Shown here: positions 1-64,000 of the stretch, one piece after another | How the letters are laid out: every line of letters begins with the position of its first letter | Numbering within the stretch: the stretch's first letter is position 1 | Assembly (NCBI RefSeq): GCF_000204055.1 | Contig: NW_006768772.1 | Location: 62,001-126,000 of the forward strand | Direction: 5' to 3' | Source: Melampsora larici-populina 98AG31 | Taxonomy: Eukaryota > Basidiomycota > Pucciniomycetes > Pucciniales > Melampsoraceae | Length of the DNA: 64,000 bases | Made by a program: the position numbers and the translations under genes | Notes under the pieces: generated by a model | Databases searched by the model: none | What the model saw: only the letters and a program-made list of their open reading frames with translations | Told to the model about the DNA's origin: nothing

Positions 1-153
1 AGTGTCTGGGTCGTCTGCAGCTGATGTGTGATCTGCGGGTATCGGTGTATGTGACTTGAGGTTGCTAGGAGTCTTGCGTTTCTTTTTGAAAAACAGACTT
101 GATGAAGACGTAGGGACTGGATCGAGATCTTGTTGAACAGGAGGGGATGACAT
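1..153 (-). CDS. N-terminal part of an unidentified gene, runs off the left edge
   Basis: Fifty-one codons are open from the ATG (complement 153-151) to the window edge, so only the N-terminus is visible. It begins MSSPPVQQDLDPVPTSSSS and carries a basic stretch (FFKKKRKTPSN, residues 21-31) that could act as a nuclear localisation signal; the rest is polar and probably disordered. No domain can be recognised in so short a piece. The transposon at 253-7013 is inserted about 100 bp upstream of this start codon, probably in its promoter or 5' untranslated region. A chance open frame cannot be excluded, although the composition is typical of fungal N-termini. Confidence 0.45.
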   Translation of the reverse strand, partial: MSSPPVQQDLDPVPTSSSSLFFKKKRKTPSNLKSHTPIPADHTSAADDPDT

Positions 154-252
154 TGAAGTGTGGTGGAAAGTGGTAGTGCTTGAACAGCTTGATCAACATT
201 GAAATTTGAGAGACTTGGGCTGCGGGCATGGAATGATACCTTTCAAATTCCA

Positions 253-393
253 TAAGCTTAACTAAGCCCCTCTTCCGCGGCCACGTCCGCGACCTCGAAG
301 AGGGGCTTATCGCGGACTCGCGATTTTTGGCGGAGGACTTCCAAGAATTAAGTACCGTTATGTACTTTCTTCAACTTCACCTCAAAACCTCTC
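253..393 (+). repeat. Left terminal inverted repeat with hairpin tip
   Basis: Pairs with 6873-7013 in reverse complement. Just inside the tip, AAGCCCCTCTTC and GAAGAGGGGCTT form a 12-bp stem around a 21-nt loop that contains its own CGCGG/CCGCG stem. A second short palindrome (CGCGGACTCGCG) follows. The TIR is therefore able to fold on itself as well as pair with its partner. Confidence 0.9.
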
Positions 394-764
394 CACAAAA
401 ATTTCCATGTTTCTCGTGTCTTGTTCTCTACATTTGTCTACATAAGTTGGTACTACTTTCATCAGAAACACACTTGTTTTGCATATTTGGGAGGCATGAC
501 TAAATATGGTCCCTATGTCTTCCTGTAACAGCCTAAGAACGGGTGTACAGGCCATCAATCTGATTTGACCGATTTGACCTCGGGCGAATCCGGACAAATC
601 CTTATCCTGGGTGGAAACTGTCATAAGACATAAAAGTATTATGACCTAATGGCAGTAATCCTTAGCAGTAAGGGTTAGGGGGGTGACGCGTCTGCCGTAC
701 ATAACTTATAAGATGCCACCGTGATCATCGATGCGCATTCACTTGCACTCCAACTAACTACGTC
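394..764. other. Leader region inside the transposon, no gene seen
   Basis: Sequence between the left TIR and the helicase start codon; it presumably holds the helicase promoter. No convincing coding frame was found. Confidence 0.5.
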
Positions 765-3555
765 ATGCTTACTCGCTCTCGGAGTGCTATTATTCCGCCT
801 TTGCCTGATGTTTGCAGAACCCCAAGAACCCCAGCCGCAGCACCAGCAGCCACCAAAACTGACCCTCAAGAGTTCCGGCCAACAATCTCAAAGTCATTGC
901 TCAAGGATGACGATGAAGAACAACGAAAAGTGATACGAGACTTATTTTACAACATATTCAAAATGATTGCTCGAGCCTTGCAAGTCGACTCGACTATGAG
1001 TCTCGTTCGAAAAAAGGATGTTTTTCTCATCGCGAGTACCGGGTATGGCAAGTCTCGAATACCGGAATTATTCTATCTAATGTTCACCAAAGCATGTGCG
1101 CCTATCATCTTGACTTTGAATCCTTTAGACGCGCTTGGAGATAATCAAGTAAGTTTCTCAAATGTGTCTCTGTTTGATGTTCTATAATCATTTTCACTCA
1201 CTATTTATCGGGCATTTGGACAGGTTGAAGAAAAGGCTAGAAATGGTCTGAGTGCTATCAACCTGACACGGGCGTCTTTCACGAAAGCTGTGTATAAAGA
1301 GATTCTTGCAGGAAAATACCAATTTATTTATGTGGTAAGCCCTGAAATTGATCTTGATTGTTTTTGAATCATTCCTGAGCTGACCGGACATGTGCTTAAC
1401 ATAGTCGCCAGAAATTTTCTTGAATAACTCTCAATTCGAACGTCTCTATTTTTCCAAGGGATTCCGTAACCGTTTGGTGCTCAAGGTCGTAGATGAGGCT
1501 CACCTCATCTACTGTTGGGGCCTTGCCTTGTCGGGCAGAATCAAAAATTACCGATGTTTTCAGATCCCGCAAGATCGCACTGCTTTTCGGCCTTCATACG
1601 GGAACCTAGTGGAGCGGTTTCTAGCCACAGAAGCAGTACCAACTCTACTTATGTCAGCAACTTGTCCTCCTCGCAACTTCGACCAAATTGTTGCAAGTCT
1701 CAAAATCACCAGAGATAGCATTGACATTCATCGAAGCGAACTAGTACGACCAGAGATCCGTTTCATCCTGGTCACCCTCAGACACGGATGTTCTTCACAC
1801 TGGGCAAATGTAGTATTTTTCCCAAGTGAAAAATGATTGACCTGAAGGACAAACAAAATTGAAAAAGGTGGAATTCTGCATTCATTCTTCATGTGCATTA
1901 ACACTGCATTTTTCTGCATTGATGCTGCATTTTTTTTCATTAATGGTGCATTAATGGTGCATTTTTATGCATTAACATAGCATTTTTAATCATTTTTGAC
2001 ATTAATTCTAATCATTTTGCATAGCCGAAAAATACTACATCTGTGCAGTGTCAATGGACTTGCTCAAGAAATTCTTTGCACCTAAAACCAACGTGACTGA
2101 TTCCGAGCTTGTACCCACTCTTGTGTACTGTCATACACAAAACGACACCTACTTAGCCCTTAAGGCAATTAATTCAGCCCGCCAAAACCAAATCGATTCG
2201 AGCAATGGCTTGAGTACCTCAGTTCGCCGTTATCACGCCTCAACCTGTCCCATTGATAAGATTCGCCAAGCGCAGGATTTTGGAAAGGGGGTTTTCTCAG
2301 TAATGACCTGTACTAACGCTCTTGGCCTTGGCCAAAACTGGACACGTGTGAGAAGGGTGATTATTATGGGCCAGCTGGATCCGCTCGAGGTGCTGCAAAT
2401 GGCCGGTCGAGGCGGTCGAGACGGGCGACCAGCTGTGGCTTTTTTGATAGTCAATCAATTGTCGCAGACTGACAAGGATTCGCTTTTGGTTTTGCCACAT
2501 CAGAGTCTGCAAGACCACGATCATCATATGCTTGCTATGTCTACCACTGAGGTATGCTTACGGGTGGCTTTTGAGGTCCTACTACGGTGAGTGATATGCT
2601 TTTCACATTCGGTTTATCAGGTCCGTGCTGATGCTGACTCCTTTCGTCAAATAACTTGATGAGTTGTAGGTGTAACTACATACCGGTATCGAAAAATGAC
2701 CAAGCCGTGACGAGTGAAACTCAACGGCAGGCCGAGGCCAATATGGCACCGTGCCGCTGCTTGAACTGTGATTCAAATGCTGCAAATTTTTTCCTGGCTC
2801 AACAGAAAATCTTGACTCAATCAAATTTCACCAAGTTGGTCCTCCAGCAGGACGTGCCACCTGGACAACCCGACTTCAAAGTTGACTCAGAAGATCTCGT
2901 TTGTCAGGACAGTGGGATTCAAACCACATTGAGACCCATAGACGATGACCATCCTCTACGTCAAGATATACGCTGGATTTGATTATTCCTGCGAATTCAA
3001 GCAAATCTGATGTCAATTTTTAATTTAGAATATCCTAAGGGTTCATTCTACACTCTTGATGACCTGTTCTCACCCAACAAAATTTGGAGCCTGTGCATCA
3101 ACTACGACCTTGTTTTAGACGGAATGCATTTGGATGATGTGTTTGGTAGTGAACCTCTTCCAAATACATACACATCAATACATCAAGACATTCGCAAATG
3201 GAAGGCAAGCACGGATTCGATTGCAGTGTTGCACCCTTCGGAAGAAGAGATGATCATGTACAACAAAGCAAAGACCAAAGCGAAGCAAAAAAGTGCCTCC
3301 AATTTCACTAAGGCAAAAGATGTGAGCGAAAAGGACAAAGTGGTATGGTTTCATTACTTTATCTTCTAATTATCATATATGTCTTTTGTAACACTTTGGT
3401 TCATGCGATCTAACCCTGTCATGAAATTAACTACTTTATTGCAGGTAGACCCTACGACTTCAGGAATCACTGGTCCTAAGTCGACCAAGAGAAAACCACC
3501 CCCATATGTCGGTAAGAAGGGCAAATCAGCCAAACAAAGGAACACCACAGTTTAG
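765..3555 (+). CDS. RecQ-like DEAH-box DNA helicase of the transposon (one in-frame TGA)
   Basis: Exon model: 765-1148, 1224-1334, 1405-1825, 2049-2586, 2670-3342, 3445-3555, with all phases consistent. Helicase motifs are in order: Walker A TGYGKS (motif I), VVDEAH (motif II), LLMSAT (motif III), TCTNALGLGQ (motif V) and QMAGRGGRDG (motif VI). After these comes a Cys-rich segment (RCNYIPV, then PCRCLNCD) like the zinc-binding region of RecQ, then a basic C-terminus. RecQ enzymes unwind DNA 3'->5'; here the role is presumably in transposition (inference). The third intron (1826-2048) consists almost wholly of a MITE. A TGA at 2980-2982 interrupts an otherwise open exon, so the gene is either truncated near residue 600 or newly inactivated. 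The last exon overlaps the 3' end of the opposing DUF6589 gene by 30 bp. Confidence 0.85.
1807..2041. mobile_element. MITE inside the helicase gene, apparently serving as an intron
   Basis: Terminal inverted repeats are AATGTAGTATTTTTC (1807-1821) and GAAAAATACTACATC (2027-2041). The inside is AT-rich with many TGCATT motifs and AAAAATGATT/AATCATTTTT near both ends. The same layout occurs in the element at 58049-58221. A donor at 1826 (CCAA|GTGAAA) and an acceptor at 2047-2048 (GTGCAG|TG) remove nearly the whole MITE and restore the helicase frame. Confidence 0.65.
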
Positions 3556-6500
3556 CTCAACCTGACTTTTGGGGTGGATGTCTTCACGATTGCCTTCGGC
3601 ATCAACCACCGTGTCACCCAAACAACCCCATTGATATCGAGATACTTCATTCTTTTTCCGGTCTTTCAAAAAGTTGTCTTGTAATACATTTGTTCCGGTC
3701 AAGACCGTATCGGTAAATTGACTTTTGACAGTCGAGTTTTTGGAAGTGACATATTGATAATTCCAAGAGCGGATAAAGTTAGCGAGGGTTTGTTCTGAAA
3801 GGTTATGGTAGTGGTTTTGAAACACAGGTTTCAGTCCGCTCCGGATTTTTAATTGTTGAATCAGTTGTCGTAGCTAGGAACAAGTTTCAATGTTTCATTA
3901 ATCGATTTGAATCAAGATGTTTATTAAAAATCTCTTGCACACACAAATGTGATGTTAATTGAAATAGCGATCAGCTTTTCAATATCCGTTCCGTTACTCT
4001 ACATAATCACATGATTAATCGATGTGTTAATCAAAACCCCGAAAAAAAAAGACTAACCGTTTGATTGAAATGGTGTTTGAGCCAAAAGTTTTGGTGTTCA
4101 AGCCAGAGATCATTTCCTACAAAATGACCTGGGCGTTGACCTGATGGAATAAGCAAACTATGCAGTATTAGTTTGGCCAAATTAGGAGGTAGGTCCTGCT
4201 CCACAAGCACAAGAAAGCGAGTCAGATGCAATGCATATCGAGGCAAGCCCTTTAACCCATGAGCCATTATTGACCATCGTTTCCACATCAGCATTAGCCT
4301 GCCAATATCACCTGCGTGTGTCGCATCATCAGCTTCCACCACAGTCGCAAAATCACGTATCCGAAGCCTTAAATTATAGCCGACATTGTCCCCTATCTTA
4401 TGACACGCTCTCAAAGAATCCGAGGTGCAAAATTCTTTGTAACATCTATCTATTAGGTCTTGGGCCGCACCCTCCTTGCCTAGGTCCGGAGGAGTCTCGT
4501 ATTTTGACATAGTGTGCCTAGATCATGTTTAAAAACATGTCGTAAGATCAGGTTCTAACTTGGGATCGGGATGCAATCAAGGTGGACTCACCTTAAACAC
4601 GACACCAAAGTTGCGCAGTGAACCGAGTGGCGCGCTTTCATAACAGTTCCAAAATCCATGCTCGACGGCAGTTTAGCATTAGCTCCTTGTAATCCGCCCA
4701 AAGACTGCCATGCCTTCCACGCGCCAGTGTCCTTAGAGTCACGTGTATCACCCCAATGATGCAATAGGATCCCTTGTGCCAGGTTCCACATAATATGGGA
4801 AACCCCAGGGATAGTAAGCACACTGGTAAGGCCTCCTACGTCAGTTCCGGCGGGAGTACGCTTCTTTCGAAGACTTTCGATATTCTGACAAGTGCCAAGG
4901 TCACCTTGAACGATCCTGATCCATTTTGACATTTCTTCGAGCGTCAGCCCGCATTGAGAAGCGATTTCGTCAAAAACTTGTGCAACCCCATCTGCTGAGT
5001 TGTCGGCCGCGTCCATTAGGCTCATCAGAAACAAATGGCGATCATCTACAGGAATCTGGTCTACCGGAGGTGGCCTTGTAGCAATTTTGGGTGAGGGAGT
5101 TGTTCCAGCTTTGAGAATGTATTTGTACATGACCGTGGCTAGCTGACTTTTTAAAGTCGCCTCCCACTGGTTCATATCACTTGCCTTTTCCCTGAAAGTG
5201 TCCAACCGGACCGGGGAATTCCGAGCTTCAGCCAAGGATTGATGGTAGTTTCGAAGGTGAGTGCTCGGACTTTCTTTCGAGATATCTTTATCTAGGTATT
5301 TAGGTAAAAACTGAATATAACCCCATGTGCCATGAAAGAGATGCGACACAGTCTCTACTCGGGTATTGTGAACTCTTTGTAAGATATCAAAGTTATCGAT
5401 GCAGATTATTGGGCATATACTATAAGGCTGGGCCATAAGTGCTCGCAGTGAGGCTTCTCGCTCGCTTTTGAGATGATTTAAAGTTCGTAAAGCTGTATCT
5501 CGAGAACTTGACAGGCCTAAAGTATTCAAATATTGAAAAACTCTATCAGACACTCCAGTTGCAATGAAAGTCAACGTGTTGTGCAACTGAAGCGCATTAT
5601 CTCTATAATTAGACATGTACGAGACCATGCCACATATGGTGGTTGCAACCTAAAACAGTTATATCAAGTCAGTTGAGTAACCGCAATCTTTGTAAAGCAA
5701 GTAAGTGTGGTACTTGCCAGATTTGCTCGGTCTCTTTCTGCCTTAGTTTGGTCTTCTGGAAGATAAAGCATTTCCTCGTCATGTCGGGCTTCCCTCTCAC
5801 CAACAGTTTCAGTCGCCAGGCCGGTTTCAGCATCTGGATCATGTTCTGAATGTTCGTCTTCCAACGTGTCCCAAACGTTGCTGCGGTGAGCAGGCGTCAT
5901 AAGAGCCGCACGATTATTTGATCTAAGCGATAGCTGATGATACATCAGATTCCACAAAAATGGCATTGAGGCCTTTAATTTATCTTCACGCGCGTGTAAT
6001 TGACCTAGCTCAAAGAACTCGTTTGTGATTTTTTGTGAACTATAAAAACATCGAGGTTTGGACATAATTTCTTGTTGAATTTCTTCTTGCGCCTATGAGA
6101 ACCATTATCATTAACTTGTATACCACTGTTAAGAAAGAAGAACACTCACCTCGCTCAAAATAAACTTGCACCATGCAGCCCGGCCTTCCTCACTATTTTG
6201 AGTCAGGTCCTTGATCGCACGCACAATTTGGAAAGTGGAGTTCAAACCTCTTTCGATACCCCAATAACGTCGACTTTCTTTTAAAACGGGGTTATCCGCA
6301 CATAAAAAAGAGTAAAATACCTCTTTAGCAAAGGTCTGCTGACTTTTTGCAGTAGAACATAACTGCACAGCAATGGACTCGATGAAGGGACGCTGGCGGA
6401 TTTTGGTTTCTTGCTCCATGGGAGGTCGCTGGCTCTTTGTGATTTCTTGAGGCTGCAATTTTTGATAGCGGTCACTCTGTAGTTTTGGGAATGGCCGCGC

Positions 6501-6623
6501 GCCAGAATCCCTTCCCAAATTTTGAACAAAATTTTTGTGTCCATTTTGTGGTTCAAAATTTTTGTGTACCACAAAAGCGCGTAACCACAAGAACGCGTAC
6601 TTAACCTCACCGTGCTCAGCCAT
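3526..6623 (-). CDS. DUF6589-family protein, candidate transposase of the 253-7013 element
   Basis: Exon model on the complement: 6623-6150, 6092-5682, 5649-4592, 4517-4058, 3873-3526; phases agree and give about 916 residues. The start is uncertain (6623 or 6419). Family-like landmarks are ICIDNFDILQRV, GDLGTCQNIESLRKKR, then IPGVSHIMWNLAQG with LLHHWGD, and later DLWLEHQNFWLKHHF. This matches my recollection of the DUF6589 pattern GDQLT, P-GLFH, HWG, LEHQN. The conserved Asp residues in DNFD and GDLGT are reasonable candidates for metal-binding catalytic positions, but that is inference. The intron at 5650-5681 would be only 32 nt. The gene faces the helicase and ends inside its last exon. 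No premature stop was seen in the chosen exons. Confidence 0.75.
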
Positions 6624-6872
6624 CCCATACAAAACCGAGCTAAAACCAAGGACAAAACGCAAGGAGGCTTTGCCCACAAATTTGGGGTTTTGTTCCAAAA
6701 AATCATTCCGGGGTATTTTCCAGGGTATTTGACTGGAACATACACAAGCACATCCAATGATGCTTACCACCCAACATGGAAACCGTTCCGCCGAGTAAAG
6801 CACAAGTGTGGGGTATCAAAATATGTACAAAAGCTTTGAGAACAACATATCAGAAGGCTGGCACTTTCTGGC

Positions 6873-7013
6873 CAGAGGTGTTGAGGGAAAGTTGAAAGAA
6901 GTACATAACAGTACTTAATTCTTGGAAGTCCTCCGCGAAAACTCGCGAGTCCGCGGTAAGCCCCTCTTCGAGGTCGCGGACGTGGCCGCGGAAGAGGGGC
7001 TTAGTTAAGCTTA
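6873..7013 (-). repeat. Right terminal inverted repeat with hairpin tip
   Basis: Reverse complement of 253-393 with a handful of substitutions; it includes the same nested hairpin and ends in AAGCTTA at 7013. Confidence 0.9.
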
Positions 7014-7022
7014 CAAATTCCA

Positions 7023-8095
7023 TATTTATGGACTTGAAGGACTTCGGCTTTCAAACGGCGTGCTGCGTGCGTAAGCTGGGGTAGGCCGCACACTTGGGTG
7101 CACCCTGCAATTTCAAAAACCTTTCCCCAAATCTCCCCAGTCCTGCTTTCCAGGTGAGTGGTAGGCTCAACAGGCCTGAGGTGCGGGCTATATAGCCTAT
7201 CTTTACGCAAAGCTATGTGTTCGCATTATCTCATCTGATGGGTGTGATTGTGAGAATGCACTGTGCCATGCGGCAAGATGTTTCTGTCGCATTGACTCCA
7301 TGAGTCCTCTTTGCTGGCTTCAAGGTAACCCAAGCAAAACAAAAGCGGTAGCTTAGATTTTTGCGTCAAGGATGGTTGTAAGCTGAAAAAGGAACAGTAA
7401 AAAACACCACAGCTGATCAGACCCAGTCAAAACAAACTCGCTTTGCTTGATGTAGACCGAAATCCAGGAGATGTATCACACATTTTTACCTGGTTGGATA
7501 CCCGGGAACGCCATTGAACCCTGATAATTCAAGGAGGAAGTGGTACTTGCAATATCCAGATACTTGGCACTGTAAGAAAATTTTCTGAATGGCTCAAAGG
7601 AATTTAGTACCCCTAGTAGTCACGAGCTCAGCACGATCTCGCGGAAGATCTCGCGGAAGGTTTAAAAAAGTTTCCAATCAACTTTATCGGGATACTTTAC
7701 CATAGGTGTTAATTTTTTTTGGTCATGAGCTTATGATCAACTTCTATACTTCACCCAAATGGGACCAATTGTGATCGCTCCTGTAAGATTCTTCATGCCG
7801 AGTTGATTCTTTCACCTTCTGAAAATATGGACATCTTTCACGGTAACGTTGCTATCGCCCTTCAGGCTCATGTACATAACATACCGAACTCCCAAAATAT
7901 ATATTTTCCCACTTGCACCCCTTCCTTTTTGACCTTTGTCCTTCTTTTGCTTTTGGAATATTCTATCATAGTTCACTGTAATTACTGATCCACACACTCC
8001 TTTTATCGCTTTCAAAAAAATTTAACGGCGTCAATTTTTATACACTTACCTACTTGTGCGCTCGAGTCAATTCATATCTCATTCACTATATTGAG
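7023..8095. other. Intergenic region, no supported gene
   Basis: A 65-codon open frame on the minus strand (complement of about 7016-7210) ends almost exactly at the transposon insertion point, and joining the pre-insertion flanks places a TGA there. I cannot assign it. A near-duplicate ATCTCGCGGA pair occurs around 7640-7660. The last part is presumably the promoter of the CAP gene. Confidence 0.4.
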
Positions 8096-10487
8096 ATGTT
8101 CAAGAGACCTAGGATGATCAAGTGGTCAAATTTGCTCTCGCTCACAATACTACTTCTCGTATTTTCTTCTTTGAATCTCTCATCCCAAACCGGGGCCCTC
8201 GATGGCAGTAGCAAGCCATCACGTTCAACTCGACTAGGACGATCAACTTGCCGAGTAACTTTTCATATATTTTTTGTCTCAAAGTCGAGAAATGGAAACT
8301 GATTGTCTGTCGAATATATTGGTTCGAATTTTTCACCTTTTGAATGTGTTATTTATGGTAGGGAAGAGGCTGTCATCCGAAACGTTCACAACCTCAAGTG
8401 TAAGTGGCTGACATTTTCCTACATTCTCCGTCATCTATAATGAGGATCTCATAGTAACTCATCGTGTTGTTTTGTTTGCGATTACGATATAAAACATGTA
8501 GTGATTCAATAAGGCATATTGCTAGGGTCAATAAACACTCAAAAAGAAGTTGCAGATTCAAAGCGCCACTGACAAATCAAAACATGAAGACGAACGCTCA
8601 ACAGAATGTTGATCACATCGAAAAAAGACTAGAGGCCTTCAAGACACAAATGAATGAAGGACGAACTTTGGTCCAAGCCGCCAAGTGGACTAAGGAAATC
8701 TTAAGACAAGGAAATCATTGTGCCCAATCACCACAGGATGTTAATCACATTGAGCAACGATTACAGGCCTTCAAGACACAAATGGAAGGAGGAAGAACTC
8801 CAATTCAAGAAGCCAGATGGACCAAGGCAATCTTACAAAAAGAGAAATATGCTATGAATTCAAAGCAGGATGTTGATCACATTGAAAAACGATTAGAGGC
8901 CTTCAAGGGACAGATGGATGAAGGCAGAACTTTGATTCAAGCAGCTAAGTGGACCAAGGCAATCTTACAACAAGAAAATGATTCTATGAATTTATCACGG
9001 GACCTTGAAGATGACAAGGAGTGTACTGATGAACAACAAGAGGAGGAGCAAGATGAAAAGGAGGACGCTGAAGAGCAGCAGGAAGAGCAGCAGGAAGCTG
9101 AAGAGGAGCAGCAAGAGCAGGAGGCAGCTGAAGCCCAGAAACAAAAGGATCTCGCTGCGGAGCAAAAGACGAAGCAGGAAGCAATCGAAAAACAAAAGCA
9201 AGAGGATCTCAAAAAAGCCAAAGATGCTGAAGACCAAGCAAAGCTGAAGGAAAAGGCAGAAAAGGAAAAGAAAGATCAAGAAAAGAAAGATCAAGAAAAG
9301 AAAAATCAAGAAAAGAAAGATCAAGAAAAGAACGAGCAAGAAAAGAAAGATCAAGCACAACCTTCACAAAAGTTAGAGGAAGTCAAAAAAGGAGAATCGG
9401 TGAAAAACCCTGTTCCTAGTCATCAACTGTCCACCGTCATTGAAGCAACACCTAAACCGAACTCCCAGCCTGTTGTTCAAACTGGATCAACAACTTCAGC
9501 ATTGAGTGGTACTGAGCAAAAACAGTTGAGTGAATCATCCGTCATCGTTTTCGAGGATGATATCTGATAAGGAGATCACATCTATGTATTTATCTCAGCA
9601 CTGCCGATTCTTCGCAATTCTCTTCATTCGAAAAGTATAAACATGGTTCGCACGAAGGTGAATCTGAATCAGTCAGGTCAGTATTTACTAATCAATACCT
9701 TTACATTCAAATTTGATTCTACTCTTCATCTAACTAAAGACATATATGTAAAATAGATGGGTAGCCTTTCATAATTCGATTCGAAATAAGTATTTCACTC
9801 CTCCTGTTCAATGGAGCGAAGACCTTTCTGCTATGGCAAAAAAAGTTAGCGAAACTTGTGTTTTTCAACACTCTCATGGTGATACTGGCGAGGTTAGTTT
9901 TTTGTATCTTTTCACATCCAACTTAAATTCACCAAGAAGAAATTAACAAAGATGACTGATCCACATGAGAAATGTTGATGATATATAGAATATTGCGGCA
10001 GGTGAAATGGATCTTGGACAAGTCGTGCATGATTGGGCATATGGGAATGACGAGAGTTCGGTTTACGATCCTCAAAACCCAATGTACTCGCACTTTACTC
10101 GTCAGTTTTGATCATTTCCCTTGATCGTATCTCTAGTCCTTACAGCTGTCATTGTGTGGAAGCCCGGCAAACATATCATTGCCAATAGATCTGATAATGT
10201 AATTTTTGATTTGTTTTTTTATTCTAGAAATCGTTTGGAAACGTACTACTCATATCGGATGCGCTTATACTGATTGTGAAACAATTAAAGATGTTCCTTG
10301 GACGGGTAATAGCAAGTTTTGGGTTTGTGAATATAATCCGTAAGTCTTGATTGATGATGGTTCTAAAGAGTTTGGGTTGAACTTCATTAATAAAAATGGA
10401 AATTGGAATTTTAGACCTGGAAATTATGCTGGTGAATTTATTGCGAATGTTAACGCTGTAAAAGGAGGAAGTCCATTGACAACTTGA
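8096..10487 (+). CDS. Secreted CAP/PR-1 (SCP/TAPS) domain protein with triple repeat and acidic coiled-coil linker
   Basis: Exon model: 8096-8254, 8362-8399, 8502-9524, 9599-9676, 9757-9892, 9989-10100, 10228-10339, 10415-10487; the total is 577 codons in phase. Residues 1-35 form a signal peptide (basic start, SLTILLLVFSSLNL). Residues 102-233 are three 44-residue repeats, each with HIE(K/Q)R, then AFK-QM, GRT and W-TK-IL. A Glu/Gln/Lys-rich, low-complexity, probably coiled-coil linker follows. The C-terminal CAP domain has WVAFHNSIRNKY, CVFQHSHGDTGEN, the HFTQIVWKRTTHIGCA signature and FWVCEYNPPGNYAGEF, so the usual His/Glu pocket is present. CAP proteins are secreted and often bind lipids or act in host interaction. 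The weakest junction is the intron 9525-9598 joining linker and CAP. If it is not spliced, the upstream part ends at 9567 and the CAP part lacks a start. Confidence 0.8.
8608..9003 (+). repeat. Three in-frame 132-bp tandem repeats in the CAP gene
   Basis: Units at 8608-8739, 8740-8871 and 8872-9003, each encoding 44 residues. Units 1 and 3 carry the dibasic IEKR; unit 2 has IEQR. They diverge in sequence but not in length, which suggests selection on the unit. Confidence 0.85.
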
Positions 10488-12638
10488 TCGCTAGATGGTC
10501 GTCTGTCGATTTACCTTTCGCGGTGTTTTGGTGATCATTTCCTAAGAGTGCGAGTAAAATATATATATTCACATCAAGGCTATGAACTGCTTTAACGATT
10601 CTAGTTTGATTTTTTGGTTCAATTATCTATTTTAAAGTCTCCCTTTTTCGGGTTTCTCTATTGATCTCATACATTACGTCTTTATTATGTCTTTCTCCTT
10701 CTTTCTTTTCGTAATTTTGTTTTATTGATTCTTTATCCTTGATGGGCAGAACAGGTTGAAAACTGGTTTATGCTATATGTGAAATTGGTATGACATTAAG
10801 AATGGTTTATGTTGTGTTTTTTTGGGTAGTTGTACTTATTTATTTGGAATATGTTTGAATTGGTTTTTGGGGTCTTGAAAAAAAATCGTTGTTCATGCTG
10901 GTAGATCCACTGCTGAAGTCAAAGAACATTTTGAAAAATGTTTCCATTGCGCTGATAAGATCTTGTTGTGGATATGAATGTATGAAAAGGAAAAGAGAGC
11001 CATGCAGATCTTTTCCTCCTCTTGGAACTTCATTCTTACATCTCAGGTGTTGATACCGAACATCCTTGACTTCTCATCTTATGAACATGAAATAAGAATT
11101 AAAAAAGGTACATAACATACTAAGAAATGTCCCAATCCTGGATCGCGATCAGCATTTGCCTCAGAATTCATCATGGCTACGAAATACCAATTGTGATATT
11201 AACAATCAGTTGGCTTATGAATGCGTCTAGTGGTTTCTTTGTTACATCATTTGACATTCATACACTTGTGACTGTACAATGATATGACGTCAACGTGTGA
11301 CTTTGTTATATACAGCTCTTGTGTGCTGTTTACCACTTTTTCTCTTATCAAACTCTAACAATTTTCTTCGTACAATCTTCTTTACCTCAGACTGTTCTCA
11401 TCTCAGTTCGATCAAGTGATCAGCTTTCATTAAGCTGATTACCTGATGATTACAGGTAATCTCCACTTTAAGTTTATCTTGGTGTATAAATTGGAATGTT
11501 GAATTGAAACACCCCAAAAAACAATATGTCACAAAACCATTGGAATCAATTAAGAATATCCCTCAATGGCCTACAAAAGGAATTCGAAACCGTCAATAAT
11601 TGCTAAAGCTAACACCACTATTTTTCAACATCTAACTTATCTGCGTATCTCTTTCAAAATCATGACTCCATCATACTAATCGCTCTTCCGCATAATTTGA
11701 GCAACTTTCTGGTAAGCGTGACAGGCTCTATGTCAGATATCGATCATGCACTTCAGATTAACTTCAAAGCAAGCTTCTTTTGAATCTGGATAGGGATACG
11801 TCTTCAAGGGTATCCAAACGTAAAGTGTAAGGATTGCCAAGGCAATGTTTCGGTGGACTCCCAAGGTATGATCACACCCCACCATTTCATGGATTATGAT
11901 ACATTCTCATTGCAAAATGTATAAACACCTGATACTGAAGTATGGCAACGTAGGTCGAGCCCTCATGAGGTATACTGAAGAGGTCGACAAGCCAACCTTT
12001 TCGAAGGCTCAAGTTACGTAGTCCGGAAGACCAAATTCCCCGGTTGACTGTTTCGTGTCAGATCTGAATGATAGACTGAGGCGCAAGTGGGGCGTAGTAA
12101 GGTCCTCAAGGTTTTAGATCTATACGTAGAGGCCGAAATGAGATCATAAGAGAAGCAGTTGAAGTGATCAAGCGTTAAGTTGATCGATGTTGAACCGCAT
12201 GTTTGAATGATCGACTGCGAAGTGTTTGGAGGCGATGATGTTTGATGATGAAGAGCTCAGCCCGATCTGATGTCATTTTGATCGCAGCCGATCAGGATTG
12301 GGCAACTGAATGAGACAAGTTAAAGATTGGTGAGATCAAAGTTTGTCAAGACTGCTGTTTACAAAGTGTTTTGATGACTGTCTTTGGTGTAGTTAAGCTG
12401 CGAATTTAACAGTTAAGTTTCAGGTTAAGTGTTTAAATTGACCAGTTTAAGCTACCCTGATCTCTTATCCCGAACCGCTTCTTGACCGTTTGAGGCTTCA
12501 GTGTTTAATTTTTTTGATCGACCTTGCCCTTTGAACTTGATCAACTTCCTGGTTTATCCTTTGGTTGTTCAATCTTACCACCTTTTTCCTAATTACCTTC
12601 GTCTATTCCATCTCAATCTCTATCAATCCAATATCATC
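10488..12638. other. Intergenic region, no supported gene
   Basis: Contains the 3' flank of the CAP gene and the 5' flank of the Tra2-like gene. I found no frame with convincing coding character, no RNA gene and no clear transposon end. Confidence 0.5.
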
Positions 12639-13899
12639 ATGCCTGGTCCTGATTCTGATCGTCAACCAAGTCGGTAGGTTTTCCTTTCTTCCTGACTTCT
12701 TTTCTTCTGGTTACCCTTTGTCCACTTTGTCACCTTTATTCTTGTTTGTATCATCTTCTCTACTCAGCTCGCCAGGTGCATACGGTGGTAGTTCTCGTCG
12801 CTCAGTCTCTCCCTCCCGTCCTGGCGAGGAGTCAGTCAATCATCGCGATAGGCCTATCGTATCTGGCCCACCTGTCCGTCCTCGTCATGCCCCTCAAGAC
12901 GTTCAACCCACCAACGTTCTTGGAGTCTTCGGTCTTAGCATTCGTACACGAGAATCGGATCTGGAGGCAGAATTCAGTCGATACGGCAAAGTGGAAAAAG
13001 TCGTGATTGTCTATGATCAACGAGTTGAGTTCATTTTTCTTTTCATTTGCTCATCGTTCACGGTACTTCTTTTCTGACAATTTCTTTGAGTTTCAACAGA
13101 GTGATCGATCGCGTGGTTTTGGCTTTGTTACCATGCGTGATGTTCAAGATGCCTCAACGTGTATATCCGAGCTGAATGGGCTGGTGAGTTTTTGCGCATA
13201 GCAACACTTGATTGATTGATTCGCCTCGCTTTGCTCAACTCATACCACTTTTGATTCGCAAGGATTTGCACGGCCGCCCAATTCGAGTTGATTACTCAGT
13301 TACCACCAAACCTCATCAGCCTACTCCTGGTCAATATATGGGTACCAAGCGAGAAGAGGAAGAGCGTGCAGCCTATGATCGATTCGGTAGCAGTGGCGGA
13401 GGCTACGGTCATGGAGGCTACCAGAGTCGTGGATATGGTGGTGGTGGCTACCACAGTAGCTATGGTTATGGTGGTGGCTTTCGTCGGGATGATTGGCGCA
13501 GTCGCGGTGATGAAGGCTACGGATACGGACGCAGCCGAGATGATCCTGGTTATTCTCGCTACCGCGAGAGTGATAGACGAGGCTCTCCCCGTCGTTCAAG
13601 GTACGTCGAATCGCGCGGTTCTGGTCAACATTGTGGCCCCCTATCACAAGTCACTGAGATCTCGTGTTCCTATCCTCACTTTCTGCCTGAAATATAGACA
13701 CGATGAATCTCCGCCGCGCAGACGTCGCCGATCCGTCAGTCGATCGCGCTCCCCGGCTCCCCGCGGGTCAGCCAGGCGTGCATCTCTGCCTCGCGATTAT
13801 GATGACGTGAATGGTGAAGCTGCCATCACGAATGGAAATGGGTTGAGCGCCTCTGCGCCTCCCCCTCCCCCTCCACCGGCTGAAACTGCCCGGTGGTAA
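12639..13899 (+). CDS. Tra2-like RNA-binding protein (one RRM, Gly-rich hinge, RS tail)
   Basis: Exon model: 12639-12673, 12768-13023, 13100-13183, 13263-13600, 13698-13899, with phases consistent and 304 residues. A short Ser/Arg N-terminus (RRSVSPSRPG) leads into one RRM at about residues 60-137, with RNP2 LGVFGL and RNP1 RGFGFVTM, ending LHGRPIRVDYS. After it come a Gly/Tyr-rich hinge (GGYGHGGYQSRGYGGGG), then an RS tail (RRRRRSVSRSRSPAPRG) and a Pro run before ETARW. This order (RS, RRM, Gly-rich hinge, RS) is typical of transformer-2 family splicing regulators, which bind exonic enhancers in the nucleus. The RS parts are shorter than in animals. A generic SR/RRM protein is the alternative. 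Confidence 0.88.
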
Positions 13900-15034
13900 A
13901 TCATGCTCATCAGACGTAGGTAACTCGTCTGCTCGTTCTCACCAACATTGCTTCACGGCGTAATGAGTTCTATGCCTCTCATTTAACAGGTCGATGAGAT
14001 GATTCAGCTCTGTTTGGAAAGGTAATATCATCCCCATTGTACCTCTTCTAGGTAGTGTTGACTGTGTCTCTTGCTTTGTTGGTGGACATCTTGCTTTTTT
14101 CACAAGTCAAAAGCGAGAAAGCAATGGGGAAGCAACACGTCCCGTCTGCAACATACAACTTCATCCGCACCAAGATCAAAACATCCATCCAATCTCCCAT
14201 AGTACGAAAAACCTTAGTTTAGTCTTCCCAATTATTTTCATTTACGTTCTTTCGTAACTGTTACCCTTAGGCTCCGGTGATTCGGCTACTTGACCCATAA
14301 GAGACAGTCTTATTTTGAGTTTTTATCATTCTTTTTTTCTTGGGGCTTTTTTTGTTACAATCGGGCTGTCCTACTTCCCACTTTCTTTCAAGAGAGAAGG
14401 TCATTCGAGCAAAAAAAGAACAGAGAAAATCTCAATCTCACACTAGGAAATGCCTGAACATATGAAGAAATGAAGATAAACGCAAGTTTTCCACAAAAAA
14501 AAGAATGAATGAATGAATGAATGAATCTCTTTATTTTCGATGAGAATGAAAGTCCCCAATAACTGCCTCTTGCATTCAACTAGGTTCAACCCCCCTACAA
14601 TGAAAAGGTGAAGATGAAAGAACAAGCGAAACTCTCTAGAAGTCTAACGTTCGAGTCAAGTTGATTTAGGTTGATTTTTCCCCTCTCTTTTTTCATTTTT
14701 TGTTACATTTTTTTCCCTATCACTCCTTATTTATTCATATTCCATTAATTATTATTAATTGAGGCTCTTCTCCTATGACTTAGATGGGTTCATGTGAAAT
14801 GCTGAATCTTTGGAATTGTTGTTTGCTTACCTTGTTTTGATTGAAAAAAGTACTAGAAAGTGAAGGTCTCATAATGTGATTCTTAACTTGATGACATACC
14901 TCAGTATCTTTGATACACTTGAGAATTTGCTTAGGTATACAAAGAAGGAGATATCCTTGGATGGGAAGAAAAAAGAAAGTTAAGAAAGTTGAAGTTGAAG
15001 TTGAAATAAACCTCAATGAACAGTTTAGCCAGCC
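13900..15034. other. 3' flank of the Tra2-like gene and intergenic sequence
   Basis: T-rich and AT-rich sequence with a microsatellite at 14503-14526. No coding frame is supported. The hAT element inserts at its right edge. Confidence 0.5.
14503..14526. repeat. (GAAT)6 microsatellite
   Basis: Six perfect GAAT units. Confidence 0.95.
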
Positions 15035-15252
15035 ATGCTATGCAGGGATGCAGCACTGAGTATGAGTATACCCAACTCATACTCACGAAGCACGGGTATG
15101 GGCCCCGCAGAGGAGTACATGTACTCCTCTGCCGGCCTGTATTAGTTACACTCCATTCTGGAGAGCTCACTTGTATGTGTAAGTTGATTACACATACTCA
15201 ATGTTTGTGGCGTATCCGGCCCAAACACTCACTAACCCTCTTTCACCGCGAT

Positions 15253-15299
15253 CCTTGTTTGGATGAGTATATACTCACCATATACTCATCCAAACAAGG
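15253..15299. repeat. Perfect hairpin in the hAT left subterminal region
   Basis: Arms CCTTGTTTGGATGAG... at 15253-15271 and their exact complement at 15281-15299 (19 bp each) around a 9-nt loop. A further palindrome with AGAGGAGTACA/TGTACTCCTCT lies at about 15108-15129. Confidence 0.85.
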
Positions 15300-15999
15300 C
15301 CTCCATCGGAATCGGAATCACAAACCTCAAATATCAATATCTTAATCAAAGCCTCCACCGGATCCACAAACATCAATATCTTGCTTATCCACGATTGATA
15401 TCGACCCAGGGCAACAAGTTTCCCACCCACACCGCCTCTGAAGATACCGCCACCTGGTCGAATTTCACAAACAACCCATCCTAGTCCACCCTGCTTCCTA
15501 CCACCCTCCCCCTCGTCCACCCCAATTCCTACCATCCTCCTTCCCAATTCAGCTACCAGGCCCATCTCATCGTTCACGCCATAACCTGTTTCAACTTGTT
15601 CCCACATGTACTCACTCTAGATGAGTGGCTTGGCCTTGTAGACTTCGATTATCAACAATTCATTTATCTTTCCATTGTATACGGAATCATTGTGGCAGAG
15701 ATTTCATTAGAACCCGGTGGGCAGATCAAGATATTGTGGCCGGCGTTGGCTTGGGTTAATGGTCATGTTGGGGCCCTTGGATTGTTGAATTGGTTTGAAG
15801 ACCAAAGGTCAGTCCTTCCGGCTGCCTTCTTTTAATCATTTGTCTTTCTCGTCTCTTACCTACATGACCTCCCCTTTTCCTTCTTGCTGCCCTCGTTCTG
15901 AGACCTTTTTGTTTGCTCCCTTCGATTTCTCCTTCATTTGATCGCGTCTATAATCCATCGCACTTTGATCCCAATAGACCAGCCGAATACCTCGCCAGC
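15300..15999. other. hAT 5' region, no supported gene
   Basis: Sequence between the hairpin and the presumed transposase start. Pro/Ser-rich frames are open by chance on both strands. I see no domain. Confidence 0.4.
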
Positions 16000-18684
16000 A
16001 TGCCTCAAAATCTCCACAAGTCCCCTCCCCCTTCGAAAGGCTCACCCTACGCCAGACGTGGGACCCCAGCTTCTTCTCAATCACGATTGATTTCAGCGTC
16101 TCGTATTACTCCGGTGTCATCCTGTGTTAGCTTAGCTCCTCGGATTTCCACGGCTTCCTCCACTCGTGCGGATGCCACCCCTCCATCTCGTCCTTGGTCT
16201 GTCGTGGTGCAAGACACTACCGAACACGACGGAGAGGACAACACAATTCGATCCCATCAACACCAATCCGACGTGTACCTTTATTTTGACGTGAGTTTCC
16301 AAGCCCTACAGTTACAATATCTACAGTGTTCTCCTCGGCCCAAGCTGATCTCAGATTTCGTGTCAATTTAGGACCCGCTGGCCTCGAACGACGAGACCAA
16401 AGACAAAGGTCCCCGAGCGTACCCATGTCTTCATTGCCCGTAAGTTGATTGTGTTCAACTGTCTAGCATATTACCAAGCTCATGAAACGAACCAATTCAC
16501 AGTGTGGTCCTTTCGATCACCGGGCGTCCCAACTCCAACTTGCACAAGCATTGACAAAAGTGCCCGGGTCTTGCTCTGGCATGGTACAACCATGACCCAG
16601 GAAGCATCAAACCCAAAAGCGACCCCATCGTGGCCGCGGACCGCAAGAAAGAGCTGCGCACGCTTCTTGTCGGAGCGGTTATCAGCAAGAACTTGCCCTT
16701 CTTGATATTCGAAGGGGTTCTCATGCAGAAAGCTCTGCGGGCAATAGCACCATCTTTTTATTGGCCTGCGAGGATGGCGGTGAAGTCAGACTCCGAAGCG
16801 CTCTTCATCGACTTGGAACGCAAGCTTCTTGACAAGGTCGTGTCGGTCTCTGGTTCAATCTCAACCGCGACGGACTGTTGGACGAGCGCCGACTTCAGCC
16901 ATACGTACATGGCCATAAACGGTTTTTTTTTTCAATTCCGAAGGCAAGTTCTGTCGGCAATTGTTAGCATTCAAGGCAAGTCTCTTTTGTTCATATTCTC
17001 AAGGTCCAACATTATCTAACCTTTGTGATTATTTTCATTTCACCAGAAACTTGAAGGAAAGCACACTGGTGAAAACCTTGCCAAGGTTTACTGGAAAGCG
17101 CTGGAACACGTAGGGGCCCTTCGCAGTCATTACTCAATCACCGGGGACAATGCATCATCCAATTGTTCGATGGCGAAGGTTTTGGGTGATTGTTACGCGA
17201 CCCTCGGCATCCACTGACCATTTGAGTCGAGGTTCCACGGCTGCATGTGCCACGTCATCAACTTGGTGGCCAAAGACTTTTTGGACGGCATGGGCCAGCT
17301 CACCGACGAAGACATCGCCACATTTGAAACTTCAGGAATGGCCAAAACCCTTGCATCATTTGAGCCAGATGAACTCCCTTGCACAGGTGATTACAGTGTA
17401 CCGGTCCCTGATTCATTGCCTCAACATACTCCTCAACAATGCAATTCAACATCTCAGGCCTCACTTGAAGTCCACAGGCCGACTCAAACTCAAGACGACA
17501 ACGTGGACTTGTCTCAAATCACTTATGAAGACATTCTTGGCCCAGATGAAACTCAACTCGCCAACAGCAAGACGACCGCTCTTACCGCACGCAAGAAGAA
17601 GTCAACAATTGTGACTCGTATCCGCGCATTGGACACCCACATCCGAAAAAGCCCTCAAGAACTCGAGGCGAGCTTCCATTAATCAAGGAAAATAAATCCA
17701 TTTGATTATTTTTCAATCATGCTGACTTATTTTTTGAATTGCATTTTGGTTGCACCAGGTGCAACGAACTCTCAACCTCAGGAACTCCCTTGAACTGTAC
17801 ACCGCTGATTCCAAACGTGCTCACCTTGCCATCTCCAAGTTGGACTGGGCAACTATTGAATATATGCAGCCCGTCCTCGAAATGTTTGAGACGGAGACCC
17901 AGATATTTCAATCAAACAACGCGACTAAGCATTTAGTCTTGCCTGTGCTATGGACCCTTCAAACAGTATTGAAGAAACACCAGCAGGTGCCTGGGGCCTG
18001 GGGTCGAGCTTGCAAACGCGCTGAGGACAAGCTCATCAAATATCTCGACCGTGAGGAGGCCAACCACCAGACCCTTGTTTGCACCATTCTTGACCCTGTC
18101 CAGAGAGACACCATATTTCGAAATCATGTCGACATGGAAGTGCATGCAAAACGCTCCCTCCAAGATGAATACGAGCTTTGGAAGCCCAGCCCCACCAAAA
18201 GCGACAGCAATTCACCTCCTCCATTTCCTGTGGGTCCCAAACGAAAAACCCACAAGAAACTGGAAGAAATTTATTCTCTCTTGGGTACCTCATCGATTCA
18301 TCATTCGAGCAATTCCATTCAAGAAAACGACAAAGTCACTTGGTACCTGCAACGATTGGATCCTGTACTCCCCAATGAAAGTATTGGGGAGTTTTGGGTA
18401 GTAAGTTGATTCCAGAATTGATGTGGCCAATAGAAGCTGACCAAATCCCTGTTCACCAGCGCATGTCCCAACCAAGTGGATTACCAGTCTTAGCCCAGAT
18501 AGCTCTTCAACATCTCACGATTGCGGCAGCTGGGGCCTTGGTCGAGAGAGTGTTCTTTATCTCTGGGAACATTGCCGTTCCGTCCCGAGGTCGACTTGAC
18601 CCTGAAACCATTTGCCACCTGGTTCTTGTCCGACACTGGCTTACCAATTGGGACGCTACTTTGAACGTGGAGGATGTTGCTTAA
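16000..18684 (+). pseudogene. hAT transposase, inactivated
   Basis: The likely start is ATG 16000, with a Ser/Pro-rich N-terminus, an intron ending at 16370, then AYPCLHC, a possible BED-type zinc finger remnant. The catalytic core has VSGSISTATDCWTS, GDNASSNCSMAK and HGCMCHVINLVAKDF. After an intron (about 18402-18459) the C-terminal dimerisation segment is LAQIALQHLTIAAAGALVER, then RGRLDPETICHLVLVRHWL. Defects: a frame break near 16540, an in-frame TGA at 17215-17217, and loss or frame break of the segment before NLRNSLELYTAD (about 17680-17760), where hAT proteins normally carry R-WNSTY. It cannot make a full transposase as it stands. Confidence 0.88.
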
Positions 18685-19190
18685 TCAACATCATTATGTT
18701 CATTTGATCTGAGCTGTTGTGTACCCAGAACGTGTCCCCACCTGTTTTCATTTGATTTTGCTTGCTATGAAAGGTTGTTATCTATCTGAATACATATCTA
18801 TATCCCCACTCTTATACAACTGAAGTACTGAAATACATGCTTCTTTGTCCATCACCTGCCCGTTCACCCATTACACCGCTAATCAGCTGTTTCCACTACA
18901 CCGTTCCGACCGAGGGTACTCATTACTCATGAGTGCACTTGGTCTGTGGAAGAATGAGTGTACTCATGATGAGTAGACTGTACAGTGAGTCTACTCATTG
19001 GTGAGTCCTGTACCATGCCTAGTACTTACATACGGGGCCATGCTGAGTATGAAACTCATGCAAGACTCTTAATCGATCAAAATTGGAGTCTGGCACTCTG
19101 TCTGTAACTCACAGGTTTTGGTACTCAAAAGGAGTACCGACTTTGGAACACTGGGGACTGAGTCAGAGTAGACTCAGTGCTGCATCCCTG
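18685..19190. promoter_or_regulatory. hAT right subterminal region with clustered ACTCAT/ATGAGT motifs
   Basis: Between 18915 and 19100 there are many copies of ACTCAT or ATGAGT in both orientations, mirroring the left end. In hAT elements such clusters are known transposase-binding sites; the function here is inferred. Confidence 0.45.
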
Positions 19191-19198
19191 ATGCTATG

Positions 19199-19901
19199 TA
19201 CCTGAAGTGTAAATGACTTGCTGGAACAATCTGATTGCCAAGAGAAATCAAGATTTCAAAGATGGACACTCTAGATATTGGCTGAGAAATAAACAAAGGT
19301 ATAGTAAGAGAAGAAAGCTTCAGGTGTGTGATCAGGTGTACTCTTTGATCAAAGACCATTCTTGCCCAAAGTGTCTTTTACCTCTATCTATAATGTTTAT
19401 ACCATTAAAGAGTCAAAAATACATTGAAAATTTCTTGTGTAGAATTCAAGTTTTTGAGGATTCAAGAAATTGAACTTTAGATTGTACTCAATTAGATGAC
19501 CACTGATTCTCTTCTTATCTTTTACAGCACAATTGGTGAAGATAGAAAGTCTCTCCTTTTGATAATGATCATGCATGGTTTAGGTTTTATTATGCAATTG
19601 AACATTTAAAATATTTCTAATTGGTTATACATACATAGAAAAAGAAATAGGAATGAATAGAAAAGAGGAATACAGTAATAGCTTATAAAGGCTACTATGT
19701 ACTACACCCTCCCTTCCAAACAAAATTTTGTTTTCCAGCTGAAGAATAGAAACTTCAATACCAATCTTTCAAAGAGGTAACTAGCTGATGTGTAGAAGCA
19801 GATGAGGGAGATTTATCTTTCTATATCTTCTCGAGGTTATTTGTATTTTTTCTCTGACCCCTAACCATTGCTCTCTTGATGGTTCACATTTGAGACCCAA
19901 C
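19199..19901. other. Intergenic AT-rich sequence, no gene seen
   Basis: Right flank of the hAT insertion. No open frame with coding character and no element ends were found. Confidence 0.5.
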
Positions 19902-20236
19902 ATAGGCTAGGTACCTAAAACTGCTACTGAGGCACCTCAGTGACTTCTGTTTTGAGTATCTAGGATGCACCGCCAACATATTTACCTTGGATTGGAAAAT
20001 CCGAGGTATTATCGGATTACCAACCTCCGACAGAAGCTGTCCGAGGTTTTGATCCGAGGCAACTCCCAGCGCAGAAGATTACCTCGGACAAAAACCTCGG
20101 ACAGACCTTGTCCAAGGTTTTACCTCCGATGATGCCTCGGATTCCGCAACCCGAGGCATCTATGTTGGCAGTGATGCTAGATAATCTAACTTAGGGCCTT
20201 AGGTACTCAGCCAGATGACTCAGGTACCTAGTCTAT
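19902..20236. repeat. Foldback MITE-like element rich in CCTCGGA/TCCGAGG
   Basis: Outer arms ATAGGCTAGGTACCT and AGGTACCTAGTCTAT, then inner arms CGCCAACATA and TATGTTGGCAG, make one long imperfect palindrome. The centre carries many copies of CCGAGG or CCTCGG within about 180 bp. No target duplication is clear. Confidence 0.6.
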
Positions 20237-21710
20237 GGTGTTACTAATCCATCTGGTAGTTGTTTGTTTGTTGAAAAAAGTCTCAACAATTAGGAACAGC
20301 CCCAAACCTGGTGGTGAGAGGTGGCACACAGTAGCCTTTAGCTAATGTGGGTGTTTGGTGTGTTAGAGAAATTTCAATGGTTGATTCCTGGATTTTGATG
20401 ATCAGAATTTCATCTATGCACGTCCCTGCACCTTTCTAGGATGCATAGTCACAGGGTTAAATTGGTACCAAGACTTGGTTCCACACTCCTTTTGCCATAG
20501 ACTTCATGTCAAGCTAATCCTAACAAATATCTTTAAATTGCCCTGATCAACTTTTTTTCTTTTGAGTAAGATTATTTATTTTTGGCTGTCCATGTCCTCA
20601 TGAGTTGATAGGTTGCATCAGAATAGCTCACAGTAATGTGAAAAATTCTGGCCTATAGGATTTTCCCAGGTGCTGCTTCAGGAACTGAGTGATTAGGTAA
20701 ACTACTTGGAGGTGATTTTACATGGTATATCATTGTACAAATTCATCTAAGTTGTACTTGTGAGGTCCTGGACATACAGGTACCTCTTGCCTCCTTGTGC
20801 CAGTAAGATACTCACACAATATCTTAAAATTCAGGCATGAGACTGGCCCAAAAATTTTCCCACAAACTCTCATTCCCCTTACTTGCAATACCTGCATATC
20901 AACTTGTGATGAGTTGATAACAGAAAGATGTGCAGGCCATCCATACTCCACCACTATGCATACCTCAAAGGTCCAAGTGGTTCTAAACCTGTGAGAAAAT
21001 AAGCATGTGGGGCCAACCTTGAGGCCATGCAAGTCTATATATATTTTCAATGCATTTCTTAAAGTGGCGCTTGAGCCAAAGGCTATCAGGCACTGTGACT
21101 ATGTGTGCTCCACTCTGGTACAAAGCTCTGTGGGGAAAATCACATGTGCTGGATGTTTGAAGTATTACAAGTGTTATCTGGGTATAAATGGTGATGCTAA
21201 AGGATGGGTTACAAATATTAAATAGGGTGATAAAGAATGTTCCTAGGGGTGTCTTCTTTTTTTTGCCAAGAAGTTACTTGAGAGATGTAGTTGATTTTTG
21301 TGGACCAGGTTTATAAAGAATTGATTGTATAATGACCAATTCAAGATTGTACAGTAATCAATGTAAATGAGGATATGTTCTTTGCTTGAGAAAACAAAAA
21401 ACAATCTGTAATCTGACAGAAAAAGGTCTGGGATTATCAAATCTTAAAATCAAGATGTAAGTCTTGATATTAATCTCAAGCTTCAAACATCATATACATA
21501 GCTGTTCCAAATTGTATCCTTTCTTTCACAAGATTCTCAACATTCACAATATCACAATAAAAAACTCCCAAGAGGATCAATGTGATGAGGACTTCATATG
21601 ACAATGACCTCTTTGATTTCAGTTGGCATAATCAAAGTGTACATCAGCTCAGGTACTCTGCCAAATGACACTTGCCTTGTAAAGATCAATGTACTTTGAA
21701 CGTCCATTAC
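20237..21710. other. Intergenic repeat-like sequence, no gene seen
   Basis: AT-rich sequence without a supported gene. A 106-codon minus-strand frame at 20730-21050 has no recognisable domain and its composition looks like chance. Confidence 0.4.
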
Positions 21711-22298
21711 TGTTGAAGTAAAGCTTACGTTATAGATGTCACAGATATGAAACTTTACTTAAGATTATTTCATTACATTTATGTTTTCATGTTTCACGTT
21801 CATGTCATGTGTTTTATTCATACGGTGTGTACTCATTTCAAACCTAACTAGTTCAAACTGTATTTCATTTAATACCTGGAAGAGCAGCGAGTAAGATTCT
21901 CTCCTCATCCAAGTTATTCTCAATTATTCTTGGATGAAGGTGAGTTATCACTCGTGGGATTGGTGTTCTTAGATTCAAGGTTCACGTTCTGAATCGTAAC
22001 CATCCCTGCTCTGACAGGTAAGTCATTCAATCAATGTTGTTGTTTTTCATAACTTTCTATTTAGAGTTTTATCAATTGTTGTTGTTAAAGAAATCAAAAC
22101 TGATCCAAGTTATTCTCAATTATTCTTGGATGAAGGTGAGTTATCACTCGTGGGATTGGTGTTCTTAGATTCAAGGTTCACGTTCTGAATCGTAACCATC
22201 CCTGCTCTGACAGGTGAGTTATCACTCGTGGGATTGGTGTTCTTAGATTCAAGGTTCACGTTCTGAATCGTAACCATCCCTGCTCTGACAGATTGACA
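21711..22298 (+). repeat. Solo LTR with internal duplications
   Basis: Starts TGTTGAAGTAAA and ends CTGACAGATTGACA (TG...CA), and aligns along its length with 57616-57934. TTAC flanks it at 21707-21710 and 22300-22303. It is longer than its partner because a segment ending in CTCTGACAG is present three times (about 21908-22018, 22104-22213 and 22214-22290). No retroelement coding sequence is attached. Confidence 0.65.
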
Positions 22299-22300
22299 GT

Positions 22301-22430
22301 TACATTCTCCAATACCCTCATTTTGACTCAAAACCCTTTTTACATCCTCCAATACCCTCATTCTGACTCAAAACCCTTGTTACGTCCTCCAATACCCCCC
22401 TTTTGACTCCAAACCACTTTTTACATCCCA
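22301..22430. repeat. Minisatellite, about three 39-40-bp units
   Basis: The unit TACATCCTCCAATACCCTCA continues with TTTTGACTCAAAACC and repeats three times with few differences, beginning immediately after the LTR end. Confidence 0.85.
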
Positions 22431-23183
22431 AGTGTCCTCTCTATCAATCAAAATAGTTGAGAAGTTTGAACAAACTTGCACCTGCACACGTGTAGGTGTC
22501 ATCCAACACCTCAATATACATGTAGCTGCTGAAAATTTACACTTACATTCCTTTTTTTGAGATGTATGTGAGGAGTGCGCATCTGTTGGGCTTACTCTAC
22601 CCTGATTATGGAGTAGGGAAGGGAAAGTGTGGTCTCCATGTGGTACACCCAAGTGAAGTCTACAGCTAGTTGACCTCTAAGAAGAAAAGAGAAGAGAAGA
22701 CTAAGGGCAACCAAGAGCTAGTGTGCTCTAGCCTTGTGAGACTGCAAGGGGCAGGCTTTACACTTTGGTAAACCAAAGATCCTGAAGGCTACTTTAGACT
22801 CCTTAAAAAAGGAGGAAGCTTTGCTACGCTAATTTAAGGTCTATTTCTAGAGACAATGAACAAAGTAGAGAAAGGAAAACTGACGCAAAGCAATCTGAAG
22901 CTTTGCCTACTTCTGCTGTATATGTCTTGCTGATATGGCAGGTCATATTCCCCGTCTGTCCTTTTTCAAGAATAGTAGGTTGGCCGGCCTCCTCAGATAC
23001 AAAGGATCACACTGATACTCGGCCATCTGTGTTTGCTTGACCAGAGATGAAGAACTGGGAAAGAACTATGAGTACTAAGAAATTATTTATGCTTTGTGAT
23101 AAAGAATGGATAATTGAGCATAGACTTGGAAGGGGTGATATTTGGCTGGGAGGTACACAAGCTGGTAAGAGGGCACTTGCAAG
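22431..23183. other. Intergenic, no gene seen
   Basis: No supported coding frame or element termini. The right edge is the target duplication of the 23192-25614 element. Confidence 0.45.
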
Positions 23184-23233
23184 GGTATTTCTAAACTCAT
23201 CAGAGTCCCACGCTCGAGTACTCGCGAGAGGTC

Positions 23234-23757
23234 GAGCAAGGGACTCAGGACAAGTTTGCTTGTTCTGGCCTGTGAGGGTCAAGCGTTTTTGGTGGAGAGA
23301 TTTGCTGTCCTTATAAAACTTTTTCAGCTATTTGTGAAATTTTTTACGCCAAAGAAACTTTGTGTTCGCCTTTGTGAGACGCACATTTATATCGAAAAAA
23401 ACCCAAGGAAGTAGATCCCCTCTCATCTTTTTTTGCCCTCGATGTTGGAGATTTCGGCCCCTACTCTTCCTGTATTTGTATGTAACACCCACTTGTAATT
23501 GATGTGAGTACACAGTCACATTCAAAATTCTTCAAAAGTCCCCAACTTTGGGCGCGGAAATGTAAGGGAGGGGCTCGAGTTCCTCGGCGTTTTTTTGACA
23601 GTTTTGTGCGTCTAAGAAAGGCGCCCAAATGATTTCTTTGCTCCAAGAAATTCCACAAACAGGCGCAAAAGTTTTATAAGGGAGGCGAGGCTCTCCACCA
23701 AAAAGTCTTGACCCTCACAGCCCAGAACTAGCAAACTTGTCCTGAGTCCCTCGCTTG
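23234..23757. repeat. Foldback element, arms over 60 bp
   Basis: The left arm 23234-23299 (GAGCAAGGGACTCAGGACAA...) pairs with 23691-23757, and pairing continues more weakly inward (CTTATAAAACTTTT on both sides). It abuts the TIR of the host element directly. Confidence 0.7.
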
Positions 23758-25143
23758 ATGTAATGATTTATCAAATATTACATAGATATTATCAAATATG
23801 TAATCAAATGTTTATAAGAATGTTATAAAGATGTGTATATCAAATCAGTTATGTATATCAAATATGTTGAAAAAGATTAGAAATCGAAAAGTAGTTAAAC
23901 ATAATGTAGTTAGAAGTTAATTTCATATAAAATTGTTAGATAGTATATATATGTATATGTTAAGTGTGAGGGTTGGGTGCTCTGATGAGTACTCAAGGCT
24001 CACTAATTGGGCAAGGTGGGTCTGATAATTTTAGCGATTATAATTATATTTCAAATATAATGTAATTACAAGAAATTATAAACAAGGAAAGGGGAGGAGG
24101 AAAGGAATATACTGGTCTGAAAGGATAAACCCTGACAGACTACAGTTGATTGACTCCTTAAGAGGAGATTATAAATAATAATAATTAGTATTATTAATAA
24201 GGGATGAGGGTTGGATCCAAGACCCTCCTTTAATCTTTTGTTAACTGATTTAAAGGGTGAGATAAAGATCACCAAACTAGTTGTTCTGATGGTCACTAAC
24301 CTTGGGTTATTCTTATGGTCACCAACCTGAAAGTTCTTGTTAAGGTCACTAACCTGGGGCTGTTAGAGGTCACCAACCTAGTTTGATTTCTACTTGGGTG
24401 AAGTAGAGGATCCAGAGGGATGTGAAGAAATGTATTACTTACTTTTAATCAGTTTCCTGATTAAAGTTTGTAAGAAGTTTATCACTAGTCTTATCTTGTA
24501 AGACTCTTGATTTTTACTTCTGTAGAACTTTAATATTGTTCTTTAAAAGTGTAGTGTAATAATTGCTTGGGGGTTTTTTTCTGAAGGCTGAGAGAGGAGG
24601 GGTTTATATACTCTCCTCTCTAAACCTAACTGTAGTGATATTTGTTATTATCACTACATTGGTTCAGGGTTAGTCATTAACATATAGTAATGATTGTTAC
24701 TAGTGATGCTTAGTTACATATACATGTTATGTGTGATATGTAATATAAGCATTTAACTCTTGACACTGAGTTATGAGGTGTAAATGGTGATTTATTACAT
24801 ATTACATGTTGTTTTACAGGTTCATGTATATGTAATAAAGGTTTTGGTACATTGTATTACATGTTACATACAGTTTATATTCAGTATGTAGTATGTAATT
24901 GATTTTATACCGATGGGATACTGGTTTTTCAGCGATTCAGCCAGGTCAGCAAATTTGCTCACCTGGGCCTGGGATTGTGCCAAATTCCAATACTCAAAAA
25001 ACAAAGTCGCACCATGGGCCAGGTGTGAGAAATCGCCCTCGGCGCTGGAGGACGATTTTCTGAATAACTCCTGTACACGTCACGTTTTTGACATAAACAT
25101 AAGGTTTAGTCATTCAGATTCAGGCGCGTTGGAGATGCTCTTA
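23758..25143. other. AT-rich interior of the TIR element, no gene
   Basis: Contains degenerate GGTCAC(T/C)AACCT repeats near 24290-24380. From about 24905 a Harbinger-like subterminal region ends GCGTTGGAGATGCTC at 25140. No matching left end was found. Confidence 0.5.
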
Positions 25144-25564
25144 GAGCATCAGCACCGGGACCTTGTAAAAGAGGTCCCTGTATCTGACATTTGTGACAGG
25201 AGAGCAGGTGTATTGCAACTTTCTCTCCAAAATGTAAAAATTTGGAGAAATCGTTGCTGTGTAAATGTATGAATGTACAGATCATACCAATAACCGGGTT
25301 GGGGCTTTGGGTCTAATCAAGAAGACTCGTGTGAGGTTGTAAGGTGTCGGATAGAGAAGATTGGTATAAATTTTCGACGTTTGGTCCCGTTTGGTCGACT
25401 TTTGGAATATACGCTGCAGTCCATTAATGGACAGCAGAGGGATGATTTTACACGACGCGTAAATCATACAGGTCATTTACAAGGTCCGGTGCCTTGTGTT
25501 TAGTCTCACGGGTTTGTAAAATGGCATGTATTTACCATTTTACAAGGTCCCGGTGCTGATGCTC
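25144..25564. mobile_element. Harbinger-type MITE, TSD TTA
   Basis: 421 bp with TIRs GAGCATCAGCACCGGGACC and its complement, flanked by TTA at 25141-25143 and 25565-25567. It has no coding sequence. It inserted exactly at the TTA next to the older Harbinger-type end at 25140. Confidence 0.85.
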
Positions 25565-25726
25565 TTACACTCGACGTCTCGCGAGTACTCGAGCGTGGGA
25601 CTCTGATGAGTTTAGGTATTTCATAAGTTTATGTTGTATGAAACTTGTATGTACGTGACTGAACCAAGTCACCCGCAAGCAGCTTGTTCGGCGTGCAAGA
25701 CGCGGTATGAAACTTTGTTGAGTTCA

Positions 25727-27707
25727 GAGCATCTCCAACGGTCCTGAATCGCCAAAAGGCGTACAGGCTCGTCTGAAAACATACAGTAAGCTGTATTTTT
25801 TCTTTAAAATGATTTCCCTCCACCGCGCACATGATGCAGGGACTTCCAAGGTCGTGCTCCTGCCAAAAACGCCAAAAGCGCACAATATTCCTTTTAAAAG
25901 TTGACTGATATCTCATTGACTATATACTTGATATGTAATTTCTTTCGATTATCATATCTATCTTTGGACGCATGTGGTATTATTATGTCCTAAACGTCGC
26001 CAATACTGCTTCCTGCATCTTTTGCGAGAGCCCTTCATATATGAAGGTGCTGACATGTGATACCCGGTGTGGTAATCAAAATATGAGACCAATCAAAAAA
26101 TAAAAAAAAATCGAATTTTGAATTACATCAATTATATTACATATAGTTTAATATTTACATCATTTTATCATTCAAACAAACTTATCAAGATAAGTATAAA
26201 CTATTAACAAACAGATTACAAAAAGAAAGAAAGAAAAAAACATAAGAAAAACTCGAAAATAGAGGTATACAGGTTGGAAATGGTTTTTAGGGTAGTAATA
26301 TTAGGTTTATAGGTTTAGTAGGGTTGGAATACGAAAGAGGAGCATTGTTTTAGTCAGCAACAACTTTAATCTTGGTGGTTGATAAGAGAAAATAGAAGTT
26401 ATTAAGGAAATGGGAAAAAGTCGAAATTGGTAAACAAGGGTTTACAGGTAGTTTTACATATGTAACAGTAGTATTAGTAATGAATAAAGTTGCCAAGGGT
26501 GTTTTTAGGGATTTTCACGGTTGGAGATTACTGTGTAATGTTACAGAAGGCAAGAAAGGCTTAGTAAAAGGTGTGAAAAGTGAAGAAAATAGGTGAAAAT
26601 AGTCGAAAATGAAGGTTTTCAGCTGATTACATGTGTCAAATGACGTCAGAACATGATAAGTAATAGCTCATTCGACGCAGAATCATCAAATTCATAATGT
26701 ACAATCTTTAAATCATTAGTAACAGAGGTGTATGACAAAAGTTATAAGGAATCAAAGGATTTGATTACACATCAACAAGATCACAAATCATTAATAACAA
26801 GCAATTACATCATTGAAATGCTGAATCATCATAAGATCAAATCAATATTCATTCTAGAACATTCAGAACACAGCATATACACAGCATATACACAGCATTT
26901 GATCATAAGAATAGAGATTAGTCATGTTTTACTGGTCAAATTAGTAATAAATCTTATCAGATGATGAATAGAAGATCACATTACATCATAATAATGATCA
27001 TAATGGGTTGATGAGGTACTGATGGCGAAATTTAGGAATGTAGAGAGTGGTTGAATCATTGGATCAAAGCTGTTTACCAGCATTTTAGTCATCTTTTGGT
27101 TTTTTAGATGGTAAAGAGGATTTTTTAAGAGCTGTTTACCACTTTAACAATTTGTATTGATGTGTTCATAAACTTGTGTCTTTTGTGCGAAATTATGTTT
27201 CCTTTCTTCTTCATCTCTTACATAGCATTAATCATTTTTATCATTATAAACTTATTAGAGCAGTACTAGGTCACTCAAATCAGCCCTTCATCAGAAGAGA
27301 AATTTGTTTTATGTGCTTTATATGACACTGTCATTCTGGAATAATATCAAAAAGATATTGAGCTTATTTTTCAACATTTTGACTCGACTGGAATAACACT
27401 TTAAATGTGTTGAGCTTATTTCTCTGGTGCTTTTTATCAAGATACTTTTCTCTTATTATCAAAGACCTGGTTATATTTCTCTGTTATCAGGAGACTTTAA
27501 CAACAAAGTCCAGTTTGTTAAAGATTCTCAGAAAGAGCAGTCTCAGACACCTTCTTTAGATCTATTATATCTTCAGATTATCCTCTTTCAAAGCACTGTA
27601 TAGCCCTTGTTGTGCTATAAGTACTACACCGGTATTCCTCAAAACAAAATTCACACACATGGCCAGATGTGAGAAAGCTGGCCACCGTTGGATGGTCGTT
27701 TTTTGAC
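25727..27707. other. Left part of the outer Harbinger derivative, no gene
   Basis: AT-rich sequence. Its 26250-26730 segment pairs as a long inverted repeat with 32996-33500. No supported coding frame. Confidence 0.55.
26250..26730 (+). repeat. Long inverted repeat arm (partner 32996-33500)
   Basis: The stretch with GAAAATAGTCGAAAATGAAGG and TGACGTCA matches the reverse complement of 32996-33500 over several hundred bases at moderate identity. It most likely reflects two related Harbinger copies in opposite orientation and not one foldback element. Confidence 0.6.
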
Positions 27708-28365
27708 TAACTTAACTAAGTCCCTCGATGCTGAGACAGCTGTCAATCAACGAGTTGAATCAGCATGTCTCAGCATGAGGGACTTACATCTAAACTCAGC
27801 TTTTTGGCCTGAGGGGTAAGAAATCCTTTGCAGAGGAAATCTTGTTTTTCTCATTTCCGTGAGCTCACTGAGGAACATTTTACCGCGCTTCATGGGCATA
27901 TGCGCTGGCTCTCGCTGCATAATGTACAACTTGATTGATTGAAATTCCTCGGTTGTTCACCGAGCTACATATCTTTTGATTTTGTCATTTTTGTATGTAG
28001 CTCACTTGTAGCTCACTTGTAGCTTGGTGTTTCATCGAAATAAGTCCTCAACTTAGCAGAGCTACATGTGAGCTACAGGTGAAAATCACAAAATAGTAAC
28101 TTATGTAGCTCAGCAAGCAACCGAGGAATCTCAATGATTTCACTTGTACATTTTGAAGAGGAGGTCGGCGCATAACCCCATGAAGCGCGGTAAAAAGATC
28201 CCCGGTGAGCTCACGGAAAAGGACAAAGAAAGATTTCCTCTGTAAGGAAATCCTTACCTCTCAGGCCAAAAACCGGACATTAGATGTAAGTCCCTCATGC
28301 TGAGACATGCTGATTCAACTTGTTGATTGACAGCTGTCTCAGCATCGAGGGACTTAGTTAAGTTA
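27708..28365. mobile_element. Non-autonomous hairpin-TIR element related to the 253-7013 transposon
   Basis: 658 bp with tip TAACTTAACTAAGTCCCTC at both ends, against TAAGCTTAACTAAGCCCCTC in the large element. As there, each tip folds: AAGTCCCTC plus ATGCTGAGAC pairs with GTCTCAGCAT plus GAGGGACTT. The arms pair for about 300 bp, so the whole unit is a foldback. The flank TTTTTTGAC (27699-27707) recurs at 35789-35797, on the far side of the Harbinger that later entered the right tip, with two extra bases. This fits a 9-10-bp duplication. No gene is present; GTAGCTCACTT repeats lie in the loop. Confidence 0.78.
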
Positions 28366-29145
28366 GAGCATCTCCAACGCGCTTCTGTAAACGTAAGTTT
28401 AACGTAGCCATTTAGACATAAACGTAAGCTGTAATTTACGTTTAGCGGTTTTGCCACAAAAACCAACCTCCAGCGCGCACATGATTTGTCACAACTTGCC
28501 ATGTGTGTGATCCCTTGTTTTCAGCTTCGCGGTTCTCTCGTGTCAATTTCGCCAAATCGTTAGGAAAAATTTGACGTTTGCAGAATGACAGATAAATGAC
28601 AGAGTTGCCGCGTATAGGACGCATGTGGTAAACTTATCCCCACATTCAAGCTCTGATAATCACGCTTCATCCTTCAATCACCATGTGAAGGGCAAAGGCC
28701 ACCACTGATCAATCAAATACTCGATCAATTGGTGGTTGATTGTAGGAAATAAATATATTTTTGAGTCTAACAATTAATTACTATGAGCAATGCAATCTTG
28801 ATAGGACCATGGCGACTCATTAAGACAAAGTTAACACATATAACTTTCTTCAGCAAGGTGTTTGGCTACTTAACAAACCCTCTGGCCGCCTTCTGATCTG
28901 AATGTATTCTATTCCTAGATCCCAATCTTCTTACTTTGACGCACCATCCTTAACCCAAATACAACTTTGTTAACCTTGTCCATATTGTAGTTGTTATCTA
29001 GTATTCCTTTCTTCCTTTGTCTTATTAGGCGCTACAGCGCTACAAGCCCTTCATCATTTCTTTTGTAGTTCTGATCTTATCTGCTACTCCCTTCTGCTAC
29101 AAACGTCTTTATTTCTTTTGCCTTCTCATTTAAGTCCTAGTGGTC
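28366..29145. other. Harbinger left end and promoter region of the Myb-like gene
   Basis: The first about 150 bp are terminal/subterminal sequence shared with the other Harbinger-type ends (ACGTAAGCTGTAATTTACG and CCAGCGCGCACATGAT). The rest has no coding frame. Confidence 0.6.
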
Positions 29146-30865
29146 ATGCAGCATCCCATAACCCAGTCGAGTCCTTCTAGATATGGTTAGTGATTGATAC
29201 TCTGACGTACATAATGCTATAATTATATTCTAAATCTACTACAATCGCCTTTCTAGATTCAACTCGTAGCCCTCCAATTGATAATCAAAACGCCGGTCAT
29301 CCGTACCACAACTTTAGGAATGGTGAGTTTCTTTCGTTTCGAGTATGAAGATATAACATATATTAAATAATCCATCTTCCACAGGTGATTACCGCAGCCC
29401 TCATAAGGATGCTCATGGTGGCCGATGGCCTGCATATCACGCCGGTCACAACGTTAATGAAGGCAGGCGCGGTTCAGCCGGGAATGGTGAGTCTCTTTGT
29501 ACCTTGTCAAGGTCAACAGAGGACCTTAGGAACTGATTCTTGTCCAAAATGGTAGTCTCGGAAGGTGATCTCCCTGGCAGTTTATTAGCCCTTCACTTTG
29601 GTTCAGAATCTCGTGATGCATCTGTTGGTCCCCTTACTCAGCAAAGTAATAATTACAACAACCGTGGTGGCTCTAGCACCTTATTTCGTGTCGACCAATC
29701 TGCTTCTCCTCATCGCCATGTCAAAAACTATGACAGTGGGGACTCTTTATCTCCTTTACGAAGAGATTCGTTGGGTCTTCAATTCAGCAATCAACATTTC
29801 AACCGTGACCCGTCGATTAATTCCAGTAATCCGGTGTCAACCTTTTCGAATTCTCAATCTTCTAACTTAAGCTCTGTCCTCTCCAATCGCTCTTTTCACG
29901 ATCGAGAGTCCTCTGTGGTTTCTTCAACTCCGAGTTCGAGTCATCCGGTGTCAACCTATTCCAATTCTCAATCTTCTAACTTCAGCTCTGTCCTGTCCAA
30001 ACGATCTTATAATGATCGAGAGTCTTCTTCTGTCATTTCTTCGACTCAAAGTTCCAAAAGCCAATCTGCAGGGCGGGGCCCTAGCTTCAACAAGGCCTCG
30101 CTTGAACAGCTATGTAAATCTTGGATCAACGTCTCTGAAGATGCAGTTGTCGGGACGGATCAGAAGGGGACTACGTTTTGGGTCAAAATTACCGAAGATT
30201 TCAACAGCCGAATGCCTCCTGCGAACGCGCGCACCCTCAAATCCCTCACTTCCCGTTGGGCCAGTCTCAATGCAGCTATGGCGAAGTACGCTGGCTGCTT
30301 TCAACAAGTCAAGATGTTACGGGAAAGCGGGAAAAGCGCTTTGGATCAGGTGGAGGATGCTTTAGTGATGTACCATTCGGATGTCGGAACCGAGTTCAAG
30401 GACATGGCATGTTATAACATAGTCAAGAACTCACCTAAGTGGAAGACTAATTCGACCGTTCTCGACCATTGTGGAACAGGGGGAGTGGATGACGACTTTG
30501 CCGTACCTCACGTGATGGCAGCCTTGGGCAATACGACTGCGGGTTCATCTTCTTCAACTTCAGCTACAGACGTTAGTAGATTACCTTCAATGGATCGCCC
30601 CGAAGGTAACAAAAAGGCTAAGCGAAACCGAAACTCTAAGGCAGATGACGTGGAGCCTCAATTTATTGCTAATCAAACCGCGGGCATTCGTATCACTGAA
30701 AGAATTGCTGAACAAGGCGAGAGGCAAACTACAGCTCTCGAGAAGATGCTTGAGCTGGCTGTACTCATGTCAGATACCTCTAAGGTTGATGAAAGAACCC
30801 GAGCAGGTCTAGAGGCTGCAAAAGAGATGATCAATAGCAAGAACGAAGCTCAACGCGGTGTTTGA
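29146..30865 (+). CDS. Harbinger Myb/SANT-like DNA-binding protein
   Basis: Exon model: 29146-29185, 29257-29322, 29385-29486, 29556-30865; 505 residues. Residues 1 to about 240 are Ser/Asn-rich and disordered, with two near-identical segments (PVSTFSNSQSSNLSSVLS and PVSTYSNSQSSNFSSVLS). From about residue 245 comes a trihelix/Myb-like domain: FNKASLEQLCKSW, GTDQKGTTFWVKITEDFN, then RTLKSLTSRWASLNAAMAKY. A C-terminal helical part (ERIAEQGERQTTALEKMLEL) could mediate dimerisation. In PIF/Harbinger elements this second protein binds the element ends and brings the transposase to the nucleus and DNA. The three 5' exons are all joined in phase 1. No defect seen. Confidence 0.85.
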
Positions 30866-31174
30866 TTTAGATCCGTCACAGTAGTTATGTGTACTCTTGT
30901 TTCTTTATTTCCATATCCTTCTTTGGTCGTTGTTGTTATGAAAGATCTTGCTGCGAAGATCTTTGCAAGCGTGTTCATTTTTTGTGTGTGCTGCGTTTAT
31001 CTCTTGTTTTCCTTTATAGCTCGTGTTTAAATTCATAGTCATTCGTTTATCTCCTCATTATAGTTACCTAGTACATATTTCAATACAATTGTTCATAGTT
31101 GTTTGTTGCGTATATTGCAATCTATGTATATTGTTGTTCACATAACCTCGTACTCTCACCTACACAGAGCTATC

Positions 31175-31876
31175 ATGACTTCCTCAGGTTCCTCCAATAT
31201 TAGCACTGGCTTAGACGGCTCTGGGTCGGACCGTAGTTCACCTGATGGTATGTGATATGCGTTGATTTGCCAGTCACTTGAGTCTTACTAATGCAGAATC
31301 AAGCAGTCATGTGGCTCGGCACGACCTTTGGTTCTGGTTTATCGCCTCATGGTTTCCGCCTCCGTCAGTCTTTTTTCGACATCCTGGGCCTACCACCTGC
31401 TTTGCCAACGCCCGAAGCCGTGAATCATGTGGATCCACGACTCCGAACCAATGGCACGCCTGAAAACCACGGTGAGCAAGCATAAATATCATTTAAACCT
31501 ACATCTAACTATCTAACATACAACCATACTAGGTATAGGCGAAAGATCCCCCAGTCCAGCTCGAGAAGTCAACATAAGTCCTCGAGCGCAGAGGGAAATT
31601 GAGAGACAGGAAGAATACAATCGCACTCGCAAGTCTCGAGAGGCCCTTCGCCGTATCATCAAGACAGTTCAAGATAAGCGCCGTGAGGAATTTCGCGTAC
31701 TTCGGCAGGCTCTCTACCAAATCTACCATTACGACGGACCCTTCCTCAAGAAACCCGGTGAGAAAGCGGCGGCTGGTCGATTGATACGTACTGGAGGACT
31801 AGCTTCGGAATTTGTCAATGTTTTTGATGACCAAGCAAAATGGGAATATCTTCAAATGAGAGTAGATGCTATTTAG
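31175..31876 (+). CDS. Small protein of unknown function encoded within the Harbinger element
   Basis: Proposed exons: 31175-31247, 31283-31471, 31533-31876; 201 residues. The first intron would be only 35 nt with acceptor TTGAG. If that is wrong there is a one-base frame break here. The protein begins MTSSGSSNISTG, passes through AVMWLGTTFGSGLSPHGFRL, and ends in an Arg/Glu-rich helical stretch (EIERQEEYNRTRKSREALRR) followed by LRQALYQIYHYDGPFLKKPG and YLQMRVDAI. I recognise no domain. It lies on the same strand as the Myb-like gene and between it and the transposase. Harbinger elements normally carry only two genes. Confidence 0.6.
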
Positions 31877-33912
31877 TCGCCATTGCGAACTTTGTGTTGA
31901 TTCTTTCTTTCTTTCTCTTGTCCTGCGAGTGTTTAATCACATGTACTACATATGATCATATTCATCCAATGTGTACATATCATTTTTTTCATGCCTCAGT
32001 AAGTCAAAGAATGGCTGCCACGCGAGTTGTCACTTTGTACAAAGAAATATATTTCTGTTTCAATATGCACAAAAAATTTGAACCAAGAAAACATCAAACG
32101 GTGTAGTATTTAAAGCTCAACAAGAGCTTTACAACACCTAAGAAGGGATAATCTACTACGTGTAATATAGTAGAAGTTGCCTAAAGACTGCCTTCTTCAA
32201 AGAAACCAGCACAAGGGCACTTGCTGACCACTTTGTGATAACAGAGAAAAGGATAAAAGGCACCAGAGAAATAAAGCAATACTGTTGTTAAGTATTATTC
32301 CCAGATTTTAAGCGCAAAAAAGTCACACACTATGTTTATTACTAGCAATACTGTTGTAAGTATTATTCCCAATTAGACTTGTAGTCTTTAACACACGTAA
32401 ATAAATTTCTCCTTGCTTTTGAAGGGGCGGATTTAAGTGATCTTAGTACAAATATAGTAAATAAATGATGATTTATAACACTACAACAAAAGGTATAAGA
32501 TGCAGAAAAGGGCGCTACAATCCCAAAATCATCAAGGAGTACTTATATCCACATGTAACAATCTTTACAACAGTCAACAGCCTCAAAAACCAATCAAATC
32601 CGCCTAAATAACCCTAAAAACCATGTAATGACGCAATGTAATGATCTTGTTACTAATGTATGATGTAATTTTCACAGCCAAAATTGATCAATGACGCAAT
32701 GATGTAATGTACAGCACTTCTTAAGATGAATACAGGTGATTTTTTCCTTGTAAACTAGCTGAAACCCAATTTTTGAGATTACGAATTTTTTCAGATGTGC
32801 TCCAATTTTTGATTACTAAAGTGCATCTTGTAGCCCACGTGTTACTAATCATTTCTGACACCTATAAGACCTACTTCTGATGAGTGATGAGTAAGATATT
32901 GAGTTGTGAAGTTAAGGTTTTTGGTGTTACATGTGTCTTGTGACTGTAAATTCGAGATTCACACCAATTTCTTATTTCCCTTATAATTTTTTACATACAC
33001 CTCCGTTACTAATGATTCAAAGGTTGTACATTATGTAATCCACTCTTCTGCGTTGAATGAGCCATCTACCAACTTATTCTGACGTCATTTGACATATGTA
33101 ATTAGCTGAAAACCTCCATTTTCGACGATTTTCACCTATTTTCTTCACTTTTCACAGCTGCTACTCCCTTTTCCTTGCTCATGTAATATGACATCATCTT
33201 CTATAACCTTAAAAATCCCGGAAAATCCTCTTGGAAACCTTAAATTCCATCACTACCACCATTACATATGTAAACTACACGCCTAACCCTTGTTTACCAA
33301 CTTCGAAAAAGTACCTTTCTGCTAATAACCTCTGTTTCCCCTTATCAACCTTGAATATTAAAATTGTTCCTGTATAATAAACTGTTTTTCTTTCATATTC
33401 TAACCTTATAAAACCCATAACTTAATTATAAATAAGCTAAAAACCATTTTCCAACTTTTACACCTATATTTTCGAATTTTTCTTATCTTTTCTTTTTCTG
33501 TCTTTTTGTAATAACTTTGTAAGTAAACTATGTTGATCTTAATAATAATTTTGAAATAAGATGACATAATAATGAGCTAATAAGTATACATAAGCCTCTA
33601 AGAGCTTCAATTGATCTGAAAACCTGAATTTCGAATTCTCTGCTATATTGAAGTTTGCTAATAAACTGGTAAAGTAAAGATGATTAATTTTTTTGATTAA
33701 TATCATAAATAGATCACCACAACGGATACGGATACGAAAAAGGATACAAACCAAGACACAAACTGAGACAAACTTGAAACCAACGAGAGAAACAATCAAA
33801 TGAATGAGAGGGATTGGGAGTGGTAAGGAACATTAAAATAACCACAAATAGTTTGTATAACTAGGTCGATTAACAAACACGTAACAAATCCACACCGTCC
33901 ACCATCTATCTA
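31877..33912. other. Harbinger intergenic region between convergent genes, no gene
   Basis: AT-rich. It holds the second arm (32996-33500) of the long inverted repeat shared with 26250-26730, and several TGATGTAATG-type repeats near 32600-32720. No supported coding sequence. Confidence 0.55.
32996..33500 (-). repeat. Long inverted repeat arm (partner 26250-26730)
   Basis: Reverse-complement match including CCATTTTCGACGATTTTCACC and CTGACGTCATTTGACATATG. Confidence 0.6.
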
Positions 33913-35366
33913 CTAATCGTGAGGGCCAAACATTTCCCATATGTGATCCACAAGATCATCACGTAATTTTCGCTGAGCTTGGGGATCACGGAAGTTACGA
34001 CCTTCCATGAAGCGCGCAAAGGCGCCTTCAGGACGAGGAAGTCGAGCAGGGGGAGGAGGCGGAGGAGGGTCGAATATGTGGACATCATCTGCCCCTCGAG
34101 GTTCGCCAGCCTGATCTGCTACGATCATGTTGTGTAATATAATACAACAGTTCATGATTAGTTCAAGAACTGCTGGCTGCCACATTCTACAAGGGCCCTT
34201 TATAATTTCAAAGCGAGCTTGCGACACTCCGAAGGTACGTTCAACGTCTTTCCGGACCGCTTCCTGAAGTTGCGAAAAGAGCTGTAACAAACTCAAGATC
34301 AGTTAATGGAATATACATAGATATGAACATTCAAGGAGATCTTACACTAGGTCTAGGATCTTGAGGGCTGCTGATGGTCTGGATGAGAGTTGCCCAGTTT
34401 GGGTAGATTCCATCCGCAAGATAATAAGGAGTTTTGTAAACGTTTCCATTCACAGTATACTCACAGGGCGGAGCATTTCCTAAGGCCAAGTCTTGGAACA
34501 AGTGAGACCGTTCCAAAACATTAATGTCATTCAGACTTCCGGGTAGTCCAAAGAAGGAGTGCCAAATGTGGAGATTGCGTGTAGCCACCACTTCGAGCAC
34601 TAAAGTCGGCACTCCTTCTTTTCCACTATAGTGGCCTTTCAAGGCCTTCGGGCAGTTTTTCCACTCCCAGTGCATACAGTCCAGGGAGCCGAGCATTCCA
34701 GGGAACCCACGACTCGCATTATCTTCAAGAATTCTTTCAACATCCTCAGCGTTCGGTTTTCGTTGAAATTGGGACTTGAAGGCGACAATGACACCCATGC
34801 AGAATCTCTTGAGGGACTCAATAGCGGTTGATTCCCCAATACGTAAATATTCATCTTGAGCATCGGCCGAGGTGCCGTAAGCGAGTTGTTGGAGAGCAGC
34901 CGCACATTTCTGGAAAGGCGAGAGGCCAGGTTTTCCTTCAAATGATCACAGAGAGCTGATATAAACATCAAAGTTAAGAATAGAATGAAAGTATTTAACA
35001 AAACGTACCTAAAGCATCCGTTCTCTGAGTGAAGTAAGGATCAATACTGCCCAACGTTTTCGCAATGTGTACGAAGAGGCGACGACTCATTCGGAATCGC
35101 CTTTGAAACATCAGCTCACTATAGACCGGAGTGACGTCAAAGTAGTCCCTCATTAATCCGAGGTGTCCCATCACCGAGTCTCGAGGCAGATTAGGCGACC
35201 TTCCAGGATGAGAGCCGCCAGGTCCCCGAGGTATATGTGATACCTTGAGGTAGGCCTGGACTTCTGGGCTATAGGATGCAATAGCGGCGATAAATTGCCT
35301 TTGCAGGCCGGCGCATATGACGAATTGAGCTATGAAAGATGGAGCAATAATTCCTTCGCGGTTCAT
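33913..35366 (-). CDS. PIF/Harbinger DDE transposase
   Basis: Exons on the complement: 35366-35009, 34935-34346, 34281-33913; 438 residues with phases agreeing. N-terminal helix-rich region SELMFQRRFRMSRRLFVHIA. The DDE core shows GSLDCMHWEWKNCPKALKG (first Asp), LPGSLNDINVLERSHLFQDL, YYLADGIYPNW (second Asp) and RKDVERTFGVSQARFEIIKG (Glu), then a C-terminal CCIILHNMIV. These are the diagnostic blocks of the plant-like PIF/Harbinger group (DDE_Tnp_4). No frameshift or stop was seen. It cuts and pastes the element together with the Myb-like partner. It ends about 2 kb from the element's other genes and faces them. Confidence 0.93.
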
Positions 35367-35783
35367 TTCAGCTGGAAAATGAATTATAATAACAAATTGA
35401 AAGATAATAGTATGTTGAGATAAAAGAATATGAGACAGAGGAAACAGGTAAATCAAAATGGACGGGAAATATTGGAAAGGGATTTGTCACTAACTACGCC
35501 TCTATTGTACCAGCAGTTGCGCTGTGATGTGATCTCGTATCACCTCGATCACAATCGATCACAATTGATGATCACAATCATTGATTGTGATTGATGTCAA
35601 CTTATTATCAATTCGGAAGATATCTGGCATTTACGGCAGCCGCATGACCTTGGGTGGGGGCACCTCAGGTGCGCGTTGGAGGAAGTCAATTCTCAAAAAC
35701 GAATACAGCCTGCTGTACTTCTTCAGCAGGCCCAATTCGGATGTGTATGAGTTTTACAGATACCGACCGCGTTGGAGATGCTC
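35367..35783. other. Harbinger right end and transposase promoter region
   Basis: Contains short ATCACAATC/GATTGTGAT palindromes around 35550-35590 and the subterminal region ending CGCGTTGGAGATGCTC. Confidence 0.55.
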
Positions 35784-36124
35784 TTAGGTTTTTTGACCTG
35801 ACCCTGTAAACGTAACATACAGCTTACGTATCGTTACGTTTACAAGGTGCCGTTGGAGATGCTCTCAGCATGGTCAAGTTTTGTCCTGTTTTGTCACTCA
35901 GTTGAGTTTAGGTGTCAATCAACAATTCTTTTTATAGATATGTATTGGGTCCTTTATTGTACGTGCTTCTCACCCCGAGTCCTGCGAGACACGGCGTGGG
36001 ACTATGATGAGTTCAGCAGAAGTATAAAGCAGTGTCCCTCCATGGACCACCAGCTGGTATTACCTCCCGTCTAGATACCCCCACTAGCCCTTACTAGCCT
36101 CATCGAATAGTCTTTATCACCAAC

Positions 36125-37066
36125 ATGAACTATATCTTAGCACTTTTGGCTTTCTCTCAGTTCTGCTTCATTTTTGCTCAAGTCAACACAAATCATAGAT
36201 CAGCGGTGCGATCCTTCGTGTTTGAGGAAGCTCACCACCCTACCGTTATTGAAAAAAGGCAGGGTAATGGTCAAGACCTCTCAGAACAAGATCGTGCTAT
36301 GACCTGCCGAGTCAGCGACAAGTATCCAAAACAAACAGGCAAGGCGCGAAACTGCTTTCAGTCAGTCATTATTTCTGGCAGGCTAAGAAATTTCTAGTCG
36401 TTCATGTTCTTTTCAAACCGATAGACTTCTTTGTATTGATCGCTACTGATAGATATCATTTGTCAACCGCGTTCACACAGGGCTATTGCTCAACTGTATA
36501 TTATCCAGCCTTCCCCACCCTGTGCCATTTGTGACACCTGTGCGGTAAGTTGAATGAAACAGACATCTGAAAAAATCATGGGTTCAACTTGCTCAAATGA
36601 ATGTTATCTCAACAGGTCATGCCAATCACTCGCGAAATGGACCCCTTAGCGGGTATCAATGGGTATGTACACGCATCCGTAGCCAGTTTGCTTGATGTTA
36701 TATCGATTTAGCATTCTTAACAAATGCATATACTTCACAGGCTACCACCTACATACCCGCAAGACGACATGAATGCAGCATACAACAATATGTTCAGCAA
36801 TAGCGTGTTGGTTTCAACAGGAAAGAAGCAATGTCCAAAATACGAACTTCCAACCGGTGTGGTATGTCAGGATTCAGATTTGATTTGATAACGGTGTAAC
36901 ATTAATCCTTGGCTGATCTTGGATTGTCATCTATTACCAGACAATTGGAAACCTCCCCGGTCCCATGTTTGCAAACTATCTTCTGGGAATGAATGACGAT
37001 CAGGGTGTCGGCTGTAAAGCTTGTAGCTCAGATCTCACTGAGGATGTCCGTGTGAATGGAGGTTGA
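36125..37066 (+). CDS. Small secreted cysteine-rich protein, candidate effector
   Basis: Exon model: 36125-36360, 36481-36544, 36616-36662, 36741-36861, 36941-37066; 197 residues with phases agreeing. Residues 1-19 (MNYILALLAFSQFCFIFAQ) are a clear signal peptide with a likely cut after AQ. A Kex2-like site IEKR/Q follows at about residues 41-45, so residues 20-45 may be a propeptide. The mature part has eight cysteines: MTCRV, RNCFQ, PPCAICDTCA, KQCPKYE and VGCKACSS. I do not recognise the fold. Size, signal, cysteine number, multiple short exons and transposon-rich surroundings fit a rust-type candidate effector (inference). A decayed duplicate follows downstream. Confidence 0.8.
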
Positions 37067-37866
37067 GAACCTCAGCCTCTATCTTCTGATCACTGCTATG
37101 TTTCATCATCTATCGCTGCGTAGTCTTACTCCAACGGAAACGTCCTCAATGGTTTCCTGCAACCAGGGTCAAACTTTTCCTTTCTCCGAAGTTTTGTCTG
37201 GCTACCATTTGCTGAGTCATTGAAAGAAAGACTCGAATTATGTTAATTTTCTTTTCTCGCAATGATTTTTGAAATCCAAAGAGAGATTCATTCAGCTTAG
37301 AATTTGTTGACTCTTGATCTTGTATTGACTGTTTCGTTTTATCTGGCATGGGAACAATTACCAGAAGAGCTAGGTGAATTATTTCTGGTTATGACAAGAA
37401 CATGAACAGGATTGGGATCATATTTGCCATCAAATAGGTGAGATTGATAACAGAAGACTACAAAGTTTGAAGGAATTAGGTGGGGAATTTTCAAGAATGA
37501 AAGTGGATCCTGTTTGGGTGTAAAAAACTAGTGGGACTTGGCTTATTGATATTTTGAACTATCTGCATATACTTTTTGAGGTTTTTGAATGTCCGTGATT
37601 TTGCCCAGATTTAGAAAACCTTGAGGGCTCATGCGGTATGTATAGATTTGTGTTGATTGCGTATCTTGAACATCGAAATCCTCAAGATCACAGTTGCAAG
37701 ATTCAAAAAAAAAACGTCCAAAAAGTTAAAAGTATTGGGAGGTCTAATAATTTGGAAGCTTTCGCCAACTAGATCTTGGCCGCGTTCAAAATGTGTCTGA
37801 ACTTTGCTACCTATGATAATGTACCCCGCTAGAAATCTTTGGATATGATATATCCATTCACAAGAC
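37067..37866. other. Intergenic between the secreted-protein gene and its decayed copy
   Basis: No supported gene. A 67-codon frame on the minus strand at 37146-37349 has no recognisable features. Confidence 0.5.
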
Positions 37867-38431
37867 ATGAATAATATATTCTCACTCATCATATTATCTC
37901 AGTTCTTCTTTATCTGTGGTAGAGGGAACACGCATGGCAGTTCATCGACCCGGCCTCAAGGATTGAAAAAGCCCACCATTCGGATGTTCCTAACAGAAGA
38001 GGGGTTGAAGAGATAGGTGCAACACACTTACATACTACAGCGGAGAACTCAGATCTTACGGCTGATATACCCAAAGAGCAAACTGTGGTCTGTAATATCA
38101 GCATGAAGTATCAAAGACACGAAGGCAAGACGAGTCACTGCTTTAAGTTAGTCTCTGTGAAGCTAGAAACTTGATGGTTTTCGGCGTTCTTATTCCAAAG
38201 TGATCATTACTGATCAAGATCGTTTGTCAGCCACGTTTACACAGGGCTATAGCAGGTGCCCTACACTTTCCTAACTGGTTGTGTGTGTGATATTTCCGAT
38301 TTAACTCGATCATAATGCTCAAGTTCAACTAATCTTCAGACATATTCAAAATTACAGATATGATAACCCTTTCCACTTTGGATACTTCTTCTGCATCCCG
38401 TATCCATGATCTCTTCGCAAATGGAGGTTGA
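37867..38431 (+). pseudogene. Decayed duplicate of the small secreted cysteine-rich gene
   Basis: The start MNNIFSLIILSQFFFICG parallels the intact gene's signal peptide. After a frame break, FIDPASRIEKAHHSDVPNRR and VVCNISMKYQRHEGKTSHCF parallel FVFEEAHHPTVIEK and MTCRVSDKYPKQTGKARNCF. The exon 1 donor and the next acceptor (CACAG|GGCTAT) survive, but exon 2 soon stops and the middle exons are missing. A terminal GGAGGTTGA matches the intact stop region. Broken by frameshift and deletion. Confidence 0.7.
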
Positions 38432-38539
38432 AAATTTGAAGTTCCATCATGTGATTGCTGTTGTGTCTTTCATACGCGTCTACGTAGCCTGACCACGATG
38501 TAACCTCGACTGTAGTCAAGAATAATGAACCTATTTTTC

Positions 38540-39402
38540 CACCTTGACCAGTTTTCTTTCAAGGCGGTGGTGGTGGATCAGATTATTTAGGTCGGGTTTG
38601 CTCAGAGGTCGATTCGGATGGTTTCTATGCTCACATCGAGGTTTAAAATCTCCTCGGAGTTCAAGAATCATAGAAATGACTGAAATTCCAGATCACTCAC
38701 AGTTAAGAAACCAGCTGCAGGACCATTCCAGCGTTGAACACCCTCCATCTCTTGATTCATCTCTTGACCATTGATCGTTCTATGGGATATCCCGAAAAAT
38801 AATTGATGTATGACTCGAGAACCAAAGGAAGGGCTCATGAACTTCTTACCTTGCAAAAGTTTGAGCAGCCATTTTGCTCAATTTATCAGCACCAGCTTTC
38901 TTATCGTCCCTTTGTACTGACCTTTTCCCCATTCCATCTTTATCATAGCCGTTTCTAGATATTTGGCTTGCCTTCTTTTTTCCTCAGCTCGAAGTTGTTT
39001 TGTATCAATCTTTCAACCTGATGAACCACGATAACCCGTTTCTTCTCTTTGACTTTCTTTTACTTTTTGTTTCATTTGCTGTGATTTAAGATGAGCTTTA
39101 ATTCAATCAACAGTTTGTAACCCTCCTGTGACTCCAGTTGTAACTTCAAAAAAAAAATGCGTCAGTTCGGTCTCACGTTATAATTTGATGATCTTTTGGA
39201 AGATGATCCTCATCTGGTCCATTCTCTTCTTCCACAACATCATTCATGTTCATATAAGCCCAGATGAAGTTTGACTCGTTAAATTACTCGTATCTTGATT
39301 TTCCACGGCTCTTTTGTGTTGAGCTTTCTGATGGAACAGATGATTAGCTTCGGCTTTCGGACCTGACATATATGCGGAAGCGAGGTAGGCTTTCAAGTCC
39401 AT
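38540..39402 (-). pseudogene. BUD13/CWC26 homologue, broken
   Basis: BUD13 is a subunit of the RES complex of the spliceosome. On the complement the start MDLKAYLASAYMSGPKAEAN matches the conserved BUD13 N-terminus (LK-YLA-KYMSGPKA). Further in are GYRGSSG then KIDTKQLRAEEKRRQAK (family: GR-IDTK-LRAEE), KMEWGKG, and NQEMEGVQRWNGPAAGFLT (family: NEELK--ERWNDPAAGFLT). Near the end are a run of Pro codons and a degenerate NRFG-KPGYRWDG region. In-frame stops include TGA in place of the Arg of GRKID and TGA after SSGLI. A frameshift follows before VVEEENGPDEDH. It spans almost the full protein, so it is a decayed gene and not a processed fragment. A functional copy must exist elsewhere. Confidence 0.72.
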
Positions 39403-39903
39403 TGTTAACCTTTTAATAATTTATTAATTCTTGCACGTTTCCACAGATTTGTGGTTCAAGGTAAAAGAGACTTTCATTGTTAACCTTGATGTTAACGAAC
39501 AAACCTTCCTCATCCCATGCTATGTATCAGCCTGTCTCTACTTCTAGGCTATGGCTTTGTGTTACTGTGATTTGTATGTAGCCTGATCAGCCATCACGTG
39601 ATCCCTCAGCCAACGCGACCCAATTTAAATCTGAATTTAGATTCGAGCAGTTTACCACTTTACCAGTTTACCAATCAACATCGGTCATCATCACTTCTAT
39701 GACTATAAACCACTTCGACCATATCTCTACTCACTTCACCTTCTGAAGTCATTTTGATCCCTCGAGATCCCCGTTCGGCTACATGGTAAGTAGAGTGTTT
39801 CGACCTCAAAAAGATACAACGACCCTTGATGATGACCCTTGTTTCTCCTTTGTTCGATCTATGTTGTCTTGAATTGTTTTTATCTTTTTCAAGCAGTCTT
39901 ATC
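39403..39903. other. Intergenic, no gene seen
   Basis: Upstream flank shared by the BUD13 pseudogene and the hypothetical gene at 39904. A 101-codon frame on the minus strand (39675-39980) overlaps the hypothetical exon and has no recognisable domain. Confidence 0.4.
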
Positions 39904-40269
39904 ATGGTGCCTGAGAGGGTGATCGATGCACATCGCACCATCCCCGATTTTGCTTCGAGGTACGCGTTTCGAATGTCCATTGAATCCTGATCAATTATAA
40001 CTTGTCTGATTCAACGCCTCTACTCTCCACTCGATCAACTGCCTGGTCCTTGAAAACGACAGCCTAGAACGAGAGCTCTATCCGAACTGAGACGCACGCC
40101 ACACCCACACATTGCTCGAGCACACATCCGGACTAAAGAACGGTTCCATTCCCAGAGTTTCGCTGATTTGGCTGCATGTCGTATAGTGGATGACGGAATT
40201 GGTCAATCTGAAACTGATCAGCTCCTGACGCTTCGAACTGGTTCGATGACTGCAAAATTCTGCATCTAA
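39904..40269 (+). CDS. Hypothetical small protein
   Basis: Two exons, 39904-39959 and 40068-40269, joined AG|A in phase, give 85 residues starting MVPERVIDAHRTIPDFASR and continuing RALSELRRTPHPHIARAH and SFADLAACRIVDDG. The frame is also open for about 70 bases upstream across another plausible splice (39785-39895), so the true start may lie further 5'. No family is recognised. The protein is basic in the middle with no signal or membrane segment. It could be chance, but splice signals and composition look coding. Confidence 0.35.
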
Positions 40270-41949
40270 CCCTAAGTTCTTGCGACCCGAATCTGATTTC
40301 AGTTGTTGGCCAAATCGATCGTGTTGAATGATTCAGTTCTTTCTTCACCTCTTTTCTTGGACCTGTAAGCTTGAATGAGGCTTTGTCGGTTTCTTGCATC
40401 GGCATTTTCATGGATTCATCTGGTACAGGAAGACGAACAAAGGTTCATTGCTTGGTCATGCCTGACATCTCTATGCTTTCGATTATCCTTCTTTTGATTG
40501 TGATTTGCTGTGGGAAACCAGTGATTTTGAATCATATGATTGATCAAAGGGTCTATATCCCGCTATGGCTAGCTTAAGACTAGGACCGACTCTTGCTAAA
40601 TTGTTTTCACGCTGGGCTGGTCTTGATATATATCCTCGCTCGACAATGTGCTTTCATCATCTATCAGTGTTCATTCGATATTTCAAGAGTCCCGAGTAGA
40701 TAGTGGCAACATAAGTGCTGATGTGAAACAGATTCCAATAAGCTCGCTTTCTGGGAATAAGACTGTGTGTCTTCTTTCTACATCCTTTGCTTGATCTGTT
40801 TATTCATGGTTCACATCTACTTCATGAGACTATCGATGATCTCGGCTCAAGCACATGGAACACGCGTGCTCACAGGTGGCATGTTTGAGGTGTTAGAGAT
40901 GTTGGTTGATCCGAACATCAGACCCTCAGTTGTCATTATCTTATAACCTTGCGCGGAGTCGGAATGATGAGTCCGTTTCTAAGGAGACGCTGTCGATGCC
41001 ATTGATCATATGTATATGATTGAAACTCTGTGGGATTACTACGACAGGTGACTAAGTCAAAGAAGGTGAAAGAGAGCATGAGATAAAGGTCACTAGCCCA
41101 TACTTTTTCCTTCTTCTTCCTGTTTGGGAATCAATCGGATGAATCTATGCAAAACTGCTATGAAGGCTTTCTACCAGCCTTTTTTTTGTTTTTTGTGTCC
41201 ACTTTTTGTCTTTCTTGATCATAAAGATCATAAAAGTGGATTTAGAACCCGTTTCTTCTTTGAAGGATGTGTGTCTCTGTCTCTATGCATGTGCGGTGCT
41301 ACGATCGAAGGGAGGATACGGTTTGGTTTGTTGGTCTTGGGGCTCGCTGATATGATGATTACAATCGTAAGGTCGTTCTTTTTCTTTCTGGCGATTCTGT
41401 TACATTTACGCATGTAAACCCGGATTAATAAATGTCTTTTTCCCTGGTTCTTTCAGGTTCCTTGATAAATCATTTGAAGTTTATATTCGGATTTAGATCC
41501 TATCATTGGAATATTTCTCATCTTTCTCATTCACGCATCATGACGAAAAACTCGCTGGGATCACCAAAGAAGTTATGCGCATAAGCCATCAACTGATTAT
41601 GGGAAATCAAAACTACAAGAAACTGATGATCATCATGACGACGAAAGTGAAAATCAATACTAGATAAATGTTGATGAAAACAAAATGACAGGAGGATGAA
41701 GTCCCTTAGGGGAATGATTTCAGAGTTACGTTGCTCGTTCCTGAGTGTTTTGGTTCTGAAAACGTTTTTTTGGTATTGATTTGAACGATTAGTTTGATTG
41801 AGATCTTGGGATTATTGGAAAGTTATTTTCAATGGGGTCTTGTATGTGAGGAGTTGTTACATCTGTTTTTAGATGTTTCTTATACTCTCCGAACGCATTT
41901 TGTAAACTTGTTTTTTTGTTTTATTTTGGATTTTCATATGAAGCTAAAT
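40270..41949. other. Intergenic, no supported gene
   Basis: Short open frames (for example 40371-40577 and 41124-41417 on the plus strand) lack recognisable domains. AT-rich with long T runs. Confidence 0.4.
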
Positions 41950-43816
41950 TCAATTTTAGTGATATTTCTGTTATATTGTGATGCGGGAACCCTTGTCGAT
42001 TCTGCATTCTTGGTAAATCGGTATTCTTTTTCTAAGGTGATGAAGTAAGCTCAAATCACAGCATCTGGGCAACGTGGTAGATTTTGATCGAATTGTATCT
42101 TCACGCAGGAATAGTATTCCAGCTTGTGGCCATCAGGTAGTGACACAGTTAAGGTTTGGATTGTTTTCAGATATTATTTGACCTGAAGACCGAATCTCGG
42201 GTTCTAACTTCTCACAACTGCTGTGGACTCGTTCAAATATATTCCAAAGAATAAAACTGAGGGCTGACCAATTGGGTTGTGAGATTTCTTGGACTTATGA
42301 CTCAGTGAGTTCTTCCGGAAATTGAAAGTGTTTTTCATTCTTTTTTAAACTCACTCACTTTTGAGTTGGTACACATGAAGTTTATATTTTTGGTGTATCA
42401 CGTGTCGATGAATCCAGGAAAAATTTCAATGAGGCAGGAACTGAAAAACCTTTGTGCTAAGGTATTCATCAAATCAGGCCTGGCTTGGTAAAAAACATTT
42501 GTTGATTTTTCTCAAGTTTCATTTGACACTGAGGGGTAGGGGTAAGGATACAGAATTCATAGAGATTTAATCAGAGTTTTGGGAGAACCTAATAGGTGGA
42601 TCACTATCTGGAGAGCAATAGAAGAATGTGATGAATTTTGAAGGACTTTTCTGTGGTGGGGTGCTCCAGGAAAGGCTCAGCAAGATCCGACCCGTTCGCC
42701 GCTCCCGTGCGGATCTTATCTGTGGCTTCAATCTACTCGGGGCTGTTCGCCGCGTCTCACCGAATCCTCTTGAAAACCATCGCAAACTTTCTCTGACATC
42801 ATTCTTCAGCAACTTCAATCAAAACTATCTCCTAAGGATTTTCTCGATTTAATACGTGGCTATATTGGTGAATGTCAGGACGCTTACCTGTGGGAAGAGC
42901 AGTGGCTGCCCTCGCTGTCTGTAGGTTTAACTCCTTAAAAACCTGATCCTGTCACGTTTTTGTGGAGCCTGACATGAGCGACGATTGAATAAAGTTAGTG
43001 CACTGGGATACGGCGTGATGAGGGGTAAGCTCTTGAAACAAGACTGATTCAATGGAGGTTGAAAAGGAACAATTGTTGATGTCCATGATTTATGGGTGTA
43101 GCCGTGACTCCTTCGGATGGTGAGGATCGTTATCGGATGTCTTGCCTTTGAAGATCCAAACTGACGCAATCGTTTCTGCCATACTAGAGGAATTTTACAA
43201 TGTAAGGAATCTATCAGTCTTTTGGAAGCGATCCCGCGAATCAGGCAACATCTCACAACATTTATGCTATTTTACGTGTGGTGTGGTGTTTTATGATAGG
43301 CTCTCGCGCCTGACTTGAAACGCAAAGTCGATGAACGAAGAGCACAGAATGTTGATAGAGAACGACTCTCAAAACTTCAGGTATGTGAAATCTGGGTGTT
43401 GCTTGACTGGATTCTTGTTGACCACGGCTCGGTCTCGTTGGAAAAATATTTAAGGCAGCCGCAGAGAATGATACAATTATTCGACGGACTGATCTTGGAA
43501 AATAGTTAGCGGTAGGTTTTACAACGATATATACGACTGTTTTCAACTTCGGTTTCTTGACACCTTGTGTCAAATCGAATATTATCAAAATATAGCATCT
43601 GATAGTTGACATACTCGATTACAGAGCCTTGACTCTGCGCTTCAAAGCCCGATAAATCGCAAGCCTATCGGAGGTGATCATGAGCCTCACAATAAGATAA
43701 GAAAGAAGTGTCTCGATGATTTGTCAGGCATCTACGATGGACATGCACCACCTAGTCGAGATGAGGCTATGTTGCACCCGGAAACACAATCTTGTATATC
43801 TTATCAGCACTGAAGA
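41950..43816 (+). pseudogene. Unidentified decayed multi-exon gene
   Basis: Coding-like blocks follow each other with usable splice sites. GTLVDSAFLVNRYSFSKVM ends at a GTAAGC donor (42047) and joins in phase to NSIPACGHQ at 42112. A stop (or a 34-nt intron) interrupts it, followed by SGSNFSQLLWTRSNIFQR. Around 42790-42920 one frame gives QLQSKLSPKDFLDLIRGYIG and CQDAYLWEEQWLPSLS. At 43302-43380 the block is ALAPDLKRKVDERRAQN. At 43625-43816 the last block runs SLDSALQSPINRKPIGGD to SCISYQH and a stop. I cannot name the family. Frames are broken between blocks, so it is probably a dying gene; a live gene with introns I have misplaced is possible. Confidence 0.35.
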
Positions 43817-44566
43817 GCGAAAAGTGCTTTGACAACAAAGGGGAACCGCTGGTCTTAAACATTCGAGGTGCCAATGCGCCCAACGTCAAAGCATAAACTA
43901 TCACTTGTTTCTCTTGCGATCCAATGGATTACAATTATACGATATGAAATTGAATCCTTTCTGATCAATCTTCAAGGATACAAGAGCTTGAGACCAACGT
44001 TACGTAGAGAGAGATCAAGAATGGTAACCACTTTGTGGATTGTACTTCACTTTTTCTGATTGTTTCTGGTTCATCATCTAGTTCCCACAAATGGGTGCCG
44101 AGTGAATCTCTGTAATACAAAAAGCACCACGCACAGACAGTCCTTTCTTGAGTCTCTCCCCCAGGCGGTGATACTGTTAGGCATAGGAAGTCTGATATCC
44201 CTTTCTGAGACTAAGGGGGTGCTGGCATTTCACCAAAGTCTAACAAAGAAACTGGATTTTTTTCATTTTTTAAACAAACCACCCTGTGTGTGCATGTCAA
44301 TGTGCCATAGTAAAATGGCCGCTGTGAAGTTGTAAGGGTCTCAAAATCATTAGGGGGTTTCCAGTTGAAGGTTTTCACATATTTTTATGCTACAATAACT
44401 TGCCCATTGTTGTAAACATGCGTAAATTTTCTAGAGGGACACCTTTCTACCTGCAAGGTGTCCCAAATCAAAAATATGTGGGATTCACAGAGATTTTTCT
44501 TACAAAAAACTTGCCCGGACTTATAAAAAATATGCAAAAAAATGCAAACTTGAAACACCCTATCGT
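43817..44566. other. Intergenic, no gene seen
   Basis: Possibly includes the degraded N-terminal coding part of the helicase relic that follows, but no Walker A motif could be found. Confidence 0.4.
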
Positions 44567-45345
44567 AGTCTCCTGAAATCATCATGAACAGTGATCTCTT
44601 TGAAAGTATTTACTTTTCAAGAAAATTTTATGACTGTCTCATCCCCAAAGTTGTTGACAAAGCTCATTTGATTTACACATGGGGACTTGCAATGAGTGGA
44701 AACCACAAATACCAGGGGGCTCTGACCAAATCTCGGGACCAAGCTACATTTCAATCATCCTATGGCAACTTAATAAACCAATTCCTTGATACAGATCCGG
44801 TTGCCACTCTTCTCATGTCAGTAACTTGCACACCAAAAGCTTTTCATCATATTCTCTCCAGCCTCAAGACAAACAAAGATGACATTGATCATGGAGAGAT
44901 CACTAGACCTGAGATATGATTCATTTGATTGACCTTTTCTCACAGAAAGAACTCTGGGAAAGACCTCTCAAAGTTCTTCCCAAGGAAAGCTGATGTACCA
45001 GGATGTACCCAACTCTGAGGTATCTCCCATATTGGTCTACTGTCACACTCAATACGGAACTTTCTTGGCTCTAGATGACATCAAAAAGGCATGTGGTAAT
45101 CTGGATGATAGTGGTAATTGCATGATCACTTTTTTACGTTACTACCAATACAACACTGGAACTCAAGGAAAAAGTACACAAGCAAAAAAGTTTACAGAGA
45201 GACCATATTCCTGGCATGACTTGACACTTGGGATGGTTCAAGATTGGTCTTGAGTATGGCATGTGATTTTGATAGGCAAAGCCACTTCAAATGAGTTTTT
45301 GCATATGGCTGGTTGCGCTGGAAGAGGAGGAAGAGTAGCAGTCAC
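44567..45345 (+). pseudogene. RecQ-like helicase relic (second family member)
   Basis: Begins SPEIIMNSDLFESIYFSRKF, matching SPEIFLNNSQFERLYFSKGF of the 765-3555 helicase. It continues VVDKAHLIYTWGLAMSG (DEAH changed to DKAH), LLMSVTC (SAT changed to SVT) and ITRPEI, then broken frames containing SKFFPRK, PILVYCHTQYGTFLAL and finally LHMAGCAGRGGR, a damaged motif VI. Several stops are present. No MITE occurs at the place where the 765-3555 copy has one. No TIRs of the 253-7013 type were found around it. Confidence 0.85.
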
Positions 45346-45539
45346 ATTCTTGTGGACACAGCCACTTCAATGGAGGCTTATTTGACACAGATATCTTAAA
45401 CCCTTTGATCAAATCCAAGATTATTGGATGCATGCATGCATGTAATAGCAATCACCCCAGTGTGAGGGTTGTTTTGAGTGTTAATTTTGATTTTTCTCAA
45501 TGTCCAACACATTATCAAATGCTTGTACCAACGCTGCCA
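45346..45539. other. Tail of the helicase relic, nothing further recognisable
   Basis: Carries (GCAT)-type repeats at about 45429-45442 and no coding frame. Confidence 0.4.
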
Positions 45540-46000
45540 CAATTACTTTACCAGTATCGGTATCGTAACGGTATCTTAGTTTTTTTTTAGTATTGTATTG
45601 TCAGTATCAGTATCGCAGCCACAATACGTTACTGCCCGATCCTCCTGGCAGTATTGTGTATGGTGTTACTTTACTGAGTATTGTATTGTACCCCAAGTAC
45701 GATACCGCAATGGGCCCAGGGAAGTATTGAGTATACAATCTCTGGTGTTTTTGTGTCTGGGAGTGCGATACTACGATACAGTATCAGTATCTGATCGGTA
45801 TCATGACAAGATACGCTACTAGGTAATGGGCGGCACAGTATCGCCATTGCAATACTTTACTGAGTATCGTATTGTGGGTACATGTACGTTACTGAGGCTT
45901 GGATTCCTGAGTATCGTAGACCCGTTACTTTACTGAGTATTGTCGATACAATACCAGTATCGTATTTGTGGCAGTGTTGCTTGTACTTGATACAAATATC
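45540..46000. repeat. Degenerate array of GTATCG/TACTGAGTATTGTA units
   Basis: Imperfect copies of TACTTTACTGAGTAT(T/C)GTA at about 45667, 45855 and 45925, with many GTATCGGTAT and CAGTATCG variants between them. The spacing is irregular, so it is a scrambled repeat and not a clean satellite. Confidence 0.65.
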
Positions 46001-46779
46001 AATCTCACACCAGGTACCTTTGGTAGGCAGAGATAAAATTTGGAGTTTGGGTTTTGAATTCCAAAACAGGCCTGTTCAAAGCTCCCCATACAGGCTGTGG
46101 TAGTAGCAAGCTGCAAATGAGCAGGAAGGAATAACCACCCAGAATATCCCAGATAGGGGGGGTATGTGTAGAACATACTGGAAATTATAGAGTGGCCAGG
46201 TTGTGGTGATCAGTGAGGAAAGCAATAAATGGCAAAAAAACACCTCATGAGACAAAAGACTTTGAGTACTCACACCAAAAATCAACAAATAGCTTTAAGT
46301 CCCTTGCTCAATGTCTTCTGTGGAGCAAAGGATTTTGTTGGGTCTATAAAAGGAGGGGTTTTGAATATTGATGTGTGGGGTATCAATGCCCAACTGCCAG
46401 CATACCCTGTGGTATTGATATAATTATCTTCTTTCATTTCTTTCATTTCTCTTAGACATAAGTGTTAATTATCAGTATGATGTGATGTTGTCTTTTGACT
46501 TATTTTAATCTATTTATTTCCTTAAGTGCACCATGGTTTTACAAGATCCCCACTATATAAGAATTTATCTCTTCACTAGAGTTTCTTTTCTTCATCCATT
46601 CTTATCTGTGGGTGTTTCTTGTACCATCAGGCACTTTCTTTGCTCATCACTTGTGTCCTCATGTCTAGTACTGAGTACTCTCATGCTTTACAAAGCTCAT
46701 ACTTTTATATGTGGGTGCACCTGTAGGTCAGTGATCTCTGGTGACCTGAATGCACTGGTGCCTGAATGTGGGGTATGTT
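46001..46779. other. Intergenic, no gene seen
   Basis: No supported gene or element ends before the MITE at 46780. Confidence 0.45.
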
Positions 46780-47092
46780 AGGACCCCGGAATGCCCCTAT
46801 AAAGGGTAGTGATCTAAATAAGTCCCTTTTTGACTTCTGCGGAGTTAAAATTTATGGGATTATACACAGCTCGCTTGGATTCTGCCCATTTCTGCCTTCT
46901 GTTATCATTGGTTTTTGTGATCCATGCCAGTCTTTGACAGTCTCAAGGAAGTCCAAGGAAAACTTAAGACCCTCTTAAAGGTATGGGTGAAGCCAGGAAC
47001 AGACTTAGCCATTTGGCAGAGGTGGGGATCCGCGGAAGTCAAAAAGGGACTTTTTCAGATCACTACCCTTTATAGGGGCATTCCGGGGTCCT
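46780..47092. mobile_element. MITE with about 65-bp TIRs
   Basis: 313 bp. Ends AGGACCCCGGAATGCCCCTA and complement pair for about 65 bp, with a small loop difference. Flanks GGTATGTT (46772-46779) and GGTATATT (47093-47100) differ at one of eight bases, consistent with an 8-bp target duplication. No coding sequence. Confidence 0.78.
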
Positions 47093-47156
47093 GGTATATT
47101 ATACTTCATGTCTCCTTACCCTGCCAAATTGCTGAAATTTTGATTCCTGTTGGACT

Positions 47157-47360
47157 GAATCCAAACAAAAAAGCGTGAATCTTAGTATAGGTGAAAGAAA
47201 ATCAAGCAACAAATCTTGTAATAAGATTTTGTACAGATACAGTCAGATCAAAGATTATTCATTACCTGAATCCAAAAAAAAACATACAATTTAGTATAGG
47301 TAAAATGAAACTAAAGCAACAAATCTTATAATAAGATTTTGTAAAGATACAAACCAGTTC
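47157..47360. repeat. Tandem duplication, two units of about 110 bp
   Basis: Both units start TGAATCCAAA and contain TTAGTATAGGT and CAACAAATCTT, then AATAAGATTTTGTA and AGATACA. They have diverged moderately. Confidence 0.8.
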
Positions 47361-48973
47361 AACTGATGTTTAAGATCAGGTTATAAATAGAAAAACAACA
47401 TGGATTGACACAAAATGATGTCATATGATCAATGACATAACAATCTCTATTGAGCTACGTAATGTGATGTTGATAGATGAGAAATACAAAAAGAGACAAT
47501 ATCAATATAAATTAAGAAGCAACTCACTTTACGTTGATCACCCTAAAGAAATACTAGACTTTTGAAGCAACAACCGGACAATAAATTTAACAATTCCCCC
47601 TAATTATAATGAAGGAAAGTAATTTAAAAAAACTTACATGCACACTGATTGTGATAACCTCATCTTGGGCCACCATACACTACTTGGGGCTGACCCAAAG
47701 AGGAATGTTGCACATATCATATTGATTTGCATGCTACACCCCAATCTAGAGCCTCTCACTTTGGAACTGACCATAACCTAAGCTCCATTGTGAACTATTC
47801 TCAGCCGTTTCAGGTGACCCCACAAAATCCTGTTGCATGCCTCACACCTCATTGGCCAAATATGAACTAGATTTCCCGTTGTTGAGTTTGTGAGAATATC
47901 AAGAATCAAGTGACTCATATGGTTTCAATTCTGTTCTTTTAGGAAAGTTCTTGCTAAGAGCATCCACAGCCATGCCATAAATTTGTATCATATGGTGGGT
48001 TGCATGGATTGTTTAGGGAAGTGATTGCAGTATGAAATTTGAACAATGTACAGCAATGTTTCCCTACAGTATGGCATGTAGCATAAATGGGGAGGTTTGT
48101 TATGGGTAAGTTGATCATCAAGGAAGATGGTTTGCACAGAGTCTGGTCATACAAGTGGGAGTTTATGAGAGAAGCAAGGTACAGATTAATTTAGGAAGTG
48201 AGCCAAAATAGCACAAATTCCTTCTATTTTGGCTGGCACAGAGAAAATTCCCTTAGTAAGTCATGAATCAAAATTTCAAAGGGGGGGTTACAATTTAATT
48301 TATGTCATCTCATCTAAAGTAATCAAATTGTTGGAATCATACGGGAGACTCTTTAATAAAAGCTGAACAAATGACACTGGTGGGGTGAGACTTGAAGTTG
48401 ATGCTCTGAATGATGCTGCATGAAGCAAAAAAGATATGCAGAAAATTGAGAATCATTACCAAAATGATATCATGAGTCCTTTGCTGGACATATCATCTTT
48501 GGTTTTCCTCATCAAGTAAAGTCAATTTGAACCAAAGGATCACCTTTTTGAACATCTTTCCCTCTGAATAATGTGTGCTTAATACTCAATTCTCTTGCAT
48601 TCTTGGCGCCTTCTTACCCCAAGAAAGGCTGTTGAGTGGGTTCAGGTCTCCACGGCTGCATGGCATTTTGTGGAACCCACTGATCAGTAATCTATGCAAC
48701 ATTTAACCCAATCTACAAAGATTCTGTTGAAGTTTACAACTTACATAAATTATACAGACAGGGAAGAGCTCGAGGCAGTTGTCTGCTTGTAATGCATCAA
48801 TCACATACATGGCTTGGAACAAGGATGATAGCTTCAGGATCTCGCTTGTGTGCCTTACACAGGGATCACCCTACAGGCTACGCCTTTGTAACAGAAAGGT
48901 CGCAATTCTGGATCAAGACCTTTGACATCGTCATTGCGCCGAATATTTGAATGAGATGTCTGAATCTTACATA
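47361..48973. other. Intergenic, no supported gene
   Basis: A lone Harbinger-like end (TAAGAGCATCCACAGCCATG) at about 47955 has no partner in the window. Otherwise nothing recognisable. Confidence 0.45.
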
Positions 48974-49062
48974 CAGTCATTTAAGAAAAGCTTGCCCTAA
49001 ATTGCCCGCAAAACTCGAGCGAATTGGCGGGGAATTTGGGGCAAGCTTTTCTTAAATGACTG
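48974..49062. mobile_element. Tc1/mariner-like MITE, TA target
   Basis: 89 bp, nearly all palindrome: CAGTCATTTAAGAAAAGCTT and its exact complement, flanked by TA on both sides. Ends in CAGT and the TA target are typical of Tc1/mariner. Confidence 0.85.
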
Positions 49063-49064
49063 TA

Positions 49065-49926
49065 TCTAGCTTCACTTATTTCAAATGAGTAATCGTGCGT
49101 ATACATTCATGTGTGTATCCCTTCATACCGTATCACAAGGACATGTTTTACAGTAGAGGTATGGTATCGATCGTTTAACCTTAAGTACATTGTGTAAGGC
49201 AATATCAGGATTGAGGATAGATTTTGAGGATGAGAGCGCAGATACAAAGTGGGTGGCACAAGGACAGACACCACAAAGTCTCTCTACCTTGATGAGCTTC
49301 CGATTCGAGATGCAGAGTTCAGGTCGGTGGGTGGTGTTATCGTGTCTTTGAAATTGAGGCATGTATGGGTACATTTTCATGTTGTTAGACAGGTTTGAGT
49401 TATGTTAGGTTCAGCTTGGTGATGGTTGTTTAAACCTAACTACCGCTCCAGGTGGGGTATTGCAAAGTATACGTCGGACTGAACTGGCTCTGCGCGTGCT
49501 GCACGACTACCTCAAGACTCAACTTCCGACTAACTCACCTCAAGCGACCCCGACACAGTCTCCGAGATGGCGAGTCTTCTCCCCTCAACTCTCTTTTTCG
49601 AACGTTCTTGCGTAGCAAAGAAACGGGGCCTGCCCAGAGAGCTGCGATGGAGATAGGCGTGCTGTTGTTGGTATTCCTTTCAGGGTACCCAACAAAGCCA
49701 TCCACTAGTAGTGCTCAGTCGCCTACTATGTCTCAAGGCTTGCCTTGTCGGCCTCAACCTTGAACCTGCTTCATTGGACATGCTGCTTGCGCTCGGATTC
49801 TTCAGCGACCAATCCGTGATGCCTGACTCATGATCAACGAAGCGGCTCGGTGGCCTATTCTTCGCTCAGCTCTCATCAGCCTGCGGCCCCTGTTTTGCAC
49901 GCTACGGTGTTGTCGGCCATCACATT
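49065..49926. other. Intergenic and eL18 upstream region
   Basis: GC content rises toward the eL18 gene and frames are open by chance on the plus strand (49452-49763). No family is recognised. Confidence 0.4.
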
Positions 49927-50721
49927 ATGGTATTCTAACCGTTATCTTTTCGACGAATCCACAGGGTATCGACATCGCACACCACCATGTCAGAAAGGGG
50001 CACCGAACAGCCCCGCGATCCGAGGATCCCTACCTCATGCTCCTTGTCAAGGTTGGCGCTATTCTTCCTTTTGTGGAGTTGTTCAGGACTGACGTGTTAT
50101 TCTTAGCTTTACCGCTTCTTGGCCCGCCGAACCGAAGGTACCTTCAACAAAGTTGTCCTTCGAAGACTTTACATGAGCAAAATGCACCGACCCCCAATGT
50201 CAATTTCACGTATCGCTACCTCCATCAAGGATACTCGTAAGCGGTCACTCAGTTTAGCAACTGATATTCTTCAAAAGAAGTCCTGACCACTCGCTTGATT
50301 TTCCCTTTTCTAGCCGAAAAGACTGTCGCTCTCGTTGGTACCGTCACTGATGATGTCCGTTTCCTCGAAGTCCCCAAGCTATCCATTGCTGCCCTCCGTT
50401 TCACCACCACTGCTCGCGCTCGAATCCTTGCCGCTGGTGGAGAATGCCTTACCTTTGATCAATTGGCACTCCGATACCCCACCGGCTCTAATGTTGTCTT
50501 GCTCCGAGGAAAGAAGAACGCCCGTGAGGCCAACCGCCATTTCGGTCATGGTCCACACAAGAACAAGCGACCATATGTCTTGTCCAAGGGACGCAAGTTC
50601 GGTCAGTTGCAATACTATAGACAGTTGCCACTTGCTCATTCGCCACTAACGTTTTCCTCTATCAATCCGTCTTTCAGAAAAGGGTCGTGGTCGTCGTCAA
50701 TCTCGTGGTTTCAAGGTCTAA
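49927..50721 (+). CDS. RPL18: Large-subunit ribosomal protein eL18
   Basis: Exon model: 49927-49929 (the ATG alone), 49965-50051, 50107-50236, 50314-50601, 50678-50721; 183 residues, close to the usual 186-188. The sequence matches eL18 throughout: [20 protein letters not shown], then [61 protein letters not shown] and a C-terminal [11 protein letters not shown]. It is a structural component of the cytoplasmic 60S subunit. The first intron as drawn is only 35 nt and splits directly after the initiator codon. An earlier start exon is possible but no other ATG followed by GT was found upstream. The other introns are 55-77 nt. Confidence 0.95.
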
Positions 50722-52146
50722 GCTTCTTATCCTGGTTTTTCCTCGAGGGAAACTTCGTCCCGTGCTATGTCACTACTTCTCCATATGGCTATGCAATTGT
50801 TCATGTCTCATTGTCACAGCCTGCATGCCCTGTCCGGCTCCCAATACAAACGAGAGCTCGCCAAATGAACGGACGTCATACTATATCCATGTCGTGTGCC
50901 TTCTGTGAACACACGGTCTATCCTGTTCACATCCCTCATAGAGTCTTGTTGCCCATTGCACTGAGCTACTTGTCATCCCCTGTAAGAACCACGCGACCTT
51001 CAGCCCGTTGACTGCATCACAGTCAAGCGCATGGCGGCCGTTCATCAGATTTTGAGCGCCTGTTCTTCAGACTGTTCGTACTTTGCGTCAAAGGGGCCTG
51101 TGTCCGCCACATCACTGTTAGAAAGTATGTACGACAAGTGCCCTGTGTGGTTGCACAAATGTGGCTTTCTTGCCCATTCAGATTCAAGTCCCCGTCTATA
51201 CCCTGAAGTCTTCAACACTCTACGTACACCACCATTTTCTCTTGATGATGAAAGTCAAATATACAACACACCGCTCTTTGTTGGAATGATATTCAACCCA
51301 ATTCCTTGTTCCCAAGGGCCTTCTTTATGCAGTACAAAATGACAAACTTTTGTTTTTAACCCCTTGAATCCAGATAGGGTCAAAGACATGTAGAAAAGGA
51401 TTAGTCTATCAGCTATTGATTATTGGACTGTTAAATTTGTCGCACGGCGCGCGCGCCTTCTCAGGCGCGATTCTTTTCGGACAACCAGCCGCCTCGGGCG
51501 CATGGACTATTCAAACGCTAGCGCACCACCAGATTATCGAATCCCAGCATAGGTTCTGGCAAACGTTTCGTCTAATTCAGATATGTAAGTAGAAAGTGAA
51601 TCAGTCCCAATAAGCATTGTTCAAATTCTTCGTTTCAAGATCCTCTTTTGCAGTGAGTATATCTGACTCGAAGTTTCGTGCCTGTTGTAAGTGCGCTAGG
51701 CATTCCGAGGCCTGCTCATGCTCGGATGAACATGTACTTTGCAGGCCAAGCTTGTTCAATTCGCGTTGATAAACAGTACTGGTTGTATGAGTATATGTAA
51801 GGGTAATGAAGCCTCGATGTCAATGGCTGACATCGTTGTCGGTCTCTCTGCACGATGCCTTCTGTCCGTTGCAACGTAGAATCAGATACTTCATGGACAA
51901 TCAGCATCCTACTCGGGTGTCCTGACAGGTTGGCAACCTCGATTTATCTGGATCGGTATTACAATTAACACTTTAATCAGGTGCTCGACTTTTTACCAAT
52001 TAAAGTGGCGTCCATCCACCCTTTATCTCACTTGCACGCTCGCGACAGGCTCGTTCGATCGCATTGAGATCCATAGGCATCGACCCGTTTTCGATAATCG
52101 ATTGACTGAATTCGCTTTGCATGAGTGGTTGCGAAATGCGAGAATA
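50722..52146. other. Intergenic, no supported gene
   Basis: The eL18 3' flank, a GC-rich patch with GCGCGCGCG near 51450-51500, and the upstream region of the membrane-protein gene. A frame starting MDYSNASAPPDYRIPA near 51500 stops after 16 codons and could not be joined to the next gene. Confidence 0.45.
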
Positions 52147-53660
52147 ATGGCAGTATTTTGTTCCAACATTCTATCCAACACTCAGTGCAACGGCTTGACG
52201 AAGAGTGCGATCATTACGACGTTGGTCTTTGGCTTATTACATGGGATCATAGGATTTGGACTTGGTGCATATCTGTGGAAACGAAAGTGAGGCGCAAGTT
52301 CACATCCCCAGTGCTTGCTTCAACTCACCAAATGTTGCTTCTCTCGATACACTTTTTGCGATTTTCGACAGACGCAAGCAGAGCGTTGGATGGGTATTAG
52401 TCTTAACGGGAGTCTTATTTTCCCTGACGGTGGTCACCGGGACGGCCAGTAGGTTCAACCCCGGAGACCTTGATCGGTTTACATCGGTAGAAAAGTTCAC
52501 AGGTCAGCATTACTATCAGCTCTTGTTGAGATAAGAACTAACATGGGAACTCTTTGCACCTCTAACACATCGCCAATATATATTCGGGTCTGAACAATCA
52601 GCTGCGCTGGGCGTGTTGTCATCTCTTTCTTTCTTCGGCTTCCACACATGGTCAAATGTCATTTTAAACGCACTTTCCCTCAAGATAGCTCGTCTGGTTG
52701 TCCCCTCTACTCTCATCGCTATTGCCACTACAGCCATAGTTTTCGACATCCTCGCCTTTGTGAAAGTAGAATACGAATTATCTGGAACTGGATTCCGTGT
52801 TGGCGCCCGTGACGAGTCAACTTTTAACGTTTACACCACTGTATCAGTAGCTCTATCGCTTTGCTTCCTCGCGGTCATTGTTCTGAACAATCTCCTTCTT
52901 CGCCGTATTTCAATTGCATCTATTTCAGAATCGGGTCAAGATGGTACAAAGGCAAAAGGGGAGCCTACATCACCCCCAAACCAACGTCTTCCTACTAGGT
53001 GGCTTCAGACAGCAACCAGTCTATCTCTCGTGAGGACCGCTATCGCTTTATTGAAGGTGAATACCGTGGTAGCACGTGAGGTGATTGGCTTGGGCGGGTA
53101 CTGCGCGTACGTCTTTGTGATCGTACAATGGTAAGCGAGCGAGATATGCGCCTCTTCACTGTCCCGCAGGTACCCACTGAACTCGTTTTTATTTCAGGAC
53201 CTGGGCACAAGTAGAGGAAAGAAAAGAACATAACCAATTCTTCACCCGCCTGCGTCAGAATTCTCAGTTCACCCTTTCTGATTCGTCCGAAAAATCAGTA
53301 TCCAAGGAGGTTGGAATGACCCGAACTCGTTCCAACACCGAGACCTCTGTGAATAAAAGTCCTTTGAAAAAGCCTCCTCCTGCGTACGACGGGCCACATA
53401 CAGGGCCATATTCCCCGTCCTCCACAGAACATTTATTGGACCGGAAAGTTCCAGAAAGACGCTTTCGCCGCCTCAGCTTCGATACCGGTCTATCATTTGC
53501 TTCCTTGGGACCAGAAGACTCGGCATCAACGGCTGCATTCTTACCACGACCACCACCTAAACCAATCCATCTTCGCGAGAGAACACCACTCGGACCCAAT
53601 GGTAGTGTGATTGCGCCTCTACGGGAATCACTTCTGATGAAATTTCAACATCAAAGATAG
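52147..53660 (+). CDS. Multi-pass membrane protein of unknown function
   Basis: Exon model: 52147-52286, 52372-52502, 52536-53130, 53198-53660; 442 residues in phase. Hydrophobic segments: IITTLVFGLLHGIIGFGLGA, WVLVLTGVLFSLTVVTG, ALGVLSSLSFFGFHTWSNVI, LVVPSTLIAIATTAIVFDIL, VSVALSLCFLAVIVLNNLLL and GGYCAYVFVIVQWTWAQV. This gives six or possibly seven membrane passes, followed by a long Ser/Pro-rich, probably cytoplasmic tail (SPLKKPPPAYDG, FLPRPPPKPIHL). There is no family signature I can name; the layout recalls fungal seven-helix receptors or transport regulators. The second intron would be 33 nt. If it is not spliced, a TAA stops the protein early, so that junction decides whether the gene is intact. 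Confidence 0.75.
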
Positions 53661-56057
53661 AAGAAAGCCTACATCAAGGCGTTCGGCTTCTTTATACTTT
53701 CCAATCATCACCATCCATCAAGCCCTAAGAGACTCATCTGGATATGATTATAAACAGAAACCTGTTACTGTGACGATCATCGTTACGTACCCACTCATCA
53801 TCCGCCCGATCTGAAGGCAGGGCGACTTATCCTCGGTGAAGCTAGGTCGCCTTGGAATGATTTGGTATTGAGGTAAAATAGAGTCCACTACTGATCATAT
53901 CCACGGGGACTGGCCGGTGGCTGTAAAATGGTGAATTTCTGGAAGATTTAAGCCCATAATTGTATGTATGTATATCCACAGGTGGAAATGAAATAAAAAA
54001 CTGCATCATCTTGAAGGTACTCGGCGACGTGCATTATCTCAGAGCTCCTGATATAAACAAGAGACAAAGCTCAAAAATTATGTTGACTGACTGTACCCAA
54101 GTCAAGTCTAAGGTGAACAAGGCTTTTTTGTCCTTCCGATCCCGTTTTGCCTTGCTGTCGGCTACATCGGTGGGCCTTTCCACACTTTGTGGCTACAGTC
54201 TCAAAGGCTCCAGTATTTTAGCTGCGACATACCGTTTTTTTCTTTGACTGTCAAATGCATTGATAGCCCACAAATCCTTATACCCTGAAGCCCCTAGATC
54301 AAAGTTTAAGTTCATAAAGACAAGATACCCAACCTATCATCTTGTCACATATTGGTCCCCAGCAATCAAAAACCAGTCCCAATCCAAGATGCATAAAGCT
54401 TGTGACTTTGACGCAGGAGAAGCTACTCTCACCTGGCCATTGTAGACTGTTGTTACAAGGAACATACAATTTTAGACTACTTGGTGTTGATGTTTCTCTG
54501 CACCAAGAGTGGGTGAATCACAGGAACAATTAAGGAATTGTTTGATGTGATTTTCAACTTTCTACTCTATCTTTGAGTGATTTTCATATCTTTATCGTCA
54601 CATGAGAATCATCAATCTGATAACTAGGATCCTTGGAGCACTTTTGGACAAATTCGAATCCGATGATCACTTAATTGGGCCCCTTGCTTTTTTGTAAACA
54701 GTCTAAGTCGGCAAGGTGAACGAGATATAAAATGTGGTTATATCCCACATTCAAGGCTTGTGACCTGGAGAAATCATCGGCCTCCAGAAAGTATCAAGTA
54801 TATGTAGCAAGTTCTTGCATGTAAATGTGTTGAATGGTGGCGAAGAATCAGATTGAGACTGACGATTGGCCAAAGGAGGTCAAAAGCTGATCAAGTGCCT
54901 CAAACATTCTGATTCTGTGTATTTGCGCACTCAGTCTCTAGATTCAAACCATCAGAGAGGCATCTGGCACCCGATTTGACATTTATGGTCTTTGGCTCCT
55001 GCCAGATGTAATCAGTTTTCAATGATTAGAAATACTAAAAATCGACAAAAAGCGCTTGCGCACGGAAGAGACCTCTCATTTCTAAGCAACAATGGGATCT
55101 CAAATTGTTAGGCCTTTCTGCCTACCGGAAAACGAACCTATAACATAGCCTCTTCTTGTCACCAAAATGCCGACAAAGGTGTGATATATAATCTAGATCA
55201 GTCATGGGTAACGAACTTGCAGACAAGAGTGAGATCTGGTTGGGCCAGACCAGACGTATATCCAGTGCGAGGAACAAGAAAAATGTCACAGCTGTTCTCT
55301 CTGTAGTCTGAGGGGGCGCAAGGAGATAGGCCGAGTAACCTATAGACGTGGGGCGGTGATATGCAAAGAAAACGCCCCATCGACGTCACGCTCAAGTTGA
55401 AAGGCGATCTCCAATTTCGTTCAGGGTAATGATGGTTGAGCTCTGGTAAGTGGGATTGTCCAATATCAGTCGGATCGTGCTCATGTCCAGTTCCGGCGCA
55501 ATTTACATATGGGTCTCCATCCTTTTTGGACAAAGGACCCTTACGGTGGGATCACACGTTTGACAAGTTTGCCTGGGGATGCGTTTCAATGTCCTTCTCC
55601 ATAGTATGCGACAGGAGACGACGATGCTAACGCAGACCGGTTGGTCATAATTGCATGGTTGACGATACCATGTGTGAATACAACATGAAGGTATGGCTTG
55701 CACAGAAGCTATGACATCAGGAATATTTCATCACGGATTATCAAAATGTTTTAAAACCAGAACCAGTCAACGCTGCGGGTTGCATTTCTAACTTGGTCCC
55801 AACATAACACCGCCACCAATTCATTTGTAGATTAAAATCACCTGGTTATCCAGCAGTTCAAAAAGTTTCCTCTGCCTCCCGGTATCCAGGAATCACAATA
55901 CTTTAACTCAACGTCACTACTATCATTTCTGTTATCCATCCACTTACGAACCACCCCATATTAAAACCTTTTCGACCACGAAACAAAAGCCTTCACATTC
56001 CATATCCCTTACTTTCTCCTATCTGTCTTCAGTTCTTCTCCCTTTTGTTCTCAAACA
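53661..56057. other. Intergenic, no supported gene
   Basis: A 111-codon minus-strand frame (55533-55198) contains HYPERNWRSPFNLSVTSMG, and a second overlapping frame looks equally coding-like, so neither is called. The region just before 56058 is C/T-rich as expected for a fungal promoter. Confidence 0.4.
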
Positions 56058-56942
56058 ATGGCATATCAACAGCAAGACAATACACCCCTTCCTCAAGGCT
56101 GGGTCAAAGAATGGGACGCGAATCACAATACGTGGTACTTTGTGTTAGTCGCAACATCCCCATCACGTTCAGAGACGATATCAGTAATGATCCCCTGAAT
56201 TCATCTCTCTTGCAGCGATACCCGTCAAACCCCACCCTTCATAACTTGGAACGATCCCCGTCAAAGCGCCACTGGTGGTGCGGCTGCCGGCGGTGACCGC
56301 GGTCTTATGAGTTCACTCGGCAACATGATATCCGGCAAACCCTCTCAAACCTCAAGCTCAAATCAATACGGCAATCCTTACCCACCTCCACATCACGGTA
56401 ACGGCCCACCACCGAATCAGGCTTATGGAGGCCAATCTAACTCTTACTATAATCAAGCCCCTCAACAAAGCAGCTACCAACCTCCAGCCGCACCCCAAGC
56501 TTCTTCCGGTGGACTAGGAGGCCTTATGTCCAAGATCCCTGGCGGGTTCGGCGGCAGTTCCTCGTCTGGACCGCCGCCGCCTGCTGCTGGTGGCGGTAAA
56601 ACAAATCCTCTTTTAGCCGCAGCAGGGGGAGCCGGAGCTGCTGCCTTGGCTATGAAGATATTTGGAGGCCACCACGGATCTAGCCATCACGGATCCAGCC
56701 ACCATGGATCTAGCCACCATGGATCCGGGCATCATGGTCACCATGGACCTCTTGCACTTCTCGGACATCATGAACATCATCATGGACATCATCATGGACA
56801 TCATGAACATCATGGACATCACGGACATCATGGACATCACGGACATCATGGGCACCACGGTACGCTCTTTTTGTTTCCCCATCATCACGGAGAGCGTGGC
56901 TTGTTCTATCATGAGACGCATCATCATCTTCATTCCCACTGA
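56058..56942 (+). CDS. WW-domain protein with His/Gly-rich C-terminus
   Basis: Two exons, 56058-56143 and 56216-56942, joined in phase; 270 residues. Residues 10-44 are a WW domain (PLPQGWVKEWDANHNTWYFV, then TPPFITWNDPR) with both signature Trp and the final Pro, so binding of proline-rich partners is expected. The middle is Ser/Pro/Gln-rich with a Gly/Ala patch (AAAGGAGAAALAMKIFGG) that could be a weak membrane or zipper segment. The tail is built of SSHHG and GHHGHH repeats, which could bind metal ions. Similar WW plus low-complexity proteins occur in basidiomycetes; the cellular role is unknown. The His-rich DNA is itself repetitive (CATCATGGACATCA) and probably changes length easily. Confidence 0.88.
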
Positions 56943-57615
56943 CTTTTTGCTTCTGTAAATCTGTTTCTGTGAACCTTGCCCTTTTGGTTACAATTCATCA
57001 AATCATTGCGGATTTCATAAAATGCTCTCAAGATTGAACATCGTTTGGTTATCTGGCTTACTTCTCTTATTGTATCTGGTTTAATGCAGCACACATTGTA
57101 TACATGCGAATTCTTAAATCAATTTGTATAGTGATGATTTTCAAAATCGGGTCTTTTGATTGCGTTAAGCTTTAATGATCCAAACAGCGTGGCTGCTATC
57201 ATCAATCCCCGAAACGCTCCCCATTGAAACCACTATTTATAAAAACAAACCTTGCAACATATTGCAGCGGAGAAATTGCTTTGTACGCTATATAGAGTGC
57301 TATATTGTCAACATACATCACATGTCGGAAAGGTTGAACTTGACGAAGTAAACGAAAAGAAAAAAAGATTGTATTCCAAATTTATGTGTGCATGCACAAG
57401 CCTATAGCGCTAGGACACGTAGGATATCAGATACAGTGTTTTCATGAAAGAAAACACATGAGAAAAGGACAAAATGAGTATAAAAGGAAAACAAGAATTG
57501 AGATCTGAGTGAGAAAGAAAACAAGTATAGAAAGAAGGAAGAGGAACAATTCCAAAATGAAAATGTTGATTGATGTAACATGATGAGCCTATTAGGGCTT
57601 CTTTGCCATTGCTTC
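56943..57615. other. Intergenic, no gene seen
   Basis: 3' flank of the WW-domain gene; A-rich stretch at 57360-57560 without coding features. Confidence 0.5.
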
Positions 57616-57934
57616 TGTTGAAGTAAATACATTAGTTCCATATTGAACATGAACATTTCACAAACATGATATGTACAGTTTTGTTTTTATATTTCATTTC
57701 TCATCTACTGATATGATTATGTAGTTTCACATGTTATTGATTTGTACTCAATTCAAACCTAACTCATCACATTGTATCACATTCAAATACCTGGAAGAGC
57801 CAAGTTCTGAATCTTCTCTCTTCATCGTGTTCTTCACTATTTCTGGATGAAGGTGAGTTTCAAACTTGTGAGGATTGTGATAGATTTAGGTTCTGATTCT
57901 GAACTAAATCTAATCCCGCTCTGACAGATTGACA
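57616..57934 (+). repeat. Solo LTR, single-copy version
   Basis: TGTTGAAGTAAA to GATTGACA, co-linear with 21711-22298 but without its internal duplications. Shared landmarks are TACTCA-TTCAAACCTAACT, ATACCTGGAAGAGC, TTCTGGATGAAGGTGAGTT and GCTCTGACAGATTGACA. CTTC flanks both sides (57612-57615 and 57936-57939). Confidence 0.65.
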
Positions 57935-58048
57935 TCTTCCACGTAGGCTTGAAGGGCTTTGGCATCCCCTTCAGATGATGCATCATGGACAATACCCTTC
58001 TTCAACCTGAATTGGGAGCCAACAAGGCACTCCATACTCTTGGCACTG

Positions 58049-58221
58049 CAAATATAATGTGTTTCTCCAAGGTGAAAAATGATTGAACTTGATGCACAAA
58101 ATGATTACTGATGCAGATTTAATGCAGAAAAATGCAGATCTAATGTAGATCTAATGCCCTTTCAATCATTTTTTGAATTGAATGTAATCATTTTTGACTG
58201 CGGAGAAACACATTATATTTG
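58049..58221. mobile_element. MITE of the same type as the helicase intron element
   Basis: Perfect TIRs CAAATATAATGTGTTTCTCC and complement, with AAAAATGATTGAA and TAATCATTTTTGA just inside and ATGCAG repeats in the middle, as in 1807-2041. 173 bp, no target duplication visible. Confidence 0.7.
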
Positions 58222-59463
58222 AAGTGTGGGTAGTGTACTACCTCTTCTAGGGGTACACACATCAGCCAACACCCAAAGCGCTTTGCATTATATAGTGGTT
58301 GCGGAGCAATTTTTCCGTGCGCCATGGGCTCCAAAATACACAGCAGAGCCCACACACCACACCCCAGGGCCGGATTTTTACATAGAGTATCAATCGCTGC
58401 ACAACCCAACCCAGGAGGTCTTACTCTAATATATAGCAGAGAAAGCTATACAGGTATGAGGGTACACCTACCCCAGTCCACTCTAGTCCAACCTTGACTT
58501 CATCAACTTACACCAAAACACCAGATGAAACATGGACAACAGTCAATTCATCTTCCTTCTAACTATGGTACCCAATTGGTCTCCTCTCCACTCAGATTCA
58601 ATTTCAACCACAGCCAACTTGTGGTTTGAAGCAGTCCAATTTTTCCCTATACATTACATCAGCTATGTCTTTTGATCCACCTCTCAATCACAATCCTAAA
58701 GATCAAATTTTACACTGACTTACTTAAAATGCCTCTATCAAAAAGCTTGTTGCAAAGCTCAACTCAAAGTAGTCTTCAAATTCCAAGCAAGGCACAGACC
58801 AGGAGAACCCTTTGACCTCCAAGTCCTGCTCGGGCCCAGCCAGGCTTTGTTGTCCGTCCAACAGACTCATGTTCATCTATCACTATCATTTCAAATTGTG
58901 GATCTGGGGACGGATCCTCAGGTCTTCTTTCTAATTGTGCTGCTTCTCCTTGACCCCCAGGTCCTTCTAACAACCAAACCAAGAAGGGTACCAAAGGAAA
59001 ACCAATTTGTCAAGGGAAGGTAAATCTCAAGTTTTCAATTATTTTTATTTGTTTTCTTTACTTATTGTGTTATGCTTTTGCTAGTCTATCTCTTCAACTA
59101 GCCAGCATGTCTGATCTTGATTGCCAAGCTCCTCACGTAGCACAGTATCACACTCACCTCAACCATCCAAGAAAGCCAATGTGGATGTAAGCTATATCCG
59201 TGTCTAAATAATCATATTTCATAATCAGCATTTCAAAATGCTTCACTTAGCCCTTGGAGGTCCCTAACAACATAGATTTGGATCAGGATTCCAACATCAA
59301 GATTATAGGATCTAAAGAGGTTTGATAAAAAGAAGATTGATCCCTTAGTGTAAAGAAGCTCCTTAAGTTCTATTACCCTCTTAAAGTAGGTTCAACTTTG
59401 TTTCATTTCTTGTCTCTCTCTTCTGTAATAGCTGACTTAACATTACTTATTGATTTTCTTATA
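58222..59463. other. Intergenic, no gene seen
   Basis: No supported gene. Probably includes degraded 5' parts of the hAT relic that follows. Confidence 0.4.
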
Positions 59464-60390
59464 GGGCCGCTTGTACAAGTGTAGGTGGTGTAATAATGCT
59501 TACCTCAAGCAAACTACGTTGTATTAGAAACAAATTTTGCCCTGTCTGTACCAAGAGGGCTTGAGAAAAGCTTGACAAGGATAATAAAAACTCCAATGGA
59601 ACATTTGATTCATTTGTCAAAGGTCTGACATTCACGGTTGACTTACTGAATATGATCCTGGTTGTCTGGATTTTCCGGCATGCATTACCTTGGGAGAGAT
59701 TTGAGGATGTCACCCTTTGTGCAGCAGTCTAGACTGCCAATTGAGGAGCTAAAGTTTGATCAACATGCTGGGCTTCAAAACAATCTGTTTAGTTGTTTTC
59801 AGCCTTGTACAACAAGGCCATAACCACTTTGCAAGTATGTTTTTCTTTTTCTGCCTTCATTCCTTAGTCTATAAATTGACTTAATTTCAAACTTTTGATT
59901 CAGGAAAGCAAAGGCCACTTTTGTTGTGTCCATGATGTCTGGACAACAAAAGGTAATTGGTATGCCTTTGTCAGCGCAACAGCCAACCACAACAATAGTA
60001 ACTGGCAGTACAAGTATACCCATCTCACACTGAAAATGGTAGGTTGGCAGCATTTTTGGGTTCTCTTAGCAAGACCAATTGGTTGGTTTTTGATTAGGAA
60101 CCATCTTCATGAGAAGATAAGTATCTTATTTTGTTTATTTTTGATTTTTGATTTTCTCTATCATACTAATCTTATTGATATTCATATTCCTACTCTACTT
60201 ACATGCTAGCCCAAACCACAGATGGTGGAGGCAATAATGGCCCAATGGACTCAGAGCTCAAGGCCATGTTTTCACAAGACAAAGAATCAGTATCATTGGA
60301 TTATTCAACTCACCATGTGTCAACCCAGAGGGTAATCACACTTACCCGGTTAAACAAAAATACAAACCAAGTATCTAGAAACCTGTATGT
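59464..60390 (+). pseudogene. hAT transposase relic (different family from 15043-19190)
   Basis: A BED-type zinc finger remnant YKCRWCNNAYLKQTTLY is followed by many stops. Then come ESKGHFCCVHDVWTTKGN and WYAFVSATANHNNSNWQYKY, matching the hAT catalytic block (DVWT, Y-ITAHYID-DWK). After an intron-like gap come LHEKI and AQTTDGGGNNGPMDSEL (usual D--SNN). The C-terminal half and the element ends are not visible. Confidence 0.75.
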
Positions 60391-61881
60391 ATAGATTTCC
60401 AGAAACCACATCTCACACTCAAGGTTCAAGAGTGAAAAAATATCACTTATTATTGTGATAGAAAAGAGAAAATTAAAAAGGATACAACCAGCCAGGGTAC
60501 AAACCCTGACTGGTTTGAGAAACAACAAACATGTAATCTATATTGAAGAAACCAAAAACCCCAGCCAAATCACTTCTTGACTAGACCTTACCTACTTACC
60601 AAAGTAATATCTAGTCCATTAGCTCAGTGTGAATTTTTTGCACAATCAATATTGATTTTGTAAAACACTACTTCTTTGAATACAATATTATTGAATTGAG
60701 AATCAAGCACCCTTTTTCCCTCCTCTTGTCAAATATTTTCTCAGACCTTCTTTGATCAGAATTAACTATCCTATCAAACAAGCAGAATTAGACCATCCTG
60801 AGATAGGAGTACCTTAGTACCCATCCGAAGAAGACCACTTTGTATACCAGGACATATAAAAGTGAGTACATCTTTTGAGCAACCAACAGTTTAGATAAAA
60901 ATATACTGACAATACGCTAACAATAGAATGTTCGCTTGGATTTCTCTCTACAAAACTTAGACCAACTTTTACGTAGTAACAAAGCCTCAAAACTCAACAT
61001 TGTAAGCAAATAATTTAGCTGTGAATTCCTAAAAGGACATCCATCTTTCAGACTTAGGCTTACACCATGTACGATGGTGTTGTGATACTGTAGGTCAAGG
61101 ACTTCCGGTGTCAGTAGTCTGCTTCAGGTTCAAGAACAACATACCTAATACGGTAAACAACTTTATAAATTAACTATTACATTATGAGAATTTTATTACA
61201 ATTTGCGTTGAGGAGTGGCCAGTTGAATTACGAATAGATGTGTTAATGATTTGAAATGGTTCAAAAAGGCTTATATTTGTTTTCTTTTGGGAATAAGTTG
61301 TATGTGACTTGAGTAATCTATTTCATTTTTCTTTTTCCTTTCTGTAGTGTGCTCATATTTAAAGTCACGGTTGTGTACCACTCAGATTCTTTTCCCTATT
61401 GAAAATAATCTGTGTTTAGAGCTTCAATCTGAGTATCATTACAAGTTAAAGGTCAACCATGAATTTGTTTATCCATATGATTTTCATATCAAAGGAGAAC
61501 CATCAACTTGAACAAAACTGGAAAGATACACCATTAGTGCAATTTTCGAGTTTTGCACTTTGTCAGAAGCCACTTTGAGATCCATTTGCGGTTCCCTGTA
61601 TCCAATTTACAAATGATCTGGCAGCTACATATCCTCTTTTGACCCTAATCAATCCAACTTTGTGATTCAATCCACAACTAGCCGACTTTCCTGAAGCATC
61701 CAATGTCAATCTTACATACGTTCCTCACACGAGTCTCCTTATCAATGGATTCAATGAAAATCCCAGCTAAACATCATCCAAAATCCATTCAGAATCATAA
61801 ATTGGTCTAATCCATCTTTCCATCCTCTATCAATCCAGCTCCGTATTTCAAATTATAAACAATTAAGCTCGTTTAACTGAG
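60391..61881. other. Intergenic AT-rich sequence, no gene seen
   Basis: No supported coding sequence, RNA gene or element ends. Confidence 0.5.
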
Positions 61882-62460
61882 ATGTTTCTGATATCATCAT
61901 TTTCTAGCTATATTATGTTTGAACTGCTATTAATTCCATTCCGAGCAACCCAAAAGCAAGCCCAAAAAAAACCAATCACCCCATCAAACGTTCCAATTCA
62001 AATTCATATTGTCTCATCCCCTACCGATATCAGTATAAGAATTCCAGATCAAGCAGGAGGAATCGAACCTTCATTCATATAACTTTCTAATATAATTCCA
62101 GATGAAACAGATGATTTTCCTCCATCTATTAATCAAAGATAATTATTTTCATTTTCACATTTAGTTGAAGGTGATAAAAACCAAGATAGATTAACAGGAT
62201 TAATTAAAACTGGAGGATTACATAGCTGGTAAGGTTGGAGAACAAATTAAGCATAAGAAAGAAGGGGATGAAGGGGCTCTTGAGGATGAAGAGAAACAAG
62301 TTCAAGATGCTAGGTTGAGGATCGGATTACCTTTGTCTTCTATCTTCGCTCAATTCTTTGGTGAATAAGAAACTTCCTTGCATCTTATCATCTTTTGTTC
62401 AAAATCGAAGTTTATTTAATCTTTCTTTCTTTGTTTTTAGGTGGATCACTTGACACTCTC
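61882..62460 (+). pseudogene. C-terminal (ATP-binding) part of a mitochondrial PDK/BCKDK-type kinase, degenerate
   Basis: SSYIMFELLLIPFRATQKQ corresponds to the N-box (normally FELLKN--RAT). PIQIHIVSSPTDISIRI and PDQAGGIEPS correspond to the G1 box (normally SDQGGGI). After stops, RIGLPLSSIFAQFFG joins over an intron to GSLDTL (normally GLP-SR-YA-YFGGSLDL). The essential Asn of the N-box and a Gly of G1 are lost and frames are broken, so it is not functional. These kinases phosphorylate mitochondrial keto-acid dehydrogenase complexes. The order in the window is reversed: this C-terminal piece lies upstream of an N-terminal piece. Confidence 0.75.
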
Positions 62461-63200
62461 ATGAAATTTTCACCCAGATCAAGCATTGAAAACTTAAGAA
62501 AATCAAGTACAATCAATAAAGCAAATGGAAGATTTTATACACATAACCATATCTTTTGTTATGCTAATCAATTCCATTTAGTTTAAGACATATTTTTTTT
62601 TGGTAAGATGTCAGAATCTAATGAAATTGAAAGTGGTTTAGAACATCAAAAGAGATTAGTGAGAGGTGCCAATTTTGTTGGTTTGTTATTTCTCTTAATC
62701 TTTTTTAACCGATCATCTTGACTGACTATAAGTTATATATTCATGTTTCGATTCTATATATTTCGATCACTTTCGGATTTCAATGATTTTGTAGATTCGG
62801 ATTCAATTACCAACACGAATTGCTAGACGGATACGAGACTTTCAATCACTTCTAGATATCATGGCATCTAATCCTCATCTTACAGATGCGTTTGATAAGA
62901 TTAGATTGTATCTTCCTATCACAGATCAACAAGATAATCAACGTTGGTGCGAGTTTCTTGAAGATTTACTTAATCAACATTGGATTGGGATCCCTCAGGT
63001 ATGCTCATTCTTTTTTTCATTTCTGAGTTCTATCCGTCGTGATTGATGAGCTGTTCGGTCGTGTTATTTAGCTTGCTATTGGGATTGCAGAATCTTCAAA
63101 TCGTTTACCTTCTCATCAAATCAATCCTTTCATGACCCAAATGTTACAATCACGTATTTCAAGACGAGTATTTGTTAAACATTCAACAACATTAATGGTA
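62461..63200 (+). pseudogene. N-terminal part of a mitochondrial PDK/BCKDK-type kinase
   Basis: Blocks in order: a degenerate NGRFYTHNHIFCYANQFH, then FFFGKMSESNEIE with RLVRGANFV, then QLPTRIARRIRDFQSLLDIM, DNQRWCEFLEDLLNQHWIGI, and after an intron LAIGIAESSNRLPS and QMLQSRISRRVFVKHS. These match the helical N-terminal domain of PDK/BCKDK (LP-RIA-RI-D-Q-LP, SRISRRVL). A stop and two one-base frame breaks lie near a nine-T run at about 62591-62601, and about six residues are missing before FDKIR. Beyond 63200 only scattered, broken remnants follow. Sequencing error in the T run could explain some of the damage. Confidence 0.75.
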
Positions 63201-64000
63201 TGATCACGCTTACAAACTTCTATTATTCAGATCAAGCTGCTTTTAGGATTTAACAAGCAATCGTTTTGGATTTGGAGAAATCTAGAAAAGATCATTATCA
63301 GATGGTTAGTCATAAGTTTCTTTCATGTGTCTTGGGTCTGAGTTTGACTTACTTACTTGAACAAATTGTGTCTCAGATCATATTGTCACTATCCTTTTAG
63401 CCTGCAGTTGTTATGTTGGAAATAGATGTGTTTACTTCGCTACATCCCATTTGCTCAATTCTCACTTGATGCTTACTTCACCAATGTTTCACAGGTTGAA
63501 TAAGGATCAAAGAAAAAATCGCTTTCAAGTCACGAGCACCATGATTAATGATTCCAGATTCACACTTCATCATCAAAATTGACCTATACTCGATCACCGT
63601 AAATTGATTGGACCAGATATTGACTCCAGAACCTCATTCAGAAAATCAAGCAAACCTTAGATCTGATGATAGAACAAATCAGCAACCAATTTTTTAGTCT
63701 TAAATCAACTTTGACATCATTAACATTCAAATCTGATTTGAATCTGCTCCTTTAGCTGTCAAAAGCTACGAGTTCATCTAATGGAAGTGGTTATTTAGCA
63801 ACAACTGATTGTAACATCTCGTGCAGTGTAAGCCCTTTTCAATTCATTGATCAACTAATCTTTAACTAATCTTGGTTGAAATTGTGATTTTAGTTATGGT
63901 CCTAAACCTTGATTACCTGCCATTTCATCATCATCAACCCTCGACATCGATTTCAAATTCACTCCATTCTCACTCTCAACTTCATTTACTTCATCCGTTT
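63201..64000 (+). other. Probable degraded continuation of the kinase, no clear exons
   Basis: Short splice-like junctions and a few open stretches occur, but I could not align them confidently to the kinase middle domain. Confidence 0.3.

What the first reader, a model, noticed from the sequence alone, without database searches (positions are those of the whole stretch)
253..7013. Candidate undescribed transposon superfamily: RecQ-like helicase plus DUF6589, hairpin-tipped TIRs, 9-bp TSD
Seen directly: about 141-bp inverted repeats, an exact 9-bp flanking duplication, and two convergent multi-exon genes filling the interior. The plus-strand gene has RecQ helicase motifs and a Cys-rich zinc-binding region. 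The minus-strand gene has the DUF6589 pattern, including conserved Asp residues in DNFD and GDLGT. RecQ-like and DUF6589 proteins are each known as expanded families in basidiomycetes. A cut-and-paste element that pairs them, with these termini, is not one I can assign to hAT, Harbinger, MULE, CACTA, KDZ, Crypton or Helitron. DUF6589 acting as the transposase is inference.
Basis: partly seen in the sequence, partly recalled or inferred. Interest (0 to 1): 0.88.

Follow-up and report, generated by a model that had tools for sequence, protein, structure and literature searches.

The report
RecQ-carrying fungal DNA transposon family
This is a real jumping gene, one of a large family in this rust-fungus genome, whose two genes (a probable cutting enzyme of a type so far called 'unknown function' and a DNA-unwinding helicase) travel together; it most likely belongs to, or sits next to, a transposon group described in 2020.

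The parts
244..252 (.). left target site duplication CAAATTCCA
7014..7022 (.). right target site duplication CAAATTCCA
253..7013 (.). complete element, 6761 bp (6505 bp in the C3 copy, which lacks the insert)
253..453 (+). left terminal inverted repeat, tip TAAGCTTAACTAAGCCCC; first 140 bp 94% identical to the right one
6813..7013 (-). right terminal inverted repeat
263..309 (.). left tip hairpin / inverted subterminal motif, 13-bp arms 263-275 and 297-309
6957..7003 (.). right tip hairpin / inverted subterminal motif, 13-bp arms (mirror of the left)
765..3555 (+). RecQ-like helicase gene, several exons (765-1148, 1224-1334, 1405 onward read by eye from GT..AG sites; later exon ends not settled, no full model made); motifs GYGKS 1041-1055, VDEAH 1489-1503, QMAGRGGRDGR 2396-2428; interrupted in this copy
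1798..2053 (.). 256 extra bp in the helicase exon: insert 1798-2050, ends CACTG..CAGTG, plus the second TCA 2051-2053; absent from the C3 copy; CACTA-like MITE by its ends (inference)
3529..6623 (-). DUF6589 gene, five exons (open stretch 6150-6815 with the start inside, 5718-6092, 4592-5649, 4058-4517, 3523-3873; introns placed by hand, the second with a GC donor), 904 aa open; probable catalytic D368 (5395-5397), D533 (4900-4902), E776 (4097-4099)
   Evidence: fold of relatives
27707..28366 (.). second, non-autonomous member in the same window (660 bp); its tip CTAACTTAACTAAGTCCC is identical to that of two autonomous type II members; no target duplication

Best explanation
A DNA transposon of the DDE-transposase kind. 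DUF6589 is the transposase: it binds the TIRs, cuts the ends with a D-D-E active site in an RNase H-like core with a large helical insertion (as in P element and hAT transposases), and joins them to staggered target cuts 9 bp apart. The RecQ-like helicase is the element's own accessory enzyme, kept because it helps transposition: most likely by opening the hairpin-prone ends or by helping repair of the gap left behind. Short internally deleted copies move in trans. Shown: boundaries, 9-bp duplications, empty sites, co-inheritance of and selection on both genes, predicted fold. Inferred: catalysis, cut-and-paste rather than copy-out, and the helicase's role. Closest published home: AcademH (my separate estimate 0.7).
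Confidence: 0.88

Rival explanations
1. A wholly undescribed superfamily, unrelated to Academ by transposase descent, that merely resembles AcademH in helicase and duplication length.
For: DUF6589 is in 0 papers of the library; the fold aligns best with P element and hAT, and the AcademH passages read do not mention DUF6589; convergent separate genes; tip hairpins.
Against: Helicase plus 9-10-bp duplication plus fungi is the published AcademH combination (passages).
Confidence: 0.28
2. KolobokH: Kolobok transposon with a RecQ helicase, found only in fungi.
For: RecQ helicase in fungi; one Kolobok family of a red alga has it on the opposite strand (PMC9587614 passage).
Against: Kolobok duplicates TTAA (recalled); here 35 members have diverse 9-bp duplications. 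KolobokH helicase is downstream of the transposase domain; here it is a separate convergent gene.
Confidence: 0.03
3. A Mutator-like element with a diverged transposase and a captured helicase.
For: 9-bp duplication and long TIRs fit MULEs (recalled); ISCth4 (IS256 family, MULE relatives by recall) is among the fold matches.
Against: No transposase model in Pfam matches the DUF6589 exons or proteins; the helicase is not a chance capture, since it is paired in about 100 loci and co-varies.
Confidence: 0.07
4. Host gene pair (helicase plus DUF6589) expanded by segmental duplication, with TIRs from something else.
For: Listed DUF6589 relatives that bear a name are called hypothetical, uncharacterized or DUF6589 proteins (lists capped at 120).
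Against: Eleven type I and at least five type II loci hold both genes between matching tips with exact 9-bp duplications that differ from site to site; copies 99.4% or more identical stand in different sites.
Confidence: 0.02

Closest known systems
AcademH (Academ superfamily, Kojima 2020, Mob DNA 11:15)
   Same: Encodes a helicase besides a DDD/E transposase; 9 or 10 bp duplications; present in fungi including Basidiomycota (as stated by PMC10045372 and PMC10799480, passages only).
   Different: Called low-copy in PMC10799480; here about 100 gene pairs. Whether its transposase is DUF6589-like, its gene order and its tips could not be compared: paper and sequences not held.
KolobokH
   Same: RecQ helicase, fungi, DDD/E transposon (PMC9587614 passage)
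   Different: Helicase follows the transposase domain; TTAA duplication (recalled)
P element and hAT (Hermes) transposases
   Same: Predicted fold: RNase H-like core with helical insertion, conserved D, D, E
   Different: No sequence match in PDB by profile; those elements make 8-bp duplications and carry no helicase (recalled)
IS256/MULE transposases (ISCth4)
   Different: No MULE model matches by sequence

Membership tests
AcademH | encodes a helicase in the element | tested here: met
   RecQ-like, with scores below NCBIfam cut-offs
AcademH | 9 or 10 bp target site duplication | tested here: met
   35 of 38, each exactly 9
AcademH | DDD/E transposase homologous to Academ transposases | not testable with these tools
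   no Academ sequence in reach; the paper is not held. That DUF6589 is DDE-like is supported
AcademH | terminal inverted repeats | tested here: met
KolobokH | RecQ helicase | tested here: met
KolobokH | TTAA duplication (recalled) | tested here: not met
[quoted passage not shown]
   convergent separate genes
Mutator-like (MULE) | 9-11 bp duplication, long TIRs (recalled) | tested here: met
Mutator-like (MULE) | MULE transposase domain by profile | tested here: inconclusive
   no MULE model matched in Pfam; fold match to ISCth4
hAT | 8-bp duplication (recalled) | tested here: not met
P element superfamily | 8-bp duplication (recalled) | tested here: not met
   fold similar
DDE transposase (general kind) | RNase H-like core with D, D, E | tested here: met
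   by predicted models and conservation only; plain Foldseek not significant

The most novel reading that the evidence does not exclude
DUF6589 is the transposase of a superfamily of its own, nearest in fold to P element and hAT, that carries a RecQ-type helicase and uses hairpin-forming ends. It would be a eukaryotic cut-and-paste element with a dedicated end-opening or gap-repair helicase, spread through rusts and mushrooms and hidden in databases as 'domain of unknown function' and 'RecQ helicase'.
Probability: 0.28. Interest if true: 0.8.

Novelty: new member of a known kind. Interest (0 to 1): 0.55.

Why it matters
It gives a large fungal family of unknown function (PF20231) a testable function as a DDE transposase and ties it to RecQ-like genes. 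One comparative study reads RecQ helicases in rusts as an enriched, variable 'effector family' and links helicases to aggressive repair (PMC9370660, passage). In this genome 104 of 144 matches to this helicase lie beside a DUF6589 gene, so such counts should be checked for transposon genes; whether that study's helicases are of this family was not tested. A 2025 rust TE library leaves 27.5% of consensus sequences unclassified (PMC12210899, passage). The element is also a natural case of a transposon with its own helicase, so whether that helicase aids end opening or gap repair becomes testable.

Tried and rejected
Foldseek alone: no significant hit for either model; only the second-look aligner put transposases first throughout, and I quote its caution. 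Sequence search of PDB with the DUF6589 profile: one irrelevant hit at E 0.93. My first choice of catalytic Glu (E630 of P0002; 181 of 221) was dropped for E709 after the alignment ends. Context outside this genome: scans of viral contigs and genome contigs found no relatives, so pairing in other fungi is untested. D versus H identity to the window copy alone: rho 0.43 over 78 pairs (82 of 150 helicase rows typed in, 4 without partner; one of the 78, at C3:2551676, is a mispairing of nested elements), and none among the 66 distant pairs; replaced by full distance matrices over the 18 pairs held. C4:2105081 and C14:701830: ends not found in the held sequence; C7:605107: right end not held. Duplications of C57 and C17:223352 were flagged by script as 5 and 7 bp because the tips had been extended too far; read at the tip they are 9. 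Rfam, Helitron, Crypton and LTR origin were not tested.

Full report
Observation. Arms 253-453 and 6813-7013 are inverted repeats (201 nt, 85%), 94% over the first 140 bp. The 9-bp duplication is CAAATTCCA at 244-252 and 7014-7022. The minus-strand gene matches DUF6589 (PF20231) on two exons at 3e-27 and 3e-29; a five-exon model with introns placed by hand is open for 904 aa. The plus-strand gene matches Helicase_C (8e-9) and RecQ models (about 1e-8, far below their curated cut-offs); a longer homologous reading frame elsewhere in the genome (L079) finds RecQ4, RecQ and WRN in PDB, weakly (E 8e-4 to 8e-3). Walker A, DEAH and motif VI are present (motif names recalled). By the reading frames the 3' ends of the two genes seem to overlap slightly. 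This copy's helicase exon holds 256 extra bp, an insert with CACTG..CAGTG ends and a duplicated TCA, absent from the 6505-bp copy on contig C3; the helicase of this copy is therefore broken.

Family in the genome. The window lies in a 98.3-Mb assembly of 243 contigs, unnamed; named homologues are mainly Puccinia, with some Melampsora, so the host is probably a rust. The TIR query gives 41 matches, the DUF6589 exon 116, the helicase exon 150; these are lower bounds because only part of the candidates was scored. After merging pieces, 101 of 115 DUF6589 genes have a helicase match within 6 kb, 99 of them convergent; 200 random placements (within 7 kb, point to point) gave mean 2.4 and maximum 7. 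Conversely 104 of 144 helicase matches have a DUF6589 neighbour, 100 of them convergent. Over the 18 pairs held on both sides the two protein distance matrices correlate with r 0.97 (permutation p 0.0001), and over 12 family representatives 0.97. dN/dS on one exon of each gene is 0.05-0.12 in four pairs, several with dS above 1; a fifth pair was saturated. So the two genes have been inherited together and both have been kept functional.

Ends and target duplications. Type I tips read TAAGCTTAAC(A)TAAGCCCC. Of full-length type I members, 11 have an exact 9-bp duplication: the window (C8), C3, C13, C50, C23:980789, C28, C9, C27, C57, C23:274784 and C63:67360. Three more (C16, C29, C82) have only 7 nt of one flank held, matching in each. 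Fourteen of fourteen short copies (607 or 680 bp) with both tips have it; three further fetched loci showed only one tip and are not counted. The eleven 607-bp copies are on average 98% identical, lowest pair 92%. Type II tips read CTAACTTAACTAAGTCCC; an exact pattern gives 181 tips and none for the reversed control. One type II element (C17:223352, GCTCTCACC when the tip is taken as CTAAC) and 9 of 10 have an exact 9-bp duplication. None was found for C7:2005960, C17:1340333 or the 660-bp copy inside this window at 27707-28366. In all that is 35 of 38 members with both ends readable; at the tips as given no other length was seen. For seven joined-flank constructs, the C82 short copy found two related empty sites, C31:226496-226634 and C17:321742-321898, each with a single unbroken ATGCATAGC; the other six, the window copy among them, found none.

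Hairpins. In 31 of 32 tips examined (both ends of 16 elements) a subterminal inverted repeat of 9-13 bp is present, with matching changes on both arms between families (TAAGCCCCTCTTC/GAAGAGGGGCTTA, TAAGCCCCTCTCC/GGAGAGGGGCTTA, TAAGTCCCCTC/GAGGGGACTTA). This could be a DNA hairpin or simply two facing copies of one transposase binding site; the data do not separate these.

Mechanism. Most likely: DUF6589 binds the tips, excises the element and inserts it into cuts staggered by 9 bp; the short copies are moved in trans. The helicase is kept under selection and is likely to act in end opening or in repair of the donor gap. A recalled parallel is the need for the host RecQ helicase Blm in repair of P-element gaps in Drosophila. 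These last steps are inference; excision was not shown.

What is known. 'DUF6589' occurs in 0 papers of the library. AcademH is described in citing papers as a helicase-encoding Academ lineage with 9 or 10 bp duplications, found in animals and fungi (passages of PMC10045372; PMC10799480; title in the reference lists seen). The AcademH paper itself was not seen. KolobokH carries a RecQ helicase in fungi (PMC9587614 passage) but fits worse. I therefore file this as probably AcademH, with the transposase comparison still to be done, and not as a new superfamily. Other papers were seen only as passages (PMC12730594, PMC12210899, PMC9370660, PMC10294476, PMC3948071) or search listings.

Consequence. 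RecQ helicases have been presented as an enriched, variable 'effector family' in rusts (PMC9370660 passage). Here most matches to this RecQ-like helicase lie beside DUF6589 in what are, where the ends could be read, mostly transposons. Whether the helicases of that study are the same family was not tested. A recount in other rusts is worth doing; only this genome was available and scans elsewhere found nothing.

Noticed in passing
window 27707-28366: A 660-bp short element of the same superfamily (type II tip CTAACTTAACTAAGTCCC, 308-nt arms), without a target duplication.
   Followed up: partly
window 1798-2053: A CACTA-like short insert (CACTG..CAGTG, TCA duplicated) sits in the helicase exon of this copy.
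   Followed up: partly
window 45002-45445: A decayed helicase remnant of the same family (39% identity, three stops) with no DUF6589 hit listed near it.
   Followed up: no
window 26271-33456: Nested long inverted repeats (172 and 214 nt arms) around an ORF with a NAM-associated domain (29540-30865); possibly a PIF/Harbinger-like element. The 660-bp copy lies inside it.
   Followed up: no
window 8601-8996: Three 132-nt tandem repeats inside a 367-aa ORF (8464-9567) without a Pfam match.
   Followed up: no
G000:C63:67360-88549: Type I tips 21 kb apart with an exact 9-bp duplication, so this member probably holds large nested insertions.
   Followed up: no
G000:C8:895658-898295 and C18:1161839-1166601: Members of 2.6 and 4.8 kb between type II tips with exact 9-bp duplications; content not read.
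   Followed up: no
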